NCBI GenBank assembly: GCA_903897805.1
Contig: CAIUCV010000021.1
Location: 1-61,435, forward strand
Source: Candidatus Yanofskyibacteriota bacterium
GTDB taxonomy: Bacteria; Patescibacteriota; Minisyncoccia; 2-02-FULL-40-12; IGHO2-01-FULL-4-A
Length of the DNA stretch: 61,435 nucleotides
Direction: 5' to 3'
Shown here: positions 1-61,435 of the stretch, one piece after another
How the letters are laid out: the number at the start of each line of letters is the position of its first letter
Position numbering within the stretch: position 1 is the stretch's first letter
The notes under the pieces: generated by a model
The model's input: the letters and a program-made list of their open reading frames with translations, nothing else
What the model was told of the DNA's origin: nothing
The model's database searches: none
Translations under genes and position numbers: made by a program

Positions 1-962
1 CCATTTTCAATTGTACCGCCGGAACAACTCCCGGAACCTTCTCTAATTCCTGCAAGCTCAACAAAATATCACCCGATGATTTCTGTGCCAGAACAGATGC
101 GATTAACAATCTTACGGTAGGGAACGCTCCTTCCGCCACTATTACCACCCCTAGCTCTTGTACCGCCCCATGCAATATAACTGCTAATTTCAGTTCTGCT
201 AATGTTTTTAACCGTCCTCCGCCAGTTATCGCTATTTGGAAAAACGGCAGCGTACAGTTGGGGGCTTTCACTGGAAATACCAGTGAAACCGGTTTTATCT
301 TAGAATACAGCCAACCAGTTGGAACATACCAATACTGTGTCCGTGCGGTTAAGGAAGACTGGTCGCAAACAGGGAATTTAGCGTGTTCAACCACCAATGT
401 TATCGCTCCTACCACTCCTACCCCTACCCCCACTCCCACCCCTGCCGCCGACATCAAGGCCAACGGCTCCGACGGCCCCATCAGCATTCCCTACAACACT
501 TCAGCCACCATCTCCTGGACCTCAACCAATACAACTTCCTGTTCGGTTTCGCCTTCTGGCTGGACCGGCACTTCCGGTTCTCAATCTAGCGGCAATCTGA
601 CTTTTTCCCGAACCTATACCCTGACCTGCACCGGTCCTGGCGGCACGGCTACCGATTCAGTGACGGTAAATATTTCAGGCACCTGCGTATCTCAGGGCTT
701 CGTCTCCGGCTCCGTCTCTCCCTCCACGGTCAATCCCGGCGGCTCCTATACCTTCTCCTGTGATTACGGGGTCTATACCAACGCGATTGATGCTGTCCCA
801 GGTTCCGGTACCTGCGCATACGACCATTTCTCTGGAACTACCGCCATTTTCAATTGTACCGCCGGAACAACTCCCGGAACCTTCTCTAATTCCTGCAAGC
901 TCAACAAAATATCACCCGATGATTTCTGTGCCAGAACAGATGCGATTAACAATCTTACGGTA
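1..962 (+). repeat. 119-bp direct repeat inside the PKD surface protein gene
   Basis: Bases 1-119 and 844-962 are identical by eye and in phase (843 bp = 281 codons apart). The sequences diverge at base 120 versus 963. The left limit of the first copy lies outside the window. Confidence 0.9.
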
Positions 963-1589
963 AACACCGTGGATAACCCTCCTACCGTTCCTTCCGTTAC
1001 AGTCACCGAACCTGATTACTGCGTTTCTGGTCCCTCTGCCTATATCAACTGGACCTATTCTGACCCTGAAAGCGACCCCCAGTCGGCCTATCAGGTTCAG
1101 ATAGATAACAACAGTTCTTTCAGCTCGCCCGAAGTTGATAGCGGAAAAGTATCTGACAGCGGCACAACATATTTTGCCGGCAGCGGCCTATCTTTTAATA
1201 TTACCTACAGAGCCCGCGTCCGTGTCTGGGATTCCCACGACAGCGTTTCCGGCTGGGCCGAGTCCAGTTCCTGGAAAACCCCCAAGCATGCCTATCCCTA
1301 CGTTGATTTCACTTATTCTCCCTCCACCGATATTCCTGTCAAACAGCCGGTGCAGTTTACCGACCAAACCACGTTTTATGGTGGTGGCGGCGGGACGAAA
1401 ACCTGGTCATGGCTTTTCGGCGACGGCGGTACGTCAACTCAACAAAGCCCGTCCCATACCTATAATCTGCCCGGTCTCTACAACGTATTTCTTACCGCAA
1501 CCGATAAAGACAATTATTCCTGTTCCCGCACCAAAGAACTCAATGTCGCCCAGCCCGTGCCGGTCTGGAAAGAAGTGAGTCCCCGTTAG
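1..1589 (+). CDS. Secreted repeat-containing surface protein with C-terminal PKD domain (5' partial)
   Basis: The reading frame is open from the window edge (first full codon at base 3) to TAG at 1587-1589, so the N-terminus lies outside the window. About 528 residues are visible. They are rich in Ser, Thr, Pro and Cys, with a Thr-Pro spacer (TPTPTPTPTP) near base 415, Ig/FnIII-like beta segments, and a clear PKD domain near the C-terminus (WLFGDGG, then SHTY, then LPGLYNVFLTATD). Bases 1-119 recur identically and in the same frame at 844-962, so the protein carries near-identical modules 281 residues apart. PKD domains are typical of extracellular proteins; an adhesive or surface-layer role is inference. 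An intrinsic terminator follows directly. Confidence 0.85.
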   Translation, partial: IFNCTAGTTPGTFSNSCKLNKISPDDFCARTDAINNLTVGNAPSATITTPSSCTAPCNITANFSSANVFNRPPPVIAIWKNGSVQLGAFTGNTSETGFILEYSQPVGTYQYCVRAVKEDWSQTGNLACSTTNVIAPTTPTPTPTPTPAADIKANGSDGPISIPYNTSATISWTSTNTTSCSVSPSGWTGTSGSQSSGNLTFSRTYTLTCTGPGGTATDSVTVNISGTCVSQGFVSGSVSPSTVNPGGSYTFSCDYGVYTNAIDAVPGSGTCAYDHFSGTTAIFNCTAGTTPGTFSNSCKLNKISPDDFCARTDAINNLTVNTVDNPPTVPSVTVTEPDYCVSGPSAYINWTYSDPESDPQSAYQVQIDNNSSFSSPEVDSGKVSDSGTTYFAGSGLSFNITYRARVRVWDSHDSVSGWAESSSWKTPKHAYPYVDFTYSPSTDIPVKQPVQFTDQTTFYGGGGGTKTWSWLFGDGGTSTQQSPSHTYNLPGLYNVFLTATDKDNYSCSRTKELNVAQPVPVWKEVSPR

Positions 1590-1590
1590 A

Positions 1591-1620
1591 AAAATCCCCA
1601 TCAAATGGGGATTTTTCTTT
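1591..1620 (+). terminator. Intrinsic terminator of the PKD protein gene
   Basis: Stem AAAATCCCCAT / ATGGGGATTTTT with loop CAA, followed by a T-rich run, starting 2 bases after the stop codon. Confidence 0.9.
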
Positions 1621-1635
1621 GTCTCGTTTTTTGGA

Positions 1636-1665
1636 CAAACAAAAACCCAGCATTGCTGCTGGGTG
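1636..1665 (-). terminator. Intrinsic terminator (minus strand)
   Basis: On the minus strand ACCCAGCA and TGCTGGGT pair across a short loop and are followed by TTTTTGTTTG. It ends the transcript of the exported protein gene that stops at 1716. Confidence 0.8.
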
Positions 1666-1715
1666 GAAGTGACCTTTGTGCCGTCGGGCTAGAGGTCAAC
1701 GCCGAAGTCGTACTG

Positions 1716-2603
1716 CTACTGGTTAACTATGATTTCCTTTTCTTCGTCGATGTAGGCAGAATATTCTGTGCCTCTTGTAGAGACAACATCCTTGCCTTTC
1801 ACAAGAACCGCCAATGGGCCCGCGAGGACAAACACCGCCACGGTCTTTCCTGTCTTATCGTCACCCTCGCGTGAAGCGGAGGCTCGGACACGTATGTTTT
1901 GGTTATCGACAGATTTCACATACTCCATGTGCATTATCAACTTACCGCCGCGGCCCAACATTCCTTTTTTCTTAGCTTCGGCAATGGTGCCGACGCCGGA
2001 AGCTCCTTTGCTGATAACGACAGCGTCGCCTACTTTGACGTCTTCGCCCACGGTAAAGTTAATCCGATCACCCGTGTTTGCTGTCGCTGACGAAATGTCA
2101 TCGCTTAGAAGCAGTCGGACCCTTTCGCCATCTCGAACCTTGACTGTTTGAGTCTGGCCGGATTTCGCGGCGGTAGCGGATTTATTAGCGTCCTCCGGAA
2201 GTTGATTGGGGATGGCAGGGGGTATTGCAATAGCTGGCGCTGGCGTTGGCGCAGCGACTGGTTGAGCTGTCGGGTCCATCAGAGTCCTGATGATGTTGTC
2301 GCTGGCGCCGGCTTTCTTCAGTTGCAGAAGCTGTTCTGTGCTCAAATCAAACGCCTTGCCATTCTTCCTGATTTTGGCGATGATCAGATCTTCTGCCAGG
2401 CCGGTTTGAACAAGCTGACAGACCTGCTCCACAGTCAACTCGTTTGCGATTGGTTGGGGTTTGGCCTGGGCTTGCGGCGCCACCGGTTTGCTGGACGCAA
2501 CAACCGACTTAATCGGTGCAGCGGCCGGCTTGTTAGCGGTTTGGGCATTCGCGAGAATGCCGGAGAGTACGACAATAGCTACAAAAGTCAACGTTTTGGT
2601 CAT
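1716..2603 (-). CDS. Exported protein of unknown function with signal peptide
   Basis: 295 residues from the ATG at 2603, chosen because AAGGAGAAG lies just upstream; a TTG 21 bases earlier is in frame but lacks a Shine-Dalgarno sequence. The N-terminus (MTKTLTFVAIVVLSGILANAQ) is a signal peptide. A Pro/Ala-rich linker follows. Residues about 55-115 hold a helical module (VCQLVQTGLAEDLIIAKI, then FDLSTEQLLQLKKAG) of a type seen repeatedly in exported bacterial proteins. The C-terminal half is beta-rich, with VKVRDGERVRLLL and GDAVVISKGASGVGTI. The gene has its own promoter and terminator. I do not recognise a function. The style resembles envelope proteins of diderm phyla, so acquisition by transfer is possible. 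Confidence 0.8.
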   Translation of the reverse strand: MTKTLTFVAIVVLSGILANAQTANKPAAAPIKSVVASSKPVAPQAQAKPQPIANELTVEQVCQLVQTGLAEDLIIAKIRKNGKAFDLSTEQLLQLKKAGASDNIIRTLMDPTAQPVAAPTPAPAIAIPPAIPNQLPEDANKSATAAKSGQTQTVKVRDGERVRLLLSDDISSATANTGDRINFTVGEDVKVGDAVVISKGASGVGTIAEAKKKGMLGRGGKLIMHMEYVKSVDNQNIRVRASASREGDDKTGKTVAVFVLAGPLAVLVKGKDVVSTRGTEYSAYIDEEKEIIVNQ

Positions 2604-2660
2604 TTCTTCTCCTTGTCTTGTCAATAAACCTTCGAACGAACCCTCGCTCGATACCCCTTA

Positions 2661-2689
2661 ATTGTATCATATATCTACGCAATTGTCAA
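2661..2689 (-). promoter_or_regulatory. Sigma-70 promoter for the exported protein gene
   Basis: Minus-strand TTGACA (2689-2684), 17-bp spacer, TACAAT (2666-2661). It is divergent from the ligA promoter. Confidence 0.8.
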
Positions 2690-2690
2690 A

Positions 2691-2719
2691 TTGGCTGTTT
2701 TTTATCTATATTTTATGCT
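2691..2719 (+). promoter_or_regulatory. Probable promoter for ligA-gatC
   Basis: TTGGCT (2691-2696), 17-bp spacer, TATGCT (2714-2719), 15 bp before the ligA start. It sits back to back with the minus-strand promoter. Confidence 0.5.
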
Positions 2720-2733
2720 AATTTAAGGTAATA

Positions 2734-4740
2734 GTGACCAAACAAGAAGCAAAAATAAGGTTGGTAAAATTGAGGGATTTGATAAACAAATACCGCTACC
2801 ACCGGCTGGTTTTGGATAAGCCGCTCATTGAGGAATCGGTGGAGGATTCGCTCAAAAAAGAGCTTTTTGACCTTGAGCAGGAGTTCCCCGATTTGGTAAC
2901 GCCCGACTCGCCGACCCAGCGCGTTGCCGGCAAGCCGCTCAAAAAATTTGAAAAATTCCCGCATCCCCAGAGAATGTTTTCATTCAACGACGCTTTTAGC
3001 CGGGAAGATATGAGCGATTGGGAAGAGCGGCTGAAGCGGCTTGACCCGAGAGCGACGGAATCCGGCTATTATTGTGAATTGAAAATTGACGGTCTGGCCA
3101 TAGAGCTGGTTTACAAAAACGGCGTTTTAGAGGTTGGGGCGACCCGTGGCGACGGGACGATAGGCGAAAATGTGACCCAGAACTTGAAAACCGTTGAGGC
3201 AATACCACTTTCTCTAAACCCTAAACCCCGTACCCTAACCCCTCAAAAATTGGTCGTCAGAGGCGAGGTTTTTTTGAGCAAAAAAGAGTTTGAAAAAATG
3301 AATAAAGAGCAAGAGAAAAAGGGCGGGGCGACTTATGCCAATCCGCGCAATCTTGCCGCCGGTTCAATACGCCAACTTGACCCGGCGATTATTGCTGCCC
3401 GGCGCCTTGACTCCTTCGCCTACTCGCTTGTTACCGATTTGGGGCAGAAGGTTCACGAGGACGAGCACAAGATTTTGAAAGACCTGGGTTTCAAAACAAA
3501 CCCCCACAATAAATATTGCAGGAACCTGGAAGAAGTCCAGAAGTTTCGGGATTATTGGGAAAAGCACCGCGAAAAACTCAATTATGAAATAGATGGGATA
3601 GTCGTGATACTGAACGACAATAAAATATTCGCGAAACTCGGCACGGTCGGCAAAGCCCCGCGGGCGGCAATCGCCTACAAATTCTCGCCCCGGGAATCCA
3701 CCACCAAAGTCAAAGACATTATTGTCAGTGTCGGCAGGACTGGCGTCCTGACACCTGTCGCGGTGCTAGAACCGGTTGAGATAGGAGGAACGACCGTAAG
3801 CCGCGCCACACTCCACAACGAAGACGAGATCCGCCGGTTGGAGGTAAGGATAGGGGATACGGTGGTAGTGGGCCGCGCCGGCGACGTGATTCCCGACGTC
3901 AAAAAAGTTTTGAAGGAATTACGTACCGGCAAGGAAAGGATATTTCATTTTCCGGCAAAATGCCCGGTATGTGGCGGACCGGTTAAAAGAATGCCCGGCG
4001 AAGCGGCGCATAAATGCGTCAACAAAAATTGCCCGGGCATAAAACGCAGAGCCATTTACCATTTCGTTTCAAAGGGCGCGATGGATATAGAAGAAATAGG
4101 GCCGAAGACCATTGACCAATTAATGGATGCCGGATTGATAAAAGATACAGCTGATTTCTACCTTCTCAAAAAGGAGGACTTATTGAATCTTGAAAGATTT
4201 GCTGAAAAATCAGCGGAGAACGCAGTAAGCGCCGTTCAGGCGCGCAAAAAGGTTTCTCTGGACAGGTTTATCTTTGCCCTCGGCATTCCCCATGTCGGTT
4301 CGGAGACCGCTCTGGATTTGGCCCGCCGGTTTGGAACGCTGGAAAAACTCGGAAGGACGGAGGAAGAGGAGTTGAGAAAAGTCAGAGATATTGGCGGCGT
4401 GGTGGCAAAAAGCATCTACAATTGGTTCCGCGCCGATTACAATAAGAAACTTTTGGAGAAGTTTGAAAGAGTTGGCGTGCGCGTATTAAAACAAGAAACA
4501 TCAGAGAAGTCGTCAAAACTAAAAGGATTGACATTTTTATTCACTGGCACGCTAGACGCACTTTCTCGCGAGAAGGCCGAAGAAGCGGTGCGGGAAAATG
4601 GGGGAGATGTGTCGTCCTCGGTCTCAAAAGAAACGGATTACGTAGTGGCCGGCGAGGAGCCCGGCTCTAAATACGACAAGGCCCAAAAACTTGGGGTAAA
4701 AGTCATTTCTGAAAAAGATTTCCTAAATATGGTAAAATAA
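2734..4740 (+). CDS. ligA: NAD-dependent DNA ligase LigA
   Basis: 668 residues, normal length for bacterial LigA, which seals nicks in replication and repair using NAD+. The start is GTG, with AAGG 5 bases upstream. Domain Ia and the adenylation domain come first, with the nucleophile motif KIDG at residues 117-120, RGDGTIGENVTQN and VRGEVF. Then the OB fold, a four-Cys zinc site (CPVC ... CVNKNC, about residues 409-430), HhH repeats (IPHVGSETA, IGGVVAKSI) and a C-terminal BRCT domain (LTFLFTGTLDALSREKAEEAV). Residues about 160-173 are an unusual loop (LSLNPKPRTLTPQK) encoded by a CCCTAAA-type micro-repeat. gatC follows after 4 bp, probably in the same transcript. Confidence 0.97.
   Translation: MTKQEAKIRLVKLRDLINKYRYHRLVLDKPLIEESVEDSLKKELFDLEQEFPDLVTPDSPTQRVAGKPLKKFEKFPHPQRMFSFNDAFSREDMSDWEERLKRLDPRATESGYYCELKIDGLAIELVYKNGVLEVGATRGDGTIGENVTQNLKTVEAIPLSLNPKPRTLTPQKLVVRGEVFLSKKEFEKMNKEQEKKGGATYANPRNLAAGSIRQLDPAIIAARRLDSFAYSLVTDLGQKVHEDEHKILKDLGFKTNPHNKYCRNLEEVQKFRDYWEKHREKLNYEIDGIVVILNDNKIFAKLGTVGKAPRAAIAYKFSPRESTTKVKDIIVSVGRTGVLTPVAVLEPVEIGGTTVSRATLHNEDEIRRLEVRIGDTVVVGRAGDVIPDVKKVLKELRTGKERIFHFPAKCPVCGGPVKRMPGEAAHKCVNKNCPGIKRRAIYHFVSKGAMDIEEIGPKTIDQLMDAGLIKDTADFYLLKKEDLLNLERFAEKSAENAVSAVQARKKVSLDRFIFALGIPHVGSETALDLARRFGTLEKLGRTEEEELRKVRDIGGVVAKSIYNWFRADYNKKLLEKFERVGVRVLKQETSEKSSKLKGLTFLFTGTLDALSREKAEEAVRENGGDVSSSVSKETDYVVAGEEPGSKYDKAQKLGVKVISEKDFLNMVK
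3211..3250 (+). repeat. Telomere-like CCCTAAA micro-repeat inside ligA
   Basis: Degenerate CCCTAAACCC units in frame, encoding SLNPKPRTLTP between VEAIP and LVVRGEVF. Similar units lie in gatA (5560-5592) and uvrC (about 45947-45985). Confidence 0.8.
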
Positions 4741-4744
4741 AGAG

Positions 4745-5047
4745 ATGAGCAATATCACCGAAAAAGAGGTTGAACATATTGCCGGACTGGCGAGGATTAA
4801 GCTGACCGAAAAGGAAAAAGACAAGATGACCAAGGAATTGGGAGCGATTTTGGGTTACATAGATAAACTGAAAGAGGTAAATACCGAAGGCGTGGAACCG
4901 ATAGCCCATATTACGGGGCTGACCGATGTTTTTAGAAATGACGATAATCCCAGAGAGTCCGATCCTGAAAATATAAAACGCCTGTTGAAACAGGCGCCGG
5001 GCGAAAAGGATGGTTATGTAAAAGTTAAGAGCGTGTTTGAGGACTAG
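4745..5047 (+). CDS. gatC: Asp-tRNA(Asn)/Glu-tRNA(Gln) amidotransferase subunit C
   Basis: 100 residues, typical for GatC, the small subunit that holds GatA and GatB together for transamidation of misacylated Asp-tRNA(Asn) or Glu-tRNA(Gln). Family features are the N-terminal EVEHIAGLARIKLTEKEKD helix, LGYIDKL, NTEGVEPIAHI, and the C-terminal [11 protein letters not shown] ending. It starts 4 bp after ligA. An ORF on the opposite strand overlaps its last 23 bp. gatA follows downstream; gatB is not in the window. Confidence 0.95.
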   Translation: MSNITEKEVEHIAGLARIKLTEKEKDKMTKELGAILGYIDKLKEVNTEGVEPIAHITGLTDVFRNDDNPRESDPENIKRLLKQAPGEKDGYVKVKSVFED

Positions 5048-5375
5048 GCGAGGGTTCGTTTACTATTCTATAGATGTCTATGGGCGAGAAATCAACGATA
5101 GCTATCTTGCCCTCTTTTTCCAGTTCGTCGATTAAGGTTGGGCAGTAGTGGCAGCGGTAACGGTAGGCGGGTGCTATCAGCAGGTCAAGGACCGCTAAAA
5201 ACTGATCTACCGAGAAATAGCTGGCATTGTGCTTTTCTAGCGTTGACTTCATCCTAGCCAAAATTAACATTTTAATCTCTTCTTTTGTGCAGTTAATCGA
5301 GATCACTTCTTCGGCTGGAGCCTTGATGACGCCGAATAGCAAGATTTTGCCGACTATATCAGCTATTTGTGCCAT
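5025..5375 (-). CDS. Small protein of unknown function, antisense between gatC and gatA
   Basis: 116 residues from the ATG at 5375, chosen because GGGGAGG lies 7 bases upstream; a longer frame to 5444 has no such site. The sequence ([20 protein letters not shown] ... [51 protein letters not shown]) has one CHYC pair and a helical, globular look. I do not recognise it. It overlaps the end of gatC by 23 bp and starts 30 bp before the gatA start on the other strand. The strong ribosome-binding site and the space it occupies support a real gene. Confidence 0.6.
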
Positions 5376-5405
5376 TTTGATCCTCCCCTGATTTTCAAAG
5401 TAACC

Positions 5406-6827
5406 GTGACTAATATAGGCCATACAATTAAATCTGTCAAGCAAGGCCTTGAAAAAGGCGAATTTTCGGTTGAGGAAATTGCGGCGGAATATCGCAAGCG
5501 GATTGAAAAAGAAAATCCAAAATTAAACGCTTATCTTTCTGTTTTTGAGAATCAAAACCCTAAACCCTTAACCCTAAACCCTGGCCCTTTGTCTGGTATT
5601 CCGTGCGCGATTAAAGATAATATCTTGATTAACGGCGAAAAATGTACTGCCGGTTCAAAAATTTTAAAAAACTATGTCGCACCCTACGATGCTACGGTAA
5701 TTAACAAGCTCAAAAACGCAGGCGCAATCTTTTTGGGGAAGACAAATCTTGATGAGTTTGCAATGGGTACGACCGGAGAAAATTCCGCTTTCGGGCCAAC
5801 TTTAAATCCGCACGACCACACAAGAGTCGCCGGCGGCTCATCAAGCGGCTCCGGCGCGGCCGTCGCCGCCGACCTTGCGGTTTTCGCCCTCGGTTCCGAT
5901 ACCGGCGGTTCAATCCGTGCTCCGGCGTCTTTTTGCGGAGTGGTGGGTCTGAAACCGACCTATGGCGTGGTCTCCCGATATGGGCTGATAGCAATGGCTT
6001 CAAGTTTTGACCAGATAGGGCCAATTACCAAAACCGTAGAGGACGCAGCCATTATTTTGAACACCATTGCCGGCCGCGACCCGCTGGATTTCACTTCCGT
6101 ACCCGGAGACGTTCCCGATTATACCGCCAATCTCGGCAAGCCGATAAAAGGATTAAAGATCGGAGTCCCTAAAGAATTTATGGGCGAGGGGTTGGATTCT
6201 AAAATCAACGACTTGGTTCAAAAAGCACTTTCGGGATTGGAATCGCTCGGCGCGCATATTGACGAGATTAGCTTGCCGATGACCGATTACGCCCTAGCCG
6301 CTTATTACATAATCGTTCCGGCAGAAATTTCGGCGAATCTTGCCAGATATGACGGAATAAAATATGGATATTCAACTTTTGAAAAAGATAAGCGTCTTTT
6401 AGATGTTTATCTTGATTCCCGCGCCGGGGGACTTGGCGACGAAGTCAAAAGGCGGATTATGCTTGGCACCTATACTCTTTCAGCCGGATATTACGATGCC
6501 TACTATCTTAGGGCGCAAAAAGTCAGAGCGTTGATAAAGCGGGATTTTGAGAAAATTTTTGAGAAATACGATGCGGTCGTCGGCCCCACTATGTCTACAG
6601 TGGCGCCCAAAATTGGAGAACTAAGCGACCCCTTGTCGGCGTATATGGCAGACATTTACACTGTGCAGGTTAATATTGTTGGTTTGCCGGCCATTTCGGT
6701 GCCCTGCGGGTTTGTTGAAGTCGGTGGCGTCAAAATGCCCGCAGGATTGCAAATAATAGGAAAACATTTTGACGAAAGTAAAATTCTTCAAATCGCATAT
6801 GCATTTGAACAGAGCCGGGGATTATAA
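5406..6827 (+). CDS. gatA: Asp-tRNA(Asn)/Glu-tRNA(Gln) amidotransferase subunit A
   Basis: 473 residues from the GTG at 5406 ([21 protein letters not shown]), which fits the family N-terminus. GatA is the glutaminase subunit of GatCAB. The amidase signature is complete: Lys70 in AIKDN, the GGSSSGSG run around residues 143-150 with the cis-Ser, and the nucleophile Ser169 in DTGGSIR. Residues about 50-62 ([13 protein letters not shown]) are a loop made by a CCCTAAA-type repeat, placed before the conserved SGIPCAIKD. Separated from gatC only by the small antisense gene. An unusual structured palindrome follows. Confidence 0.96.
5560..5592 (+). repeat. Telomere-like CCCTAAA micro-repeat inside gatA
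   Basis: Three to four degenerate CCCTAAA/CCCTTAA units in frame, encoding [11 protein letters not shown] in a surface loop ahead of the catalytic Lys. Confidence 0.8.
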
Positions 6828-6833
6828 TTGAAT

Positions 6834-7000
6834 TAGACAGGGCAAGTAATCGCTTTATAGCACCGTCAAAAGGGTGGATTGCACGGTTTGATTGAAGTAA
6901 AATATTTCTTCACTTCAATCAAAATCCACGCTTTTGACGGAATGCGGCAACCTCGCTGGGGTTGCAAGTGGTGATAGAAAGCGATTACTTGCCCTGTCTA
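6834..7000 (+). repeat. Structured palindromic element, family A copy 1
   Basis: The 167-bp element is closed by a 23-bp perfect inverted repeat (TAGACAGGGCAAGTAATCGC and its complement). Inside are a middle stem (CCGTCAAAAG / CTTTTGACGG), a terminal stem (TTGATTGAAGT / ACTTCAATCAA) and a side hairpin (GCAACC-TCGCT-GGGGTTGC). Conserved unpaired pieces are TATAGCA, GATTGCACGGT, GGAATGC and AAGTGGTGATAGAA. The reverse complement of 30673-30828 shares these pieces while the stem sequences differ, so pairing is preserved by compensatory change. There is no ORF. It fills the gap between gatA and the next gene. Confidence 0.85.
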
Positions 7001-7014
7001 TCAGATAAATAATT

Positions 7015-7617
7015 ATGCCAATGGAAATTCCTACAATACCGGGTCTTACAAATCAGCCCCAGATAAAATATGGGGCTGATTTGAGCCCTTTGCTTGCCCA
7101 ATCCTACGATGCCATCGCTAAATATTTTCAGAGCCCCGGGTTTTTTAATCTGTTCGGGACCGTCAAGACGGTTTTGATGCTTTTATCAATTATTTTTGCG
7201 GTGATATTGGTGATAATAATAATTAAAATGGGCAATTTGATTAAGGAGGAAGTAACTGAACTGAAAGCGGAGCTGGCGCTGCCCGGAGAAGCGGTCGGTG
7301 CTTCCGACAATCGCTGGCAGGAGATTAAAAGCCACGTCAATTCGTTCAAGGAATCAGAGTGGAAATTTGCCGTCATTGAGGCGGACAAGCTGGTTGACGA
7401 TGTTTTAAAATCCGCCGGCTTTGCCGGCGAGTCAATGGGGGAGCGCCTGATGATCATAAAACCGGACCAGCTTATAAATCTGCAATATCTTTGGGATGCC
7501 CACAAATTTCGCAATCTCTTGGTTCACGACGTTAATTACCAGATGACTCACCGTCAGGCGATTTGGGCCATTGAGGCGTTTGAGAGCGTCTTGCGCGAAT
7601 TGGAAGCGCTCTCGTAG
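7015..7617 (+). CDS. Single-pass membrane protein of unknown function
   Basis: 200 residues. The first 45 are soluble and Pro/Gln-rich (MPMEIPTIPGLTNQPQIKYG), then one strongly hydrophobic segment (VLMLLSIIFAVILVIIIIKM, about residues 53-72), then a 125-residue helical domain with WKFAVIEADKLVDDVLKSAG, FRNLLVHD and AIWAIEAFESVLREL. The C-terminal part resembles HEPN-like or DUF4145-like helical folds only in general appearance; I do not assign a function. It starts 14 bp after the palindromic element and ends convergently with the ncRNA candidate at 7671-8015. Confidence 0.75.
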   Translation: MPMEIPTIPGLTNQPQIKYGADLSPLLAQSYDAIAKYFQSPGFFNLFGTVKTVLMLLSIIFAVILVIIIIKMGNLIKEEVTELKAELALPGEAVGASDNRWQEIKSHVNSFKESEWKFAVIEADKLVDDVLKSAGFAGESMGERLMIIKPDQLINLQYLWDAHKFRNLLVHDVNYQMTHRQAIWAIEAFESVLRELEALS

Positions 7618-7670
7618 GTAAACAAAAAACAGCCGTAAGCCGCTTGGTTGATAACTGAAGGAGGATTTTG

Positions 7671-8015
7671 AAAAATAAAAATCCCGGGGGAGTGGGAACC
7701 ACAACTGCGGCCACTCTACCCGGGGGTGCTGATTTTCATCCGGGATCGCACCTTCATCCCGAATATACCTGACTATCGCATCGAAGCCCGCCAGGAAGAC
7801 TCCGATAAACTTTATACGAACTTTTTTGCCCTGAACTTGTCGAAGGGCTAGCCCTAATTTCTTACTTGTTCCGGCAACTAAGGTCGGACTGTGGGCGGGG
7901 TTCGTAATCTTGTGAAAAGAGCGGGCCGAGAGGAGAAGGGCGCCTCATCCGGTCAGGCCTAGCCACCACAGGCATAGCCAGCCCCTTACCTCGGATGTCC
8001 CTTTCCTCTCAGCCT
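7671..8015 (-). ncRNA. Candidate structured ncRNA 1 (about 345 nt)
   Basis: A complete transcription unit without a plausible ORF: promoter TTGACA-N18-TATACT at 8051-8022 and a GC-rich terminator hairpin (CCCCCGGGTAGAGTGG ... CCACTCCCCCGGG) followed by ATTTTTATTTTT at 7682-7671. The 5' domain begins ACAGGCTGAGAGGA and is closed by TCCTCTCGGCC about 90 nt later, then GCTCTTTTCAC. The candidate at 52942-53267 shares the 5' ACAGGCT...AGAGGA motif, the long closing stem and the CGGCC-GCTCTTT junction. I found no RNase P, tmRNA, SRP or 6S signature. Function unknown. Confidence 0.65.
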
Positions 8016-8021
8016 GTATCC

Positions 8022-8051
8022 AGTATAGCATAGTGCTTATATGTTTGTCAA
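8022..8051 (-). promoter_or_regulatory. Promoter of ncRNA candidate 1
   Basis: Minus-strand TTGACA (8051-8046), 18-bp spacer, TATACT (8027-8022). Same layout and spacing as the promoters at 29127-29156 and 53274-53303. Confidence 0.85.
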
Positions 8052-8175
8052 GTGCTTTATAAGAAATCCGTAAAAACCCCTTATTTTAAGCCGTTTTTTT
8101 GGCAGTATTCTATAATGAATGAAGCGAGGCCCATCCCCATTTTCGCGACATCGGAGCCAAGTAACATATTCTGTA

Positions 8176-8362
8176 GCAACCCGCCTGATTTTTCTGACTC
8201 TATCTGCCGACTAGCAAATTGACGAGTTGAGCGTATATTGTTCCGTATGAAATATGCGGGTCGCGAAGCAGGAATGGATAACCGCATATTTCCAGGAACA
8301 ATAGCTCAACGAGGATAATTTGCAGAAAGGCATGATACCGGAAGAAAAATCAGGGGGGTTGC
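8176..8362. repeat. Long imperfect palindrome upstream of comEC
   Basis: 187 bp. The left arm begins GCAACCCGCCTGATTTTTCT; the right arm ends AGAAAAATCAGGGGGGTTGC. Inner arms include GAACAATA(TAC)GCTCAAC and CCGCATATTT pairings. Arms match over most of their length with small bulges. The right arm runs to 12 bp before the comEC ATG. An apparent 68-codon minus-strand ORF here is a by-product of the palindrome. Confidence 0.85.
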
Positions 8363-8373
8363 GGAAAGTTTTA

Positions 8374-9930
8374 ATGCCAGACAAATCACGCATATTTTTT
8401 TATTCATTGTTAGCTTTTGCCGGAGGAATCTTCGCTGGTTCCTTTTTTGACATCCCCAAGACCATTGTTTTGGCCGCCGCCCTCATTTGCGTATTGTTAA
8501 TCGCGGTATTTTTCAGAAAGGGTTCTCGGCTGGTGAATTTTAAAATAACCTTTGCCTCCTTTTTGGTCATCTTCTTTTTACTGGGTGTCGCACGCTATAA
8601 CGCCGTTCATTCAAAACAGCTCACTCTGACAAAAATAGCCGAGGCCTCCGCCCAGTTGATTGACCCAGCCCAAAAACACCCGATTCAGGTCGCGCTTTAC
8701 GGTTATGTCAGTGGAGAGCCGGTAACGAAAGGCGACAAACAGCAGTTCGTTTTTTTTGCGAAAGAGACGGATGCTCTTTCCCGCAGAATTGAAATTAACG
8801 AACGAGTGCTTATCACCGCCCGCCCGTATCCTAAATATGAATACGGGCAAAATTTGAAAGTTTTCGGCGAAATAAAACTTCCGCAGAATTCCGAAGATTT
8901 TGATTATCAATCATATCTGGCAAAAGACGATATTTTTACCGTTAGTTATTACCCGGAGGTATCACCGGGCAATCTCAACCTTGGTCCTTACGAGAAAATT
9001 AAAATTGGTTTTTTTCGCGGCATATTCAGGGTAAAGAATGCTTTTGAAGCGTCAATCAGCCGTTCCGTCCATGAGCCGAATGCAGCTTTTATCAACGGTA
9101 TTTTGCTCGGTTCCCGCGCCGAAATCCCGACGGATGTTAAGAACGACTTCAGCCGCACAAGCACGACCCACATTTTGGCGATATCGGGCTATAACATTAC
9201 CATAATCGCCATGATAATTTCGTGGTTCTTTCTTTTCTTTTTCCGCCGGCCGATCGCTTTCTGGTTTTCCGTCGCGGGCATTGCCATTTTCGCGATTTTG
9301 ACCGGCGCCCAGGCATCAGTGGTCAGGGCGGCGATTATGGGCGTTTTGGTTTTGTTGGCCCAGCGGGAGGGGAGATTAAGCGATCCCCGCAACGCACTGA
9401 TATTCACCGGCGCGCTGATGGTTTTTCTTAGCCCGCGGATTTTGAGATATGATGTTGGTTTTCAGTTGTCATTTGCGGCGACCATCGGGCTGATTTATGT
9501 AGCGCCTCTTATAAAAAGATATTTTGAAAAACTGCCGAGCTTTTTCAGTTTCCGCGAGACATTTGTGATGACGCTTTCAGCCCAGTTTTTCGTCTTGCCT
9601 CTCTTGATATACTATTTCAAAAATCTTTCACTGGTTTCCTTGCCCGCGAATATTATTGTTTTGCCGATAATACCCTTTGCGATGCTGCTTGGCGCCCTGA
9701 CCGGCGTTGCCGGACTGATTTTGCCGTTTCTCGGCCGACTGGTCGGCTATTTCGCTTGGCTGGTTTCGGCGTTTGAACTCGGCGTAATAAAACTTTTTGC
9801 CAAACCCAGTTGGGCCGCCGTTTCCGTCCAATTCAATTGGTACGCTGTCATTTTGGCCTACGCGGCGATTATCGGGTTTTTAATTTGGCTGAGCCGGAGA
9901 AGTAAGAAGAAAGAAAACGTGGGGCATTGA
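8374..9930 (+). CDS. comEC: ComEC/Rec2-type DNA uptake channel, membrane part only
   Basis: 518 residues from the ATG at 8374 (MPDKSRIFFYSLLAF), preceded by GGAAAG; upstream in-frame codons lie inside the palindrome arm. Two N-terminal membrane helices are followed by the OB-like soluble domain (about residues 95-210) and the competence domain, with the family motif HILAISGYNITIIAMI and many transmembrane segments. ComEC carries single-stranded DNA across the inner membrane. The usual C-terminal metallo-beta-lactamase domain is absent and appears as a separate gene at 11960-12832. Length and domain order fit an N-terminal ComEC half. Confidence 0.9.
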   Translation: MPDKSRIFFYSLLAFAGGIFAGSFFDIPKTIVLAAALICVLLIAVFFRKGSRLVNFKITFASFLVIFFLLGVARYNAVHSKQLTLTKIAEASAQLIDPAQKHPIQVALYGYVSGEPVTKGDKQQFVFFAKETDALSRRIEINERVLITARPYPKYEYGQNLKVFGEIKLPQNSEDFDYQSYLAKDDIFTVSYYPEVSPGNLNLGPYEKIKIGFFRGIFRVKNAFEASISRSVHEPNAAFINGILLGSRAEIPTDVKNDFSRTSTTHILAISGYNITIIAMIISWFFLFFFRRPIAFWFSVAGIAIFAILTGAQASVVRAAIMGVLVLLAQREGRLSDPRNALIFTGALMVFLSPRILRYDVGFQLSFAATIGLIYVAPLIKRYFEKLPSFFSFRETFVMTLSAQFFVLPLLIYYFKNLSLVSLPANIIVLPIIPFAMLLGALTGVAGLILPFLGRLVGYFAWLVSAFELGVIKLFAKPSWAAVSVQFNWYAVILAYAAIIGFLIWLSRRSKKKENVGH

Positions 9931-9998
9931 CAGATGCCAAGTATTGCCCCATTATTAGTTCCAGTTGCTTTTACAGGCAAAATAATCAGGAGACGCAA

Positions 9999-10451
9999 AT
10001 GTTGTCACGAACGAGAAACCTTTTTGAATTAACCGAGGATGAAAAGCGAGAGCTGGCTGGATTTGACCAAAAGATAGGCGAGCTTCAACGACAGAAGGAA
10101 TTAAAGTTGCGGAAATTAGCCAGACAAAAAGGCATATCAGCTCTGAAGCTGGAAGACCTCGAATCGGAATGCGGCCAACCGTTTGTTGAAGAAAAAGAAC
10201 ACAGCATTTATCGACGGGCGATGGCAAGAGATAAAACCGATTCCCTTCGCTTTGAATCTGCCTATCTATGCGCCTCACGATATGAAGCCCCCTCTAGGAC
10301 TGGAAATAAAGACACCTGCGGTTGGGTCAAGGGCGAACCGAGAGAAGAGCGATATGATAGTATAGGACCGCTTTGCGGTTCGGCCGGAATAAGATTTTAC
10401 TGCAGAATTTGCGGCAAAATGGTGGGAGAGCTTCAGGAGCGCGTATCATAA
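9999..10451 (+). CDS. Coiled-coil protein with C-terminal Cys cluster, unknown function
   Basis: 150 residues from the ATG at 9999, chosen for CAGGAG 6 bases upstream rather than the earlier GTG-type start at 9927 that would overlap comEC. Residues 1-60 are charged and helical (LTEDEKRELAGFDQKIGELQ, then RQKELKLRKLARQKG). The C-terminal half has Cys residues (YLCASRY, CGW, LCGSAG, FYCRICGKMVGE) that could bind zinc. I recognise no family. A terminator follows. The TraR/DksA shape (coiled coil plus zinc finger) is an analogy only. Confidence 0.65.
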   Translation: MLSRTRNLFELTEDEKRELAGFDQKIGELQRQKELKLRKLARQKGISALKLEDLESECGQPFVEEKEHSIYRRAMARDKTDSLRFESAYLCASRYEAPSRTGNKDTCGWVKGEPREERYDSIGPLCGSAGIRFYCRICGKMVGELQERVS

Positions 10452-10455
10452 ATTT

Positions 10456-10484
10456 AACCGAGGAAACTCGGTTTTTATCTTTTT
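10456..10484 (+). terminator. Intrinsic terminator
   Basis: AACCGAG-GAAA-CTCGGTT followed by TTTATCTTTTT, just after the stop codon at 10451. Confidence 0.85.
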
Positions 10485-10493
10485 GAGGCAGAC

Positions 10494-11063
10494 CTAATCG
10501 TTAATAAAATCGGCGAATTCTTTCCAGGATTTAATCCTTCCGAAGCGCGTGACATGAGGAAATAAATTGTGGGCATCAAAGAGTATTTTATTTTCAATAT
10601 TGACCAGTTTTTCAAGGACGCCGAGTTCGTCGTCAATGTAGTGAGTTATGCCTAATTTCCGGCCTATTTCGTTTTTGTCCTCCGGTTTTATGACAAAAAA
10701 AGCATTATTTTCGTTAAAAAACTTGGGCCACAACCCCTTGAATTTTAAAATATGAATGGCCCATTGCGGATCTCTTCGCCTTGATACCAGAAAGTACGGA
10801 TATTTATTTTTTAGCTTTGCAAGCACGTTCTTTGCCCCTCTCGTCAGAGGCGACAGAAGCGATATTTTGGGGTCGTAATATAAAATATTTTGCAATTGAT
10901 CATAAATTGGCTCGGGAATAATATGTTTAAGTGTTTCTGATTGCGTTTGCTCGGGCTTTAATTCCCAGCCAAATTTTTTAGCCAATCTAATCTTATTCAT
11001 TGTATGGTCCAAGATAACCCCATCCAGGTCAAAACCGATGATTTTGTTTTTATAATTAGCCAT
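10494..11063 (-). CDS. HAD-superfamily hydrolase
   Basis: 189 residues from the ATG at 11063 (MANYKNKIIGFDLDGVILDHT); longer frames upstream have no start support. HAD motif I is FDLDGVILD with both catalytic Asp residues. The motif II position is YFLVSRRRD, and the motif IV region is YIDDELGVLEKLV. HAD enzymes are Mg-dependent phosphohydrolases; the substrate cannot be told. A small cap between motifs I and II is predicted from the spacing. It is divergent from the kinase-like gene at 11153. Confidence 0.8.
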   Translation of the reverse strand: MANYKNKIIGFDLDGVILDHTMNKIRLAKKFGWELKPEQTQSETLKHIIPEPIYDQLQNILYYDPKISLLSPLTRGAKNVLAKLKNKYPYFLVSRRRDPQWAIHILKFKGLWPKFFNENNAFFVIKPEDKNEIGRKLGITHYIDDELGVLEKLVNIENKILFDAHNLFPHVTRFGRIKSWKEFADFIND

Positions 11064-11152
11064 ATTTTCACAAGTCAGTCCAGATTTACGCTTGGTTGCG
11101 ATTCGTTTATAATAACTCCAAATCAGAACTTTTAAAACAAGATGGAGCCGCG

Positions 11153-11888
11153 ATGGAACAAGCAATTAACGAAAATGTTTTTGAACAAAAAGCGCAAACC
11201 ATTCTAGCCTATCTTATAAAGCCACTTGCGTTACGACGATGGTTTTCTCCCGAGGCCGTTTTTCTTGGAGTTTACGGGCTCGCCCTCGGCGGGCAAGACT
11301 ACGACCATTACCGAACTTGATAAATTTTTGCGCAGGCAGGGCTTTAGAGTATTAAGGCCCCAGGAAGGCGCCGAGGTAATTCGCCACATTGAACGAAATA
11401 CCCCTCTCTATAATATCAGGACTGGCATATACGCCCTGACTCAGCTTATAGATTTTAGCGCCGGTCATCCTTATGACGTGGTTATCTTTGACCGATGCAT
11501 TTTCGACGCTTATTGCTGGATGATGTATTGGGTTGAAAAGGGCAAATTAAGCTCAGAGGAGAAGGATATAATTCAAGCCTTTTTCTTATCGCGTTTCTGG
11601 GCGAATAAAATAGATGTGGCATATTTTATGATTTGCGAGCCAGAGGTGGCCGCAGAACGGGAATTGAGGATTGCCTTAAGCCAAAAACTTGGCGAAACGA
11701 CAAGTCCGCAATCTATTCGTACTCTCGTAGAGCGCTATAAACAGACCCACGAGACGCTTTCCAGAGATTATAAACAGTTATTTTTGGTTAATACAACCCA
11801 TATGAGCGAAGAGGAGATGGTTAAATATATTGCCACACAAACCCTTGATATACTTGAACAAAAATCAAGGAACGGGGGACGGGGCTAA
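11153..11888 (+). pseudogene. P-loop nucleotide/nucleoside kinase-like gene with apparent frameshift
   Basis: The ATG at 11153 has a fitting start site (TGGAG 5 bases upstream) and encodes MEQAINENVFEQKAQTILAY and on to RRW, then leaves frame and stops at 11320. The rest, RPFFLEFTGSPSAGKTTTIT and on to ILEQKS, is in another frame, open from 11226 to 11888 but with a stop at 11217 and only a TTG to start it. Joining the two around 11240-11260 gives one protein of about 245 residues with a Walker A motif (GSPSAGKTT), a DRCIFDAYCW motif and a C-terminal helical part, like deoxynucleoside or NadR-type kinases. Either a real frameshift or a sequencing error. Confidence 0.6.
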
Positions 11889-11959
11889 TCGTCTCACGAA
11901 AAAACACGCCGCAATTAAGCGGCTTTTGTTTTGCCAAATTTTGTGTTATTAAAATTCTG

Positions 11960-12832
11960 ATGCTTTCCGCCTCTCAACCAAGAAAAATCTCAAAACTTGA
12001 ATGGTCAATCTTTGCCATTCTCGTCATCTCGGCCGTTTTAAGTTTTATCGCTATCCCGGCGCTGGCCGGCGACGGCTTGCTCTATGTTTGGTTTCTTGAT
12101 GTCGGGCAGGGAGACGCAATATTTATCCAGGCGCCAAATGGCAATCAGATTCTCATTGACGGCGGGCCGGATAGTAAGGTTTTGCAGGAGCTCGGGCGGA
12201 TTATGCCCTTTTTTGACAGTTCAATTGACGCAGTTGTGCTTACTCATCCTCACGCCGACCATTTAAGAGGCCTGATTGAAGTTTTGAAAAATTACAGCGT
12301 TGGCAAGGTGCTGGAAAACAAAATACCGTGCGATTCTCCGGAATGCCTGGAATGGGACAAGGTGGAGCAAAAATCCGAAATGGTGCAGGCGGAAGCCGGT
12401 CAGATTGTTGATTTGGGAGGCGGTGCGGAGCTCAAAGTTATTTATGCCCGCCAACCCGATGCCAGGGCCAATGCCGCCAAGAACGCCCACGATTATATGC
12501 TTGTAACCGAGCTTGAATATGGCAGCGAGTCATTGCTTTTAATGGGCGATGCCGAAAAAAATATTGAGCAGACCCTAACCACCAGCAGTAATTTGCGGGC
12601 GCAATTTCTCAAAATTGGCCATCATGGCAGTAAAACCTCAACTACCGCCCAGTTCTTGGATGCCGTACGGCCGGAGCTGGCCTTTATGGAGCTGGGAGCG
12701 CAGAACTCGTATGGTTTTCCACACCCCGATGTTGTAAAGCGTCTTGATGACTTGGGAATAAAATATTATCGTACGGATATAGATGGTACCGTTGAATTGA
12801 CGCTGGACGGTGAAAATTATAAAATCAAGTAA
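11960..12832 (+). CDS. ComEC-type metallo-beta-lactamase domain protein
   Basis: 290 residues: one N-terminal membrane segment (WSIFAILVISAVLSFIAIPAL) and then a metallo-beta-lactamase fold. Metal motifs: FLDVGQGDAIFI, LTHPHADHLRG (HxHxDH type), LLMGDAEKNIE, KIGHHGSKTS. This matches the domain normally fused to the end of ComEC, thought to degrade the non-transported strand. Here it is a separate gene 2 kb after the comEC membrane half, so the two probably work together in DNA uptake (inference). ndk starts 11 bp downstream. Confidence 0.88.
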   Translation: MLSASQPRKISKLEWSIFAILVISAVLSFIAIPALAGDGLLYVWFLDVGQGDAIFIQAPNGNQILIDGGPDSKVLQELGRIMPFFDSSIDAVVLTHPHADHLRGLIEVLKNYSVGKVLENKIPCDSPECLEWDKVEQKSEMVQAEAGQIVDLGGGAELKVIYARQPDARANAAKNAHDYMLVTELEYGSESLLLMGDAEKNIEQTLTTSSNLRAQFLKIGHHGSKTSTTAQFLDAVRPELAFMELGAQNSYGFPHPDVVKRLDDLGIKYYRTDIDGTVELTLDGENYKIK

Positions 12833-12842
12833 AACCAAAACC

Positions 12843-13346
12843 ATGAATTTGCAGAGGACATTAATTTTGTTGAAACCCGACGCCCTAGACAGGGGTATCA
12901 CAGGAGAGATAATCTCCAGATTTGAGCGTGTTGGCGCCAAGATCGTTGGCATGAAGATGCTTGTTTCCGAGAAAGATACCGCGATGAAACATTATAGAGA
13001 GGAATTGGCCGAGAGACGGGGAGAGGCGATAAGGCAAAGAATGATTGATATGCTGATTTCCGGTCCGATCGTTGCTTTGGTGCTTGAGGGGATAGAAATG
13101 GTTGAGGTCGCAAGAAAAATGGTGGGTGCGACCGAACCCAAGGTGGCTGCCCCGGGCACTATTAGGGGGGACTATACCCATGTTTCGTATGGCTACGCGG
13201 AGGATAAAAAAATCGGGATTTTTAATTTAATCCACGCTTCGGCCTCGCCCGAAGAAGGAGAACTAGAAATTAACATTTGGTTTAGACCGGAGGAGCTGGT
13301 TGAGCATAAACCGTCTTATACGAAATTTACTTTAAAAGAAGATTAA
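12843..13346 (+). CDS. ndk: Nucleoside diphosphate kinase
   Basis: 167 residues from the ATG at 12843 (MNLQRTLILLKPDALDRGITGEII). Ndk moves the gamma-phosphate between NTPs and NDPs through a phosphohistidine. Motifs: LLKPDAL, GPIVALVLEG, the GTIRGDY loop, and NLIHASASPEEGELEINIWF, which holds the active-site His. About 25 residues longer than typical bacterial Ndk, by inserts around residues 50-65 and at the C-terminus. It lies just after the MBL protein. Confidence 0.95.
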   Translation: MNLQRTLILLKPDALDRGITGEIISRFERVGAKIVGMKMLVSEKDTAMKHYREELAERRGEAIRQRMIDMLISGPIVALVLEGIEMVEVARKMVGATEPKVAAPGTIRGDYTHVSYGYAEDKKIGIFNLIHASASPEEGELEINIWFRPEELVEHKPSYTKFTLKED

Positions 13347-13350
13347 TTCA

Positions 13351-13402
13351 CCCAGTCAAATCCCCAAAGGGGAACTCCAAAGGAGTTATTTGACGGGGTA
13401 AA
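13351..13402. repeat. Small three-way (cloverleaf-like) palindrome
   Basis: An outer stem GTCAAAT / ATTTGAC encloses two hairpins, CCCC-AAA-GGGG and AACTCC-AAA-GGAGTT, between ndk and the Nudix gene. No T-run follows, so it is not a standard terminator. Confidence 0.7.
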
Positions 13403-13406
13403 AAAT

Positions 13407-13877
13407 ATGGAACAAACACTAGACCCTCGTCTGCACTTCGTGGTCGCCACGGCAATCATCGTAAAAGATGGCAAGTTTTTGATTGCCAAGCGGGCGCCGC
13501 ACGAGAAGGCATTTCCTAACAAGTGGACAGTGCCCGGCGGCAAGCTGGTTTCTCATGAGTACGGCAAGCTACCCTATAAGACCGACTATCCGCAATGGTA
13601 CAACGTTGTAGATTGGGTTTTAAAAAAAGAAGTGAGAGAGGAAGTGGGTTTGGAAATAGAAAAACCGAATTATCTTTGCGATTTGGTTTTCGTCCGGCCC
13701 GATGGTTTCCCGGTGGTCACGCTTTCTTATTGGGCCAAGCACAAATCAGGGGAAGTTCAGCTTTGCAAAGATTTGACCGAACACGCCTGGGTAACCTTGG
13801 AAGAAGCAAAAAATTACGATTTAATTGACGGAATTTGGGATGAGTTAAAACTTGTAGCCGAGGCGGAGAATATTTAA
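13407..13877 (+). CDS. Nudix hydrolase
   Basis: 156 residues. The N-terminus is typical (FVVATAIIVKDGKFLIAKRAP, then KWTVPGGKL), with a Nudix box whose end is LKKEVREEVGLEI. About 25 extra residues (HEYGKLPYKTDYPQWYNVVDW) lie between the GG and the REVREE helix, longer than the standard GX5EX7REUXEEXGU spacing. Nudix enzymes cleave nucleoside diphosphates linked to another group; the substrate is not predictable here. It sits between ndk and the GreA-C-like gene. Confidence 0.88.
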   Translation: MEQTLDPRLHFVVATAIIVKDGKFLIAKRAPHEKAFPNKWTVPGGKLVSHEYGKLPYKTDYPQWYNVVDWVLKKEVREEVGLEIEKPNYLCDLVFVRPDGFPVVTLSYWAKHKSGEVQLCKDLTEHAWVTLEEAKNYDLIDGIWDELKLVAEAENI

Positions 13878-13950
13878 AAGTTTTTGGTTTTTAGCCAAGG
13901 TGCTACACTGGAAACAGTTCTTTGGCCATAAGGATTTGAGGAGGCCGCCC

Positions 13951-14244
13951 GTGGAAAATATTGTGGGCATCGGCTGCCGCGTCCGTACCAGGTACTTTAT
14001 GGGTCAGGGCCTTGGCAATAAAAGGCGTTACGAGCCGATTGGCGAAGAAACTTATGAAATCGGGGGTTACATCGTCCCGCCAAATAGCCCGCCAAATAGA
14101 GTTTCCTATGACTCGTGGATTGGAAGAGCACTTATGGGCGCTCGTGTTGGCCAAACCGTAAAGGTCAGCATGGGCGGAAGCGTAGATGGGATTTCAGTCG
14201 ACTTCTTGCTTGAAATCCTTGAAATAATCCAGCCACAACAATAA
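13951..14244 (+). CDS. GreA/GreB C-terminal domain-like protein
   Basis: 97 residues from the GTG at 13951, preceded by GAGGAGG at a 6-base spacing, a clear choice over the in-frame GTG at 13900. The sequence has the FKBP-like pattern of the GreA C-terminal domain: GCRVRTRYFMG, YEIGGYIVPP, SYDSWIGRALMGARVGQTVKVSMGG (compare SPIGRALLGKKVGD in GreA), FLLEILEI. The N-terminal coiled coil that reaches into RNA polymerase is missing, so it would bind polymerase or a partner rather than stimulate cleavage (inference). A terminator follows. Confidence 0.7.
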   Translation: MENIVGIGCRVRTRYFMGQGLGNKRRYEPIGEETYEIGGYIVPPNSPPNRVSYDSWIGRALMGARVGQTVKVSMGGSVDGISVDFLLEILEIIQPQQ

Positions 14245-14272
14245 AGACGTCCTCGCGGCGTCTTTGTTTGTT
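14243..14272 (+). terminator. Intrinsic terminator
   Basis: AAAGACG and CGTCTTT pair around TCCTCGCGG, followed by GTTTGTTT. Confidence 0.8.
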
Positions 14273-14290
14273 TAGTTTAATTTCAAAACT

Positions 14291-14764
14291 TTATAAATGA
14301 ATTATCGTCTTTAAAATTAAATTGCCCAGAAGTTTGCTGGCAGCAATAACTATTAACGCAACTACCAAATGCCAAACTACTTCTCGCAAAGGATTTGTTT
14401 TCTTACTTTTTGCGATTAAATAGCTTAAGATAGCGAGCAAAACCAAACCCCAGATGGAGGAAACAATAAGGGCGGCGTGCGAAGAAAATAATAAAACTAT
14501 TAAAACGAAAGTGAATGCAAGAAATAATCTTACTATAAAATTTCCATATGTAAATGAATTGATATCCTGTCTGGAAGCTCCTTCCGACTCTTTATATATA
14601 TGGATACCTAATGAGTCAGAGATATTATCCGCGATCGCAATAATCAAAAGACCGGTAATTATACCTGTTTTTGCGCCGTCTCCTTGGGTCAGTCCCGCAA
14701 TTAACCCCATGCTGGTGATAATCGCCGCCGTAGCGCCCATACTAAATTTATTTATGTTTACCAT
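14291..14764 (-). CDS. VIT1/CCC1-like membrane transporter
   Basis: About 157 residues from the ATG at 14764; a GTG at 14794 would add 10 residues and neither has a strong ribosome-binding site. Five or so hydrophobic segments. The start MGATAAIITSMGLIAGL and IAIADNISDSLGIHIYKESE resemble the first helices of the VIT/CCC1 iron-manganese transporter family, whose conserved Asp and Glu lie here. The C-terminal half is just membrane helices. Shorter than full VIT proteins (about 230), so metal transport is a tentative call. Confidence 0.65.
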   Translation of the reverse strand: MVNINKFSMGATAAIITSMGLIAGLTQGDGAKTGIITGLLIIAIADNISDSLGIHIYKESEGASRQDINSFTYGNFIVRLFLAFTFVLIVLLFSSHAALIVSSIWGLVLLAILSYLIAKSKKTNPLREVVWHLVVALIVIAASKLLGNLILKTIIHL

Positions 14765-14841
14765 TCTATTCAATATTACCAAAAAACCGCTCACAAGGCG
14801 ATTCTTTGTTGGATACCAACCGTATTGTCGGGCCGCCGGGC

Positions 14842-15091
14842 GATTGAAATGAACTGCTTCATTTCAATCCCGAATTTTAGTCCCGCCTTGTGCTAAACAC
14901 GGCGGGGCGTTAAAAAATTCGGTAGAACATCTGCTCCTTCGGAGCAGTTACATCCTCCGGGGAATTTTCGTTTCCTTAGTCGGGGTACCCGGATTCGAAC
15001 CGAGATTAAATCCACCCCATGGACTCGTGCTACCGTTGCACTATACCCCGACCCAAGAAACGACGAAAACTTTCAGTTTTCTAAAATTCCC
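14842..15091. repeat. Cluster of hairpins around tRNA-Pro
   Basis: Hairpins at 14842-14869 (GATTGAAATGA / TCATTTCAATC), about 14871-14922 (CCGAATTTT..CCCGCC / GGCGGG..AAAATTCGG) and about 14930-14947 (CTGCTCC-TTC-GGAGCAG). GGGGAATTTT..CGTTTC (14959-14974) and GAAACG..AAAATTCCC (15057-15091) form arms that enclose the tRNA-Pro gene in their loop. No ORF. Confidence 0.65.
14980..15050 (-). tRNA. tRNA-Pro (anticodon GGG)
   Basis: Acceptor CGGGGTA / TACCCCG, D-arm GTGC..GCAC, anticodon stem AGTCC / GGATT with loop ATGGGGT (anticodon GGG after U33), T-arm CTCGG-TTCGAAT-CCGGG, discriminator A. No encoded CCA. Confidence 0.93.
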
Positions 15092-15155
15092 GTTGAGATA
15101 AAATCGTTTATCTCAACCCCCATGGACGCGTACTACCGGCATACTCCGGCCCGGG
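15092..15155 (-). pseudogene. tRNA-Pro-like 5'-half relic
   Basis: The minus strand reads GAGTATGCCGGTAGTACGCG then TCCATGGGGGTTGA, matching the D-arm and anticodon arm of the adjacent tRNA-Pro in layout (GTAT..GTAC, CCATGGGG). The anticodon 3' strand, T-arm and acceptor are missing; a hairpin (GTTGAGATAAA / TTTATCTCAAC, 15092-15117) takes their place. Confidence 0.45.
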
Positions 15156-15156
15156 C

Positions 15157-15678
15157 TTAAATCCTTTCCCCGAATATTTTAAACATCCAATTCTTCGCTT
15201 TTTGTCTCATTGCTTCAGCCGTCAGACCATAGATTTTTTCATCGCCCCGCCAAGAATTATCCAATCCCATGGCCTTCATTTTTCTAGATAAAATATTAAT
15301 TGAATCTATAAATCTATTATGAAGGGCATTTTCAATCGCATCAGCTCTTTTTACTTCGGCCTGATAGTCTTGAATGGTATGATACTCTTCGACTCTTTTT
15401 CTTTTTGCCGTTTCTTTGTGGGTAGTATAGGTGCTATTGTAATCTTTTAGCACCCTGACTAAGTCTTCAATTAAATCAAGAATCTCTTGCCTTTGCTCAC
15501 TTTTTAAATTATCCCAGCCCTCATTTATAGTTCTGAATATTTTTTGGAAAATCTGGTCGTCTTCAATTAAATAGGCGTGTTTTTCAAAAAGATCAGCGAT
15601 TCTCTTATCAACAAAACCTCGGGCCGTTTTCTCGGGCCTTATTGGGGGCAACCTTTTGGTTTCTGAAACCGATTTCAT
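15157..15678 (-). CDS. Helical protein of unknown function
   Basis: 173 residues, predicted almost all alpha-helical and charged (KIFRTINEGWDNLKSEQRQE, DLIEDLVRVLKDYNSTYTTH, KRKRVEEYHTIQDYQAEV). There is no signal peptide, membrane segment or recognisable catalytic motif. It starts 4 bp after the end of rpmB on the same strand, so it is probably the second gene of that transcript. I do not recognise a family. Confidence 0.75.
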   Translation of the reverse strand: MKSVSETKRLPPIRPEKTARGFVDKRIADLFEKHAYLIEDDQIFQKIFRTINEGWDNLKSEQRQEILDLIEDLVRVLKDYNSTYTTHKETAKRKRVEEYHTIQDYQAEVKRADAIENALHNRFIDSINILSRKMKAMGLDNSWRGDEKIYGLTAEAMRQKAKNWMFKIFGERI

Positions 15679-15682
15679 GCGG

Positions 15683-15865
15683 CTAAATTTTACTTTGCTT
15701 TTTGATGCAGGACGTGCAGATTTTTACCCGCCTACCGTTGACTTTTGCCCACTGGAGGTTGGGATATTTGCGGTAGCGATTTACGGGATTGTAATGGCCG
15801 CGCAGAAGTTTGCGCTTATTTGCCATCATTGATTTTTTGCCGCAGAGAGGACAGCGGGTAGCCAT
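15683..15865 (-). CDS. rpmB: 50S ribosomal protein L28
   Basis: 60 residues, usual length for bL28. It begins [17 protein letters not shown] and ends WAKVNGRRVKICTSCIKKQSKI; the CPLC and CTSC pairs make it the zinc-binding form. The start codon on this strand overlaps the ATG of the divergent M50 protease gene (both use the same CATG at 15863-15866), so the two start sites compete for the same bases. Confidence 0.95.
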   Translation of the reverse strand: MATRCPLCGKKSMMANKRKLLRGHYNPVNRYRKYPNLQWAKVNGRRVKICTSCIKKQSKI

Positions 15866-16514
15866 GATGTTTACAGAGTATCAAAAAAATGATATTTTTA
15901 CAAGTATGTTTTTGTGGTATATCCTTATAATACTTTTTTCGGTTGTTATTCATGAGGTCTCCCATGGAGTGATGGCAAATAGCTTGGGCGACCCTACGGC
16001 CAAAAATCTCGGCCGCATAACCCTTAATCCAATCAAGCATCTGGATTTGTTCGGGTCAATTTTATTGCCGTTCTTTCTTTTTGTGGTGGGCTCGCCTTTC
16101 GTATTTGCCTATGCCAAGCCGGTGCCCTATAACCCGGCCAATCTGAGAGACCGGAAATTCGGTCCGGCCAAAGTTGCGCTTGCTGGCCCCGCAGTCAATC
16201 TTGTGCTGGCGGTTCTTTTTGGACTGGTCTCGAGGTTTCTGCCGCACTCGCTTGGATCTACTCTTCTGCCGGATTTATTGAAACCGATAATCCAATTTAA
16301 CTTAATTCTTGCTATTTTTAATTTAGTTCCTATACCGCCGCTTGATGGCCACTGGCTGCTGTTTACTTTCTTGCCTGCTAAGTTTACCGCCTTCAAGCTG
16401 TTCCTGATGCATTACAGCTTAATTATTTTCATCGCATTCCTTATCTTTATATTCCCCTTTGTTTATCCCTTGATTAATTTTTTGTTTAGAGTTATAGTTG
16501 GAAGAAGCGCATAA
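15864..16514 (+). CDS. Site-2 (M50) protease family membrane protein
   Basis: 216 residues from the ATG at 15864 (or the next codon, also ATG). The zinc motif is HEVSH in [17 protein letters not shown], with the distal ligand in [14 protein letters not shown], both as in site-2 proteases of the YwhC type. Five to six transmembrane segments, with the active site inside the membrane. Such enzymes cleave membrane-bound regulators; no partner is evident here. It is followed 16 bp later by rpsL, so it may read into the ribosomal genes. Confidence 0.9.
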
Positions 16515-16530
16515 TAGCCGCTTTTTATAT

Positions 16531-16944
16531 ATGCCTACTTTTAACCAGTTACTGAAAAGACCGAGAAAAAAAGCGAGGGCGAAAACAAAATCGCCGGCTT
16601 TGTCGTACAGTTTTAACAGCATTGAAAATCGTCCTGTTTTCCGCGGTTCGCCATTTAAGAGGGGGGTGGCGATAAAAGTTGGCACGATGACTCCTAAAAA
16701 GCCCAACTCGGCCCTGCGCAAATTCGCCCGCGTCCGGCTGACCAACGGAATGGAAGTAACCGCCTACATCCCGGGAGTGGGGCACAATCTTCAAGAACAC
16801 TCTGTGGTTACGATTCGCGGCGGCCGCGTCAAAGATTTGCCCGGAGTGAGATATCATGTAATCCGCGGCAGATTGGATGCCTCTGGCGTTGACAATAGAA
16901 GGCGTGGCAGGAGCAAGTACGGCGTTAAGATGCCTAAAAGCTAA
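16531..16944 (+). CDS. rpsL: 30S ribosomal protein S12
   Basis: 137 residues from the ATG at 16531 ([20 protein letters not shown]). uS12 lies at the decoding centre. The universally conserved blocks are present: [37 protein letters not shown] and [17 protein letters not shown], with C-terminal KYGVKMPK. A short insert ([15 protein letters not shown]) sits in the N-terminal arm, where length varies. First gene of an rpsL-rpsG-fusA cluster; tuf does not follow. Confidence 0.98.
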
Positions 16945-16958
16945 TAGTCAATTTATTT

Positions 16959-17426
16959 ATGCGCAAACCACTAAAGAAAAAAAATATAGTTGAGCCGGAT
17001 TTTAAATATTCATCGCCGCTGGTGGCCGTTTTTATCAACAAGATAATGAAGGAGGGGAAGAAAAGCGTTGCCGAAAGAATTGTCTATCACGCCCTGGAAA
17101 GGGCCGAAAAGGAATTGGGCAAACCGGCGCTGGAGGCGCTTGATACGGCAATAAATAATGCCGGTCCCCAGCTGGAATTAAAATCCCGCCGCATCGGCGG
17201 AGCCAATTATCAGATTCCCTATGAGGTGAAGGGCGAGCGAAAAATAGCTCTCGCGATGAGATGGATAATTGATGCGGCAAGAAGCGGGAAGGGCAAACCG
17301 ATGGAGGAAAAATTGGCGCAAGAAATCGTAAATGCCTGCAACAATACCGGGGCGGCGATTAAAAAGAAGACGGATACCCACAAGATGGCCGAAGCAAACA
17401 AGGCATTTGCACACTTTGCTTGGTAA
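16959..17426 (+). CDS. rpsG: 30S ribosomal protein S7
   Basis: 155 residues, standard uS7, which nucleates the 30S head and binds near the E site. Motifs: KIMKEGKKSVAERIVYHAL, SRRIGGANYQIPYEV, KIALAMRWIIDAAR and the C-terminal HKMAEANKAFAHFAW. It starts 14 bp after rpsL. The stop is at once followed by a 215-bp palindromic element that separates it from the next genes; fusA lies 650 bp on. Confidence 0.98.
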   Translation: MRKPLKKKNIVEPDFKYSSPLVAVFINKIMKEGKKSVAERIVYHALERAEKELGKPALEALDTAINNAGPQLELKSRRIGGANYQIPYEVKGERKIALAMRWIIDAARSGKGKPMEEKLAQEIVNACNNTGAAIKKKTDTHKMAEANKAFAHFAW

Positions 17427-17640
17427 AAACCGAGGTATTGCCAATTTTTTCTTATGTTCTCTGCGCAGACAAATGTTATTCAAATTTTCTTATTTTCTGT
17501 GATAAAAAATCGTACCCCTTCCGTCCCTCGCTACGCTCGGGACTACGTCCCAATTTTTTATCAGAAGGAAAATATCAAAAATTTGAATACATTTGTAACT
17601 GCTCGTTCAGAAAAGAAAAAATTGGCAATACCTCGGTTTT
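17426..17640. repeat. Long palindromic element, family B copy 1
   Basis: 215 bp. The outer stem AAAACCGAGGTATTGCCAAT pairs with ATTGGCAATACCTCGGTTTT; a second stem follows after a bulge (left GCGCAGACAAATG, right CATTTGTAACTGCTC). The terminal region ATCGTACCCCTTCCGTCCC .. GGGACTACGTCCCAATTT is nearly identical to that at 52718-52927, where the stems have other sequences. No ORF. Confidence 0.85.
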
Positions 17641-17690
17641 AAAAAGGAAAAGCCCGCATTTCCACCGAAGTGTACTTTGCGGGCAGAGAG
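17641..17690 (-). terminator. Intrinsic terminator (minus strand)
   Basis: GCCCGCA .. TGCGGGC followed by TTTTCCTTTTT on the minus strand, at the end of the small membrane protein gene 17704-17913. Confidence 0.7.
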
Positions 17691-17703
17691 TGCCGCGCGC
17701 GGC

Positions 17704-17913
17704 CTAACTAGTGAGCTTGGCCACTGTGAAGCCGGCCGTGAGCAAGCCAGTGATGGCGAGAAGACCCAAGATCGTCGCCCATTTCTTTGCGGCTGGCAAG
17801 AGGGTCTTTTGTTCCTCCGGCCCGGCTTCGGCAAAAAGATAGAAGACCTTTCGAGCCTTTCTGGCCGCTAAGATCGTGGCCAGAAGAAGCGACATCGTGA
17901 TCCAAAACAGCAT
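17704..17913 (-). CDS. Small two-helix membrane protein, unknown function
   Basis: 69 residues: a first membrane segment (MLFWITMSLLLATILAA), a charged loop (RKARKVFYLFAEAGPEEQKT) and a second (WATILGLLAITGLLTAGFTV). It has AGGAGG 7 bases before the ATG, its own strong promoter and a terminator, so it is very likely expressed. No family recognised. Confidence 0.75.
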   Translation of the reverse strand: MLFWITMSLLLATILAARKARKVFYLFAEAGPEEQKTLLPAAKKWATILGLLAITGLLTAGFTVAKLTS

Positions 17914-17932
17914 GGGGAATCCTCCTACTTTA

Positions 17933-17962
17933 ATTATATCATATTTTATTAACCCTTGTCAA
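17933..17962 (-). promoter_or_regulatory. Promoter of the small membrane protein gene
   Basis: Minus-strand TTGACA (17962-17957), 18-bp spacer, TATAAT (17938-17933). Confidence 0.85.
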
Positions 17963-18075
17963 ATTTAACCAAAAACCCTTGATTTCCCTAGCTTTTTAAC
18001 CGATTGACTTTTAGAAATTATTCGTGTCATTCGCATGCATTCGTAAATTGGCATCGCGGGTGAGCGTTAGCGAAT

Positions 18076-20184
18076 ATGGCCGACTACCCGATAGAAAAAA
18101 TCCGTAATATAGGCATTGTTGCCCACATTGACGCCGGAAAAACGACAACTACCGAGCGGGTTTTGTTTTACACGGGTTTGTCGCATAAGATCGGCGAGGT
18201 TCACGAAGGCGAGGCGATAATGGACTGGATGGAGCAGGAGCGCGAAAGGGGAATTACGATTACCTCAGCAGCGGTTACGGCCTATTGGCATAAAGTCGGT
18301 TTGCCGAAAACAAAGGAAAACGAATACCGGATTAATATCATTGACACGCCGGGCCATATTGATTTTACCGCGGAAGTGAAGAGGTCGTTGCGGGTGTTGG
18401 ACGGGGCGGTGGTGGTGTTTGACGGTGTTGCCGGCGTTGAGCCGCAGTCCGAAACAAACTGGCGTTATGCCGACGATTACAAAGTGCCGCGGGTTTGTTT
18501 CATCAACAAGCTTGACCGGCTGGGCGCATCTTTTGAAAAGTCGTTCAGGTCAATCCTTGAGCGGCTGACGCCCAATGCGGTCAGAATGCAGCTGCCGGAC
18601 GGAGAAGAGGATAAGTTTCAGGGGGTGGTGAATCTGTTGGAGATGAAATATTTCACATTTGAGGGTGAATACGGCGAGCGTATGGTGGAAGCTCCGATCC
18701 CGTCGGAGGACTTGAAGAAAAGAGCCGAGGTAGCTCGCGCCGAACTGGTAGAAAAAATAGTTGAGCAGGACGATGGCGCGATGGCGGAATTTCTTGACGG
18801 AAAGGAAATCCCCACCGAACGGCTTATGGCTATTTTGAGAAAGGCGACCATTGAAAACAAACTGGTCCCGGTTTATTGCGGCTCGGCTTTGCATAATCAA
18901 GGTGTCCAGTTTGTGCTTGACGGTGTTGTTGATTTCTTGCCGTCCCCGGTTGATAAAGAGGCCGTTAAGGGTATTGACCCCAAAACAGGGGAGGAATTAA
19001 TGCGTGAACCTGATGAAAACGCGCCCTTTGCCGCCTTGGCTTTTAAGGTGGCCACTGATCCTTACGTTGGCCAATTAACCTACTTTCGTGTTTATTCCGG
19101 CGTTTTGGCCGCCGGTTCCTATGTTCTCAACAGCGTAAACGGCCAGCAGGAAAGAATCGGGAGAATCTTACGGATGCGCGCGAACGACAGGGAAGAGATT
19201 AAAGAGGTTTATGCAGGAGGTATTGCCGCTACGGTGGGTCTTAAGGCGACCAAAACGGGGGACACGCTTTGCGCCGTCAATAATCCGATTATTCTTGAAA
19301 AAATCATTTTCCCTGAGCCGGTCATATCACTTCGCATTGAACCTAAGACCAAGGCCGACCAGGAAAAAATGAGCTTGGCCCTTAGGAAACTGTCAGATGA
19401 AGACCCGACCTTTAAGATAAAAACCGACGAAGAAACTGCCGAAACGATAATTTCAGGAATGGGCGAACTGCATCTGGACATCATAGTTGAAAGAATGAAG
19501 CGCGAGTTCGGTGTCGGCGCCAATGTCGGGCGGCCGCAAGTGGCTTATAAGGAAACAATCAAGGCAACGGCCGAAGCCGAAGGCAAGTATATCAAGCAAT
19601 CAGGTGGCCGCGGTCAGTACGGCCATGTCTGGTTAAGATTGGAGCCACAGGAACGGGGCAAGGGTTTTGAATTTGTGAACGCCATTAGAAGCGGCGTCAT
19701 TCCGCAGGAATTTATCCCGGCCGTAGAAAAGGGCGTACACGAAGCGTTGGACAAGGGAGTAGTCGCCGGCTTTCCGATGGTTGATATGAAGGCGACGCTT
19801 TATGACGGTACTTATCATGAAGTTGACTCTTCCGAAATTGCTTTTAAGATTGCCGCTGCAATGGCCATGCACGAAGGAGCGAAAAGAGCCAAGCCGATCT
19901 TGCTTGAGCCGATAATGAAAGTAGAAGTTATTGTGCCGGAGAGATTTTTAGGAGAGGCCACCGGAGATTTGAACTCGCGCCGGGGGCAGATAGAGAAAAT
20001 GAGCGACCGCTCGCCGCTTAATCTCAAAGTCATTGACGCAAAAGTTCCGCTCTCGGAAATGTTCGGTTACGCAACGACAATCCGTTCTCTCACGGAGGGC
20101 CGCGGGACTTTCAATATGGAATTTGACCATTACGAAGAGGCGCCGCAGAGTATTGCCCAGTTGATTATAGAGGGCAAGAAATAA
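18076..20184 (+). CDS. fusA: Translation elongation factor G
   Basis: 702 residues, full-length EF-G, the GTPase that drives ribosomal translocation. G1 is [12 protein letters not shown], switch II is [14 protein letters not shown]4 is INKLDRLG. Domain IV has the [16 protein letters not shown] region and domain V the [16 protein letters not shown] stretch. The start ATG lies in GCGAATATGG and lacks a strong Shine-Dalgarno; ATTCG micro-repeats fill the 60 bp upstream. A palindromic element starts 8 bp after the stop. Confidence 0.98.
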
Positions 20185-20191
20185 CACTTCA

Positions 20192-20371
20192 GAACTCTCA
20201 TTTCCGCTTAGTCCTCGCCTGCGCTCATCAACTCATTCAAAACATGATTTGTAACCAAAATTTTAGGTAACCCTCATCTGCTCCGCGACGCTCTCGACCT
20301 AAAATTTTGGACAAATCCTGTTTTTCTGTTCGTTGATTCACTTGGCTGCGAGGTCGCGGAAATGAGAGTTC
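20192..20371. repeat. Long palindrome after fusA
   Basis: 180 bp. The outer arms GAACTCTCATTTCCGC / GCGGAAATGAGAGTTC are perfect, the inner arms CCAAAATTTTAGGT / ACCTAAAATTTTGG too, with asymmetric bulges between and a GC-rich loop. The layout matches the family B elements, and the minus strand carries a CTCGCAGCCAA bulge like the CGCAG.CAAAT of those copies. The following stretch to 20490 holds no feature that I can see. Confidence 0.8.
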
Positions 20372-20490
20372 CTTCGTTACTGTTTAGGACGTTTTGTATC
20401 AGCGAAAAACTTCTAAAATTTCAATGAATTTGTTACCTGCCCAGCCACCGAGACGCAAAAAGTAATGAGGGCTTCGCTAGAATTGGGCTA

Positions 20491-20520
20491 TTGACTTTTT
20501 GTTTGGTTCGGCATTATAAT
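20491..20520 (+). promoter_or_regulatory. Promoter of small membrane protein gene
   Basis: TTGACT (20491-20496), 18-bp spacer, TATAAT (20515-20520). Confidence 0.8.
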
Positions 20521-20554
20521 ACAACCGGTATATTTACAACAAGGAGGATTCCTA

Positions 20555-20791
20555 GTGGTGATAAGAACAGAAAGCTCAAAAAGAACCCTTTTTCGCTGGT
20601 CACAAACTCTAATAGGTTTAATCGTGGCCCTGATTCCGATTTGGCTTTATATCTTGGCGAACTTTGTTTTTTCGCCTGAAGGTTTTTGGCAAAAGATTGT
20701 TTTGGGGGCAGTTTGTCTTTTCTTTTTGAGCGGTTTCCAGATCGTTCTTTTAGTTCTGTTCATTGTTTGGCTGTCCGTTGTTTGGGATTAG
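20555..20791 (+). CDS. Small two-helix membrane protein, unknown function
   Basis: 78 residues starting at GTG 20555 (or the next GTG codon), with AAGGAGG 7 bases upstream. Two hydrophobic segments: LIGLIVALIPIWLYILANFV and LGAVCLFFLSGFQIVLLVLF. No recognised domain. It has its own promoter and a terminator (20819-20847) and is a monocistronic unit between fusA and the RRM gene. Confidence 0.75.
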   Translation: MVIRTESSKRTLFRWSQTLIGLIVALIPIWLYILANFVFSPEGFWQKIVLGAVCLFFLSGFQIVLLVLFIVWLSVVWD

Positions 20792-20818
20792 TAAGCCCTT
20801 GTCTCTTTTAATTTTTCC

Positions 20819-20847
20819 GCGGCCAATCGGCCGCTTTTTGTTTTTTA
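20819..20847 (+). terminator. Intrinsic terminator
   Basis: GCGGCC-AAT-CGGCCGC followed by TTTTTGTTTTTT. Confidence 0.85.
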
Positions 20848-20858
20848 GGGGGGCGCTA

Positions 20859-20887
20859 TTGCACTTTTTAAATAAGGGGAGTATAAT
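20859..20887 (+). promoter_or_regulatory. Promoter of RRM gene leader
   Basis: TTGCAC (20859-20864), 17-bp spacer, TATAAT (20882-20887). Confidence 0.8.
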
Positions 20888-20893
20888 ACAAGT

Positions 20894-21022
20894 ATTGTAG
20901 GTGTTCTCAGGGCCATTAGCTGTAGGGTAACCTTAGCTTTACGCATCTCGGGAATAGGTCATCCTACAGCAGTACATTGGCGCAATTGGGCAGTGATACG
21001 CGAATGAATTCGCTTTTTATTT
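20894..21022 (+). ncRNA. Structured leader / attenuator upstream of the RRM gene
   Basis: About 130 nt between the promoter and the RRM start codon. GTAGG near 20899 can pair with CCTAC near 20961 to enclose several smaller stems, and the segment ends in GCGAA-TGAA-TTCGC followed by TTTTTATTT (about 21000-21022), a good intrinsic terminator 20 bp before the ATG. This suggests transcription attenuation or a short RNA, perhaps autoregulated by the RNA-binding protein. I do not recognise a known riboswitch. Confidence 0.6.
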
Positions 21023-21041
21023 GTCTCTTTGCGTCGGATAA

Positions 21042-21368
21042 ATGGGTACAAAATTATATGTAGGCAGTCTGTCCTACGACACGACTGACGAGAGCTTGAA
21101 ACAGCATTTTTCCCAAGCGGGAAGCGTTGTTTCGGCTTCCGTCCTCGTTGATAGGATGTCTGGCCGTTCGCGCGGTTTCGGATTTGTTGAAATGTCAACT
21201 CCGGAAGAGGCCGCAAAAGCCATTGAGATGTTCAATGGCCAGGAATTGGACGGTAGGACCATCGTCGTCAACGAAGCCAAGCCCATGGAACCGAGAGCTC
21301 CACGTAGCGGCGGATTTAGCCGCGGCGGTGGCGGCGGACGCGGTTTCGGCGGCGGCAGAGATTACTAA
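21042..21368 (+). CDS. RRM RNA-binding protein with Gly-rich tail
   Basis: 108 residues. One RNA recognition motif covers residues 1-80: RNP2 is KLYVGSLSY, RNP1 is RSRGFGFVEM, both with the aromatic residues that stack on RNA. A Gly/Arg tail follows (SGGFSRGGGGGRGFGGGRDY). Bacterial proteins of this kind (cyanobacterial Rbp type) bind single-stranded RNA and are often linked to cold or stress responses; that role is inferred here. The long leader with an internal terminator suggests control of its own synthesis. A strong terminator follows. Confidence 0.93.
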   Translation: MGTKLYVGSLSYDTTDESLKQHFSQAGSVVSASVLVDRMSGRSRGFGFVEMSTPEEAAKAIEMFNGQELDGRTIVVNEAKPMEPRAPRSGGFSRGGGGGRGFGGGRDY

Positions 21369-21390
21369 ATTTTTTTAGGATCCTGTAAAT

Positions 21391-21423
21391 CAAAACCCCC
21401 CGCAAATTTGCGGGGGGTTTTGA
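21391..21423. terminator. Bidirectional intrinsic terminator
   Basis: Perfect palindrome CAAAACCCCCCGCAAA / TTTGCGGGGGGTTTTG serving the RRM gene (+) and the convergent gene ending at 21444 (-). Confidence 0.9.
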
Positions 21424-21443
21424 TTTGAACTCTCGTTACTTGA

Positions 21444-21860
21444 CTAATGGGGCGGGCAAGAATAAATGGGAATGGGTGACGCGGTAGAACTTTGCAAATG
21501 GTCGGCAGGGTAGGGGGTTTGGTCGGAAAAAGCGTTGATTATTTTCCCGATTTGGGAGCCGATTATGCCTGTCTCGCCGTTTATCTTAGAAATTTCACCC
21601 AGAATATCTTTTGAATTTTCCAGCAGATTTTTACTGCTTTTAATCCCACTTTTTATGTCCGCAGCGGTTTTTTGTCCTCCGGCCTCATCTAAGTTTTGGC
21701 CGAGTTCATCTAGATTGGCCTTTAGTTCTCCGAGAAGACGTTCTTCTTTGACGGCAGGATTAATCGCCTCAATTACGCGCTCTTTTAGCGACGGAATTTG
21801 ATTTATAACAAAATAAGCCCCGACAGCCAGCACCATCAGAATAATTAAAAATTTGAGCAT
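21444..21860 (-). CDS. Membrane-anchored helical protein, unknown function
   Basis: 138 residues from the ATG at 21860 (MLKFLIILMVLAVGAYFVIN), which follows a TATAAT by only about 12 bp, so the mRNA leader would be very short. One N-terminal membrane anchor, then a long heptad-like region (LLGELKANLDELGQNLDEAG, IKSSKNLLENSKDILGEISK) and a Pro/Cys-containing C-terminus. An apolipoprotein- or LEA-like helical exported protein by appearance only. It converges on the RRM gene. Confidence 0.7.
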   Translation of the reverse strand: MLKFLIILMVLAVGAYFVINQIPSLKERVIEAINPAVKEERLLGELKANLDELGQNLDEAGGQKTAADIKSGIKSSKNLLENSKDILGEISKINGETGIIGSQIGKIINAFSDQTPYPADHLQSSTASPIPIYSCPPH

Positions 21861-21967
21861 CTTTTCTTTTAAATTATACCAAAAATCGAAAAACCTTACC
21901 GTTATTGACAAAAACTCAAAATTGCTCTACGTTGCTATGGAACAAGCACATTAAAAAACGAGGGAGT

Positions 21968-22717
21968 ATGGGCAAGACTGGACGCCTGTGTATAGCTGTT
22001 TGTATTTTGTTCAGCTTGGGCGGGCGTAACCCGACTTTTGGGCAAACACTGACCCCTGACGAAATTATAGCCAAATTTTTAGAGAAGGCCAGAAAGGACT
22101 TTTTGTATATTGGAGACAATTACATCCACGAAGAGTTGGAGATTACCGATAATCTCAAAAACGGCGTGGTGACGGAAAGAGGAGAGAAACTCTTTATTGT
22201 GAAGAAAGAGGAGGAGAGCTTTTATAAAAAACTGGTCGCTAAAGATGGAGTTCCGGCGGATGATTCCAAGTTTGAACTAAAAAGAGAGATTGTTTCCATA
22301 AGTCCCGGATTTTTCAAGAGGTACTTTTTCGCTCTTGAGAGAAGCGAGGTTTTTGAGGGGAGAAAGTGCTGGGTCTTGTCGTTTAAACCGAGGGGAAATT
22401 TCCCGGAGGAGAAGCGGGAAGACAGGATACTGAACAACTTAGCCGGAGAGATTTGGATAGTCCAAAATACTTTTGATTTGGCGAGAATCACATTCCGCCT
22501 GACAAGAGAGGTGAGCTATGCTTGGCCCGGTTTTGTGGGCGGCAAGGCGAGGAAAGTTGAGGGTGTTATAATCGGCGGCCTGATTAATGGTTATTTAGTT
22601 GTTAATTCCGTTCGGGTTGAGTACGAGTATTCTGTAAGAGCTTTATTCTGGCCTAAGAATGTGCATTTAATCAAAACGATCCGTTACCAAAACTATGAAA
22701 GGAGGAACCCCCGATGA
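21968..22717 (+). CDS. Exported LolA-like outer-membrane-type protein
   Basis: 249 residues from the ATG at 21968, with GAGGGAG just upstream. A signal peptide (MGKTGRLCIAVCILFSLGG .. TFGQ) precedes a beta-rich domain: ELEITDNLKNGVVTERGEKL, FALERSEVFEGRKCWVLSFK, LAGEIWIVQNTFDLARI, VNSVRVEYEYSVRALFWPKN. The pattern of long strands ending in basic residues resembles LolA/LppX-fold proteins of diderm bacteria. This is unexpected for a Patescibacterium, which lacks a usual outer membrane, and might mark a transferred gene. It overlaps the next gene by ATGA, so the two are co-translated. Confidence 0.65.
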   Translation: MGKTGRLCIAVCILFSLGGRNPTFGQTLTPDEIIAKFLEKARKDFLYIGDNYIHEELEITDNLKNGVVTERGEKLFIVKKEEESFYKKLVAKDGVPADDSKFELKREIVSISPGFFKRYFFALERSEVFEGRKCWVLSFKPRGNFPEEKREDRILNNLAGEIWIVQNTFDLARITFRLTREVSYAWPGFVGGKARKVEGVIIGGLINGYLVVNSVRVEYEYSVRALFWPKNVHLIKTIRYQNYERRNPR

Positions 22718-22923
22718 AAAAGGCTTTCTGCTCGCTTTATTTTGCCGTTCTTTTTCTCTTGTTAGGTTGCGGTATCGCTAAGAGTTTTTTAAGTGATTTT
22801 TCACTATTTGAGGCGTCCCTTTGGTCTTATTTCTGGCCGCTTCTGTCTGCTTTCTTTTTTACCGTTTCAGGTATTCTCTTTTGGATCTTTGGGGAGAGAA
22901 TGGGCAAGAGGAAGGGACAATAA
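22714..22923 (+). CDS. Small membrane protein, possible lipoprotein
   Basis: 69 residues. The N-terminal MKKAFCSLYFAVLFLLLGCG could be a signal with a lipobox (LLGC), followed by a second hydrophobic stretch (WPLLSAFFFTVSGILFWIFG) and a basic tail. Its ATG overlaps the stop of the LolA-like gene (ATGA), and AAAGGAGG precedes it inside that gene, so they form a two-gene operon. A weak terminator (ACTCTCGGG .. CCGGGAGT, TTTT) follows. Confidence 0.75.
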   Translation: MKKAFCSLYFAVLFLLLGCGIAKSFLSDFSLFEASLWSYFWPLLSAFFFTVSGILFWIFGERMGKRKGQ

Positions 22924-22990
22924 TAACACTCTCGGGCAACCGGGAGTTTTAATTTGTCTATGGACGCCACGCCGTGATATAATCGCATAA

Positions 22991-23254
22991 ATGGCTACCG
23001 GAAATCCAAAAATACCTAAGGCAAACAAGGTGGAGATATATTCCACCCCGTTTTGTGCTTATTGCAAAATGGCCAAGGAGTATTTTAGACAAAACAATGT
23101 GCCCTACACCGAATACGACGTCTCAAAAGATGTAGCGAAACAACAGGAGATGATAGTTAAAACTCATCAATATGGCGTGCCCGTTATCATCATCAATGGT
23201 CAAATTGTTCTCGGTTTTGATAGGGCGAAAATTAATCATATCCTCGGTCTCTGA
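22991..23254 (+). CDS. Glutaredoxin-like protein
   Basis: 87 residues with the thioredoxin fold of glutaredoxins: VEIYSTPFCAYCKMAKEYF carries the CxxC redox site (CAYC), then YTEYDVSKD, the cis-Pro loop YGVPVIIING and GFDRAKI. Close to NrdH/Grx3-like small glutaredoxins that are often reduced by thioredoxin reductase; a trxB-type gene lies 1.5 kb downstream. It could serve a ribonucleotide reductase or general thiol reduction. Confidence 0.92.
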   Translation: MATGNPKIPKANKVEIYSTPFCAYCKMAKEYFRQNNVPYTEYDVSKDVAKQQEMIVKTHQYGVPVIIINGQIVLGFDRAKINHILGL

Positions 23255-23281
23255 CTTGGCCCCAAGCCCATGGTGCCGGAT

Positions 23282-24688
23282 TTATTGCCAGCCGGGGAAC
23301 CAGGCCCTCAGGTGATAGGCGGAATTAGTAAGGGGCAGACCGTAAGTTAGCGGGGCGAAAAATATAAAAACAGCAACGCTCGCGATTAAAAGAGCTACGA
23401 ACGCTCTTTTTTTGTTTTCCAATTGGTCCAGAAGATAGACGAGCGCGATTATTGCAAATATCAGCCCGATCATATAGTGGTACAGAAACATTGCCCGGGT
23501 GATGCCGATGAATGGCAGCAAATTTAATAAATATGCTCCACCAAGCAAAGCCGGCAAGAACCTAATCTTATGTCTTGCGATATCGTAAGTTCGGATTTTG
23601 GACATCACAAGACCAAATATAGACAGGGCTAAACTGATAAGCAAATAAAGCATCGCTACCGTGGAGCTCCACCAGATGAGCGGATTGCCTAAGAAGTAAA
23701 TCCTAGAAGCAACGCCAGCACCCGCCTCAGTTTGTGATGAACCTGCCGAACCATACCAGTAGTAAATCGGGCGGGCCATAAGAGGCCAACTATACCATTT
23801 GCTCGAATAGGGATGACCGGCAGTCAAGGTCGCGTTTGATTTATACATCTGGATATTAAGCTCTTCAAATTTCTGGAAAAGATTAAGCGGTTTAGCGTCG
23901 GGGCTGTTTTGATAGTTGCTGCCGGCTAAAGTTTTTTGGAAGGCCGGTGTCATAAAGGCGTCGCCGGGACCGGATTTGGTCAGGAGACCAAGGTGAATAG
24001 CGAAAATGGAGAAGTAGATAGCGAGGGGAAGCAATATCAGAGCTATTAAATCTTTCAGCGCGCGACTCCAACTCCTTTCTCTAACGATTTTTATTATTTC
24101 CAGAATGATAATAAGAGCCAAAAATGTAGCGCCGGTCCATTTAACGGAAAGCGACAAAACGGCAAACACGCCGCTCAAAAACAAATAAAGAATTTTATTT
24201 TCTTGGGCATATTTAAAATATGCGAGCAGAGCCGAGAACCCAAAAAGAAGAAGAAACGAATCAAGCAGAATGAACCGCGATTGAGCCAAGATAGCGTTTT
24301 CAAAAACAACCAGCATGGCGGCCGAAAACGCGGCAAATCGCGAGAGCCCTAGCCGAAGGACGAGGAAGAAAATGATCAGAGGCAATAAAACGCCTGCTAA
24401 TGTCGGCAATAATCTTAACCAGAGATAAATATTGTCTGGAAATTTCTGGCCGATTTCGGCAAAACTAAAGCCGGGCTTAAAACCGGCGAGATAACCAGCT
24501 CCTGAAATGAGCAGCTTCCCCAACGGGGGATGAATGTCAAAGAAGTACTCGTGGGTAAAATAGCCGGAGATAAATTTGCCGAAATGAACCTCGTCAAAAA
24601 CCGTCTCGTTCGGATGGCCGAAAAACAAAAAATGCGTCAGCAAGCTCGCCAGAATGATTATGAAAATGTAAATCTTAGAACTGCTCAT
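23282..24688 (-). CDS. GT39 family mannosyltransferase (PMT-like)
   Basis: 468 residues with about 10-11 transmembrane segments. The first extracytoplasmic loop has the family hallmark: HPNETVFDEVHFGKFISGYF (acidic catalytic pair region) and DIHPPLGKLL. A later soluble loop has SNATLTAGHPYSSKWYSWPL. Protein-O-mannosyltransferases move mannose from a polyprenyl phosphate to Ser/Thr of exported proteins. Ser/Thr-rich exported proteins such as the one at 1-1589 could be substrates (inference). The gene is convergent with the glutaredoxin and divergent from trxB. Confidence 0.92.
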   Translation of the reverse strand: MSSSKIYIFIIILASLLTHFLFFGHPNETVFDEVHFGKFISGYFTHEYFFDIHPPLGKLLISGAGYLAGFKPGFSFAEIGQKFPDNIYLWLRLLPTLAGVLLPLIIFFLVLRLGLSRFAAFSAAMLVVFENAILAQSRFILLDSFLLLFGFSALLAYFKYAQENKILYLFLSGVFAVLSLSVKWTGATFLALIIILEIIKIVRERSWSRALKDLIALILLPLAIYFSIFAIHLGLLTKSGPGDAFMTPAFQKTLAGSNYQNSPDAKPLNLFQKFEELNIQMYKSNATLTAGHPYSSKWYSWPLMARPIYYWYGSAGSSQTEAGAGVASRIYFLGNPLIWWSSTVAMLYLLISLALSIFGLVMSKIRTYDIARHKIRFLPALLGGAYLLNLLPFIGITRAMFLYHYMIGLIFAIIALVYLLDQLENKKRAFVALLIASVAVFIFFAPLTYGLPLTNSAYHLRAWFPGWQ

Positions 24689-24784
24689 CGTAAATTTGGC
24701 ATGGATAATTAAAAAATAGCAGAAATAGCGATAAAAAAGAAGAGGAGCATTTATACCAGCCCTAGGTTATGGTATAATTGATAC

Positions 24785-25711
24785 ATGTTAGACCTGATAA
24801 TTATCGGGGGTTCGGCGGCGGCGACGGCCGCCGGAATCTATGCTGCCCGCCGTGGTTTGAATTTTAAAATTATAACCAAGGACTTTGGCGGAGAAGTGGC
24901 CACTTCCGGCGAAATTGGCAATTGGCCGGGGACGATAAAGACCGACGGCATAGCGCTAGCCCAGCAATTTAAAGAGCATCTGAAATTTTATAGCGTTGAG
25001 CCGGAAGAGGGCATTGAGGTGGAAAAAATTACCCGGCTTGAAGACGGGACATTTTGCATTGCCGTTAAAGACAGCAAGGCCGGTAAATGTGATTACGCCG
25101 CAAAAGCGGTGATAGTCGCGACAGGCGTCCGCCCTAAAGAGTTGAATATTTCTGGCGAAAAAGAATTTCGCAATAAAGGCGTGACCTATTGCACCGTTTG
25201 CGATGGGCCGTTATTTGCCGGTAAGATTACGGCGGTCATCGGAGGAGGGAATTCTGCCCTTGAAGCGGGCTTAATGCTGGCCGATATTGCTGAAAAAGTC
25301 TATGTAATTAACAAAAACCCGATTTTTAAGGGCGATGCGATACTGCTTGATAATTTGAAAACCAGGAAGAATGTTGAGATAATTTATAATGCCAGAGCCA
25401 AAGAAGTTATCGGCAGTGAATTTGTGAACGGCCTGAAGTATAATGACGGGGCGGGCGATACCCAAGAGCTTAAAGTTAACGGCATTTTCATTCATATTGG
25501 TATGGTGCCGAATTCAACTCTTGTCCCGTCGGAAACAGAGAAAAACGCTTTTGGGGAAATTATAGTGAATAAGAATTGCGAGACCAACATTCCCGGTTTG
25601 TATGCCGCCGGTGATATGACGGATACGCCGTTTAAGCAGATCATAATAGCGGCAGGGCAGGGGACGACCGCGGCTCTTAACACCGTTAGTTATTTAAACA
25701 AACTAAAATGA
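24785..25711 (+). CDS. trxB: Thioredoxin reductase-like FAD/NAD(P) oxidoreductase
   Basis: 308 residues, normal TrxB length. FAD site at the N-terminus (LIIIGGSAAATAAGIYAARRG), redox-active CxxC (TYCTVCDGP, residues about 135-142), NAD(P) site (TAVIGGGNSALEAGLML) and C-terminal FAD loop (GLYAAGDMTD). It reduces thioredoxin or glutaredoxin. The NADPH specificity motif is not the classical HRRxxxR but KNPIF in its place, so the pyridine cofactor is unsure. TATAAT lies just upstream. First gene of a five-gene run; its TGA overlaps the next ATG. Confidence 0.93.
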   Translation: MLDLIIIGGSAAATAAGIYAARRGLNFKIITKDFGGEVATSGEIGNWPGTIKTDGIALAQQFKEHLKFYSVEPEEGIEVEKITRLEDGTFCIAVKDSKAGKCDYAAKAVIVATGVRPKELNISGEKEFRNKGVTYCTVCDGPLFAGKITAVIGGGNSALEAGLMLADIAEKVYVINKNPIFKGDAILLDNLKTRKNVEIIYNARAKEVIGSEFVNGLKYNDGAGDTQELKVNGIFIHIGMVPNSTLVPSETEKNAFGEIIVNKNCETNIPGLYAAGDMTDTPFKQIIIAAGQGTTAALNTVSYLNKLK

Positions 25712-26151
25712 TTTACATAGGTGCTGACCATCGCGGATACGAATTGAAAGAGAAACTCAAGAAATTTCTTGAAGAGCTTGGCCATGATTATGAAGACATG
25801 GGTGCTTTTGAGTATAATAAAGATGACGATTATGTTGATTACGCCTCTCGGGTAGCCGAAAAAGTTGCCCAAGACCCAGACACGAACAGGGGAATATTAA
25901 TTTGCCGGAACGGCGCAGGAATGGATATTGTTGCCAATAAATTTAAAGGGACGCGTTCAGTGTTGGGTTTCAATGCAGAGCAAGTGCGTCTGGCGCGAAA
26001 TGATGATAATATGAACATTCTGGCCTTGCCCAGTGATTTTGTAAGCGAGAAAGAGGCAAAAGACGCGGTGGAGATGTTTTTGGACGCACCCTTCGAAGGT
26101 CACGAAAGGTTTGTGAGGAGAATCAATAAAATTAAGGAATTAGAAAAATGA
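25708..26151 (+). CDS. rpiB: RpiB/LacAB family sugar-phosphate isomerase
   Basis: 147 residues. GADHRGYELKEKLKKFLEE is the RpiB N-terminus with the substrate-binding Asp-His; ILICRNGAGMDIVANKFKGT holds the catalytic Cys loop; NDDNMNILALPSDF is the conserved N-x-N-x-L segment. The family interconverts ribose-5-phosphate and ribulose-5-phosphate. The usual CGTGIG loop reads CRNGAG here, so a shifted substrate is possible. Overlaps trxB and the next gene by 4 bp on each side. Confidence 0.88.
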   Translation: MIYIGADHRGYELKEKLKKFLEELGHDYEDMGAFEYNKDDDYVDYASRVAEKVAQDPDTNRGILICRNGAGMDIVANKFKGTRSVLGFNAEQVRLARNDDNMNILALPSDFVSEKEAKDAVEMFLDAPFEGHERFVRRINKIKELEK

Positions 26152-27116
26152 GGATTTTTGTCACAAGACCGGTTCCCGAGGCGGGGATTAAAATGCTTCG
26201 CGATAAGGGATATGAAGTTTTGATCAATGAAGCGGCCAAAGACCGGGCCGCAACTTTGGACGAGCTAAAAGAGGGCGTCAAGGGCACCGATGCTGTTTTG
26301 GCCGTCTTGACCGATAAAATTACCGCGGAAGTTATGGATGCCGGTTTGCCGACGCTGAAAATAGTCGCTAATTTTGCGGTCGGCTATGACAATATTGATC
26401 TGGGGGCGGCGAAGCAAAAAAATATTATGGTAACGAATACCCCCGGAGTACTTACGGAGACCGTCGCCGAACATACATTCGCGCTGATGATGGCAATCGC
26501 CCGCAGAATTCCGGAGGCAGACAAATTTGCCCGGGCGGGGAAATTTACTGCCTGGGGGCCGGAGTTATTTTTGGGCACCGACTTGTGCCATAAAACCTTG
26601 GGTATAATAGGTCTCGGCCAAATTGGTTCTCGCGTTGCTCTCCATGCCGCGAAAGGTTTTGAGATGAGGGTTCTTTACTATGACCCAAAACCAAATCCGG
26701 ATTTTGAGAAAGAATTCGGAGCGGTCTATGTCGCGGATATAGATGAACTTTTGCCACAATGCGATTTTATTTCCATTCACGTGCCTCTGCTTGATTCAAC
26801 ACGCCATCTTATCAATGAGGAACGGCTAAAGAAGATGAAACCCTCCGCGTATCTGATAAATACCTCGCGAGGACCGGTGGTGGACGAGAAGGCCCTGGCC
26901 CAAGCCCTCAAAAACGGTGTAATCAGGGGAGCGGCGCTGGATGTATTTGAGTTTGAGCCGGAGATCACCCCGGAATTGAAAGAATTGGATAACATTGTCC
27001 TTACTCCGCACATTGCTTCGGCAACTATCGGGACGCGTTCCAAAATGGCCGAGCTTGCGGCAAATAATATAATTGAGGCTCTTGAGGGCAGAACGCCGCC
27101 TAATTTGGTTAAATAA
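26148..27116 (+). CDS. D-isomer specific 2-hydroxyacid dehydrogenase
   Basis: 322 residues, family length. NAD(P)-binding motif GLGQIGSRVALHAAKGF in the middle; catalytic Arg in NTSRGPVVDEKAL, Glu in DVFEFEPE and His in LTPHIASAT. Best matched by the glyoxylate/hydroxypyruvate reductase group (AVLAVLTDKI, ANFAVGYDNIDL). It reduces a 2-oxoacid with NAD(P)H; substrate not decidable. Overlaps RpiB by ATGA and abuts rpe with no gap, so translation is coupled across the run. Confidence 0.9.
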   Translation: MRIFVTRPVPEAGIKMLRDKGYEVLINEAAKDRAATLDELKEGVKGTDAVLAVLTDKITAEVMDAGLPTLKIVANFAVGYDNIDLGAAKQKNIMVTNTPGVLTETVAEHTFALMMAIARRIPEADKFARAGKFTAWGPELFLGTDLCHKTLGIIGLGQIGSRVALHAAKGFEMRVLYYDPKPNPDFEKEFGAVYVADIDELLPQCDFISIHVPLLDSTRHLINEERLKKMKPSAYLINTSRGPVVDEKALAQALKNGVIRGAALDVFEFEPEITPELKELDNIVLTPHIASATIGTRSKMAELAANNIIEALEGRTPPNLVK

Positions 27117-27758
27117 ATGCCAATAGAGATAATCCCTTCAATACTTGTCAAAACAAGGGAAGAATTAGTGGAAAAAATCATTGCGGTTGAACCGTATGCC
27201 GATAGTGTTCATCTTGATATTGCCGACGGTATTTTTGTTCCTAACATCACAATCCTTGGTTTTGAAGAGACGGAGACGGTTGAAACAGATTTGAAAATCG
27301 GAGTACATCTGATGGTTTCAAAACCGGAAAATCACATTGTCCGTTGGCTTGCGACGCCGGCCGACAAGTTTATTTTTCATATAGAGGCCACACAAAAGGC
27401 GCAGGAAATTATAGATACGATAAAAGAGGCCGATAAATTAGTGGGGATAGCAATTAATCCGCAGACCCCGACCGACAGTATAAAACCTTTTATAGATTTT
27501 ATTGATTTTGTACATTTCATGACGGTTGAGCCGGGGTTTTACGGCGGCGAGTTTGTGGAGAGTGTTTTGGATAAAATTGCCGACTTTCATTATTTTTATC
27601 CGGATAAGCCGATTGAAGTTGATGGGGGAATTAACCCCGAAACCGCGCCCAAATTAGTCAAGGCGGGAGCAAGCATACTGGTGGCCGGGAGTTATATTTG
27701 GGAGAGTAAAGACGTCGGCAAAGCGGTGGCAGAATTAAAATCAGTCGTTAGTGGTTAA
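27117..27758 (+). CDS. rpe: Ribulose-phosphate 3-epimerase-like protein
   Basis: 213 residues, TIM barrel. Metal/catalytic motifs are at the expected places: SVHLDIADGIFVPN (His and catalytic Asp), GVHLMVSKPE, MTVEPGFYGG and VDGGINPETAP with the second Asp. It interconverts ribulose-5-P and xylulose-5-P. The usual MDG reads IADG, which is a variant, so activity on another pentulose phosphate cannot be excluded. It abuts the dehydrogenase and overlaps the kinase gene by 8 bp. Confidence 0.9.
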   Translation: MPIEIIPSILVKTREELVEKIIAVEPYADSVHLDIADGIFVPNITILGFEETETVETDLKIGVHLMVSKPENHIVRWLATPADKFIFHIEATQKAQEIIDTIKEADKLVGIAINPQTPTDSIKPFIDFIDFVHFMTVEPGFYGGEFVESVLDKIADFHYFYPDKPIEVDGGINPETAPKLVKAGASILVAGSYIWESKDVGKAVAELKSVVSG

Positions 27759-28737
27759 TTTTGTGTACGACATAATCACAATCGGTTCAGCAACTCGCGA
27801 TGTCCTTTTGGAGGCCGAAGGTTTTGAATTGCGCAAGCACGCGGATTCTCCCACTGGTGTGGAACAGTGTTTCCCCCTCGGTTCAAAAATTGAGATAAAA
27901 AAAATCGTTTTCACCACCGGCGGAGGAGGAACGAACGCGGCGGTAACATTTGGCAGGCAGGAATTTAAGACCGCATGTGTCGGAGTGATCGGCAGTGACA
28001 TAGCAGGCGAGGAAATTACTGAGGAATTAAAAAAGGAGGGAGTAGAGCCGTTATTTCAAAAACACAATGATGATTTTACCGCTTACTCAATTATTTTGGT
28101 ACATCCCAATGCCGAACGCACCATTTTAAGCTATAAAGGTGAAGGCCAGCATTTTGACGTAAACAGAGTGCCCTTCAATAAGCTCAAGGCCAAGTGGTTT
28201 TATATTGATTCCCTCGGAGGGCATTACGATCTATTTGAAGCCCTGGTCAACCATGCGGTTGAGAACGGGACAAAAATTGCTTTTAACCCCGGGGGGAAAG
28301 AGTTGGCGTTTGGACCGGACAAGCTCGGGCCGTTATTAAAGCATATTGATATTTTTGCCGCCAATAAAGAAGAGGCCGCCGAACTGGTCGGCATGAAATC
28401 GGAGGAGCAGGAAGAAACATTAAAAAAACTAGCCGAGATTTGCGGCGGGATTGTGGTTCTGACCGATGCTCACAATGGGGTTCAGGTTTTGGCTGATTCG
28501 GTTTTGTATTCGGCGGGCGTGCCAGATTCTCCGGTTGTTGAACGCACCGGGGCGGGGGACGCTTTTAATTCCGGGTTTGTTTGCGAATATATTAGAAGCG
28601 ATGATATAAAAAAAGCAATCCAGTTTGCGACGGCAAATGCGTCGTCGGTAGTGACGAAGTGGGGGGCGAAGGCCGGTATATTAAAAAAAGAGGATTGGGG
28701 CCCTTGGCCGTTGGTTGAAGTTGAGGAACGTAGGTGA
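27751..28737 (+). CDS. PfkB family carbohydrate kinase
   Basis: 328 residues starting at GTG 27751 (another GTG lies 12 bases on). N-terminal DIITIGSATRDVLLEAEGF, GGGGTNAAVTFGR, and the C-terminal signature VERTGAGDAFNSGFVCEY with the catalytic Asp. Family members phosphorylate ribose, fructose, adenosine and related substrates. Placed after RpiB and rpe, a sugar or pentose kinase feeding that pathway is a reasonable inference. It is the last gene of the run; the convergent ncRNA candidate 2 ends 50 bp downstream. Confidence 0.9.
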   Translation: MVNFVYDIITIGSATRDVLLEAEGFELRKHADSPTGVEQCFPLGSKIEIKKIVFTTGGGGTNAAVTFGRQEFKTACVGVIGSDIAGEEITEELKKEGVEPLFQKHNDDFTAYSIILVHPNAERTILSYKGEGQHFDVNRVPFNKLKAKWFYIDSLGGHYDLFEALVNHAVENGTKIAFNPGGKELAFGPDKLGPLLKHIDIFAANKEEAAELVGMKSEEQEETLKKLAEICGGIVVLTDAHNGVQVLADSVLYSAGVPDSPVVERTGAGDAFNSGFVCEYIRSDDIKKAIQFATANASSVVTKWGAKAGILKKEDWGPWPLVEVEERR

Positions 28738-28785
28738 CGAAATACTGAAGCCGCCAGGTTGAATGTATTGAAAAATTTTGAAAAA

Positions 28786-29120
28786 CAAAAAAAGGACCCC
28801 GGGGGAGATGGCAACGCCGTGCATGATGCACGCTCGCTGCGCGCCGTCTCCGGCCGGGGTATGCAGGTCCTCATCCTCTTCGTAACCTGGCCGTCTTTCA
28901 CAGCCGTCACAGTGACGGGGGACAAGACGGACTACGGGGAAATTCCGCCGGGCCGTTTCGAATCAGCCCCGACGTAGGCTAGGTTGCCGATCCCGCAATC
29001 GGCGTGGCGCCCGCCCCACGTGACACGTGATGGGGGCTGGACCCTACCTAGGAGGAGTTCCTTGCTGGAAACGATGGGTTGTTATCACTTCCACCAAGTA
29101 ACCCCTCCTATTCCTAACCA
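28786..29120 (-). ncRNA. Candidate structured ncRNA 2 (about 335 nt)
   Basis: Promoter TTGACA-N18-TACACT (29156-29127) and a long terminator hairpin (GGACC..ACCCCGG / CCGGGGT..GGTCC, about 28794-28870) with TTTTTTTG. No ORF with a start site. The 5' domain begins GGAATAGGAGGGGTT and closes with AACTCCTCCTA. Many strong internal stems (CCCGTCACTGTGACGG). The promoter resembles that of candidate 3 (GGCTTGACAATGCCTAG in both), but the body is more divergent. Identity unknown. Confidence 0.6.
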
Positions 29121-29126
29121 AATTCA

Positions 29127-29156
29127 AGTGTAGCAAAATGGTCTAGGCATTGTCAA
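29127..29156 (-). promoter_or_regulatory. Promoter of ncRNA candidate 2
   Basis: Minus-strand TTGACA (29156-29151), 18-bp spacer, TACACT (29132-29127). Confidence 0.85.
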
Positions 29157-29217
29157 GCCCCTAAGCTCAAACTATCAAAAACCATTGATTTTGCTGGTAA
29201 TTTTGCTGGATTTTTAA

Positions 29218-29375
29218 AAGTAAAAACCCCTCCCCGTTGATCCTTTCAGCTTCTATGCCTTGCGGTGCCTTGCGGCTCCGCGTAGCTCCACTTACTCGGG
29301 CGAGGAGGGGGTACTGCTGCGCTGGATACGGCCACCCAGAAACTACTCCGCATCCTCCTATAGGTTATCAAAGCC
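29218..29375 (-). ncRNA. Possible small ncRNA (about 150 nt)
   Basis: The minus strand has TTGACA (29391-29386) with a weak TAACCT 18 bp on, a hairpin GGATGCGG..CCGTATCC, and a terminator-like end where CCCCTCC and GGAGGGG pair before TTTTTACTTTT (about 29218-29230). The promoter -35 overlaps the start codon region of the divergent gene at 29393. Size would suit an SRP-type RNA but the conserved SRP tetraloop motif is not seen. Confidence 0.35.
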
Positions 29376-29392
29376 GCTCATACTTTGTCAAT

Positions 29393-30670
29393 ATGTCAGA
29401 AACCCACAAAAAGTTAGCGAGAGTATTTCGTACCAAGCCGGAAGTGCTTTTGGATTTGGAGAGAAAAATGGAAAAACTGACCGGTAAAAGCGGAGTGATG
29501 GAAAAAATAGTTGAAGAAAATGAAACCTTGATCGGGCAAACGCTTAAAGAGCTAGGTTTGCAGGAAAACAATCAAAGCGCCAAAGACGTCCATAATGTCT
29601 TGATCGGGTACATCAAGAATATAGATGAGCGTTTGTATGATTTTCTGGATAAACCAGATTTGTCCAAAATGTCAGGCAAATGCTGGAAGCTTTGCGAGAC
29701 AGCGCTGGCCCTTACTAAACCTAGTCCCGGCTTTTTTATAAAAAAAGAGAAGGCCGTTGAGATGCTTGAAAAATTTCCGCCGCAAAGCATGCTTGACTTT
29801 TTCGGCTGCAAAACCGCGGCCGAGCTGGTTGAGAAAAAAGGTTTATCGTCGGTTTTTAGCGCTCTGCGTTTTACCCAAAACACGGAATGGATGCATAAGT
29901 TTTTTGACGAAGCGTATAATGACCTCACTGCCGATGATTTTGAAGAACGTGAAGTTGAGTTGAAAGTTTTAGAGCCGGAATGGCTGGACGCGGCCGGGAA
30001 ATTTTTGGAGAAAAAATATCATAACCTTAGCCACCTCAAAGAGCTTGGCGTCATCTTCATAATCCCCATACAAATTGACACGCCAGGCGAGACCCTCCGC
30101 ATGTTCACGCTGCTCTTACACTATCTGAACGAAGTACCGTTTTATTCGGGGTTGTTCAAGAAATTTTCAAAAGAGCAGGATTTTGCCGGTAAAGTAAAAT
30201 CCCTGCTCCGCGGAGATGTGCCGGAGGATAAGCTGCCCGATTCGGAAAACATTGTTCTCAGGATCGTGCAAAGATATCTTGCCAAGGATGACCCAAATGA
30301 CTTTCGCTTGATGGAACCCCACATTAATCCCGAGGCGGAACATTGGTATAAAGCCGAAGGGGATTTGGCTGGGATTTCAAATATGCCCTCCTTCGCCGAG
30401 GTTTCGGACGGGCGAGCTTTTGCCTCTTGGCAAAAGCTCGATTTTGTCGGTGGTTTCTTCCCCAATGGCTTGACTGGAGTCGGCGACGAGGAATTGGTGA
30501 GTTTTGATTTGATAGACCTAACGATGTCGCTTGCCAAAAAGGGTGAAATTAAATACCTTTATCATCAGCAAGAAGCCCTCTGGAATAAGATTTTTATTGA
30601 ATATCTCGGCCGTGATAAACTTAATGAGTTGATAGAGGAAAATATTATAGATGGGTTTATAAAATTGTAG
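29393..30670 (+). CDS. Conserved-looking protein of unknown function
   Basis: 425 residues from the ATG at 29393 (MSETHKKLARVFRTKPEVLL); the frame is open further upstream but has no start site and crosses the small RNA candidate. The sequence is soluble, acidic and mostly helical, with no signal peptide, membrane helix or catalytic motif that I can name. Segments: NVLIGYIKNIDERLYDFLDK, LKELGVIFIIPIQIDTPGET, WQKLDFVGGFFPNGLTGVGD, KNIVLRIV-type helices. I do not recognise it. A family A palindromic element separates it from fba. Confidence 0.8.
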   Translation: MSETHKKLARVFRTKPEVLLDLERKMEKLTGKSGVMEKIVEENETLIGQTLKELGLQENNQSAKDVHNVLIGYIKNIDERLYDFLDKPDLSKMSGKCWKLCETALALTKPSPGFFIKKEKAVEMLEKFPPQSMLDFFGCKTAAELVEKKGLSSVFSALRFTQNTEWMHKFFDEAYNDLTADDFEEREVELKVLEPEWLDAAGKFLEKKYHNLSHLKELGVIFIIPIQIDTPGETLRMFTLLLHYLNEVPFYSGLFKKFSKEQDFAGKVKSLLRGDVPEDKLPDSENIVLRIVQRYLAKDDPNDFRLMEPHINPEAEHWYKAEGDLAGISNMPSFAEVSDGRAFASWQKLDFVGGFFPNGLTGVGDEELVSFDLIDLTMSLAKKGEIKYLYHQQEALWNKIFIEYLGRDKLNELIEENIIDGFIKL

Positions 30671-30672
30671 GC

Positions 30673-30828
30673 GGATCGGCAATGCCTTCTATCACCACTT
30701 GAATCCCCAGCGAGGATTCTGCATTCCGTCAAAATTGTGGATTCTGGTTTTGTTGAAAAGAGATATTTTAACAAAACCAGACCGTGCAATCACACAATTT
30801 TGACGGTGCTATAAGGCATTGCCGATCC
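30673..30828 (-). repeat. Structured palindromic element, family A copy 2
   Basis: 156 bp closed by GGATCGGCAATGCCTT / AAGGCATTGCCGATCC. Read on the minus strand it matches the copy at 6834-7000: TATAGCACCGTCAAAA, GATTGCACGGT, AATCCAC, TTTTGACGGAATGC, CCTCGCTGGGG and AAGTGGTGATAGAA are shared, whereas outer stem, terminal stem (CTGGTTTTGTT / AACAAAACCAG) and side hairpin (GAATCC..GGGGATTC versus GCAACC..GGGGTTGC) differ on both sides so that pairing holds. Confidence 0.85.
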
Positions 30829-30841
30829 TATACAGCCAAAT

Positions 30842-31705
30842 ATGAAGACGTTGCAACAATACTTCCAAGAAGCAAAAACCGGCAAATGGGCAATCGGGCA
30901 TTTTAATTTCTCAACGGCGGATCAGTTAAGGGCAATTGTGGAAGCGGCCGCCGAACTCAAAGTGCCGGTGATGGCGGCAACATCTGAAGGCGAAGCCGAT
31001 TTTGTCGGACGCGACCAAGCGGTGGCTCTCGTTCAATCTTATCAAAAGGAGGGTCACGACGTTTTTCTTAACGCCGACCATCATAAAAGCTGGGAAACGA
31101 TTAAGGCGGCGATTGATGCTGGTTACGACTCTGTTCTCATCGACGCTTCTAAATTGCCTTATGAAGAAAACATTGCTCTGACGAAAAAGGTGGTTGACTA
31201 TGCGCGGGAAGTTGCGAAATCAAGCGGAAGAGAAATTCCAGTAGAGGGGGAGCTGGGGTATTTGAAGGGCAGTTCCGAAGTCCAGAAAAAAGTTGAAATC
31301 AGCAGGGAGGATTATACGAAACCGGAGGAGGCAAAAGATTTTGTTACCCGCACAGGCATAGACCGGCTGGCAATAGTTTTCGGTAACATTCACGGCATTG
31401 TAACCGAGCAAGAGGAGCATTTGGACATTGAAACGCTGAAAAATGTTACTGCGGCCGTACCTGAAATGCCGCTAGTTTTGCATGGGGCTTCGGGGTTAAA
31501 AGACGAGGAAGTAAAAGATGCGATTGCGAACGGGATAAGCAATGTCCATATCAATACTGAATTGCGCGTAGCATATCATGAAGCGTTGGAAGGGGAGTTG
31601 GAAAAAGAACCCAGCCAGACCACGCCGTATAAATTCCTTGAGCCCTCGTACGAGGCGACTAAAAAGATAGTTTTGGAGAAACTCAAACTTTTTAATAATT
31701 TGTAG
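30842..31705 (+). CDS. fba: Class II fructose-bisphosphate aldolase
   Basis: 287 residues. Zinc ligands are placed as in class II aldolases: NADHHKSWE (His), EGELGYL (Glu), FGNIHGIV (His) and PLVLHGASGL (His), with the phosphate-binding NISNVHINTELR-type segment near the end. The enzyme makes or cleaves fructose-1,6-bisphosphate in glycolysis. The first metal/catalytic region reads NADHH rather than LDHG, seen in the more divergent aldolase groups. It starts 13 bp after the family A element. Confidence 0.93.
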   Translation: MKTLQQYFQEAKTGKWAIGHFNFSTADQLRAIVEAAAELKVPVMAATSEGEADFVGRDQAVALVQSYQKEGHDVFLNADHHKSWETIKAAIDAGYDSVLIDASKLPYEENIALTKKVVDYAREVAKSSGREIPVEGELGYLKGSSEVQKKVEISREDYTKPEEAKDFVTRTGIDRLAIVFGNIHGIVTEQEEHLDIETLKNVTAAVPEMPLVLHGASGLKDEEVKDAIANGISNVHINTELRVAYHEALEGELEKEPSQTTPYKFLEPSYEATKKIVLEKLKLFNNL

Positions 31706-31732
31706 AAAACAAAAGGCCGCCTAGTGGCGGTC
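31704..31732 (-). terminator. Intrinsic terminator overlapping a stop codon
   Basis: On the minus strand GGACCGCC-ACTA-GGCGGCC is followed by TTTTGTTTTC. The TAG stop of the gene ending at 31721 lies in the loop. Confidence 0.8.
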
Positions 31733-32185
31733 CTCTCTTTCGGCCTTTTTAACCAGGGCGGCAAAGAAATCGCGCAAGTCATTTGCCGTTTTTTGGTCTT
31801 CCTCGCCCAGCGGAACTGAAGGTTGCTTGGCAAACCCCTCGTTTAATGGGACGGTGGGTTGGCTTTCTAAGCTTTCCAGAAATTTCGCGAATCTGCGAAA
31901 ATGACCATCGGCCTCTTTTCTCGTGTGAGTTCTCAAATCAGGGCAGTTATTCAGGACATTCCACGCAATAACATGAGCATTTAATTGGGCCGGCCAATTG
32001 TCAAAGTGAGAGCCAGTTTTCCGGCCCAAGACAACCTTGAAAAACAGCTGGGCGTCATGGAGTACGCCAAGAGGTATCTTTATCTTTTGGCCCTTTATAA
32101 TTTGATCAAGACGCATTTCCATGACCGCGGCCGGATATAACCAATGCTTTGCCCCAACCACGCCGACAGAAATAGTGCGCGACAT
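31721..32185 (-). CDS. Protein of unknown function
   Basis: 154 residues from the ATG at 32185, chosen for AAGGAGG 7 bases upstream. The N-terminal half is globular (ISVGVVGAKHWLYPAAVMEM, GVLHDAQLFFKVVLGRK, LNAHVIAWNVLNNCPD); the C-terminal half is charged (FAALVKKAEREDRH). GVVGAKHW near the start looks like the beginning of a Rossmann-type strand, but the expected glycine loop is not complete. No family recognised. It has its own promoter and terminator. Confidence 0.7.
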   Translation of the reverse strand: MSRTISVGVVGAKHWLYPAAVMEMRLDQIIKGQKIKIPLGVLHDAQLFFKVVLGRKTGSHFDNWPAQLNAHVIAWNVLNNCPDLRTHTRKEADGHFRRFAKFLESLESQPTVPLNEGFAKQPSVPLGEEDQKTANDLRDFFAALVKKAEREDRH

Positions 32186-32218
32186 CTCTTTCCTCCTTGT
32201 TTTCAAAAACCTGCCAGC

Positions 32219-32247
32219 AGTATAGAAAACTCCATCTCGGCTGTCAA
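32219..32247 (-). promoter_or_regulatory. Promoter of the unknown gene 31721-32185
   Basis: Minus-strand TTGACA (32247-32242), 17-bp spacer, TATACT (32224-32219). Confidence 0.85.
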
Positions 32248-32267
32248 CACGGCACTTTTGGGCTCTA

Positions 32268-33335
32268 TCATATTTTTATTTCCACCACGTCTCCTTCTTG
32301 GATAATATAATCTCGGCCAACGGTGCGCATTTTCCCCAAACTTTTTGCTTGCGACCAGCCGCCGATTTTAAGCAATTCCTGCCAATTTATAACTTCAGCG
32401 CGGATGAATAATTTTTCAAAATCGGTGTGAATCGCCCGCGCCGCTTGAGGTATAGGCATACCTATTTTTGCCGTCCAGGCGCGGGTCTCATCTTCACCGG
32501 TCGTAAGGAAGGTGATAAGGCCAAGCGTGTGGTAGGCCCTTTTTATCAGCGCGTCCAACCGGCTTTCTTTTAATCCCGTTTCTTCAAGGTAGATTTGCTG
32601 TTCTTCGGGGTTTGATTCGGAAAGAAGCAACTCAAACGTACCGCACATTGCCACAAAATCATTTTCGCCGATTGCTTTTTTAAGATTCTCATCTGGCGAC
32701 CAATTCTCTTTGAGCTGAGCCTCGGAAACATTAAGGACATAAATGAATTTTTTGTTGGTCAGGAGATTTAATTCCCGGGCCGTTTCTTTTTCTTTTTCAT
32801 CCAGCTTTATATTTATTGCCAGAATGCCCGATTCAAGGCCCGATTTAAGTTTTTTCAGGGCCGAGATTTCACTTGCCGATTTTTGGTCTCCCTTTGGTGC
32901 TTTTTCAGCCCGCCGACCCACCGTTTCCAGGTCAGCTAATATCAATTCAGCGTCAATGATTTCTATGTCGTTGGCAGGATCTATTTTTTTGTGGACGTGA
33001 ACGATATTTTCATTTTCAAAAACTCTTACCACTTCAGCGATGGCGTCCACTTCGCGGATATTGGCAAGAAACTTATTACCCAACCCCTCGCCAGCCGCCG
33101 CCCCCTTGACTAGCCCCGCAATATCTATGAATTCAATTGCAGTCGGCACTATTTTTTTTGAACCGGACATTTTGACCAACGGCTCAAGCCGTTCGTCGGG
33201 CACGGCAACGACGCCGATATTCGGGTCAATCGTTGTGAAGGGATAATTTGAAATATCAACTTGTTTTTTTGTCAGGGCCTTGAAAAGCGTTGACTTTCCT
33301 ACATTAGGCAAACCGACTATTCCGATTTGTAGCAT
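32268..33335 (-). CDS. ychF: YchF/OLA1-family ATPase
   Basis: 355 residues, family length. G1 [17 protein letters not shown] starts at residue 6, switch I region [15 protein letters not shown]3 [18 protein letters not shown]4 position NVSE (the change that gives the family ATP preference), coiled coil in the middle and a C-terminal TGS domain ([22 protein letters not shown]). YchF is a ribosome-linked, redox-responsive P-loop ATPase. The gene is divergent from the DGR target gene, with 240 bp between them. Confidence 0.96.
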
Positions 33336-33383
33336 AGGCCAATAATATCAAAAAACCCAATAAAAACCAAGGTTTTTCTACAA

Positions 33384-33412
33384 TTGACAAATAAATATAA
33401 AAGGAGTATAAT
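33384..33412 (+). promoter_or_regulatory. Promoter of the DGR target gene
   Basis: TTGACA (33384-33389), 17-bp spacer, TATAAT (33407-33412). The transcript would carry a 150-nt leader with a strong hairpin. Confidence 0.85.
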
Positions 33413-33454
33413 TAAGGTATAACAATAAAGTTCTTTTATACTAAAACTTACAAT

Positions 33455-33503
33455 TTTGCCACAGCAGAGAGCGCCTTGGGCGGACTTTCTCTGCTGTGGC
33501 AAA
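33455..33503 (+). promoter_or_regulatory. Strong hairpin in the 5' leader of the DGR target gene
   Basis: TTTGCCACAGCAGAGA pairs perfectly with TCTCTGCTGTGGCAAA, with inner GCGCC / GGCGG. It lies 73 bp before the start codon and has no T-run, so it is more likely an mRNA-stability or translation element than a terminator. Confidence 0.75.
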
Positions 33504-33575
33504 GCGAAGGCTGAGCCAAATCAAAACAGCGCAACGGACGTGTTCCGAAAGAACGTGTCCAAAGGAGAACGTGTC

Positions 33576-34253
33576 ATGTTTGACAAGTTTACTTTCAGTA
33601 GTGCCGGTGAAGTTCAAGAGGTAGAATTCGCTCTAGCTAGGGCGTGCTATACCCACCCCGAGGTCAAAGAGTTGTCGAAGGGCGATCTCTTGGGCCAGGT
33701 CCGCCAAATCATCCTTGGCCAAGCCGTAATCAAGCCGGTGGCCGAGGATGCCACTCGGGAGATCACTCTCAACGAAACCACGATCGTGGTGAACCTTGGT
33801 GCCGCACCTAAGCTACCATTCAATGGAGCAGAGGTCGAGAGCCACGCCGGCGAGGGTTGGGCTATCGTCGAGAAGAGTCCCGACGGATTGTATGTGAACG
33901 GCCGCAAGGTCGTATTGCATCTGTCCCGTCGGCAGCAGAATGGCAAGTCGCTCAAGGGCTACGAGCTTCGTGAAGAGCTGACGGGTAAGCCCGTACTCAA
34001 CGCGAATCTGCTCGACACGCTCGCAGACAACTCCCACCTCATACCCGAGGACTGGAAGAAGGACGAGCAGGGTAACACCCGCTACATCTTCTTCTGGGGC
34101 ACCATTTACCGCAGCTCGCGCGGCCACCTCTGTGTCCGCTATCTGTATTTCCACGTTGGGATGTGGGATCGGTACTACGACTGGCTTGACTACGACTGGC
34201 ACGGCAGCCGCCCCGCGGCTCTGCTCGCAAGTAGTAGGTCCTTGGACTTTTGA
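33576..34253 (+). CDS. DGR target protein with variable C-terminus
   Basis: 225 residues from the ATG at 33576, preceded by AAAGGAG. Residues 1-175 are constant (MFDKFTFSSAGEVQEVEFAL, VLNANLLDTLADNSHLIPEDW, TRYIFFWGTIYR). Residues about 178-218 are the variable repeat: aromatic framework residues (VRYLYF, MW, DW, WL, PAALLA) alternate with residues that in the template are Asn. This is the pattern of DGR targets, in which the variable residues sit on a C-type-lectin-like binding surface in characterised cases. No signal peptide is seen. The last residues (SRSLDF) and the stop come from a CCTTGGAC micro-repeat. Codon use is more GC-rich than in neighbours, suggesting separate origin. Confidence 0.9.
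   Translation: MFDKFTFSSAGEVQEVEFALARACYTHPEVKELSKGDLLGQVRQIILGQAVIKPVAEDATREITLNETTIVVNLGAAPKLPFNGAEVESHAGEGWAIVEKSPDGLYVNGRKVVLHLSRRQQNGKSLKGYELREELTGKPVLNANLLDTLADNSHLIPEDWKKDEQGNTRYIFFWGTIYRSSRGHLCVRYLYFHVGMWDRYYDWLDYDWHGSRPAALLASSRSLDF
34107..34230 (+). repeat. DGR variable repeat (VR)
   Basis: 124 bp at the 3' end of the target gene. Aligned to the template (34623-34746) without gaps, it has 16 mismatches, all at template A (A to C, G or T), and none at the roughly 90 non-A positions. The last 20 bp (CCCCGCGGCTCTGCTCGCAA) are identical in both and would serve as the initiation-of-homing region. Confidence 0.95.
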
Positions 34254-34300
34254 ACCTTGGGTCCTCTTGGACCCTTGGAACTTGGTCCTTGGAGCCGGCA
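34234..34300 (+). repeat. CCTTGGAC / CTTGGAAC micro-repeat array
   Basis: Degenerate direct and inverted units GGTCCTTGGAC, GGGTCCTCTTGGACCC and TTGGAACTTGGTCCTTGG right after the VR. It supplies the target gene's stop codon at 34251-34253. Confidence 0.65.
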
Positions 34301-34337
34301 ATTTTGCCGAAACGCTTTCCAGATATGCGTTCAACTG

Positions 34338-34376
34338 GAACCCTGCATGAAGTCTTGTGCGGGGTTTTTACTTTTT
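34338..34376 (+). terminator. Intrinsic terminator of the DGR target gene
   Basis: AACCCTGCA and TGCGGGGTT (one G-T pair) around ATGAAGTCTTG-type loop, followed by TTTACTTTTT. Confidence 0.8.
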
Positions 34377-34403
34377 GATTTAATTTTGTGTTAAGATGTG
34401 TTT

Positions 34404-34445
34404 GGCAGTAGGCGAATATGTGGGAGATTACGGTTTCCTGCTGCC
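34404..34445 (+). other. Hairpin upstream of the DGR template
   Basis: GGCAGTAGG pairs with CCTGCTGCC around a 24-nt loop, in the non-coding 247 bp between target-gene terminator and template. No convincing sigma-70 promoter for the template RNA was found here. Confidence 0.5.
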
Positions 34446-34622
34446 GAACCCAGTATCCATACATTGAGAATATCTCCGACCAAGGTTTGAGATAGAGTGA
34501 TGTATGCAGAAACTTCAAAAATGAAGCTACTTGGTATAGGATGCTAGGGCATTACGATGCCGAATACGATACAGCCTTGAGAGTTATTCAATGGGCAGTG
34601 GCAAGGAAGGCATTCTATACGC

Positions 34623-34746
34623 AACCGCAACTCGAACGGCAACCTCTATGTCCGCTATCTGTATTTCAACGATGGGATGTGGAATCGGAACTACAACTGG
34701 CTTGACAACGACTGGAACGGCAACAACCCCGCGGCTCTGCTCGCAA
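34623..34746 (+). ncRNA. DGR template repeat (TR)
   Basis: 124-bp template. In the target's reading frame it contains 12 Asn codons (11 AAC, 1 AAT), all of which are altered in the variable repeat, plus a TAT and a GAT that are altered. 34 adenines, 16 replaced. In DGRs the TR is transcribed, copied by an error-prone reverse transcriptase that misreads A, and the cDNA replaces the VR. A hairpin with a T-run follows 12 bp after the TR. Confidence 0.95.
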
Positions 34747-34752
34747 CTTACT

Positions 34753-35112
34753 TCATTTCTCTCCCTTATTGGGAGAGTTTTGTTTTTGTAGCTGGCCATA
34801 CCAGCCACCGAGCATCCTGCCAATCTCGTCTATTTTTACGGATAGAGCTATATATTTCTTATTGTCCAAAGACTTGGTTTCCCAGAGTATCATCAAGAAT
34901 ATTTTTAATGTATCAACTTTTCTTATTGCTAGGCGGACATACGGTAGCTTTTCTTCACGCACCAAGAAACTAGCGGTTGCCAGTGCTTCTATGATTTCAA
35001 CGAAGAGAGCATCAATTCTGACGCCAAGCGAGTGCCTATGTGTTTTGGGTATAATTTGATAATATTCATACCAAAGCAAATAAGCACTTTTTACTTTCTG
35101 AAGCAGAGGCAA
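34753..35112 (-). CDS. avd: Avd-like four-helix-bundle protein of the DGR
   Basis: 119 residues, the size of the accessory variability determinant. Predicted four helices: LLQKVKSAYLLWYEYYQII, LGVRIDALFVEIIEALATAS, LPYVRLAIRKVDTLKIFLMI and KKYIALSVKIDEIGRMLGGW. The Avd family forms a positively charged barrel that binds the reverse transcriptase and template RNA and is needed for mutagenic homing. The start is TTG at 35112, since a 12-C tract and a stop lie just upstream; no Shine-Dalgarno is visible. The gene is on the strand opposite to target, TR and RT, and converges on the TR. Confidence 0.85.
   Translation of the reverse strand: MPLLQKVKSAYLLWYEYYQIIPKTHRHSLGVRIDALFVEIIEALATASFLVREEKLPYVRLAIRKVDTLKIFLMILWETKSLDNKKYIALSVKIDEIGRMLGGWYGQLQKQNSPNKGEK
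34759..34787. terminator. Hairpin with T-run just after the TR
   Basis: CTCTCCC-TTATT-GGGAGAG followed by TTTTGTTTTT. It can end the template RNA on the plus strand, and overlaps the last codons of the minus-strand avd gene. Confidence 0.8.
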
Positions 35113-35117
35113 GAGCT

Positions 35118-35129
35118 GGGGGGGGGGGG
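35118..35129 (+). repeat. Poly-G(12) tract between avd and the RT gene
   Basis: Twelve consecutive G lie 19 bp before the RT start codon and 5 bp before the avd start on the other strand. By far the longest G-run noticed in the window; candidate for slippage-based variation, or a sequencing artefact. Confidence 0.85.
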
Positions 35130-35147
35130 CTTAGAAGAGGTATTTTT

Positions 35148-36137
35148 ATGAAAATCCAATTGGCTCATAATTATGAGTATATCATTTCTCTTGAAAATCT
35201 CCTTAATGCATGGAAGGAGTTTATTAAAGATAAAAAATTAAGGAAAGATGTGCAAATTTTTGAACTGGATCTGATGGGCAATATCATTTCGCTCCACAAC
35301 GATCTTGCCGCCAAAATATATAAGCATTCACCGTATCAGCCATTCAATATCTCAGATCCCAAGCCAAGAAAAATACACAAAGCTAGCGTCAGGGATCGGC
35401 TATTGCACCACGCTATATATCGGGCACTCTATCCATTTTTTGACAGAACTTTTATATCCGATTCTTATTCTTGCAGACTAAACAAAGGGACGCACAAAGC
35501 CATAAATAGGTTCTGTAATTTTGCATATAAGGTATCACAAAATCATAAGAAAACTGTGTGGGTTCTCAAGTGCGATATTAAAAAGTTTTTTGCTTCAATT
35601 GACCAAGATATTCTAGCCGAAATCATTAGAGATTATATACCCGACCCAGATATTGTCTGGCTTATCTCTCGAATCATCAGGAGCTTTTACTCAACGAATA
35701 TTGGTGTCGGTTTGCCCTTGGGAAATCTAACCTCACAGCTTCTGGTTAATATCTATATGACTAGGTTTGACCAATTTGTGAAGCATACACTAAAGGCAAA
35801 ATACTATATCCGCTATGCTGACGACTTTGTTATTTTATCTCCAGACAAAAAATGGCCTGAGGAAACAATTCCAAAAATCAGAGATTTTTTATGGAATAAA
35901 CTTCATCTTCAGCTACATCCAGATAAAGTATCAATTCAAACACTAACATCTGGTGTCGATTTTCTCGGTTGGGTGCACTTTCCAAACTACAGGGTTTTGA
36001 GGACCACAACCAAAAAGAGAATGTTTAGGAATATAAAAAATAAACAAGGGAATATAAATACGGTGCAATCTTATCTTGGGCTTATTAGTCATGGAAACTC
36101 AAGAAGATTAGAAGCAAGATTAGGGATTACCGATTGA
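35148..36137 (+). CDS. DGR reverse transcriptase
   Basis: 329 residues, typical of DGR reverse transcriptases and without maturase or endonuclease domains. AGAAGAGG lies 7 bases before the ATG. Palm motifs: KCDIKKFFASID (about residues 141-152, first catalytic Asp), LGNLTSQ (191-197), which is the DGR-type [IVL]GxxxSQ in place of the QGxxxSP of retroviruses and group II introns, and RYADDFVIL (222-230) with the catalytic DD. A thumb region with FLGWVHF follows. It copies the TR into A-mutagenised cDNA. A TATAAT at 35050-35055 inside the antisense avd gene could be its -10 box. Confidence 0.95.
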   Translation: MKIQLAHNYEYIISLENLLNAWKEFIKDKKLRKDVQIFELDLMGNIISLHNDLAAKIYKHSPYQPFNISDPKPRKIHKASVRDRLLHHAIYRALYPFFDRTFISDSYSCRLNKGTHKAINRFCNFAYKVSQNHKKTVWVLKCDIKKFFASIDQDILAEIIRDYIPDPDIVWLISRIIRSFYSTNIGVGLPLGNLTSQLLVNIYMTRFDQFVKHTLKAKYYIRYADDFVILSPDKKWPEETIPKIRDFLWNKLHLQLHPDKVSIQTLTSGVDFLGWVHFPNYRVLRTTTKKRMFRNIKNKQGNINTVQSYLGLISHGNSRRLEARLGITD

Positions 36138-36169
36138 GAGCATAGAGTAGTATAATTATTAAAAACGCA

Positions 36170-36313
36170 GTCGTAATGCCTTTTGGGCATTCCAGCGAGC
36201 GGATTGCTTGGTTAATTTTTGATATAATGTTTCGGCATCAAAAATTAAATCCGTGAGCTGAAATAGCGTAGCCGCCGCTGGAGCGGCGGAGCGTGCCCAG
36301 AAGGCATTATGAC
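36170..36313. repeat. Structured palindrome after the DGR (possible family A relative)
   Basis: 144 bp closed by GTCGTAATGCCTTTTGGGCA / TGCCCAGAAGGCATTATGAC. Contains a terminal stem TTAATTTTTGAT / ATCAAAAATTAA, a side hairpin GCCGCCGCT / AGCGGCGG and the words CCAGCGAG and GGATTGC seen in family A. The overall layout is similar but the core is not the same. Confidence 0.7.
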
Positions 36314-36337
36314 GGAGTTTGTAATTTAATTCAAGAA

Positions 36338-37606
36338 ATGAAGTTCAATCCCGAAATTTTTAGGGATTACGATATCAGGGGCGTCTATGGCAAAGATTTT
36401 GACGCCAGTTTCGCCTTTCAATTGGGCGGGGCCTTTGTCCGCTATTTAAACCGCAAGAAGTTTCTGGTGGCGCGGGACGGGCGGGATTTTTCTCAAGCGC
36501 TTGCGGAATCGTTGATCGAAGGTATTACAAGTGCTGGCGGAGACGTTGAATATATCGGGCTTGCCTCGCTCCCGTTTTTTTATTTTGTCCTGGAAAAGCT
36601 GGGAGTAGATGGGGGAGTGATGGTAACGGCATCGCACAATCCTCCGGAATATGGAGGTTTCAAACTTTTTCGCGGAGACGGTTCTCAAATAGATTCAGAA
36701 AGCGGCCTTTCTGTCGTGGAACAGCTATTGGCCACAGGCGGGGAAATTTCTAGGTACGGCGGCCGTGTCGGCAAAAGTCAGGCGGGAGAGCTCAAAAGAA
36801 AATACACCGAATATGCCAAAAAGGAATCCGGCTTCAATCCAGCCGACATTAAGGGCTTGAAAGTAAAAATTAAAGGGGAGGGAATAGGCGCCGAAGAGGC
36901 AAAGATCTTGTTGAGCGATATCGGAATTTCGCGCGATGAGGCACAATTTGACATTGCGTTTTCATTTGATGGCGATGCCGACAGATTGATTGTGCTGAAT
37001 GGAGCCGACGAACAAATACTGCCCGATTTCATATTGGGCCTCATCGTTAAGGATAAGAGAGGATTCTTTTCCAAACCAAAAGTGGTTCATGCCCTTAATT
37101 TTTCAAAAGGAGTGCTGGAAAAATTTGAGGGGTGGGGGGTTAAAACTTACGAATCAAAAGTCGGAAGGCCGCACATCAGAGAGCTTATGGTGAAACACCA
37201 CGCCGATTACGGCGGAGAATTATCGGGTCACATCTTATTTAAGAATAATAATTATTGCGAGTTGCCATTGGAGGCGATGCTGACGATTTTGAAAATTATA
37301 GCCAGGACGGACAAGGACATAGACCAACTCGTTGAAGAATTTAAAACCTGGTTTAATTCCGGTGAGATAAATATAGGATCAGAAAACCCGGGAAAAAATA
37401 TGGCGAACTTGGTACCACTATTAAAAGAAAAATATACCGACGGAAGATATAAAGAATTAGATGGATTGACCGTGGAATATCCTGACTGGTGGTTTAATTT
37501 GCGGCCATCCAACACAGAACCGATTTTGCGATTGGTCGTTGAAGCGAAAACAAAAAACCTTCTCAATGAGAAGGTGGGAGAAATAATGAAAATTGTGGAG
37601 GTCTAG
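36338..37606 (+). CDS. manB: Phosphomannomutase/phosphoglucomutase
   Basis: 422 residues from the ATG at 36338 (MKFNPEIFRDYDIRGVYGKD). Alpha-D-phosphohexomutase family: phosphoserine loop GVMVTASHNPPEYGG, metal loop FSFDGDADRLIV, sugar loop GGELSGHILF and phosphate loop NLRPSNTEPILRLVVE. It interconverts hexose-1- and hexose-6-phosphate and would supply GDP-mannose or UDP-glucose precursors for glycans such as those used by the GT39 enzyme at 23282-24688. The active-site GEMSGH reads GELSGH. The dimension is slightly short compared with 455-460 typical. Confidence 0.93.
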   Translation: MKFNPEIFRDYDIRGVYGKDFDASFAFQLGGAFVRYLNRKKFLVARDGRDFSQALAESLIEGITSAGGDVEYIGLASLPFFYFVLEKLGVDGGVMVTASHNPPEYGGFKLFRGDGSQIDSESGLSVVEQLLATGGEISRYGGRVGKSQAGELKRKYTEYAKKESGFNPADIKGLKVKIKGEGIGAEEAKILLSDIGISRDEAQFDIAFSFDGDADRLIVLNGADEQILPDFILGLIVKDKRGFFSKPKVVHALNFSKGVLEKFEGWGVKTYESKVGRPHIRELMVKHHADYGGELSGHILFKNNNYCELPLEAMLTILKIIARTDKDIDQLVEEFKTWFNSGEINIGSENPGKNMANLVPLLKEKYTDGRYKELDGLTVEYPDWWFNLRPSNTEPILRLVVEAKTKNLLNEKVGEIMKIVEV

Positions 37607-37830
37607 AACCCCAAAGCTCCAATGAGCCGCGGGACAAATGGAGGCTGGTCGTATTTCTTCTTGCACTTTTCACATTGATAGCCGACAAGAAGTCCGGGGC
37701 CATATAAAAGTTCTCCGCTTTCAGTAAATCTCGCTTTTAATATTTCAACAATATCTCCGCCGCAGACATTACCAAGACCAAAGAATCTTTTTCTAGTGCA
37801 TTTACTGACTATTCTCGGGTAACAGCCCAT
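37603..37830 (-). CDS. Small Cys-rich (zinc ribbon-like) protein
   Basis: 75 residues with AGGAGG 5 bases before the ATG. Four or more Cys: KCTRKRFFGLGNVCGGDIVE and YQCEKCKKKYDQPPF. A CxxC knuckle at the end suggests zinc binding. It begins 9 bp after trpS on the same strand, so they are probably co-transcribed. Its last bases overlap the end of the convergent manB gene by 4 bp. Function unknown. Confidence 0.75.
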   Translation of the reverse strand: MGCYPRIVSKCTRKRFFGLGNVCGGDIVEILKARFTESGELLYGPGLLVGYQCEKCKKKYDQPPFVPRLIGALGF

Positions 37831-37838
37831 GCTTCCTC

Positions 37839-38822
37839 CTATAGACCCATTTTTTGCTTGACCTCTGTCAAGGTACTGCTGGCTATAATTCTAGCTTTTT
37901 CTTCGCTTTCCATCAAGACATCCTCAACATAGGTCAAATCGCTCTCTAACTCTTTACGTTTTTCTTGGAAGGGTTTCAGGAAATTAACAACTACTTCAGC
38001 TAAGTCGTTTTTGAACTCTGAATAGTTTTTGCCGCCGTATTTTTTCTCAATTTCCTTGACGCTATTTTGTGATAACAAGTGATAAACCGTCATTAAGTTA
38101 GAAATTGCCGGCTTTTTGTCCGGATCAAAAACTATTTCTTTGCCGGAATCTGTCACCGCTTTTTTTATTTTCTCGCGAATCTCATCCGGGTTGTCGGAAA
38201 GCGCTATGCCCTCATCGCCGGTTTTAGACATTTTTTTAATTGGGTCTTGTAAAGACATAATCCGAGTCCCCATTGCCAAATACGGTTTTACCGGTTCAAA
38301 AGTTTGGCCGAACATTGAATTGAATTTTTTCGCGACCTCATTAGTTAAATCTATGTGCGGCAACTGATCCTCGCCTACGGGCACGAGATTTGACTTGTAA
38401 AGCAGAATATCAGCAGCCATCAAGATAGGGTAATCCAATATGCCCATATGATTATATCTTCCACCGGTTTCTCCCAGTTTCTCTTTGTAGGTCGGGAGGC
38501 GATCCAGCCAGCTTACCGGCGTAATTGTATTAAAAATCCATGCGAGCTCGGTATGCTCCGGGACTTTTGACTGGCGGATAAGCAGAGATTTTTTGGGGTC
38601 AATGCCAGCGGCGAGAAAATCCAAGGCCGTATCCATAATCTGTTGGTGATATGTTTTTGGGTCAAACGGCGTTGTAATGCCGTGATAATCCACTACGGCA
38701 AAAACTGCCCGTTCCGTATCCGGTTTATCCTGTAATTCTATCCAGTTTTTTATCGCCCCTAGGTAATTACCCAAATGCAGTTTCCCCGAAGGGCGAATCC
38801 CGGAAAAGATTTTATTTGGCAT
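37839..38822 (-). CDS. trpS: Tryptophanyl-tRNA synthetase
   Basis: 327 residues from the ATG at 38822 (MPNKIFSGIRPSGKLHLGNYLGAI). Class I synthetase: HIGH-type motif PSGKLHLGNYLG, KMSKS-type motif KKMSKTGDEG, and the tryptophan pocket region DYPILMAADILLYKSNLVPVGEDQ. It charges tRNA-Trp. A TACAAT sits about 7 bp before the start codon, so the transcript may be nearly leaderless. The small Cys-rich gene follows. Confidence 0.97.
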   Translation of the reverse strand: MPNKIFSGIRPSGKLHLGNYLGAIKNWIELQDKPDTERAVFAVVDYHGITTPFDPKTYHQQIMDTALDFLAAGIDPKKSLLIRQSKVPEHTELAWIFNTITPVSWLDRLPTYKEKLGETGGRYNHMGILDYPILMAADILLYKSNLVPVGEDQLPHIDLTNEVAKKFNSMFGQTFEPVKPYLAMGTRIMSLQDPIKKMSKTGDEGIALSDNPDEIREKIKKAVTDSGKEIVFDPDKKPAISNLMTVYHLLSQNSVKEIEKKYGGKNYSEFKNDLAEVVVNFLKPFQEKRKELESDLTYVEDVLMESEEKARIIASSTLTEVKQKMGL

Positions 38823-38868
38823 GATTTCATTGTAGCAGAAACTTGAGAGAAAGCCACCTATTAACAAC

Positions 38869-38898
38869 TTGACAATGCCCGAAAAAATCCCATACTAA
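38869..38898 (+). promoter_or_regulatory. Promoter of gene 38936-39469
   Basis: TTGACA (38869-38874), 18-bp spacer, TACTAA (38893-38898). Confidence 0.65.
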
Positions 38899-38935
38899 AG
38901 TTGAGTTGTTTAAAATATAGAGAGGGGGGATAATT

Positions 38936-39469
38936 ATGAGCTGGGCCGAGGATGCCAAATATAGGCAGGAAGTTTTTGATTTAATTTTGTTTATTGCTTC
39001 GGAAGAGGGGATGAAGCCGATACCGAGCGGCGAGACAGAAGTTTTGCTTGAAATGGCCACGGCTGTCAGCGAATATCTAGTGGGCGATACCAAGGGAATG
39101 CCGGGGCCCTATGATCTTATCTTGGGTCTTGATGATAGATGGACCGGGTGGGTTGACCAAAAAATAGAAGAAGTGTTACGGCAAAATAGCAAACACCTTA
39201 ACCCGGCATTAGTAGAAGCGATAAACGATTTGTTAAAGATAGAATGGCATCATGACCACGGCGATAGTTGGTGGGAAAGCGGAGTTAAGGGGCAATTGAT
39301 GTTTCGGCAGAAAGGATTTAGGGGAACCTTTTGTCTTACTGTGCTGGATGCCCAAGCAGCTCGCGAAAATCTGGAGAAACTGGATGCGGATACGGTAGAA
39401 CACTGCAAACAAATTGGTATCCTAATGAGAAAATATATCGCTAGGGACTTGAGCAAGGCCGCCAACTAG
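38936..39469 (+). CDS. Protein of unknown function
   Basis: 177 residues with GAGAGGGGGG ahead of the ATG. Soluble, acidic: KYRQEVFDLILFIASEEGMK, GPYDLILGLDDRWTGWVDQK, WHHDHGDSWWESGVKGQLMF, TVEHCKQIGILMRKYIARDL. The WHHDHGDSWW stretch is notable and could bind metal, but I cannot tie it to a family. Monocistronic, with its own promoter and terminator. Confidence 0.7.
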   Translation: MSWAEDAKYRQEVFDLILFIASEEGMKPIPSGETEVLLEMATAVSEYLVGDTKGMPGPYDLILGLDDRWTGWVDQKIEEVLRQNSKHLNPALVEAINDLLKIEWHHDHGDSWWESGVKGQLMFRQKGFRGTFCLTVLDAQAARENLEKLDADTVEHCKQIGILMRKYIARDLSKAAN

Positions 39470-39471
39470 CA

Positions 39472-39500
39472 CAACGGGCCAAACCCCGTTTTTTGTTTTT
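39472..39500 (+). terminator. Intrinsic terminator
   Basis: AACGGG-GCCAAAC-CCCGTT followed by TTTTGTTTTT. Confidence 0.8.
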
Positions 39501-39525
39501 ATGACGGGTCATGCGCGGGCGAGCG

Positions 39526-41424
39526 CTACACCTCGATAACAACCGGCAGTATCATTGGTCGTCTCTCGGTCTTCTGGAACAAAAACAAACCAATCTCATC
39601 GCGAATCAAATCTTTTAGATAAACCCAGTTAATCGGCCGCGTAGTTTTTTTCTCAATAACAAATCTGATTTTCTTGCGAACCTGCGCCAGAAGCTCTTTG
39701 TTCTCTTTCAAATAAACGAAGCCTCGGGAAATAATATCGGGACTGCCGCGGACCTTCCCGGTTTTTGAATCAATCAGGGCGACAATTACGAACATGCCGT
39801 CCTCGGCGAGAACCTGTCTGTCGCGTAAAACCACATTACCGATATCGCCGATGCCAAGGCCGTCCACCATCACGGTGTCCGACGGCGCAGTTTTCTTATC
39901 AAACCACCACTCATCGGGAGTGATGTGAATAATGGAACCGTTGTCGGCGATAATGACATTCTTTTCGGGAATGCCCTCCTTCTGTGCTAAATAGCCGTGA
40001 TTAACCATCATAGAATAGTGGCCGTGGATTGGCATAATGAATGCGGGCCTGATAAGGCGAATCATTTGTCTCAAGTCATCTCTGTAAGCATGGCCGCTGG
40101 CGTGAATATCCATCATGCCGTAGTGATAAACTCTGGCGCCGAGGCGGTAGAAAAGATCTTTCAACCGCTGAATCGTCCTTTCATTGCCTGGGATAACGGA
40201 AGAAGAGAAAATAACCGAATCGTTCTTTTTTAGCTGAATGTGACGATGTTCGCCGGAAGCGATGCGCATCAAAACTGCCTGTCCCTCTCCCTGCGCGCCC
40301 GTGCCTATGACCGTCACCTTCGCCCGTGGATAGCGGTCAATCTGGTCAATCGGTATCTGGGTGTCCTTTTTGATTTTGATTTGGTTGAGCTCCTTTGCGA
40401 TTTCAACATTGCTCTTTAAGCTGAAGCCGTCAAACACAACCTTGCGGCCGTATTTTTCCGACAAAGTGATCAGTTGCTGAATGCGGTTAATCAGAGATGA
40501 AAATGTGCCGGCGATTATCATGCTAGTGGCTTCCTTGAAGATAATTTCAAGGTTATCCTGAATAACGCTTTCCGAAACTGAAGGTCCGTCCTTTTCGGCG
40601 CCAGTTGAATCCGACATCAAAACCGTAACGCCTCTGTCACCGACGCTTTTTATAAATTCAAGATCGGCCGGTTCCTCATTTAACGGTTTGGGGTCAAATT
40701 TAAAATCTGCCGTGTGAACCACAATCCCGGCCGGAGTCGTAATAATGAGCGCGACGTCATCGGGAATATTGTGGTTCACGTGGAAAAATTCCACTTCAAA
40801 ATCGCCAAGGTGAATTTTTTCGCCAGAGTGGACAAGATTAATGTCTAGCTCCGGCAGGGAGTGGAATTCCAGATGGCGCCTTAAAACTATGCCCCTGGTA
40901 AGTTCTGTGGCGTAAATCGTGGGGTTGCCCAATCTCTGTATCAAGTAGGGCAGGCCGCCTATGTGATCCATGTGGCCATGGGTTATTATCAGGCCCTTAA
41001 TTTGGTCTTGTCTGCCGTCAAGATAATCTATATTGGGAAGCGTATAGTCAATTCCGGGCATATCATCTTCGGGGAAACCAAAACCGGCATCAATTACAAT
41101 AATGTCGTTTCCGTATTCAAGCACAGACATATTTCTGCCAACTTCGCCCAGCCCACCCAAGGGGATGATCTTCAGAGTGTTTCTTTTGCCTGACTCCTCG
41201 CTTTCTCTTTCGGGCCGTGGAATTGGCGCTAATCGCCGCGACCTCGGCAGGTCTCTGCGCCTGTCATTATAACGCGGCGGTTTACCTCGGTTTGAAAATC
41301 GTTGCGGGGCAACGGACAAACTGTCTGCTTGGCGGGTTCTGGTTTTCTGTGTACTTCTGTTGTCATTTCTGCGTTGGCCTTGCGTTCTCACGGACACCAA
41401 CCTCACTTTTGAATCATCAGTCAT
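39526..41424 (-). CDS. rnj: Ribonuclease J
   Basis: 632 residues. The first 80 are an Arg/Ser/Pro-rich basic extension not found in the short forms, then the RNase J core: metallo-beta-lactamase motif ITHGHMDHIGGLPYL, VNHNIPDDVALII, TADFKFDP, beta-CASP domain (SDSTGAEKDGPSVSE, GTFSSLINRIQQL, HASGHAYRDDL) and C-terminal domain. RNase J is both a 5' exonuclease and endonuclease in mRNA decay and rRNA maturation. The basic tail could bind RNA. An 18-bp spacing separates it from the upstream peptidase-like gene. Confidence 0.96.
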   Translation of the reverse strand: MTDDSKVRLVSVRTQGQRRNDNRSTQKTRTRQADSLSVAPQRFSNRGKPPRYNDRRRDLPRSRRLAPIPRPERESEESGKRNTLKIIPLGGLGEVGRNMSVLEYGNDIIVIDAGFGFPEDDMPGIDYTLPNIDYLDGRQDQIKGLIITHGHMDHIGGLPYLIQRLGNPTIYATELTRGIVLRRHLEFHSLPELDINLVHSGEKIHLGDFEVEFFHVNHNIPDDVALIITTPAGIVVHTADFKFDPKPLNEEPADLEFIKSVGDRGVTVLMSDSTGAEKDGPSVSESVIQDNLEIIFKEATSMIIAGTFSSLINRIQQLITLSEKYGRKVVFDGFSLKSNVEIAKELNQIKIKKDTQIPIDQIDRYPRAKVTVIGTGAQGEGQAVLMRIASGEHRHIQLKKNDSVIFSSSVIPGNERTIQRLKDLFYRLGARVYHYGMMDIHASGHAYRDDLRQMIRLIRPAFIMPIHGHYSMMVNHGYLAQKEGIPEKNVIIADNGSIIHITPDEWWFDKKTAPSDTVMVDGLGIGDIGNVVLRDRQVLAEDGMFVIVALIDSKTGKVRGSPDIISRGFVYLKENKELLAQVRKKIRFVIEKKTTRPINWVYLKDLIRDEIGLFLFQKTERRPMILPVVIEV

Positions 41425-41440
41425 ATTTTTTTTATTTAGA

Positions 41441-41941
41441 TTATTTGTCTAATTTTTTATTCCAAAAGATTTGTTCTACTTTGCGGACCGGCTGGCCGTT
41501 TTTTATGCCGTAAGTCCAGTGGTGCAAAATTGGCTGACCTTTCTTAAAAGGGGTGCTTATTGCTTTGTTTTTTTCTATGTAAAATCCGATATGCCTGTGG
41601 TGAGGATAAACATCCCCATCTTGATCAATGGTTTCTTTTTCTTCCCAAACCAACACGGCGCCAGGTCGGGGTTTTTCTATCTTCTTCCATTGAGCCAGCT
41701 CCATATCTTTTACCGCACCGTCAACTGTCACGTGCACGTCATTACATAATTTGAAAAGGTAAAGTATTGACGAGACAAATCTAGAACAAGAAAGGCTACC
41801 ATCTTTGGTCATGTCAATTTTTTTGCCATCAACATAGGCGTAAAGATTGCGGAACAAATTTGAACCTACGCTATTCTTGATAGCTTTGATATACGATTTA
41901 TTCAGAACGATCTTAACATCAAGCGATTTCTTGCTAATCAT
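41441..41941 (-). CDS. NlpC/P60-like cysteine peptidase (putative)
   Basis: 166 residues. The order Cys then His is as in NlpC/P60 and CHAP amidases: GSLSCSRFVSSILYLFKL holds the likely nucleophile Cys at a helix start, EKPRPGAVLVWEE is the typical strand with PGD/PGA before the His, and HHRHIGFYIEKNKAIST holds the catalytic His. No signal peptide, so it would act in the cytoplasm or leave by another route. Peptidoglycan amide hydrolysis is a family-based guess. It lies between tRNA-Leu and the RNase J gene. Confidence 0.6.
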   Translation of the reverse strand: MISKKSLDVKIVLNKSYIKAIKNSVGSNLFRNLYAYVDGKKIDMTKDGSLSCSRFVSSILYLFKLCNDVHVTVDGAVKDMELAQWKKIEKPRPGAVLVWEEKETIDQDGDVYPHHRHIGFYIEKNKAISTPFKKGQPILHHWTYGIKNGQPVRKVEQIFWNKKLDK

Positions 41942-41968
41942 TTACTTTATGAGAAAGGATGAGAATGG

Positions 41969-42052
41969 TGGGCGCGGAGGGATTTGAACCCTCAAGAGAT
42001 TGCTCTCATACGCTCCTGAAGCGTACGCGTATGCCAGTTCCGCCACGCGCCC
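41969..42052 (-). tRNA. tRNA-Leu (anticodon CAG)
   Basis: 84 nt. Acceptor GGGCGCG / CGCGCCC, anticodon stem TACGC / GCGTA with loop TTCAGGA, long variable arm, T-arm GAGGG-TTCAAAT-CCCTC, discriminator A. CCA not encoded (ACC follows). Confidence 0.95.
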
Positions 42053-42125
42053 GCAGTGGCCAAAAACGAGATTCCCAATAAGAAATTCCATTATAGCACC
42101 ATTAGCATGGCGCTGTCAACTACCA

Positions 42126-43940
42126 CTACCGGCGCACTCGCTTTGTATTTATGTACCACTGATTAACTGTTGCAAATCTATCTGAAGGAATTGATACGAT
42201 GCTCGTATTATTATTTTTTATCTTGGCCGGTTGGGCGTAGAGATAGTCGGGGCTATAAAGGAAAACCGCCGGTACGTCTGTGGCTACAATTTTTTGGAAG
42301 TCATCATATTTGGACAGTCGTGCGGACTTATCCTGCGTCAATCTGGCATCCTCAAGCAATTTATCGGCATCCTTATTGTCATAAAGTGCGAGATTCAGGC
42401 CGGGGTCTCTTTTTTGGGACGAGTGCCAAAAACTAAGAGGATCCGGGTCAAGTCCTAAAACTTCCCCGAAAAGCAGGGCTTCGTAATCCCTGTCTCTGAT
42501 TACCTGTTGTAGCTCGGACAGGTCCAGCGTTTCTACGTTGACCCTCGCGCCCACGGCTTCCCATTGTTTCTTGATTTGGTTGGCAACCATAGTCAGTTCC
42601 GGCCAATTTGAAGTGGTGAGACGGATCTCAAGTTTTGTGGGCTCGGCGGGTTGGGCTCCTTTCTTGACGGGCGCCGCCGCTTTTTCTCTGACTCCGTCCG
42701 TTTCGGAAAACTTCCAGCCCGCATCGTCCAGGGTTTTCTTGGCCTTTTCAATATCAAAATTATATTTTTCCGCGTCGTCGGGGATATTAATAATGCCGGG
42801 CAGCATGGGGGAGTCAACAACTGTGCCATTATCGGATAAGATCTCCTTGAGAATTTCTTTCTTGTCTGTGGCATAACTTAGCGCCACGCGCACATTTTTA
42901 TCGGACAATTGTTTGCTCTGATTTTGATTAAAGAAAACAGCAAAGTATCTCGGCAATTTGAGTTTTTTAATTTTCAATTGGCCCAAAAAGCGGATTGAAT
43001 TTATTTTTAGGGGGGATACGGAACTGATACCATCTATGTCATTGCTGTTATACGCGCTTATTAACTCATCGTCGGAGGCGTAAAATTTGAAAATTATTTT
43101 TGATATATAGGGTTTTCCCGCGTAATATTTATCAAACGCTTCCAGTTCGAATGATTTTACATTACCGAGCGAATCCCGTTTTATTTTTGAAAACTTATAA
43201 GGTCCCGAACCGACCGCTGGCTTGATATTCATTTCCGATAGAGCGAAATTGGCAGCTTTTACGTTTTCCCATATGTGTTTTGGCAATATTCCGAGAGTTG
43301 TGTTGCTGAGAAACTGCGCATACCTGGTTTTGAGCTTAAACACAACCGTTTGCTCGTCCAGTTTACTGACATCCACGCCCTGCCAGTTTGGCATTTGGAA
43401 ACTGCCATAGTCGGTATTTTGGGCGGTTAGAACGGTGAATATGACATCATCGGCCGTTATCAGTTGGCCGTCATGCCATTTAAGGTTGTTTCTTAATTTG
43501 AAGGTGTAATTCAGGCCATCGTCGGATATATTGTAAGAGCCGGCAAGACCCGGCTCAAGCTCTCCATTGTCGCCATATCTCATCAGGCCAGAGTAAATCA
43601 AATTGGACAAATCTCTGTCCACGTCGCTTGCCTGCGCAAGCAAAGGATTAATATGCTTGGGCGCGCCAACGAGCCCTTCGGTAAAACTGCCGCCGTAATC
43701 CGGCGCCGATTTGGTGAAATGGTAGTAGGTGCTTATCGGGATGGCAAGCAGAGCGCAAATGGCTACTACACCCAAAACTAAAATCAGGTATCTTTCTCTT
43801 TTGGAGAGTACTTTTGGCAGATGGCGCAGCTGTTTTTTAGTCGGCAAGAGGTCGGTAAAGCGGTTTTTGCGTTCCCGCTCTTCTTTTTTTGGCGCCCTTA
43901 GCGATATAAAAAAATTATCTAATTGGTTTGGGTCACTCAT
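42126..43940 (-). CDS. ABC transporter substrate-binding protein, family 5 (peptide)
   Basis: 604 residues. The N-terminal 65 are cytoplasmic and basic, then one membrane segment (YLILVLGVVAICALLAIPIS), then the family 5 solute-binding fold: GGSFTEGLVGAPKHINPLLA, DLSNLIYSGLMRY, GLNYTFKLRNNLKWHDGQLI, AVGSGPYKFSKI, LDPDPLSFWHSSQK. Such proteins deliver oligopeptides to Opp/Dpp transporters. Here it is membrane-anchored rather than a lipoprotein, and no permease or ATPase genes are near. Peptide scavenging would fit a host-dependent cell. Confidence 0.92.
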   Translation of the reverse strand: MSDPNQLDNFFISLRAPKKEERERKNRFTDLLPTKKQLRHLPKVLSKRERYLILVLGVVAICALLAIPISTYYHFTKSAPDYGGSFTEGLVGAPKHINPLLAQASDVDRDLSNLIYSGLMRYGDNGELEPGLAGSYNISDDGLNYTFKLRNNLKWHDGQLITADDVIFTVLTAQNTDYGSFQMPNWQGVDVSKLDEQTVVFKLKTRYAQFLSNTTLGILPKHIWENVKAANFALSEMNIKPAVGSGPYKFSKIKRDSLGNVKSFELEAFDKYYAGKPYISKIIFKFYASDDELISAYNSNDIDGISSVSPLKINSIRFLGQLKIKKLKLPRYFAVFFNQNQSKQLSDKNVRVALSYATDKKEILKEILSDNGTVVDSPMLPGIINIPDDAEKYNFDIEKAKKTLDDAGWKFSETDGVREKAAAPVKKGAQPAEPTKLEIRLTTSNWPELTMVANQIKKQWEAVGARVNVETLDLSELQQVIRDRDYEALLFGEVLGLDPDPLSFWHSSQKRDPGLNLALYDNKDADKLLEDARLTQDKSARLSKYDDFQKIVATDVPAVFLYSPDYLYAQPAKIKNNNTSIVSIPSDRFATVNQWYINTKRVRR

Positions 43941-43997
43941 GCGAGATTATCAGCGGACAACCAATCCCGCAAATCCCGCGGGTGTTCGCCTGCGCCC

Positions 43998-44026
43998 GCC
44001 CCCACACTCAAAATGAGTGTGGGGGC
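43998..44026. repeat. Perfect 13-bp-stem hairpin between secG and the peptide-binding protein gene
   Basis: GCCCCCACACTCA-AAA-TGAGTGTGGGGGC. There is no T-run on either side, so a processing or insulating hairpin is more likely than a terminator. Confidence 0.8.
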
Positions 44027-44034
44027 AAGGACAA

Positions 44035-44247
44035 TTAGTAGAGAATTATTCTCAAAAAAGAAATTCCGAAGAAAAGTACGGCAATTACGATGGTTGATAT
44101 GAATATAATCTTTTCGGCTCCGCGTCGCGTGGAATAAACACTGCCTTCGCCGCCGAAAGCACCCGAAAGCCCAGCTCCTCTTTGCTGCAAGAGGATGGCA
44201 ATAATAAGAAGCGACGCCAAGACTATCTGGATGATTGTTATAACCAT
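44035..44247 (-). CDS. secG: Protein translocase subunit SecG
   Basis: 70 residues, two transmembrane helices (IIQIVLASLLIIAILLQQRG and IIFISTIVIAVLFFGISFL) with the conserved cytoplasmic loop LLQQRGAGLSGAFGGEGSVYSTRRGAEK. SecG is the small auxiliary subunit of the SecYEG channel. It lies 8 bp after the holin-like gene on the same strand. Confidence 0.95.
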   Translation of the reverse strand: MVITIIQIVLASLLIIAILLQQRGAGLSGAFGGEGSVYSTRRGAEKIIFISTIVIAVLFFGISFLRIILY

Positions 44248-44254
44248 TTAGAAA

Positions 44255-44590
44255 TCATTTAAACCAATGGGCGATAAAATTAACCGCTGCGATAATTAAT
44301 GTTGCCCAAAGGAGGGCAATCAGATTTTCAATTATTATATAATGCGTCAGCTGTGCGGTAAACCATAATATTACCGCGTTTATAACTATCAGGAAAAGCC
44401 CGAGGGATATGATAATCAGAGGAGTGGAAATAATTTTCAAGATAGGCCTGACAATCAGGTTCAATATCCCCAAAACAAGGCCGGCTATCAAATACCCCTG
44501 CCAACCTCCGCTGACCGCAAAACCGGCAACCCAGAGATCGGCCAGATAGAGAGCCAAGACATTAGCTAAAAGGCCAATTATAATGCCCAT
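44255..44590 (-). CDS. Four-helix membrane protein of the phage-holin 4 superfamily type
   Basis: 111 residues, four hydrophobic segments: IIIGLLANVLALYLADLWV, YLIAGLVLGILNLIVRPILK, STPLIIISLGLFLIVINAVI and LIALLWATLIIAAVNFIAHW. The LNLIVRPILKIIS-LP-type segment marks the PF04020-like family, found in many bacterial chromosomes without phage context and of unknown role. Probably co-transcribed with secG. Confidence 0.8.
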   Translation of the reverse strand: MGIIIGLLANVLALYLADLWVAGFAVSGGWQGYLIAGLVLGILNLIVRPILKIISTPLIIISLGLFLIVINAVILWFTAQLTHYIIIENLIALLWATLIIAAVNFIAHWFK

Positions 44591-44638
44591 TTATTATGCT
44601 GTTCAAGTATAGCATCTTAGGCCTCTTTTTAGCAAATA

Positions 44639-44667
44639 TTGACATTACTATTGGGATATGCTATAAT
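44639..44667 (+). promoter_or_regulatory. Promoter of ncRNA candidate 4
   Basis: TTGACA (44639-44644), 17-bp spacer, TATAAT (44662-44667): a consensus match at both boxes. Confidence 0.9.
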
Positions 44668-44673
44668 TGAAAG

Positions 44674-45016
44674 AGTCGGGTGGAAAGCGCCTTCTAGCTT
44701 AGAAAGGGCTAGAAAGCGTCCAGCCACCGACTCGGAAGTACAATGAAGTACGGCAATGAGGCCGAGAAGTAAGATCGGGGGTGGTAGAAGTGCGATTATG
44801 AAGCTATGCCGTTGCTCGTCAGTTACCAAGGCTGACAAGCAACAATTGAAAAAACAGGCGCGACGACGGTGATTTTGTGACTTTTGTCACCGGCGGGGAG
44901 GCCTAGTAAACGTCCCTGCAAAGTAAGCCCCGAAAGGGCCGAAAAGAAGTCTCCTCGGGTATGGAGGTAGATACCCAACGGACCCCAGTGGCCATTGCGC
45001 TGGGGTTCTTTAATTT
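44674..45016 (+). ncRNA. Candidate structured ncRNA 4 (about 340 nt)
   Basis: Starts 7 bp after a consensus promoter and ends at CCCCAG-TGGCCATTGCG-CTGGGG with TTCTTTAATTTT (44982-45016). No ORF with a start site. Structures: GAGTCGGGTGG / CCACCGACTC around CTTCTAGC / GGCTAGAAAG; GGTGA(TTTT)GTGAC..GTCACC; GCCCC-GAAA-GGGC; GGGTAT..ATACCC. The small loops of GAAA/GTAA type are like those of large housekeeping RNAs, but I found no RNase P CR-I/CR-V, tmRNA ends or SRP loop. The 3' end overlaps the end of uvrC by a few bases. Confidence 0.65.
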
Positions 45017-46323
45017 TGGGCTTCCCGATGCAACTTTCTATAATATCCAATTGCGAACCTATGCGCCTCGGCATCTATTTGCAGAATGAGATTCCTGACT
45101 ACCGGCGGCAGTTTTTTTATTTTGATGGTGGCTTTTCTGGTTGTTGATAATATATGATCGCCGACATGTTTTTCGTTTTTGGTCAGAGCAATAATCGGAA
45201 TATTTAATTTGCGATTCTGATTTTTTTTGAAAATTGAAAATTGAAAATTGAAAATTGCTGAACGCGCAGCGTTCAGCTGTCCCTTGCCGCCATCTATTAA
45301 TATCAAATCGGGATATCGCCACTCGGGATGGTTGAATCGGCGCGTTAAAACCTCTTTTAACATGGCAACGTCATTTGATTTACCGGCAATCCTTATCTTG
45401 AATTTGCGGTATTCATTTTTATCCGGCCGGCCGTCAATAAAAACCACCATTGCGCTGGTGGCGAATTCGCCCTGTATATTGGAAACGTCATAACCCTCAA
45501 TACGCCTTGGCAGGGTGGACAGGTTGAGCGTCTTTTTTAAAGCATCAAGGCCGCGAGTGCCCTCTTTGTTTTTTAATTCGAGCTTGCGGATGATTTTAGA
45601 ATTTTCAAAAACGCTTTTAATCTTTTCCAACTGGTCACGCAACCCGATAGCCCTCTCAAAATCTTTTTTCTTAGCCGCTGAGGCCATATCTTTTTCCAGT
45701 TTTTTGATTAGCGATGTTTTGCGGCCGTTTAGCATTTCTTCAATTGCCACAATGTTCTTCTTGTACGAGTTTATTTCTTTGGCGCTTGCCTCTTTTTTAA
45801 GGCAGCAAAAGCCGGAGCAATTGCCGATGTGATAATTCAGGCAATAATTATTATGTTTTTGTTTGCAGGTGCAGTAGGGGAATATCCTGCGGAGCAACTT
45901 CAGGGTTACGCGCAGAGCCGTTCCGTCGGTAAACGGGCCGATAAAACTAGGGTATAGGGTATGGGGTTTAGGGTGTGAGGGTTGATGAGTAACAATCAGT
46001 TTTGGAAAATCTTCTTTCGTGAAGCCGATATAGAAATACTGCTTGTCATCGCGAAGCATTATATTAAACGGCGGCCGACACTTTTTAATTAATTGCGATT
46101 CCAGTATCAGGGCCTCTATCTCCGAACCTGTTTCTTGCCAATCAATGCTCTTGGCTGTCTCCAGCATTTTCTGAAGGCGGGGGTTGCCCAGATTTTTGTT
46201 GAAATACGAATTAAGGCGATTTTTCAGATTAGCCGCTTTGCCGATATACAAAACCCGCCGATTTTTATCTCGGAAGAAGTAAACCCCGGAATTTTTCGGA
46301 ATTTTTTTGACGTTTCTAATCAT
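45010..46323 (-). CDS. uvrC: Excinuclease UvrC, short form
   Basis: 437 residues versus about 600 in typical UvrC. GIY-YIG nuclease at the N-terminus (GVYFFRDKNRRVLYIGKAAN), Cys cluster (YCTCKQKHNNYCLNYHIGNC), UVR helix pair (DFERAIGLRDQLEKI) that binds UvrB, and the RNase H-like second nuclease (YDVSNIQGEFATSAMVVFID, LILIDGGKGQL). The tandem HhH DNA-binding domain is missing. Two loops are made of micro-repeats: a CCCTAAA type (THQPSHPKPHTLYPSF) and a GAAAATT type (IFNFQFSIFKKNQ). Function in nucleotide excision repair is still likely. Confidence 0.93.
   Translation of the reverse strand: MIRNVKKIPKNSGVYFFRDKNRRVLYIGKAANLKNRLNSYFNKNLGNPRLQKMLETAKSIDWQETGSEIEALILESQLIKKCRPPFNIMLRDDKQYFYIGFTKEDFPKLIVTHQPSHPKPHTLYPSFIGPFTDGTALRVTLKLLRRIFPYCTCKQKHNNYCLNYHIGNCSGFCCLKKEASAKEINSYKKNIVAIEEMLNGRKTSLIKKLEKDMASAAKKKDFERAIGLRDQLEKIKSVFENSKIIRKLELKNKEGTRGLDALKKTLNLSTLPRRIEGYDVSNIQGEFATSAMVVFIDGRPDKNEYRKFKIRIAGKSNDVAMLKEVLTRRFNHPEWRYPDLILIDGGKGQLNAARSAIFNFQFSIFKKNQNRKLNIPIIALTKNEKHVGDHILSTTRKATIKIKKLPPVVRNLILQIDAEAHRFAIGYYRKLHREAQN
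45229..45263 (-). repeat. GAAAATT tandem repeat inside uvrC
   Basis: Four tandem TTGAAAA/GAAAATT units read on the minus strand as TTCAATTTTCAATTTTC, coding FNFQFSIF within the RNase H-like domain, between GQLNAARSAI and PIIALTK. Confidence 0.85.
45946..45986 (-). repeat. Telomere-like CCCTAAA micro-repeat inside uvrC
   Basis: The minus strand reads CCCTCACACCCTAAACCCC ATACCCTATACCC, in frame as SHPKPHTLYPSF between KLIVTHQ and IGPFTDG. Same theme as in ligA and gatA. Confidence 0.8.
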
Positions 46324-46383
46324 GGGCCGACATTGATTTTAGGTTAATATTATGCCATAGTTTCTGCATAATTTCCAGCGAAA

Positions 46384-47373
46384 ATGTATTGGAGAAACAA
46401 TGTCCTAGCCACTCTTGCCTATTATGATGTTTTTGATTTTCCGCTGAAGGAGGAAGAGGTCTTCAAATTCCTCTTTAATTTTGAGCATCTTTCAGCATCC
46501 GGGGACGGACGAGCGCCGGATCTCGGCGAGATAAAAGCCGAGCTGGAAACATTGAAAAGCAATGGCGCCGTTAATTTTTACGACGGCTTTTATTTTTTGT
46601 TTGACCGCGATTATCTTATACCATTGCGATTGAGGCGCGAGAAAATAGCGAATAAGAAGTGGAAAAAAATTTACCGTGCAGTTTGGTGGCTAAAATTTTT
46701 GCCGTATGTAAAAGTTGTTTTTGCATCCGGTTCCCTAGCGATGAGCAACGCGGAAGAACTGGGGGATTTGGACATTTTAGTTGTCGTGAAGCACGGCCGT
46801 ATATGGTTATCGCGCCTGCTTATCTCGGGCCTATTATCACTAATCGGAATCCGTCGCAGATATAACCAAAAAATCGCGCCGGATAAGATCTGCCTTAATC
46901 ACTATATCACTAATAAATCCCTGCTGATCCCTTACAAGAGCATCTATACCGCCCAGACGTATATCAATCTCAAGCCGGTTTTTGTTTCCGACCCGCAGAT
47001 TATTGCCGAGTTTTACAAAGCCAATTCCTGGCTTGCCAATTTCGTTTTAAATTTTAATATTTCTTCTCGCCGGCACGAAGGAAAAAAGATTTTGGGGCGT
47101 AATTTTTTAGCCAAAATTAAATCAACGGCCTGGGAGATGATTTTGAATTCCAAATTAGGCGATTGGCTGGAGGACTGGGCGAAACGGTGGCAGATAAAAA
47201 GAATTGAGAAGCATAAAAAACAAGATCCGCCGGGCGGGCGGGTAATTTATACTGACGAGCAGTTAGAATTTCATCCAGGCTCGGTGGAGAAAGAAATAAT
47301 AGAAAAATATAATCAGCGCCTGATTGCTCTGGGCCTGGACGAATTTGCCGTGGAAAAAAAATCAGAGACTTGA
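46384..47373 (+). CDS. Nucleotidyltransferase-fold protein of unknown role
   Basis: 329 residues. A winged-helix-like N-terminus (VLATLAYYDVFDFPLKEEEV) is followed at about residue 115 by a nucleotidyltransferase core: ASGSLAMSNAEELGDLDILVVVK, which is the GS...DxD pattern with two metal-binding Asp. The rest is helical and basic (KRWQIKRIEKHKK). Such proteins could add nucleotides to RNA, proteins or antibiotics; no substrate is evident. The gene is divergent from uvrC, with 60 bp between the start codons. Confidence 0.75.
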   Translation: MYWRNNVLATLAYYDVFDFPLKEEEVFKFLFNFEHLSASGDGRAPDLGEIKAELETLKSNGAVNFYDGFYFLFDRDYLIPLRLRREKIANKKWKKIYRAVWWLKFLPYVKVVFASGSLAMSNAEELGDLDILVVVKHGRIWLSRLLISGLLSLIGIRRRYNQKIAPDKICLNHYITNKSLLIPYKSIYTAQTYINLKPVFVSDPQIIAEFYKANSWLANFVLNFNISSRRHEGKKILGRNFLAKIKSTAWEMILNSKLGDWLEDWAKRWQIKRIEKHKKQDPPGGRVIYTDEQLEFHPGSVEKEIIEKYNQRLIALGLDEFAVEKKSET

Positions 47374-47397
47374 CACCCTTTTTTATTTGAGTAATAT
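47370..47397 (+). promoter_or_regulatory. Promoter of groES-groEL
   Basis: TTGACA (47370-47375), 16-bp spacer, TAATAT (47392-47397), overlapping the end of the upstream gene. Confidence 0.8.
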
Positions 47398-47405
47398 GGG
47401 GGTAG

Positions 47406-47432
47406 CTGGCACTCTGGGGTCGGAAGTGCTAA
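47406..47432 (+). promoter_or_regulatory. CIRCE operator (HrcA binding site)
   Basis: CTGGCACTC-N9-AAGTGCTAA, against the consensus TTAGCACTC-N9-GAGTGCTAA (15 of 18 arm positions). It lies 9 bp after the -10 box, where bound HrcA would block transcription. Confidence 0.9.
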
Positions 47433-47435
47433 TAT

Positions 47436-47505
47436 CTGATGTTAGGTGTTGGATTTTAGGTGTTAGATGGTTTCTAAAACCTAGAAATCAAAACCTAAAA
47501 ACTAA
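47436..47505 (+). repeat. TTAGGTGTT/CCTAAAAC micro-repeats in the groES leader
   Basis: GTTAGGTGTTGGATTTTAGG then GTTAGATGG, followed by AAAACCTAGAAATCAAAACC and TAAAAACTAAAG. The two halves are partly complementary. No Shine-Dalgarno is left before the groES ATG. Confidence 0.6.
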
Positions 47506-47511
47506 AGAAAT

Positions 47512-49432
<1,921 letters not shown>

Positions 49433-49445
49433 AAAAGATAATCAA

Positions 49446-49480
49446 TCACAAAAGCCCCGCAGGGGGCTTTTGTGATTAGA
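49446..49480. terminator. Intrinsic terminator after groEL
   Basis: TCACAAAAGCCCC-GCA-GGGGGCTTTTGTGA, a near-perfect palindrome with T-rich sequence inside the stem. Confidence 0.9.
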
Positions 49481-49494
49481 AAGAGCGCTTAACC

Positions 49495-49524
49495 TTGACT
49501 TTGACGAGACATGTCTAGTAAAAT
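49495..49524 (+). promoter_or_regulatory. Promoter of gene 49561-50061
   Basis: TTGACT (49495-49500), 18-bp spacer, TAAAAT (49519-49524). Confidence 0.75.
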
Positions 49525-49560
49525 AAATCCAGACCTTTTCAAAAATTGGGGAGGAATCAA

Positions 49561-50061
49561 ATGTCGCCAATATCGCCTTTTTGTGGTCTAAATAGTTGGG
49601 ATGTGCAAGTACCTGATTACAACGAAAAATGTCCAATCTGCGGAAGCGTCCTTGAGGATGTATGGGGAACCATAGGCGGTTTTCCCGGCCATGAGCATGT
49701 TCATCCCTCATCGGTTGTGGGGTATAGGTGTAATAAGTGCATTCGCTATTTCCCGCTCGGAGAATTCCTGATGTTGAAATTGGAAAAAGAAAAAAAGCGC
49801 GAAGAAGCGCATTCCGATTTCGCAAAAAATTATTGGCAGGGCGTCCGCGCTATTTTCAAAAATCCTTATCTATATCTTATTGTAGTCGGGTTCATGTTGA
49901 TTAGCCGCAACTTTTGGGTAGGGATCTTAGCCGGGGTTGTTATTGTTCTCTTGATGCCGCTTCTGGCGAAATGTCTTGAGATAGTTTTCACACCGCTTGG
50001 CAGATTGGTCAGGAAAATCCTGCCCTCCGATAAATCGCCGGATAATCCTAAAACCCCATAA
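49561..50061 (+). CDS. Zinc-ribbon membrane protein, unknown function
   Basis: 166 residues from the ATG at 49561, preceded by GGGGAGG. An N-terminal zinc ribbon (EKCPICGSVLEDVWG, then GYRCNKCIRYFPLGEFL) is followed by a charged helix and two membrane segments (YLYLIVVGFMLISRNFWVG, ILAGVVIVLLMPLLAKCLEI). A membrane-tethered metal-binding domain facing the cytoplasm is likely. No family known to me. Own promoter and terminator (50052-50076). Confidence 0.75.
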   Translation: MSPISPFCGLNSWDVQVPDYNEKCPICGSVLEDVWGTIGGFPGHEHVHPSSVVGYRCNKCIRYFPLGEFLMLKLEKEKKREEAHSDFAKNYWQGVRAIFKNPYLYLIVVGFMLISRNFWVGILAGVVIVLLMPLLAKCLEIVFTPLGRLVRKILPSDKSPDNPKTP

Positions 50062-50076
50062 GGGGTTTTTCTTTTA
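50052..50076 (+). terminator. Intrinsic terminator
   Basis: AAACCCC-ATA-AGGGGTTTTT followed by CTTTTATTTT. Confidence 0.8.
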
Positions 50077-50083
50077 TTTTGCC

Positions 50084-50112
50084 TTGACAAACCTTCGTCT
50101 TAGGATTAAAAT
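50084..50112 (+). promoter_or_regulatory. Promoter of small gene 50146-50334
   Basis: TTGACA (50084-50089), 17-bp spacer, TAAAAT (50107-50112). Confidence 0.8.
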
Positions 50113-50145
50113 AACGGAAGCTGTTTTGTTACAAGGAGATAACCA

Positions 50146-50334
50146 ATGCCAGGTACCGCCAGCGATTCCCAAGAAAAAAGACCCTGCCTCGTTTCCCTCC
50201 CCGTTCCCTGCTTCGATCCTTCTGAGGATTGCGAAATAGGTCGCACGGAAATATTTGAATCATTGCCGCCTGACATGCGGGAGGCGATACTGGAAGCCAA
50301 CATGGAAAATTATTTGACGAATGGCGGCTATTGA
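50146..50334 (+). CDS. Small acidic protein, unknown function
   Basis: 62 residues with AAGGAG 8 bases before the ATG. Acidic, with Cys14, Cys22 and Cys29 (RPCLVSLPVPCFDPSEDCEI) and a helical end (PPDMREAILEANMENYLTNG). It has a promoter and a terminator, so it is likely expressed alone. No family recognised. Confidence 0.7.
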   Translation: MPGTASDSQEKRPCLVSLPVPCFDPSEDCEIGRTEIFESLPPDMREAILEANMENYLTNGGY

Positions 50335-50341
50335 ATTCTGT

Positions 50342-50372
50342 TTCCACCCCCATCTCACTGGGGGTTTATTGT
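50342..50372 (+). terminator. Intrinsic terminator
   Basis: CCACCCCC-ATCTCACT-GGGGG followed by TTTATTGTGG. Confidence 0.7.
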
Positions 50373-50478
50373 GGGCTTGTGATTGATGGACAATCCTTGA
50401 TGTGTTAAAATTAATCCAATAATTAACCTAAAAAACTACCAATTTTCTTCATAAAATAGGTGTTTTTTGAATAAATAT

Positions 50479-51036
50479 ATGCCAATTGTTTTAATTGTCA
50501 TTCTGGCGATGGCCGTTGTTTTGGTATTGTGGGTTGCAGGGTCATTCAATTCTCTGGTGCGGTCGCGAAACCGTGTAAAGGAATCCTGGTCGGATATTGA
50601 TGTGCAGTTGAAAAGACGGCACGACCTGATACCAAATCTGGTTGAGACCGTGAAGGGCTATGCCGCTCACGAGAAGGATGTTTTTGAAAGAGTGATAAAA
50701 GCACGGTCGGCGGCGATGGGAGCAAAAACAGTAGGGGAAAAAGGTGAAGCCGAAAATATACTTTCCGGTGCGTTGAAAAATCTATTCGCGCTGGCCGAGG
50801 CATATCCGACTCTGCGGGCATCGGAGAATTTTTCAAAGCTTCAGGATGAATTGACCGACACCGAGGACAAAATCCAAGCCGCGAGGAGATTTTATAATTC
50901 AAATGTTCTCGTTCTCAATACCAAAGTTGAACAATTCCCGACGAATGTCGTAGCTTCAGCGTTCGGTTTTAAGAAAGAAGCGTTTTTCGAACTTAGTTTG
51001 GCAGAAGAAAAAGAGCCCGTGAAGGTTAAGTTCTAA
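50479..51036 (+). CDS. lemA: LemA family protein
   Basis: 185 residues from the ATG at 50479; an in-frame TTG 12 bases earlier is an alternative and neither has a clear Shine-Dalgarno. One N-terminal membrane helix ([19 protein letters not shown]), then the LemA helical bundle: [59 protein letters not shown] and [19 protein letters not shown]. Role unknown; LemA often neighbours the protease HtpX, which here lies 2.3 kb downstream beyond pyrG. Confidence 0.95.
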
Positions 51037-51052
51037 TTTTGGCCGACTGATT

Positions 51053-52702
51053 ATGGTGAAAACAAAATACATCTTTGTTGCTGGCGGAGTAATGTCTGGC
51101 GTAGGCAAGGGTGTGGCGACAGCGTCAATCGGCCGTATTCTCAAAGAATACGGCTATTCTGTAACTGCGGTTAAAATAGATCCCTACATAAATGTAGATG
51201 CCGGCACGATGAATCCGATTGAGCACGGAGAGGTTTTTGTGACGGAAGACGGACTTGAATGCGATCAGGATATAGGCAATTATGAAAGGTTTCTAGATTG
51301 TAACATTTTGAAAAGCAACTATATGACCACGGGTTCGGTTTATCAGGCGGTGATCCAACGCGAGCGAAATCTTGAATACGGCGGCCGCTGCGTTGAGGTT
51401 GTGCCGGATATCCCAAATGAAGTCATAAGCCGCATCAAAAGCGCCGGCAAAATCAATAAAGCCGATTTCGTGCTGGTGGAGATCGGCGGCACGGTAGGGG
51501 AATACCAGAATGTGATTTTTCTTGAGGCGGCGAGAATGCTGAAACTTGCCGAGCCGGAAAACGTGATGTTCGTTATGGTGAGTTATTTGCCGGTGCCGAA
51601 TATGATTGGCGAGATGAAAACTAAACCGACCCAGTATGCTGTCAGGACGCTGAATGCCGCCGGTATCCAGCCAGACATGATTATTGCCAGATCTTCCGTG
51701 CCGTTGGACGGTTCCCGCAAGAGAAAAATATCCGTTTTTTGCAATGTTGCCGAAAAAGACGTCGTTTCCGCACCGGACGTCGCTACGATTTATGAGATTC
51801 CGATTAATTTTGAAAAAGATAAGCTTGGCCGGAGAATTCTGGCGCATTTCGGATTTAGGATCAGAAAAAAAGATTTTAGAAGATGGAATGCTTTGGTTAA
51901 AAAAGCGCGTGACGGAGATTTAAAGACCGTAAAAATCGGTATTGTGGGTAAGTATTTTACAAGCGGCAATTTTGTGCTTGCGGATTCGTACATCTCGGTA
52001 ATTGAAGCGGTTAAGCACGCTGCTTGGGCTTGCAACCGGAAACCGGTGATTACCTGGCTTGATGCCGAAGAATACGAAAGAAATTCAGCCGCCCTTTTAG
52101 GGTTGAAGAAGTTTAACGGCATAATTGTGCCTGGCGGTTTTGGTTCGCGCGGCATTGAAGGCAAAATGAAGGTTATTGGATTTGTCCGTAAAAATAATAT
52201 CCCGTTTCTCGGCCTTTGCTACGGTTTACAGCTCGCTGTGATAGAGTTTTCCAGAAATGCCTGCGGGCTTAAGAATGCCCATACGACGGAAGTGCGCTAC
52301 GATACGCCCCATCCTGTGATTTGCACGATGCAGGAACAGCTGGCGAATATTATCAATAAAAATATGGGCGGGACCATGCGGCTTGGCGGATATGTTTGTG
52401 AATTAAAAGAGGGTTCATTGGCCAGGAAACTTTATGGTTCTAATTTGATTTCCGAACGCCACCGCCACCGCTACGAGGTCAATAACAAATACTTACCCGA
52501 TCTTGAAAAACGCGGTTTACTGGTGTCGGGCGTTAACCCAAATAAAAACCTGGTTGAAATCATTGAACTGCCGAAACATAAATTTTTTATGGCGACCCAA
52601 TTCCACCCCGAACTTAAATCGCGGCCCCTGAACCCGCACCCGATCTTTAAGGGGTTTATCGCGGCTGCAGCTGGGTTTGGCGGAAGAGAAGGAGCCGGTT
52701 AG
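51053..52702 (+). CDS. pyrG: CTP synthase
   Basis: 549 residues. N-terminal synthetase domain (KYIFVAGGVMSGVGKGVATA, P-loop-like; DPYINVDAGTMNPIEHGEVF) and C-terminal glutaminase domain with nucleophile Cys in LGLCYGLQLAVIEF and His-Glu in FHPELKSRP. It makes CTP from UTP using glutamine ammonia. The start is 16 bp after lemA, so they may share a transcript. A family B palindrome follows. Confidence 0.98.
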   Translation: MVKTKYIFVAGGVMSGVGKGVATASIGRILKEYGYSVTAVKIDPYINVDAGTMNPIEHGEVFVTEDGLECDQDIGNYERFLDCNILKSNYMTTGSVYQAVIQRERNLEYGGRCVEVVPDIPNEVISRIKSAGKINKADFVLVEIGGTVGEYQNVIFLEAARMLKLAEPENVMFVMVSYLPVPNMIGEMKTKPTQYAVRTLNAAGIQPDMIIARSSVPLDGSRKRKISVFCNVAEKDVVSAPDVATIYEIPINFEKDKLGRRILAHFGFRIRKKDFRRWNALVKKARDGDLKTVKIGIVGKYFTSGNFVLADSYISVIEAVKHAAWACNRKPVITWLDAEEYERNSAALLGLKKFNGIIVPGGFGSRGIEGKMKVIGFVRKNNIPFLGLCYGLQLAVIEFSRNACGLKNAHTTEVRYDTPHPVICTMQEQLANIINKNMGGTMRLGGYVCELKEGSLARKLYGSNLISERHRHRYEVNNKYLPDLEKRGLLVSGVNPNKNLVEIIELPKHKFFMATQFHPELKSRPLNPHPIFKGFIAAAAGFGGREGAG

Positions 52703-52717
52703 GATTAGTTTTTAAGA

Positions 52718-52927
52718 AGCTTTGCCAATCTCTGATTTCCTTTCAGCATTTCGCAGGCAAATAATATTCTGATTTTCTCATTTTTCTGGATGAAAAAATC
52801 GTACCCCTTCCGTCCCTCGACAAGCTCGGGACTACGTCCCAATTTTGTTCATCAGCGAAAAATTTCGAAAATCATCATTTATTTGCACTGCTCTATTTGA
52901 ATGACGGAAATCAGAAATTGGCTCCGC
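52718..52927. repeat. Long palindromic element, family B copy 2
   Basis: 210 bp. Outer stem GCCAATCTCTGATTTCC / GGAAATCAGAAATTGGC; bulges CGCAGGCAAATAA (left) and TTATTTGCACTGCTC region (right); terminal region TCGTACCCCTTCCGTCCCTC .. GCTCGGGACTACGTCCCAAT, as in 17426-17640. Stem sequences differ from copy 1 on both arms. Confidence 0.85.
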
Positions 52928-52941
52928 TACGTAAAATTAAA

Positions 52942-53267
52942 AATAAAAAAGCCGGGGTTACGTCACAACGTCCCGGCTACGAGCTGCAAAGATCCCCGCC
53001 TTTACTGCGCGAGGCCCACTAGAGAGGCCACCTAAGTGGACTGTCTACTTGGGAGTCATGTCCCGGGCTGCCGTCGCAGTCCTGACTCATCCATGCAACC
53101 TGGCCATGATTGCGTATATAAAACGGTATAATTAGTAAAGAGCCGGCCGGAGGAGGAGTGGGGTAAGGTGGGCATGAGCCGAATCCCCGCCCGCATCCGA
53201 AGGAAAGGAGCACGTTCTGGCCTGCAGTTCCTCGCGATGGTCGAGCCCCCAGTTCCTCCTCTAGCCT
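52942..53267 (-). ncRNA. Candidate structured ncRNA 3 (about 326 nt)
   Basis: Promoter TTGACA-N18-TATACT (53303-53274); terminator AGCCGGGACGTTGTGACG..CCCCGGCT with TTTTTTATTTTT (52977-52942). No ORF with a start site. The 5' domain ACAGGCTAGAGGAGGAA..TGGGG is closed by CCCCACTCCTCCTCCGGCC, then GGCTCTTTAC..ATTATACC, all resembling candidate 1 (7671-8015), so the two appear homologous with a compensatory change in the closing stem. Function unknown. Confidence 0.65.
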
Positions 53268-53273
53268 GTTTTA

Positions 53274-53303
53274 AGTATAGCATAATCGGCTAGGCATTGT
53301 CAA
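53274..53303 (-). promoter_or_regulatory. Promoter of ncRNA candidate 3
   Basis: Minus-strand TTGACA (53303-53298), 18-bp spacer, TATACT (53279-53274). Confidence 0.85.
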
Positions 53304-53368
53304 GCCCTCGGTTGAAAATTGCCAAAAACCCTTGATTTTGCAAGGATTTTGAGGTATTTTGAGAAAAT

Positions 53369-54271
53369 ATGAACCTATATACCCAAAAAGATGCGAATAT
53401 TAGGCGGACGTGGTTATTAATGACCGTGTTTTTGGTGTTGGTGATAGCGTTGGGGTGGGTGATCGGGTATATTTTGCAATCACCAAGCATTTTGTATTTT
53501 GCCGTTATACTGGCCGTTGCAATGAATCTCGTAGCTTATTGGAATTCCGACAAAATCGCCTTGGCGATGTCGGGCGCGAGGCCGATCGGCCACAATGATA
53601 ACCAAAATCTTTATCATATAATTGAAAATCTTTGCATCACCGCCGGTCTGCCGATGCCTAAAGTTTATGTAATCGGCTCGCCCCAGATAAACGCTTTTGC
53701 AACCGGGCGCGACCCGAAACATGCGGCAATCGCCGTAACCGAGGGCGCGCTTGCCAAGCTCAATAAAAACGAACTTGAGGGCGTGATTGCCCACGAGCTA
53801 TCGCATATCGGCAACAGAGACATTCTGGTTTCCACGGTAATAGTGGTTCTTGCCGGAATCATCGCGATTATGGCTGATTGGGCGTTGCGGGTAAGTTTTT
53901 TTGGCGGAGGGCGCAGCAGAGACAGCGATAACAATTCGGGCGGAGCGCTAATTTTAATTATTGGACTTGTAGTTGCGGTTCTCGCGCCTCTGGCTTCTAC
54001 ATTGATTCGTTTGGCGGTTTCCCGAAAAAGAGAATATCTTGCCGATGCTTCGGGCGTTCTTTTGACCCGCTACCCCGAAGGTCTTGCCGGCGCCCTCGAA
54101 AAAATTAGAGACGACGACAATCAACTTCGCACGGCGACAAATGCAACAGCGCATCTTTTCATCTCATCGCCATTTAAGGGGAAACAAAAAACCGGCTGGC
54201 TGGTTTCGTTGTTCAACACCCATCCGCCGATTGAAGAGAGGATAAGAATATTGCGGGGAATGCGGATTTAG
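53369..54271 (+). CDS. htpX: M48 membrane zinc protease HtpX
   Basis: 300 residues. Two N-terminal membrane helices (WLLMTVFLVLVIALGWVIG, ILYFAVILAVAMNLVAYW), then the M48 catalytic motif EGVIAHELSHIGNRDIL with HExxH, two more membrane segments and the third zinc ligand in SRKREYLADASGVLLT. It degrades misfolded membrane proteins with its active site on the cytoplasmic side. A Gly-Ser-Asp loop (FFGGGRSRDSDNNSGG) separates helices 3 and 4, as in family members. Confidence 0.96.
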   Translation: MNLYTQKDANIRRTWLLMTVFLVLVIALGWVIGYILQSPSILYFAVILAVAMNLVAYWNSDKIALAMSGARPIGHNDNQNLYHIIENLCITAGLPMPKVYVIGSPQINAFATGRDPKHAAIAVTEGALAKLNKNELEGVIAHELSHIGNRDILVSTVIVVLAGIIAIMADWALRVSFFGGGRSRDSDNNSGGALILIIGLVVAVLAPLASTLIRLAVSRKREYLADASGVLLTRYPEGLAGALEKIRDDDNQLRTATNATAHLFISSPFKGKQKTGWLVSLFNTHPPIEERIRILRGMRI

Positions 54272-54290
54272 AATAAAGTATAGAGAAACT

Positions 54291-54377
54291 GGAAGGGTGC
54301 AGGAGTGGTTTAACTGGCGGTCCTGGAAAGACCGTGTGCCAGAAATGGTACCGCGAGTTCGAATCTCGCCCCTTCCG
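54291..54377 (+). tRNA. tRNA-Ser (anticodon GGA)
   Basis: 87 nt. Acceptor GGAAGGG / CCCTTCC, anticodon stem CGGTC / GACCG with loop CTGGAAA, long variable arm (GCC..GGT), T-arm GCGAG-TTCGAAT-CTCGC, discriminator G. Confidence 0.95.
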
Positions 54378-54551
54378 CACAAGCTCCGCGAAGTGCGGAA
54401 GGGAGTAAAGCGCCTGCGCGCTTTGCGAGTGAGATGAGAACAGCGGAGCAATATTTCGCAAGCAGACGGCGAGCGAAATTGCGAGCAGGTGGCTAGGCCA
54501 AGCGAGCGGAAGCGAGCTTGAGCCGAAGCCGAATCTCGCCCCTTCCGCCAG
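54359..54551 (+). repeat. Duplicated tRNA-Ser 3' end bounding a 170-bp GC-rich insert
   Basis: CGAATCTCGCCCCTTCCGC (the tRNA 3' end, from about 54360) recurs at about 54531-54549. The insert has GCGAGC-type words, a hairpin AAAGCGC-CTGC-GCGCTTT, and GTGCGGAAGG, which is an exact inverse of the tRNA end CCTTCCGCAC. No ORF. The layout is like an att duplication but no integrase is present. Confidence 0.75.
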
Positions 54552-54578
54552 TTAATAATAAATCTGACCTGCTTTTTT

Positions 54579-55094
54579 ATGATCAGAACCGGTGAATTTC
54601 CTAAAAAACTGTTTAATCTTTCGGACTATTTTGGCCGTGATTTTAACCGTAACTTGACGCCTCATGAGAGGGGAGCGCTTACGCCGTCTCAAGGCGAGTT
54701 CGTTAAAGCGGTAAATAATCTTGACTTTAGTTATGCCGAAGAGCGTATCCCGCCGGAAGACCAGAGAATTATCGGAGAGGCCCACTCTATTGTCAAGCGC
54801 GAACTTTCGGAGCTTGCGGGTCTTATCCCGGAAATGGAAGAGGGGGGATTCCAAATCTCTGTTTTTGCGGAAAAATGCGATCCCGGCGGACTCGGATGCA
54901 TTCCTTCTGTCTCGGTGGTTCTCAAGAGGAATGGCAGATTTGATACTGTTTATGAGAGGACTTTCGGGCCAAGAGATCTTGCCGGAATCATTAAAGATCA
55001 GTGGAGCAAAGACCGTTTTCTTCTTGCTATCCGCAAGGCAAAGGCGAAGATAGAAAAAGAAGAGAAGGGGGAGACAAAAAAGAGTACAAATTAG
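54579..55094 (+). CDS. Protein of unknown function
   Basis: 171 residues. N-terminus MIRTGEFPKKLFNLSDYFGR; a helix (EAHSIVKRELSELAGLIPEM), then a beta segment with IPSVSVVLKRNGRFDTVYER, and a Lys-rich tail (KAKAKIEKEEKGETKKSTN). No membrane helix or known motif. It lies just after the tRNA-Ser duplication and may be part of imported material. The following gene starts 12 bp downstream. Confidence 0.65.
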   Translation: MIRTGEFPKKLFNLSDYFGRDFNRNLTPHERGALTPSQGEFVKAVNNLDFSYAEERIPPEDQRIIGEAHSIVKRELSELAGLIPEMEEGGFQISVFAEKCDPGGLGCIPSVSVVLKRNGRFDTVYERTFGPRDLAGIIKDQWSKDRFLLAIRKAKAKIEKEEKGETKKSTN

Positions 55095-55106
55095 ACGTTG
55101 TCTTAT

Positions 55107-55451
55107 ATGAGCACAAGAGGGAAAATTTTTCTAATTTCTTTTTTGCACTGGGCTTTTTCTCTTCTTTTCATGGCGTTTTATTGCGTTTCTTTTAAATTTG
55201 ATTATTTTTATAACTGGTTTCTTTTCTTAACAATTGCAGCCGTTTTTTCTTGGCTTCCATATAAGGCGTGCCCCTTTACGGTATGGGAGAATAAATTGCG
55301 CGAGAGGGCTGGCATCCCTAAACGTCGGCTTTTCGGTTTAACCGAGATGTTTGATCGAGGATTGAAAAAAGTATTTGGAATCGGTTTGCCGAAGGGTTCA
55401 ACCTTTTCCCTCATTATTTCTATGGTTCTTGTTCGAATCTGGGTTGATTAA
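55107..55451 (+). CDS. DUF2784-like small membrane protein
   Basis: 114 residues from the ATG at 55107 (a TTG 9 bases earlier is possible). Membrane segments at the N-terminus (IFLISFLHWAFSLLFMAFYC) and around residue 40. The motif KACPFTVWENKLRERAGIPK resembles the CPLTxxExxLR motif of DUF2784 proteins, whose role is unknown. It starts 12 bp after the unknown gene upstream. Confidence 0.6.
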   Translation: MSTRGKIFLISFLHWAFSLLFMAFYCVSFKFDYFYNWFLFLTIAAVFSWLPYKACPFTVWENKLRERAGIPKRRLFGLTEMFDRGLKKVFGIGLPKGSTFSLIISMVLVRIWVD

Positions 55452-55564
55452 ATTTTCCAAAAAGTTTACCGCTCTGACATCTCTGGCATAGTTTCCTTTA
55501 TTTTGATATGATCTGCGACATAAATACTGTTGCTTTAAAATAACGAAAACAGGGGGCAATCATT

Positions 55565-56260
55565 ATGAATGACGCCGAGCGGAAATATCTTGCCAAATTT
55601 ATTTACGAATCCGATGCCATTGAGAATATAAGAGACGACGTTGATCTACTGGAAAGGCAAATCGCCGAGGGCAAGAAGGACGGCCATGTTGGAGCTATGC
55701 TTTTATTGGAATCGCTGGCGCAGAGGGGAAACGGCGACAGTTTGGTTAACAAAGGGCTCATTTGCCAAATCCAAGGCCTCATTACCGCCGAACAGCATCT
55801 AAAACCCGGCGGGCCGAGATTGCCGAAGGAAAAGGTCGGAAAATACAGGAAGACAAACGTATTGGTATTGAATGGCAGCGGGGGCGGCAGAAAATGTCCC
55901 AATCTCGAATCAGTTCCTACCCTGATGAACACCTTGCTTAAGGAAATTCGCAAGTGGCAGAAGGGTGTCAAGAATTGCAAGTCGGGATCTAATATCTGCA
56001 CCGTGGCGGATTTTCACTTTATTTTTGAGTCGATACATCCCTTTGCCGATGGTAACGGCAGAACCGGCCGCGCCCTGGTTTGGTATCTTTTCAAGTATGC
56101 CGGCATCAAGCCGTTCATTTTTACCAATTGCGACAAGCACGAAACGTATTATCTGTGTTTTGAAAAATACGAGGCGATGCGCAGATATTTTATGAGGAAA
56201 ATGGGCTTTGGCATCCGGACCTTGCCCATTCGACATACTCAGGGCGAGCCTGCCCAATGA
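55565..56260 (+). CDS. Fic domain protein (putative AMP transferase)
   Basis: 231 residues. The catalytic motif ESIHPFADGNGRTGRALVWY matches HPFx[D/E]GNGRxxR, with the active-site His, so nucleotide transfer (usually AMP to a hydroxyl on a protein) is expected. Near the N-terminus, YESDAIENI fits the (S/T)xxxE(G/N) inhibitory helix of class II Fic proteins, which blocks ATP in the active site until relieved. No antitoxin gene is beside it, consistent with built-in inhibition. A terminator-like GGGGGAATAACCC with a T-run follows. Confidence 0.9.
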   Translation: MNDAERKYLAKFIYESDAIENIRDDVDLLERQIAEGKKDGHVGAMLLLESLAQRGNGDSLVNKGLICQIQGLITAEQHLKPGGPRLPKEKVGKYRKTNVLVLNGSGGGRKCPNLESVPTLMNTLLKEIRKWQKGVKNCKSGSNICTVADFHFIFESIHPFADGNGRTGRALVWYLFKYAGIKPFIFTNCDKHETYYLCFEKYEAMRRYFMRKMGFGIRTLPIRHTQGEPAQ

Positions 56261-56398
56261 TAAGGGGGAATAACCCTCTTTTATTTTTGTAAAAACCTCA
56301 TTTAAACATCAAAAAGCGATGCTATATTAAGAGAGCCGACTTGTTTAAATTCGGATTAATTAGTCGTAAAATGGCCCAAAATAGCCATTTTTAAGTGC

Positions 56399-56427
56399 TT
56401 GACAAAGGGGTTAGAATTTGCTATAAT
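56399..56427 (+). promoter_or_regulatory. Promoter of gene 56603-57337
   Basis: TTGACA (56399-56404), 17-bp spacer, TATAAT (56422-56427): consensus boxes. It gives a leader of about 170 nt. Confidence 0.9.
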
Positions 56428-56491
56428 TAAGTTATCAAGATGAGGTCAGATATTTAACAAGAATAAGCCATAAAAAAGCCAGTTAAATACG

Positions 56492-56547
56492 CTTGTGAGG
56501 ATTAAATTGGTAGCCACTAGTTTGGTTACTAATTTAATCCTCACAAG
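56492..56547 (+). promoter_or_regulatory. Long hairpin in the leader of gene 56603-57337
   Basis: CTTGTGAGGATTAAATT pairs perfectly with AATTTAATCCTCACAAG, extended by GGTA / TTAC, loop of about 14 nt. It lies 55 bp before the start codon; no T-run follows. Confidence 0.8.
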
Positions 56548-56602
56548 TCCCCAAGCTCAAGGGCGTAGTAGATGGGACAAATGTGAGAAAGGAGAGAAGA
56601 AG

Positions 56603-57337
56603 ATGTCGAAATTAGGAAGGATAGTTTTGGTTTCGATGGTGGTGCTACTGGTGCTCACCACGTTGGTGCTGTTGTTTCACAAGGCAGTTGCCGACGGTCG
56701 GGCTCAAAAAGAGGCCGTACAGCAAGTTGCCGAACTGCAGAAGCAGCTCGATGCCTGCAAGGCGACGGCTGCGAAGCCGACTTCGGTGATTGTGGTTCCA
56801 GTAAGGCCGACTCTGGCCCCGACAAAGCCGGCGCCGGCCAAGAAAGTGACCGTTCCGCCGCCGACTGCTCCAGTAGTGGCTGTGCCGGAATCACTGGCTC
56901 CTAACACTTTGGTATCTGGCGACTTTAGCCAGTTCAAGACCGAGGCGGCGAGATTGGCCACGCTCTATGGAGTGGTGGCCGACAAACATCGCCTATTCTT
57001 CTCGCAAGAGAGCAACAACGGGCACTACCTTGTGAGGTCGGGAGTCGTGCCGGCGACGCTGGCATATGACGACTTAGTGAGTGATTGGGCCGATGTTGTG
57101 GCCCAGCGAGACAAGGTGATAAGTGTTTCCCGGCAGGTCATCTCCGGTCCCTTCGCCAGCAATGGCGAGAAGGATAAGGTGATCGATTTCGTCGGCAAGA
57201 TGAGCAACTGGCCGGCCAAGACGAGATTTGTATCTTGCGCAAACTCGGCCACTGGGGCAATCGACCCCGGTGATTTCAAGAGGATTCAAGATTCCGCGAA
57301 GGAAGCGGAACTGGAATCCAAAGCTCTAGCCAAGTAA
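56603..57337 (+). CDS. Membrane-anchored coiled-coil protein, unknown function
   Basis: 244 residues from the ATG at 56603, preceded by AAAGGAG. One N-terminal membrane segment (IVLVSMVVLLVLTTLVLLFH), a short coiled coil (EAVQQVAELQKQLDACKATA), a Pro/Val/Ala-rich linker (VVPVRPTLAPTKPAPAKKV) and a C-terminal helical domain (FKTEAARLATLYGVVADKHR, DLVSDWADVVAQRDKVISVS). GC and codon use are higher than in neighbours, like the genes at 1716-2603 and 33576-34253. No family recognised. Confidence 0.75.
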   Translation: MSKLGRIVLVSMVVLLVLTTLVLLFHKAVADGRAQKEAVQQVAELQKQLDACKATAAKPTSVIVVPVRPTLAPTKPAPAKKVTVPPPTAPVVAVPESLAPNTLVSGDFSQFKTEAARLATLYGVVADKHRLFFSQESNNGHYLVRSGVVPATLAYDDLVSDWADVVAQRDKVISVSRQVISGPFASNGEKDKVIDFVGKMSNWPAKTRFVSCANSATGAIDPGDFKRIQDSAKEAELESKALAK

Positions 57338-57413
57338 CTCGCTATGCGCGGTTTGGATGATCCGCGCGCCACCAATTAAGATCATCTAGGGTTGTGATCG
57401 GCAAGATCCAATC

Positions 57414-57444
57414 CAGGCACGTCTCCGGACGTGTCCTTTTTTTG
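57414..57444 (+). terminator. Intrinsic terminator
   Basis: GGCACGTC-TCCG-GACGTGTCC followed by TTTTTTT. Confidence 0.9.
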
Positions 57445-57500
57445 AAAAAATTTAGGACAGGGGCTTTTAATTTTGATTTAATCGGAGTACAATTTGTTCA

Positions 57501-59285
57501 ATGGCTGGTGTTGTGGATCAAATCAAGGATCGCGTTGACATTGTCGACCTGATTTCGGGTTATTTAAAACTGAATAAGTCGGGCGTGAATTACAAAGCTA
57601 GATGCCCATTTCATAACGAAAAATCGGCTTCTTTTTTTGTTTCGCCGGAAAGGCAGATCTGGCACTGTTTCGGCTGTTCGGCCGGTGGTGACGTCTTCGG
57701 TTTCGTAAAACAGATTGAGGGCATAGAATTTGCGGACGCCTTGAGGATATTAGCAGGCCGGGCAGGGATTGAGCTTCACCGCCAAAGCCCGGAATACCAG
57801 CAATACCAGACCGCCAAAACTAAACTTTATGAGATCTGCGGTTTAGCAACGAGGTTTTTTGAAAAACAACTCCGCGAGTCAAACGCCGGCAGAAAAGCTC
57901 TTGCCTATTTACACGACAGGGGATTGGCCGACGAGTCAATAAAGAATTTCCGTCTCGGCTATGCGCCGGATTCCTGGAACGCTCTCGGCGATTTTCTGGA
58001 AAGGAATTATGAGAGCAAGGATATATTTGATGCCGGCTTGGTGGTGAAAAAAGACGGCGGAGGCCATTACGACCGTTTTCGCTCCCGAATCATGTTCCCG
58101 ATTTTTGATTTGAACGGTCAGGTTGTAGGATTTGCCGGCAGAGTTTTCGGCGATTTGGCGAAAGATGCCGAAGCCGCAAAATATGTAAACACCCCGCAAA
58201 CGGCCATTTACGACAAAAGCCGGGTTCTTTACGGCTTGGATAAGGCCAAACTGGCCGTCAGGCGCAAAAACAAATGTCTTGTGGTGGAGGGTAATATGGA
58301 TGTGATTATGTCGCATCAGGCCGGAGCGACAAATGTGGTCGCATCTTCCGGTACGGCCTTGACTGACGGGCATCTGAAGATCATCAAAAGATACACCGAT
58401 AATCTTGACCTGTGTTTTGACGCCGACAACGCCGGTACGTTAGCGACCGAAAGAGGCGTGGATTTGGCGCTCGCGCGGGGATTCAATGTCGGGATTGTTG
58501 CGATAGATGAACCGGAGCTGAAAGACCCGGCTGATTATGTAAAAAAATACGGCTCAAAATGGTCGGAGTATTCGCAAAGTTCGCGGCCGTTTCTGGAATT
58601 CTATTTTGAGACCGCCAAAAAAACTCTGGATGTAACAACTGCTCTGGGCAAAAAATTGCTGGCCCAAAAGATTTTGCCGTTTCTGGCCTCAATGGTCAAT
58701 AAAGTTGAGCAGGCGCACTGGGTGAGCGAAATTGCCTTGGCTCTGAAGCTGAAAGACGACATTTTATTTCAAGAGATTGCCGCGGCTAAACCGAAGGGCT
58801 TGGAGATTCAGGACGAAGAGCCAAATCAAGTCGAACCACCGAAGGAGAACTTTGATGTGCTGGAAGAAGGACTGCTCGCTTTGCTCATGAAAAAACCTGA
58901 CCTTGTTTTGGACATTCAGCCGGAGGATAAAGAATTTTTGTCCGGCCGAATGGCGGTTTTGGTGAAAGACATCGGCCTTTCTCTCAATGAAACCCGCGAA
59001 GACAGCAAAAAAATGATGGCCCAGCTGACATCCGCGGCGGGGCCTGAATCGGCGATGAATTTGGAATTTATATATTTGAAATCACAGGAACTGTGGAAAG
59101 ACATTGAAGACGATGAACTGGCCGGCGAATTTAAAAAAATACTCGGGCAGATGAAACGGCGCAAGATCTTAGCCCAGCTGGAAGGTTTAGAGTTTGACAT
59201 TAAAACTGCCGAGAAAAATAGGGAGAAGGAAAAATTAGTGACCCTGACGGTTGAATTTTCAAAAATTTCCAAGCAACTTTTATAA
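57501..59285 (+). CDS. dnaG: DNA primase
   Basis: 594 residues. N-terminal CHC2 zinc finger ([20 protein letters not shown], then HCFGC), the RNA polymerase core with the catalytic TOPRIM domain ([25 protein letters not shown] with acidic metal ligands) and a C-terminal helical helicase-binding region. It lays down primers for replication. The end overlaps the region before rpoD; dnaG-rpoD is the classic macromolecular synthesis order, here without rpsU. Confidence 0.97.
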
Positions 59286-59298
59286 ATTTACATTTACT

Positions 59299-60534
59299 AT
59301 GCCTAAAAAAATGAAAAAGGGTAAAAAATCGTCCAAGAAAAAACCTTTGAAAAAGAAGGTCGGTTTGAAATCGGCCAGAAAGAAAGTGGCCGGCCGCGGC
59401 AGGCCCAAAATTAAGCGTGCCAAAGTCGTAAAAGCAAGAGTTGCTAAAGTTTCAAAACCTTTTTCCGAAGACAAAATCCTGAAGCTGATAGAAAAAGGTC
59501 GTCATCGCGGGTTCATCACCGAGGCGGAAATTTTGCATACCTTCCCAAACGTTGAAAAAAATATAGAGGGGCTTGAACGGCTTTATGAGCGGTTGGAGGC
59601 GGCAAATATAAATATCATTGACGCGGGCAAGGTTTTTTCCGAGGAACAGACGAAAGAGCATGAGGAAAAAAAGAAACTGGAAACGGAGCAGATAGAAGCT
59701 GGTTCCGATTCCGTCCAGATGTATCTGCGGGAAATCGGTCAGTATCCGCTACTTCGCGGCGAAGAAGAGGGGGAGCTTGCCAAAAGGATTGAAAAAGGGG
59801 ACGAGTCCGCCAGGCAAAAGCTTATGCTTTCAAACTTGCGATTGGTCGTTTCCATCGCCAAAAAATACGTCGGCCGTTCCGCGAACCTAACCCTCCTGGA
59901 TTTGATCCAGGAGGGCAACATCGGGCTTTCGCGCGCGGCGGAGAAATTTGATTATAGGAGGGGATATAAATTTTCAACATATGCCACTTGGTGGATAAGG
60001 CAGGCAGTTACAAGGGCCTTGGCCGACCAAGCGCGCACTATCCGCATTCCGGTGCACATGATTGAAACGATAAACAAGTACCAGCAAGTCGTGAGGCGAT
60101 TGGTACAGGATTTGGGGCGCGAGCCGTTGCCGGAGGAAGTGGCGGCAGAGATGGGAGTTAATGTGGAAAAAATCAGGCATATACAGAAAATCTCGCAGGA
60201 CACCGTATCACTGGAAGCGCCCGTGGGGAGCGACGATGAGGAAAGCTCGCTTCTGGCTGATTTCATCGCCGACGAGGATTCGGCAACTCCCGAAACCATG
60301 GCTGGCCGCAGGATATTAAGAGACCATTTGCAGGAAATTATCAGCGAGTTGTCAATGCGCGAGCAGAAGATTTTGGAAATGCGGTTCGGGCTGAAAGACG
60401 GAGTAACTCATACGCTTGAAGAGGTGGGTAAGGTGTTCGGCGTAACCCGCGAGAGGATCAGGCAGATTGAAGCGAAGGCGCTTGAGAAAATCAGACAGCA
60501 CCACAAGATTGATAAGTTGAAAGGGTACTATTGA
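59299..60534 (+). CDS. rpoD: RNA polymerase primary sigma factor
   Basis: 411 residues from the ATG at 59299 ([16 protein letters not shown]). A very Lys-rich N-terminal stretch of about 60 residues comes first, then a short region 1.1-like part, region 1.2 ([20 protein letters not shown]), 2.1-2.4 ([34 protein letters not shown]), 3 and 4.2 ([20 protein letters not shown]). It recognises the TTGACA/TATAAT boxes seen throughout this window. It begins 13 bp after dnaG. Confidence 0.98.
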
Positions 60535-60606
60535 TAAAATTGAAGATAGAAATTTTAAGAGGGCGCCCTGGTTATAAAAACAAAAACTCCACTTCCGCAG
60601 AGTTCT

Positions 60607-61230
60607 CTACTCAATGTCAGGAATTTTGTGGCACGTCCGGCAGCGGGCCTCGTAAAGCTCCGCATCGCCGATCTCAATCCGTTCACTCGTTCCGCCCTTT
60701 TTTTGCGTGTAAACTGCCGGACCAAATTTACCGTGGCATACAAAACATACGGCCGCTTCTTTTCTTATCTCGTCAGCCATTGCCATTAGCGCGGGCATAG
60801 GGTCGAACGGCTTTCTCCAAGCGTCAAGGTCAAGCCCCGCCGCTATTATTAGAAGTTCGCCTCTCGGTGCCTCTCCGGCATGATTTGGTGCCGCCCTCAT
60901 TTTCATTAACAGTTCCAGAAAATCGACTATCCAATTTCCGAAAAGTTGGGCTTCGTCTATGCCGACAACCTCTGGTCTTTTCTCTATGATTAGATTTCTT
61001 AATTCTTCTTCGCTTCCAATCGGAATGGCTTCCAATTCGTCATGCGGCTCAAATCCCAAACCCTCGGCTTTTTGCTGTCTGGCTATGATTTTATTTTCAG
61101 TCCTTTTATCAGTTTTAGGTTTTATAACCAGAATCCTCTTTTGGCCGTGTTGGGCCTTCCTTAACCTTTTTATCAATTCCTCGCTTTTCCCCGAAAACAT
61201 CGGACCGGTGATGACTTCCAGACGCACCAT
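60607..61230 (-). CDS. tdk: Thymidine kinase
   Basis: 207 residues from the ATG at 61230, chosen for GAGGAG upstream. TK1-type: P-loop VITGPMFSGKSEELIKRLRK, Walker B-like VVGIDEAQLF, lasso region and zinc site CFVCHG .. CRTC. It phosphorylates thymidine for salvage, typical of cells that cannot make all nucleotides. The catalytic Glu in DEAQ is present. It is convergent with rpoD. Confidence 0.95.
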   Translation of the reverse strand: MVRLEVITGPMFSGKSEELIKRLRKAQHGQKRILVIKPKTDKRTENKIIARQQKAEGLGFEPHDELEAIPIGSEEELRNLIIEKRPEVVGIDEAQLFGNWIVDFLELLMKMRAAPNHAGEAPRGELLIIAAGLDLDAWRKPFDPMPALMAMADEIRKEAAVCFVCHGKFGPAVYTQKKGGTSERIEIGDAELYEARCRTCHKIPDIE

Positions 61231-61269
61231 ATTCGTCTCCTCGGTTTTTAAGCAACTTCCGGCATTATA

Positions 61270-61306
61270 TAGCAATCGTTTAAAAATTCAACCGGGGTTG
61301 AATTCC
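61270..61306 (-). promoter_or_regulatory. Promoter of tdk with overlapping palindrome
   Basis: The minus strand has TTGAAT, 16-bp spacer and TATAAT. The -35 box lies in the imperfect palindrome ATTCAACCCCGGTTGAAT (about 61287-61304), which could be an operator. Confidence 0.6.
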
Positions 61307-61344
61307 CGCCGATTTTCTGTTAAAATATCTTTACAATTAAATAT

Positions 61345-61416
61345 TCCGGGGTAGCTCAATGGTAGAGCGGCTCCCTGTTAAGGAGATGGTTCCAGGTTCG
61401 AGTCCTGGCCCCGGAG
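61345..61416 (+). tRNA. tRNA-Asn (anticodon GTT)
   Basis: 72 nt. Acceptor TCCGGGG / CCCCGGA, D-arm GCTC..GAGC, anticodon loop CTGTTAA, T-arm CCAGG-TTCGAGT-CCTGG, discriminator G. Confidence 0.95.
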
Positions 61417-61435
61417 CAAGGTTGGACAGACCGAG

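Follow-up and report, generated by a model that had tools for sequence, protein, structure and literature searches.

A structured, multi-copy intergenic repeat family of ~165 bases in Ca. Yanofskybacteria and related Patescibacteria

The bcr1 repeat of the Bacillus cereus group is a mobile element with target duplications. It is 167 bp long and occurs in 31 intergenic copies that share a structure (PMC2267715). REP sequences are hairpins of 20-40 bp that carry a short motif tag and are tied to RAYT (PMC3733652, PMC2817692); REP/REPIN systems with RAYT are dispersed, non-coding, extragenic and folded, and are thought to be non-autonomously mobile (PMC3116915, PMC8266576). MITEs (ERIC, NEMIS and similar elements) are short and non-coding, possess palindromic ends, and are mobile as judged by site comparison. 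The attC sites of integrons combine conserved ends with a variable centre and have an integron integrase nearby, and the structured non-coding RNA classes collected in Rfam display the covariation and conserved loops that are typical of functional RNA.

In this work, a 61,435-nt stretch of DNA (hereafter, the window) was analyzed together with related genomes, and two matched stretches within it are copies of an unnamed DNA repeat family of ~165 bases, here termed family A. The repeat is multi-copy and intergenic, its position differs between related species, and its copies adopt one conserved three-way-junction fold. No Rfam 15 family scored above its gathering score in the window or at 20 other loci, the best permissive Rfam matches on copy 1 being chance hairpins, and literature searches returned no account of the repeat. 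The family is thus new to Rfam; as a structured extragenic repeat it is of a broad, known kind. In size, copy number, intergenic location and common predicted secondary structure it resembles bcr1 and similar stem-loop repeats, with which no sequence or Rfam relationship was found; it differs from them in the three-way junction, in bulge and loop motifs that are fixed, and in an outer stem (P1) whose sequence varies by copy. With REP/REPIN elements it has in common a dispersed, non-coding, extragenic and folded character; the ~165-nt unit is unlike a REP, and a Y1 gene is neither adjoining nor always present. Short non-coding units, palindromic ends and presence or absence at orthologous sites are shared with MITEs, whereas the ends of family A have common pairing rather than the common sequence of terminal inverted repeats, and no target duplication was seen at the inspected junctions. 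On inspection, the attC arrangement is reversed, with variable ends around a conserved centre. The level of covariation and the conserved loops are similar to those of Rfam structured RNAs, none of which matches.

The first-pass annotation of the window had reported two copies in opposite orientation that share unpaired motifs and whose stems differ in sequence and still pair. Their coordinates and orientation were verified (inverted pairs I1, I3, I11 and I12), the shared motifs are present in both, and GCAACC/GGTTGC and GAATCC/GGATTC, although unlike in sequence, each form a stem. A third, more diverged copy, overlooked in that annotation, was found with the covariance models R1 (built from 37 copies) and R2 (built from 69 diverse copies); it begins 28 nt past the end of a reverse transcriptase ORF. 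The copies, and the parts of copy 1, are as follows.

6834..7000, plus strand: copy 1, whole element, exact location (158.7 bits with R1, 146 bits with R2)
6834..6856, plus strand: P1 outer stem, 5' arm, copy-specific sequence; pairs with 6978-7000 (inverted repeat I3)
6861..6864, plus strand: CACC, below the three-way junction, with its partner GGTG at 6970-6973 (RNAalifold consensus; helix 2 pair counts)
6865..6938, plus strand: P2 arm with GTCAAAA/TTTTGAC, GTGGATT/AATCCAC and a distal hairpin (helices 3 and 4, 24 of 24 pairs double-sided)
6881..6886, plus strand: conserved 6-nt bulge GCACGG, family consensus GCAYGG (alignments; recurs in other Patescibacteria)
6947..6965, plus strand: P3 hairpin GCAACC-TCGCTGG-GGTTGC with the conserved cap CTCGCTGGG (cap nearly invariant, stem covarying)
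6978..7000, plus strand: P1 outer stem, 3' arm (fold and inverted repeat)
30673..30828, minus strand (sense on the minus strand): copy 2, whole element (145.5 bits with R1)
36165..36316, plus strand: copy 3, diverged member (70.3 bits with R1, 91.9 bits with R2)

The family consensus is a three-way junction with the arms P1, P2 and P3, whose sense strand runs TATAGCACC ... GGTGATAG. P1 comprises ~14-25 bp of strongly copy-specific sequence, and inward of it lie an ATAG/ATAG internal loop, the CACC/GGTG helix and the junction. P2 bears the GCAYGG bulge and frequently a tandem G-A mismatch, and its terminal loop is AGTATAAT in many subfamilies; P3 is the capped hairpin. Some copies are truncated and others carry insertions, and at three loci (L039, L043 and L051) family A copies are nested in the arms of another family A subtype, the TTTGTCAAYGAYC type. 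An internal promoter at the AGTATAAT loop was rejected on inspection, since the -35 spacing is wrong and the loop is absent from some subfamilies.

The predicted fold of copy 1 has an energy of -91.6 kcal/mol, as compared with -41.9 +/- 3.8 kcal/mol for dinucleotide shuffles (z -13; 0 of 200 shuffles reach it). The antisense strand folds almost equally well, and folding energy alone cannot name the strand, because long inverted repeats fold on both. Among 37 close copies, double-sided compensation was observed in 30 of 48 pairs. In the alignment of 69 diverse copies, which was fitted to the model and is hence biased toward structure, albeit with a very large margin, both sides change in 45 of 48 pairs (934 cells versus 248 +/- 19 after shuffling), 95.5% of cells are paired as against 35-44% once the partners are slid by 1-3 columns, and the covariation score is 0.757 versus 0.21 after shuffling. 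All covariation measures exceed 500 of 500 shuffles and every slid control. The covariation proposed from the two initial copies is therefore real and spans a large family, and the view that these are not chance palindromes is borne out. Preservation of the fold by matched mutations suggests a function for the folded strand.

As to which strand this is, G-U pairs outnumber A-C juxtapositions in the model-aligned helices (120 versus 37, one invariant U-G pair left out; 70 versus 16 for P1 alone), and a model-free P1 count in the closest copies gave 32 versus 18 (p 0.065), all of these being events that are not independent, as copies share descent. Since the excess lies on the sense strand, this strand is probably, though not certainly, the one that is folded and selected, as RNA or as single-stranded DNA; selection on a folded single strand, as proposed in the first-pass annotation, is favored by these counts together with the covariation. 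The persistence of pairing while the P1 sequence diverges is held with moderate confidence.

Copies of family A reach up to ~37 per genome in tiny uncultured bacteria. A plain DNA search returned ~5 copies in the genome of the window and, for one related genus, 10-15 in each genome, and the covariance models, whose E-values are rough owing to a shortened calibration, returned 8 in the former and many in relatives, with paired changes. The copy-rich hosts are Ca. Yanofskybacteria and their kin: G001, G002, G005, G006, G007, G010, G011, G013, G016 and G022 contain 13-37 copies each, with fewer in other families. Across most of families f1 and f4 there are 8-37 copies per genome, with scattered copies beyond and traces elsewhere in Patescibacteria; under strict filters, 11 of 380 genomes sampled across the phylum yielded matches. 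Other architectures in this wider sample retain the GCAYGG bulge and a CGCTGG cap. Beyond Patescibacteria, pattern matches occurred in other phyla, none of them confirmed by the covariance model. Four viral contigs match the sequence pattern, at the pattern level only.

Orthologous sites were compared mainly with G005, a largely complete relative (contig C2 was compared over 20 kb, 72 kb of one contig being left out). Empty sites in G005 correspond to copies in G000, G002, G006 and G007, among them L020, L037, L044, L047, L048 and copy 1 of the window. P1 is missing from these empty sites as well, so it belongs to the inserted unit, and pre-existing hairpins as insertion targets were rejected on the same grounds; the DNA searched yielded no empty P1 hairpin. 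At a few other loci both species carry a copy (L009/L055, L022/L058, L021/L032, L002/L051). L002 is copy 2 of the window, and L051, from another genus, has the same neighboring genes. Between L009 and L055 the flanks agree as far as P1; P1 and the core are different in sequence, and pairing is intact in each. In the closer pair G010/G013, 10 syntenic sites hold the same element in three cases, a different family member in four (two of them inverted), and another hairpin family, no element or unrelated genes in one case each. In genus g3, P1 stems that are ~50% identical, both of them paired, enclose cores of up to 98% identity (L040 versus L021). Where class I copies have core identities of at least 93%, their mean P1 identity is 0.63; a value of 0.97 is reached only within class II. 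Such near-identical cores in different stems would be explained by core exchange, and we read the site patterns as exchange of cores between resident copies combined with insertion and loss. No target-site duplication was evident by eye at the inspected junctions, the species being too diverged for exact junctions to be set. Two further observations concern individual loci. In the orthologous copies L117:8022-8178 and L124:8439-8596, P1 is identical and the P2 tip is wholly different yet paired, as if a helix had been swapped. L054:2372-2529 (G002:C6) is a family A copy with large insertions, antisense within a 23S rRNA gene, and a GIY-YIG-like ORF occupies the matching place in G005.

The order was profiled for Y1 transposases, GIY-YIG nucleases, reverse transcriptases and TnpB, and none of the four both tracks copy number and adjoins copies. 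TnpB (PF07282) was detected in 0 of 45 genomes of the order and in 6 of 14 control genomes; a TnpB-type guide RNA of an IS200/IS605 derivative is accordingly not supported. A GIY-YIG nuclease as the linked enzyme is not supported either, as it neither follows copy number nor is linked in cis. Reverse transcriptases are present in most copy-rich genomes and likewise in most others, with a family A copy at just 2 of 21 reverse transcriptase loci searched, and a reverse-transcriptase-linked element (DGR or retron) is not supported: the enzyme beside copy 3 serves a diversity-generating retroelement with its own TR/VR. This retroelement occupies 33456-36137 of the window (VR of the target gene 34108-34230, TR 34624-34746, reverse transcriptase ORF 35148-36137), and its TR/VR differences coincide with TR adenines.

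Taken together, we interpret family A as a non-autonomous, repeatedly mobilized intergenic repeat of ~165 bp, a complex REP/MITE-like element, with a probability of roughly 0.5. High copy number, covariation, empty or replaced sites, insertion of P1 together with the core, near-identical cores in different P1 stems, the lack of alignment with host transcripts, the G-U excess and unrelated neighbors favor this reading. Against it stand the lack of a mobilizing enzyme among those profiled and of target-site duplications at the inspected junctions, a P1 far too variable for a classical terminal inverted repeat, and the weak model-free G-U test. Moreover, the pairing retained in old-looking copies (L009/L055) points to selection in place, something for which a parasite would have no use. 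The main and serious rival, tentative in our estimate, is a host-functional structured element at gene ends (a terminator, an insulator or an mRNA 3'-end stabilizer) that spread by recombination and is selected at each locus. It would account for this retained pairing as P1 diverges, for the hairpin of another family at one orthologous site, for strong stems that end in A/T-rich flanks, and for the location of copies at a median of 27.5 nt from a stop codon versus 88.5 nt from a start, distances that, like the gene directions, rest on naive ORF calls. However, the sense strand runs with the gene direction in 25 cases and against it in 39, so the co-transcribed orientation is not in excess, and the surrounding coding bias opposes the sense strand (62 against, 38 with, p 0.02); these orientation data speak against a function within the neighboring mRNA. 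Across copies the sense strand leans toward the C-rich strand (Wilcoxon p 0.0003; 63 of 101 loci), a tendency that cannot be separated from gene direction, and no clear replication-strand bias was seen in G005. Furthermore, T amounts to 42-54% at positions 7-11 beyond the 3' arm with no uniform run, gene association is not conserved (in few-copy genomes the neighbors are unrelated housekeeping genes), many sites are empty in relatives, and a simple terminator could dispense with the three-way junction and its fixed loops.

The RNA-like junction, G-U tolerance, tandem G-A mismatches and conserved loops would also suit a dispersed family of trans-acting small RNA genes, an unlikely explanation given that flank composition reveals no conserved upstream promoter, that copy number and sites vary among related species, that some copies are truncated or interrupted, and that there is no Rfam relative. 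More doubtful still is the maintenance of perfect palindromes through template-switch repair or arm-to-arm conversion, with no selection on the fold: the two P1 arms match very well in nearly all copies and whole stems seem to change jointly (the P2 tip of L117/L124), yet such repair is strand-symmetric, in conflict with the G-U excess on one strand, and it leaves the fixed motifs and the conserved junction unexplained. Least probable, and disfavored here, is a REP/REPIN system driven by a resident Y1 (RAYT-like) transposase. Y1_Tnp matches are present in G000, G002, G005, G006, G007, G010, G013 and G018, but Y1 (PF01797) was undetected in the copy-rich G001 (37 copies), G016 (13) and G022 (24), no R2 match was found at 30 Y1 loci with 1.5-kb flanks, and the fold is unlike a REP hairpin. 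The IS200/IS605-like enzyme suggested initially thus finds no support; of the proposal that the element is a transposase or recombinase substrate, the folded strand stands, and the role as an enzyme substrate is a candidate one, no mobilizing enzyme having been found among those profiled.

Under the preferred reading of a mobilized repeat, the sense strand, as single-stranded DNA or RNA, would be recognized by a trans-acting enzyme through the GCAYGG bulge, the AGTATAAT loop and the CTCGCTGGG cap; P1 would need only to pair, its sequence being free, and cores would swap between resident copies, probably through recombination or gene conversion. A bolder and rather doubtful extension would make this a mobile element of a new class: its ends would have to pair, whatever their sequence, its conserved folded core would pass from one copy-specific stem to another by movement or exchange and be read as a single strand by a Patescibacteria enzyme, and several unrelated families of the window (A, B and C) would share the design. 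Although the genomes of Patescibacteria are reduced and contain little intergenic DNA, some of them carry dozens of copies of a large folded element absent from RNA databases. If mobile, the repeat implies a single-strand-handling enzyme still to be found in Patescibacteria; if a host RNA, it is an abundant uncharacterized structured element. With the covariance model and a catalog of which sites are empty and which occupied, both ideas become testable.

Other repeats occur in the same DNA. A second family of the same plan, with a conserved core TCGTACCCCTTCCGTCCC..GGGACTACGTCCCAATTTT within a long stem of differing sequence, is located at 17414-17652 and ~52713-52920 of the window and has 7 matches in the same genome. 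A third structured family lies at 8176-8362 (..TCTGCCGACTAGCAAATTGACG..GGAATGGATAACCGC..AGGAACAATAGC.. inside 29-nt arms), with relatives in G005 (L149:4631, L057:2721). A small hairpin family with the core GCAGTTGRCGGCGACAGTCCGACAC and variable stems was observed at L231:1370, L288:3721, L025:191 and L402, and one of its copies stands in place of a family A element at an orthologous site. Finally, a 47-nt direct repeat ending in GGCATTGTCAAGCCC is found at 29114-29160 and 53261-53307 of the window, and a further repeat comes after it at each position.

Follow-up and report, generated by a model that had tools for sequence, protein, structure and literature searches.

What would be transcribed from three minus-strand stretches of DNA that carry a strong promoter and a terminator and hold no evident gene? 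The question arises from the 61,435-nt window analyzed here (the whole stretch of DNA under study), which is contig 21 of a 622-kb genome that is 90% complete (host genome G000). A preliminary description of the three stretches, termed here units A, B, and C, had suggested that they may belong to an RNA family not yet described, of which each genome has several copies. The near-consensus promoters with an identical 18-bp spacer that it reported were read directly in all three units (Table 1), the GC-rich terminators were correct for each of them, and the stated body length of 326 to 345 nt corresponds to 345, 326, and 335 nt for A, B, and C, respectively. Its statement that the units contain no ORF was nearly right: a TTG frame of 147 codons (28482–28925), antisense to the pfkB-type kinase gene, begins inside C, and another of 90 codons (7432–7704) begins inside A. 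Neither frame looks like a gene.

Table 1. Positions of the three units and of their parts in the window.
Feature	Position	Strand	Description
Promoter of unit A	8022–8051	−	TTGACA-18-TATACT, TG before −10
Unit A	7671–8015	−	345 nt, inferred start at ACAGGCT; domain-II member of G000
Unit A, 5′ domain	7924–8014	−	P1 stem GGCTGAGAGGA / TCCTCTCGGCC, hypervariable interior
Unit A, boxA-like element	7911–7922	−	GCTCTTTTCACA
Unit A, region matched by covariance model R1	7810–7923	−	boxA-like element and conserved domain II (P2–P4)
Unit A, intrinsic terminator	7671–7724	−	CCCGGG...CCCGGG-ATTTTTATTTTT
Promoter of unit B	53274–53303	−	TTGACA-18-TATACT, TG before −10
Unit B	52942–53267	−	326 nt, without domain II; flanked by CTP synthase and M48 peptidase genes
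Unit B, 5′ domain	53145–53266	−	P1 stem GGCTAGAGGAGGA / TCCTCCTCCGGCC
Unit B, boxA-like element	53133–53143	−	GCTCTTTACTA, 10/11 to consensus
Unit B, terminator	52942–52977	−	GCCGGGACGTTGTGACGTAACCCCGGC-TTTTTTATT, 90% identity to terminator of unit D (another genus)
Promoter of unit C	29127–29156	−	TTGACA-18-TACACT, TG before −10
Unit C	28786–29120	−	335 nt; 5′ stem GGTTAGG/CCTAGCC; without boxA-like element and domain II
Unit C, terminator	28786–28859	−	

The promoter pattern TTGACAN{15,20}TGNTA was matched six times in the window, compared with 0.39 ± 0.63 matches expected from shuffled sequences, and the tRNA at 41969–42052 is preceded by the same promoter type as the units. The G + C contents of A, B, and C are 54, 58, and 61%, respectively, against 46% for the window, and that of C equals the richest 335-nt stretch of the window. 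All three units fold more stably than shuffled sequences, A (z = −2.7) and B (z = −2.4) moderately so, and C reached z = −4.4. The same promoter class also leads protein genes (L014, L018, L020, L022, L024, L027, L028, and L029) and precedes a small ORF at ~17,940 in the window, as would be expected if the units were leaders or messages of small proteins. This explanation is extremely improbable, since no frame is common to the units, they terminate before any gene, and they show compensatory changes together with length differences that are not in threes.

As reported earlier, A and B share the 5′ start ACAGGCT and the junction GGCC-GCTCTTT. The long stem (P1) that was said to close them does differ in sequence and still pair, but it closes only a 5′ domain, the first 80–140 nt of a unit (~90–125 nt in A and B), and not the whole RNA. 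Unit C, which had been called less alike, has the promoter and a 5′ stem in common with A and B but lacks GCTCTTT and any recognizable common body, and sequence alignment of C with the other units revealed none. The place of C in the family is given by its promoter, its 5′ stem, and its position among the genes, not by its sequence.

The search for copies in related genomes that the preliminary description had recommended returned homologous units in all five genomes examined of two related genera (g1 and g3), i.e., in 5 of the 8 genomes of the taxonomic family. The pattern of promoter, spacer, and AGGCT was matched in four of these eight genomes, with no match in the reversed control, and a looser promoter pattern (CTTGACAN{15,20}TGCTANNNT) was matched at 18 sites in five of them, in two genera only, again with none in the control. 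BlastN analysis with B gave, in another genus of the same taxonomic family, only a 40-base terminator match; the locus of this match, L003, proved on reading to be a complete unit with a promoter, an AGGCT start, a pairing stem, and a terminator that is nearly that of B. L008 (genome G002) and L038, a contig carrying the label Candidatus Yanofskybacteria, have the same sequence, which indicates where the host belongs; BlastN analysis with L008 found further copies in G005, G006, and G007. Eight P1-type units were compiled by reading the pattern and BlastN matches, namely A, B, D (L003), E (L007), F (L008), G (L009), H (L043), and I (L060). All eight end in a terminator, and the intrinsic terminators are in part conserved across units and genera.

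Two pattern matches at the order level were not accepted as members of the family: on reading, L010 turned out to be a promoter that serves a protein gene, and L011 a short transcript that precedes typA and has a hairpin and a T run at its end. A wider set of 121 sites with promoter and AGGCT consisted mostly of chance matches in viral contigs, and the three sites that passed a strict test for P1 and CTCTTT were all family units. Likewise, the more than 120 chance matches to the promoter pattern in viral contigs included none with P1 and CTCTTT or with domain II (described below).

The sequence of P1 differs in every copy, and its pairing is kept. When the duplex energies of all units were summed, the units' own strands gave −181.4 kcal/mol, whereas exchange of the 3′ strands between units gave −116.8 ± 11.8 kcal/mol, and only 1 of 20,000 permutations was as low as the own-strand energy, which indicates that P1 is kept by compensation. 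Similarity between copies is near background in P1 (Z 0.6–4.7 relative to shuffles), and its interior cannot be aligned between units, positional orthologues included. In unit I, the minimum-energy fold of this interior is a cloverleaf; the 5′ domain scores 24.1 with the Rfam tRNA model, compared with a gathering score of 29, and ARAGORN makes no tRNA call.

Domain II of unit A is formed by the helices P2 (CGAAC/GTTCG), P3, and P4, the last two with compensatory changes, and contains the conserved strands CCTTNNTTGC and CAAGTAAGNNATT. A covariance model, R1, comprises the boxA-like element and domain II. It found exactly one copy (84–124 bits) in each of G000, G002, G005, G006, and G007 and no match in the other 378 genomes searched from the class, including three of the same taxonomic family. 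In five sequences compared, 94.5% of the domain II pair cells hold standard pairs, compared with 26–49% in slid controls, and three pairs are changed on both sides; the count of further pair types was not above that of shuffles. Identity between copies is 75–85% (Z 6–17 relative to shuffles). A search for the domain-II motif in 84,980 species and in viral contigs returned, beyond the Yanofskybacteria genome identical to G002, only coding-like chance matches without flanking pairing. The proposal of an undescribed family present in several copies per genome is borne out by the homologues in relatives, the kept pairing, and the R1 domain in five of five genomes.

Because the P1 interior and the tails do not align, covariance modeling was confined to the boxA-like element and domain II. 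The tails are variable; those of D and F have a further apparently covarying region in common, seen by eye only, the pairing of which an automatic consensus fold did not recover. In composition, the units are modular and unequal, the core domain being present in A and absent from B and C, so that a function common to all of them is at most possible. Sequence comparison establishes the family together with its promoters, terminators, conserved pairing, distribution, and exchange of loci, as a real, new, and lineage-specific structured RNA family, which as far as searched is that of two related genera of one Yanofskybacteria-type Parcubacteria family. The literature searched on structured RNAs of CPR bacteria and Parcubacteria contained nothing relevant.

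Known RNAs were compared with the units by Rfam analysis, which the preliminary description had named as a check. None of the 4227 models matched a unit above its gathering score, A, B, and C included, and permissive scans (E up to 10 for the window and up to 5 for the loci) gave chance matches only. The absence of the hallmarks of RNase P RNA, tmRNA, SRP RNA, and 6S RNA, noted earlier from the letters, agrees with this result: the models of RNase P RNA, SRP RNA, and 6S RNA did not match at the units, and a divergent tmRNA was rejected, the only strong RF00023 match in G000 lying outside the units at C5:49451–49805. A highly diverged housekeeping RNA of one of these four kinds, missed by Rfam, could be expected to have a single copy per genome, as domain II has, a length of 340–530 nt, and a strong stable-RNA promoter. 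We nevertheless regard it as very unlikely, because a tmRNA is found elsewhere in 8 of the 8 genomes (116–145 bits), the permissive scans were without a match, and the absence of domain II from the 378 other members of the class, even from the three of the same taxonomic family, is unlike a universal RNA. The units resemble tmRNA in length and in the tRNA-like part of one copy (L060), but this part already closes inside the first 90 nt, without a 3′ tRNA half or a tag frame, and each genome has its canonical tmRNA elsewhere. They resemble 6S RNA in a long irregular 5′ hairpin and strong expression signals; in contrast to it, they are multi-domain, do not form a rod with a central bubble that is closed by both ends, and match no Rfam model.

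The genomic positions of the units were compared between genomes. In G002, G005, G006, and G007, the domain-II RNA adjoins the same uncharacterized gene (~420–480 aa), and a pfkB-type kinase gene lies on its other side in G002, G005, and G007, the stretch of G006 ending before that point. In G000, unit C occupies this kinase-gene site; the domain-II RNA, unit A, lies between comEC and a 200-aa gene. At the comEC site of G005, where the neighbor is 70% identical, there is a short unit, L058, that has no domain II. With C at the relatives' domain-II position and A at comEC, the units have exchanged places; the sites are old and their contents change. Long imperfect palindromes adjoin several units (8200–8300, 52723–52923, and 17426–17640 in the window, and downstream of the L008 and L009 units), and an element, GAACAATATACGCTCAACTCG, that lies upstream of A recurs with small changes on the other strand downstream of the L008 and L009 terminators. 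Such palindromic repeats could be the mediators of exchange between loci.

All three window units are directed against the upstream gene and away from the downstream gene, and the positions beside comEC and the kinase gene are conserved. The units might thus act in cis, as insulators or as antisense or divergent regulatory transcripts for their neighbors, with an RNA body that has no role in trans. This we consider unlikely, given that domain II is found at comEC in G000 but at the kinase-gene site in the other four genomes, and that neither a compensated P1 nor a conserved domain II is necessary for a cis role.

The same swapping of units between two loci, their multiple copies, the hypervariable 5′ half beside a conserved part, and the tRNA-like 5′ domain of L060 would also be expected of ornate RNAs of selfish or phage origin, similar to GOLLD and ROOL, that are exchanged between genomic sites. 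The units share with GOLLD and ROOL a large structured RNA with conserved and variable halves and an association with tRNA, but they are 330–530 nt long, chromosomal, and lineage-restricted. A homo-oligomeric RNA cage is a feature of GOLLD and ROOL. No match to the GOLLD, ROOL, or OLE models was obtained even in the permissive scans, and no relative was found among 50,697 phage records. The matches to the domain-II motif in viral contigs were coding-like and due to chance, and the units occupy conserved positions flanked by ordinary chromosomal genes, with no phage genes in the flanks read. A selfish or phage origin is therefore doubtful.

BoxA is the NusB/S10 antitermination site of rRNA operons. 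The sequence GCTCTTT, which stands directly 3′ of P1 in six of the eight units, resembles rrn boxA, and NusB is encoded in 8 of the 8 genomes of the taxonomic family. Seven of the eight units agree at 9–11 of 11 positions with the gamma-proteobacterial (E. coli-type) consensus GYTCTTTAANA (PMC5725501) if one T may be skipped, as several of them need; unit H agrees at 11 and unit D at 7 of the 11 positions. By itself, GCTCTTT is frequent in the window (20 sites vs. 12 expected). The rRNA leaders of these genomes contain no GCTCTTT and have a hairpin followed by a GGACATTAAAAATTAAATA-like sequence, so that the boxA identity of the units rests on a consensus from other bacteria. In the rRNA leaders at L085 (1201–1450, G000) and in the 16S leaders L090 and L093, a strong hairpin lies directly before the GGACATTAAAAATTAAATA-like sequence, which is perhaps the lineage's own rrn boxA.

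Among known systems, the leaders of rRNA operons (boxB hairpin, then boxA) and of other boxA-bearing transcripts such as suhB are like the units in having a strong promoter, a hairpin near the start, and after it a boxA-like sequence (GCTCTTTnaACA in the units) that precedes a stable untranslated RNA, in hosts that encode NusB. They differ in that no rRNA follows in the units, that the host's own rRNA leaders have another sequence after the hairpin, and that boxA is putative here. The boxA reading would fit a long RNA that is not translated and would otherwise be exposed to Rho.

We favor, with moderate confidence, the reading that each unit is a gene transcribed on its own into a stable, structured, and untranslated rRNA-like (boxA-bearing) RNA that acts in trans; the production signals and structure of these RNAs are well supported. 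Transcription would proceed from the strong extended −10 promoter and start at or next to (A)GGCT. The P1 hairpin would fold first, its sequence and interior being free to change as long as pairing is kept, and most units would then expose the boxA-like GCTCTTTtaACA. NusB and ribosomal protein S10 may bind this element (GCTCTTTTAACA in the RNA) as they do on rRNA, and would render RNA polymerase antiterminating, so that the long untranslated RNA could be finished without Rho-dependent termination. This putative antitermination step is moderately supported. The body would follow, with its end at the intrinsic terminator. Domain II, of which each genome has one copy (A here) and in which P2–P4 present CCTTNNTTGC and CAAGTAAGNNATT, is probably the working part and would bind a partner in trans.

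A more far-reaching reading, to which we give little credence at present, is that of a new class of large RNA. Its genes would be like miniature rRNA operons, with a stable-RNA promoter, a hairpin, boxA-type antitermination, and a structured body; the RNA would combine a conserved core with a hypervariable 5′ domain able to hold tRNA-like cargo; and units that exchange between fixed chromosomal sites would provide a multi-domain scaffold or an RNA-only assembly in very small genomes. To our knowledge, the genomes of Parcubacteria are tiny, and very few RNAs particular to these bacteria have been described. Several long structured RNA genes with rRNA-like signals in a genome of 0.6–0.9 Mb would point to an important RNA function, and, if the favored reading is true, boxA-type antitermination would be extended to RNAs that are neither ribosomal nor CRISPR RNAs. 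It may be asked what drives a change as rapid as that seen in the hypervariable P1 and in units that move between fixed sites.

The sequence TGATCTTTTTCAATTGAATA, which resembles a Firmicutes-style boxA (a lead only), occurs in the leaders of several protein genes that have the promoter class of the units. A conserved leader, GATGCTGGGGAGCCATAAAAGCCCCGGCAGGTTGATCTTTTTCAATTGAATAAGGAGG, was observed before unrelated protein genes at L018, L020, L024, L027, and L029 (~1501–1610, matched strand); it has a hairpin, and a boxA-like TGATCTTTTTCAA stands immediately ahead of the ribosome-binding site. A second kind of apparently non-coding unit with this promoter class was seen at L013 (1087–1580), L017 (30–670), and L019 (1501–2040), with the common hairpin AGCAAAAAGTCCCGAAAATA..AGTTCTTTTCAT..TTTCGGGACTGTTTGCTGG. 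The one at L017 is preceded by a tRNA-like sequence (T-arm GGCGGTTCGAATCCGTC) in which the D-loop region carries a large insertion.

Further features were observed in the window itself. A tRNA gene at 54291–54376 (plus strand) scored 49.7 bits with the tRNA model in a shorter scan; in the whole-window scan it was not listed at the gathering threshold, and a sub-threshold tRNA-Sec match of 37.4 bits ranked first in the clan. Immediately upstream of unit C, another promoter (TTGACAAAGTATGAGCGGCTTTGATA) may give a short transcript (29224–29391, minus strand) with a GC-rich inverted repeat and then a T run at ~29224, the fold of which is no better than that of shuffles. At 17937–17962 (minus strand), a consensus TTGACA-18-TATAAT promoter is associated with the small ORF ATGCTGTTTTGGATC... 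at ~17,940, apparently an ordinary short message.

Follow-up and report, generated by a model that had tools for sequence, protein, structure and literature searches.

The window, the whole 61,435-nt stretch of DNA analysed here, contains one complete diversity-generating retroelement (DGR) with a target gene, VR, TR, avd and a reverse transcriptase (RT) gene (Table 1). The target gene encodes the variable protein and has no match in Pfam or NCBIfam. Within TR, 15 of the 15 differences from VR fall at TR adenines. The translated RT carries the marks of a DGR-type enzyme, LGNLTSQ (with SQ in motif 4) and YADD (YxDD), and a minus-strand ORF matches Pfam bAvd (E 7.7e-11, above the Pfam cut-off) and the NCBIfam Avd model NF033474 (E 1.8e-18, which is under that model's own cut-off). 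Adenine differences between TR and VR, a DGR-type RT and Avd, by which DGRs are recognized, are all found at this locus. The TGA stop codon of avd (34753-34755) lies 6 nt past the end of TR. An in-frame TAA borders the G tract, and the first start codon to follow it, the TTG at 35112, is the candidate avd start; the true start is uncertain. The original prediction of an antisense avd, situated between TR and RT and converging on TR, is borne out by the coordinates and strand of this ORF and by its bAvd match. A second avd gene holding the real function had been considered, and a search across the 622 kb assembly found no other copy. The -10-like matches for an RT promoter within avd, or an avd promoter within RT, lie in coding sequence and are uninterpretable.

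Table 1. Features of the element, with positions in the window
Feature	Position	Strand	Remarks
Variable protein (target) gene	33576..34253	+	ORF; VR in 3' part
VR	34108..34230	+	123-nt repeat, 88% identity to TR
Weak -10-like box TAAGAT	34391..34396	+	At leader RNA 5' end
Structured 5' leader of DGR RNA	34400..34623	+	~225 nt, about seven helices; covariation
Leader strand AAATGAAG of long-range helix	34519..34526	+	3' end directed into TR; covariation
Leader main stem	34534-34545 : 34609-34620	+	Encloses two hairpins; compensatory changes at 10/12 pairs
TR	34624..34746	+	Repeat partner of VR 34108-34230
Post-TR strand CTTCATTT of long-range helix	34751..34758	+	Overlaps avd stop codon; covariation
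avd (bAvd family)	34753..35112	-	Convergent with DGR RNA, divergent from RT
Intrinsic-terminator-like hairpin and T tract	34757..34787	+	Within avd 3' end; probable DGR RNA 3' end
Poly-G tract, 12 G	35118..35129	+	avd/RT junction; candidate phase-variation switch
DGR reverse transcriptase	35148..36137	+	RVT_1 match, E 1.2e-22

About 29 nt 3' of VR, an inverted repeat (GGGTCC-TCTT-GGACCC, 34259-34274) resembles the target hairpin or cruciform of other DGRs. Upstream of the target gene, a perfect TTGACA-17-TATAAT promoter precedes a 16-bp perfect inverted repeat (33384-33412, 33455-33503). Directly 3' of RT, a 32-nt imperfect inverted repeat with an arm spacing of 104 nt (36158-36325) is possibly a small mobile element.

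Gene order in related elements

Relatives of the RT were sought in 383 class genomes, in 379 genomes of the phylum and in named genomes (Yanofsky-, Nomura-, Azam-, Kaiser-, Komeili- and other Parcubacteria). The DGRs of this clade are widespread, a related RT being present in 164 of the 383 class genomes. All loci with sufficient upstream sequence and an RT identity of at least 44% carry avd antisense in the ~400 nt upstream of RT; this covers the class loci with enough upstream sequence and the complete phylum and named-genome loci at that identity. In nearly all relatives with a detected TR, some 400 nt separate the TR end from RT. In a tree of 67 RTs, 58 inverted-avd loci form one clade (95/85) separate from the same-strand BPP-1-like loci, and the sole remaining row of the clade sits at a contig edge. 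The original prediction had proposed a comparison of gene order across other CPR DGRs; because of this survey and the RT tree, the inverted avd can be recognized as the norm of a large clade and not a quirk of one genome. The element is a standard DGR of one RT clade dominated by Patescibacteria, which are ultra-small bacteria.

Some loci of the survey have features of their own. In a deep DGR lineage (L299, L300, L301 and L303), the inverted avd overlaps the 5' end of RT and TR abuts avd; the lineage shares the inverted avd, yet it has no terminator after TR. L274, L280 and L282 are DGRs in which a single TR matches two VRs. The 1.1 kb around the DGR junction is identical in L153 and L154 (genomes G198 and G060), which points to recent transfer or contamination.

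Leader, TR and terminator-like hairpin

Of 101 relatives, 71 have a TATAAT-like sequence in the region homologous to the weak -10-like box at the leader 5' end, where 25 are expected. Many column pairs strongly co-vary in the alignment of the leader from 101 loci; columns 178 and 188, for instance, form a GC, CG, AT or TA pair in 98 of 99 sequences. Compensatory double changes occur at 26 of the 29 consensus pairs of the leader (45 divergent sequences). The covariance model R1 matches 34459-34623 with an E value of 1.7e-30, the window itself being in the training set, and is present in 119 of the 383 class genomes, mostly ~700 nt upstream of RT. R1 has 42 matches in phylum and viral loci and no match in the BPP-1-like loci searched. 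The predicted fold of 34400-34787 has a z of -2.5, and Rfam, searched over 34240-35160 at gathering and lax thresholds, gives no credible family.

Just after TR, a hairpin with arms CTCTCCC/GGGAGAG and a T tract is found at about 34759-34787. A hairpin with a T tract within 75 nt past TR is present in 82 of 102 loci, compared with 8% of dinucleotide shuffles, and a mid-avd control for the same rule is positive in 9 of 102 loci. The rule failed in the other 20 loci, several of which have visibly longer loops and some of which may truly lack a terminator. These terminator-like hairpins have 72 different 5' arms and lie wholly inside avd in 31 loci, so the hairpin is conserved at the level of RNA and not of protein sequence. 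Because a terminator-like element is conserved just after TR, the TR RNA most likely ends at this hairpin. It had been proposed that the hairpin could decide between a short TR RNA and read-through into the spacer; it probably does set the RNA 3' end, as its recurrence among relatives suggests, and its place is inside the last codons of avd, not in a gap between TR and avd.

With respect to a functional spacer, the sequence has a terminator following TR and covarying structure 5' of it. When leader windows were compared without bias with windows downstream (~1600 pairs), a single peak emerged, AAATGAAG with CTTCATTT (t -10.3, background sd 1.2), and CTTCATTT begins 5 nt beyond the last TR base. 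Cognate strands pair more stably than permuted ones (z -9.4, 0 of 10,000 permutations). The geometry of this helix is primer-like in that the 3' side of the leader strand faces TR, and the long-range pairing has a competitor in the leader itself, a local CTTC/GAAG hairpin. The near-invariant A34529 of the leader is a candidate primer nucleotide. Because a covarying leader lies upstream of TR and a segment of it pairs after TR, the work that a 3' spacer does in BPP-1 seems here to have passed to the 5' side. Although the 3' spacer is required in BPP-1 (PMC12875486), and although RT and avd are homologous to those of BPP-1, it is improbable that a read-through 3' spacer serves here as the RNA for RT-Avd binding and priming, with the leader merely a regulatory 5' UTR: the leader holds the segment that co-evolves most strongly with the post-TR bases, and in the aligned 3' flank no covariation is seen past the terminator.

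The original prediction went further and proposed that an RNA carrying TR and its downstream spacer would be antisense to avd mRNA, which could couple cDNA synthesis to the level of Avd. For this, the TR RNA would have to read past the hairpin into the spacer. The geometry is compatible with such coupling, and synonymous constraint is raised in the last 16-18 codons of avd, as it is at the first codons. However, the constraint at the avd end coincides with the long-range helix and the terminator, and the constraint in the avd interior resembles that of the RT control. The terminator-like hairpin of most relatives and the conserved covarying structure upstream of TR, which pairs with bases after TR, likewise speak against the proposal, as do cassettes without nearby avd or RT that still display A-specific TR/VR differences. 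In two such loci (L325 and L309), a VR is accompanied by leader, TR and terminator, the adenine differences number 35 and 20, respectively, and the 3.8 kb examined downstream contains neither avd nor RT. Thus, the conserved RNA unit does not include an avd gene antisense to it in cis, and the coupling, which the terminator and the 5' structure leave unsupported, is highly improbable, even if some read-through may occur. Antisense constraint along avd as a whole was dismissed, the synonymous signal being raised at its two ends only.

The L325 genome carries other DGR RTs, which suggests that the leader-TR units of L325 and L309 are satellites served in trans. L317, L320 and L327 retain the leader, avd and a TR-like stretch, and RT was not found nearby.

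Repeat tract at the avd/RT junction

The G12 tract is the only G or C run of at least 9 in the assembly (621,693 bases). G8 or longer is found at the junction in 110 of 166 inverted-avd relatives, and none of 12 distant DGR loci has a G run of that length at the junction. Sequence from elsewhere, 1.46 Mb in all, contains 7 G/C runs of at least 8. The tract is therefore far above background at one conserved site, as in contingency loci. Among the remaining 56 junctions, ~21 have GA, CT, TG, TTGG, ATTG, CTGTC or TGTCC repeats, and no 3- or 6-nt unit was seen in the junction repeats. No repeat of any kind is found at 34 of the 166 junctions. In relatives that are 89-92% identical, the difference in the tract equals the whole gap count (G8 vs G9, 1 gap; GA8 vs GA6, 4 gaps), with the proviso that homopolymer lengths in MAGs may be miscounted. 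Five loci that are mutual close relatives (L119, L252, L187, L198 and L069) have a junction without poly-G, with TTGG x11 in L119 and ATTG x7 in L252.

The frame of the tract relative to avd is random. An upstream in-frame start for avd is found in 26 of 113 loci at the observed tract length, in 54 at +1 and in 62 at +2, and loci without a tract are also sometimes without a clear avd start. Of 134 loci, 98 have an RT start codon beyond the tract and 36 do not, and for RT no preference is seen. On these counts, neither avd nor RT stands out as the gene framed by the tract, and a switch could act through the reading frame or through promoter spacing.

At the level of sequence, the junction repeat is the signature of simple-sequence phase variation, from which we infer switching. 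A structural repeat (an RT 5' UTR element, a spacing element or part of a protein-binding site) would fit the RT start codons beyond the tract and the random frame relative to avd, but is rather unlikely given that unrelated non-triplet repeats substitute for poly-G in other loci and that tract length differs between close relatives.

Proposed mechanism and comparison with known systems

The element is likely a clade-standard DGR with a lone leader-TR-terminator RNA, cDNA synthesis positioned or primed by the leader, and an avd gene (perhaps also RT) switched by the repeat. A noncoding RNA of ~390 nt comprising leader, TR and terminator would be transcribed on its own, and its leader would be bound by RT and Avd. 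A segment of the leader would anneal beside the TR 3' end with its 3' side toward TR and so position or prime cDNA synthesis, and the terminator would keep avd out of the DGR RNA. Slippage of the poly-G (or GA, CT, 4- or 5-nt) repeat would toggle avd, in some loci perhaps RT, and would lead to phase-variable hypermutation. If true, the poly-G switch would explain how cells limit a self-mutating system. A leader, TR and terminator RNA with the specific helix represents a minimal construct for cDNA priming. More tentatively, the DGRs of Patescibacteria may constitute a second mechanistic class, with a self-terminated RNA, retron-like priming from the 5' leader and phase-variable protein genes.

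To our knowledge, the known DGR mechanism derives from one phage. In BPP-1, avd precedes TR on the same strand, and the structured spacer that follows TR on its 3' side folds, brings in RT-Avd and serves to prime cDNA synthesis (PMC12875486, PMC8867640). The element has in common with the BPP-1 DGR a DGR RT, bAvd, an adenine-specific TR/VR pair and a structured RNA beside TR. Unlike in BPP-1, the structured RNA lies 5' of TR, the terminator comes straight after TR, and a repeat tract is found at avd/RT. The predicted difference in gene order is likewise confirmed: avd is not upstream of TR on the RT strand but on the opposite strand between TR and RT.

The leader, the helix and the repeat are new as far as the searched literature and Rfam go. 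The gene order may have been illustrated before, possibly in figures of Paul et al. in 2017 or Wu et al. in 2018, the former of which reportedly treats the DGRs of Patescibacteria. These DGRs are RT clade 2 of Roux et al. (2021; PMC8144416), a paper in which the words Avd, accessory, orientation and strand did not turn up in a word search. The present element comes from the same host group, and the survey suggests membership in clade 2, as an assignment made without placement on their reference tree.

In retrons, the 5' structured part of the msr-msd RNA precedes the template, and a 5' segment pairs 3' of the template (a1/a2); priming is from the 2'-OH of a branch guanosine. The DGR RNA seems to be laid out in the same way, with 5' structure predicted before the template and a 5' segment predicted to pair 3' of it. 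Unlike a retron, this element has a DGR RT with avd and TR/VR, and the best retron model scores its RT at 62 bits, compared with a cut-off of 235.

In contingency loci of Neisseria and Campylobacter, an extended poly-G tract or a different repeat lies at a gene's 5' end or close to it (PMC5084427, PMC8355987). No literature linking a DGR to simple-sequence contingency loci was found among the matches listed. As in the contingency loci so described, the junction repeat varies between relatives; unlike in those loci, the system under control would be programmed hypermutation, and, if this is true, repeat slippage itself turns targeted hypermutation on and off.
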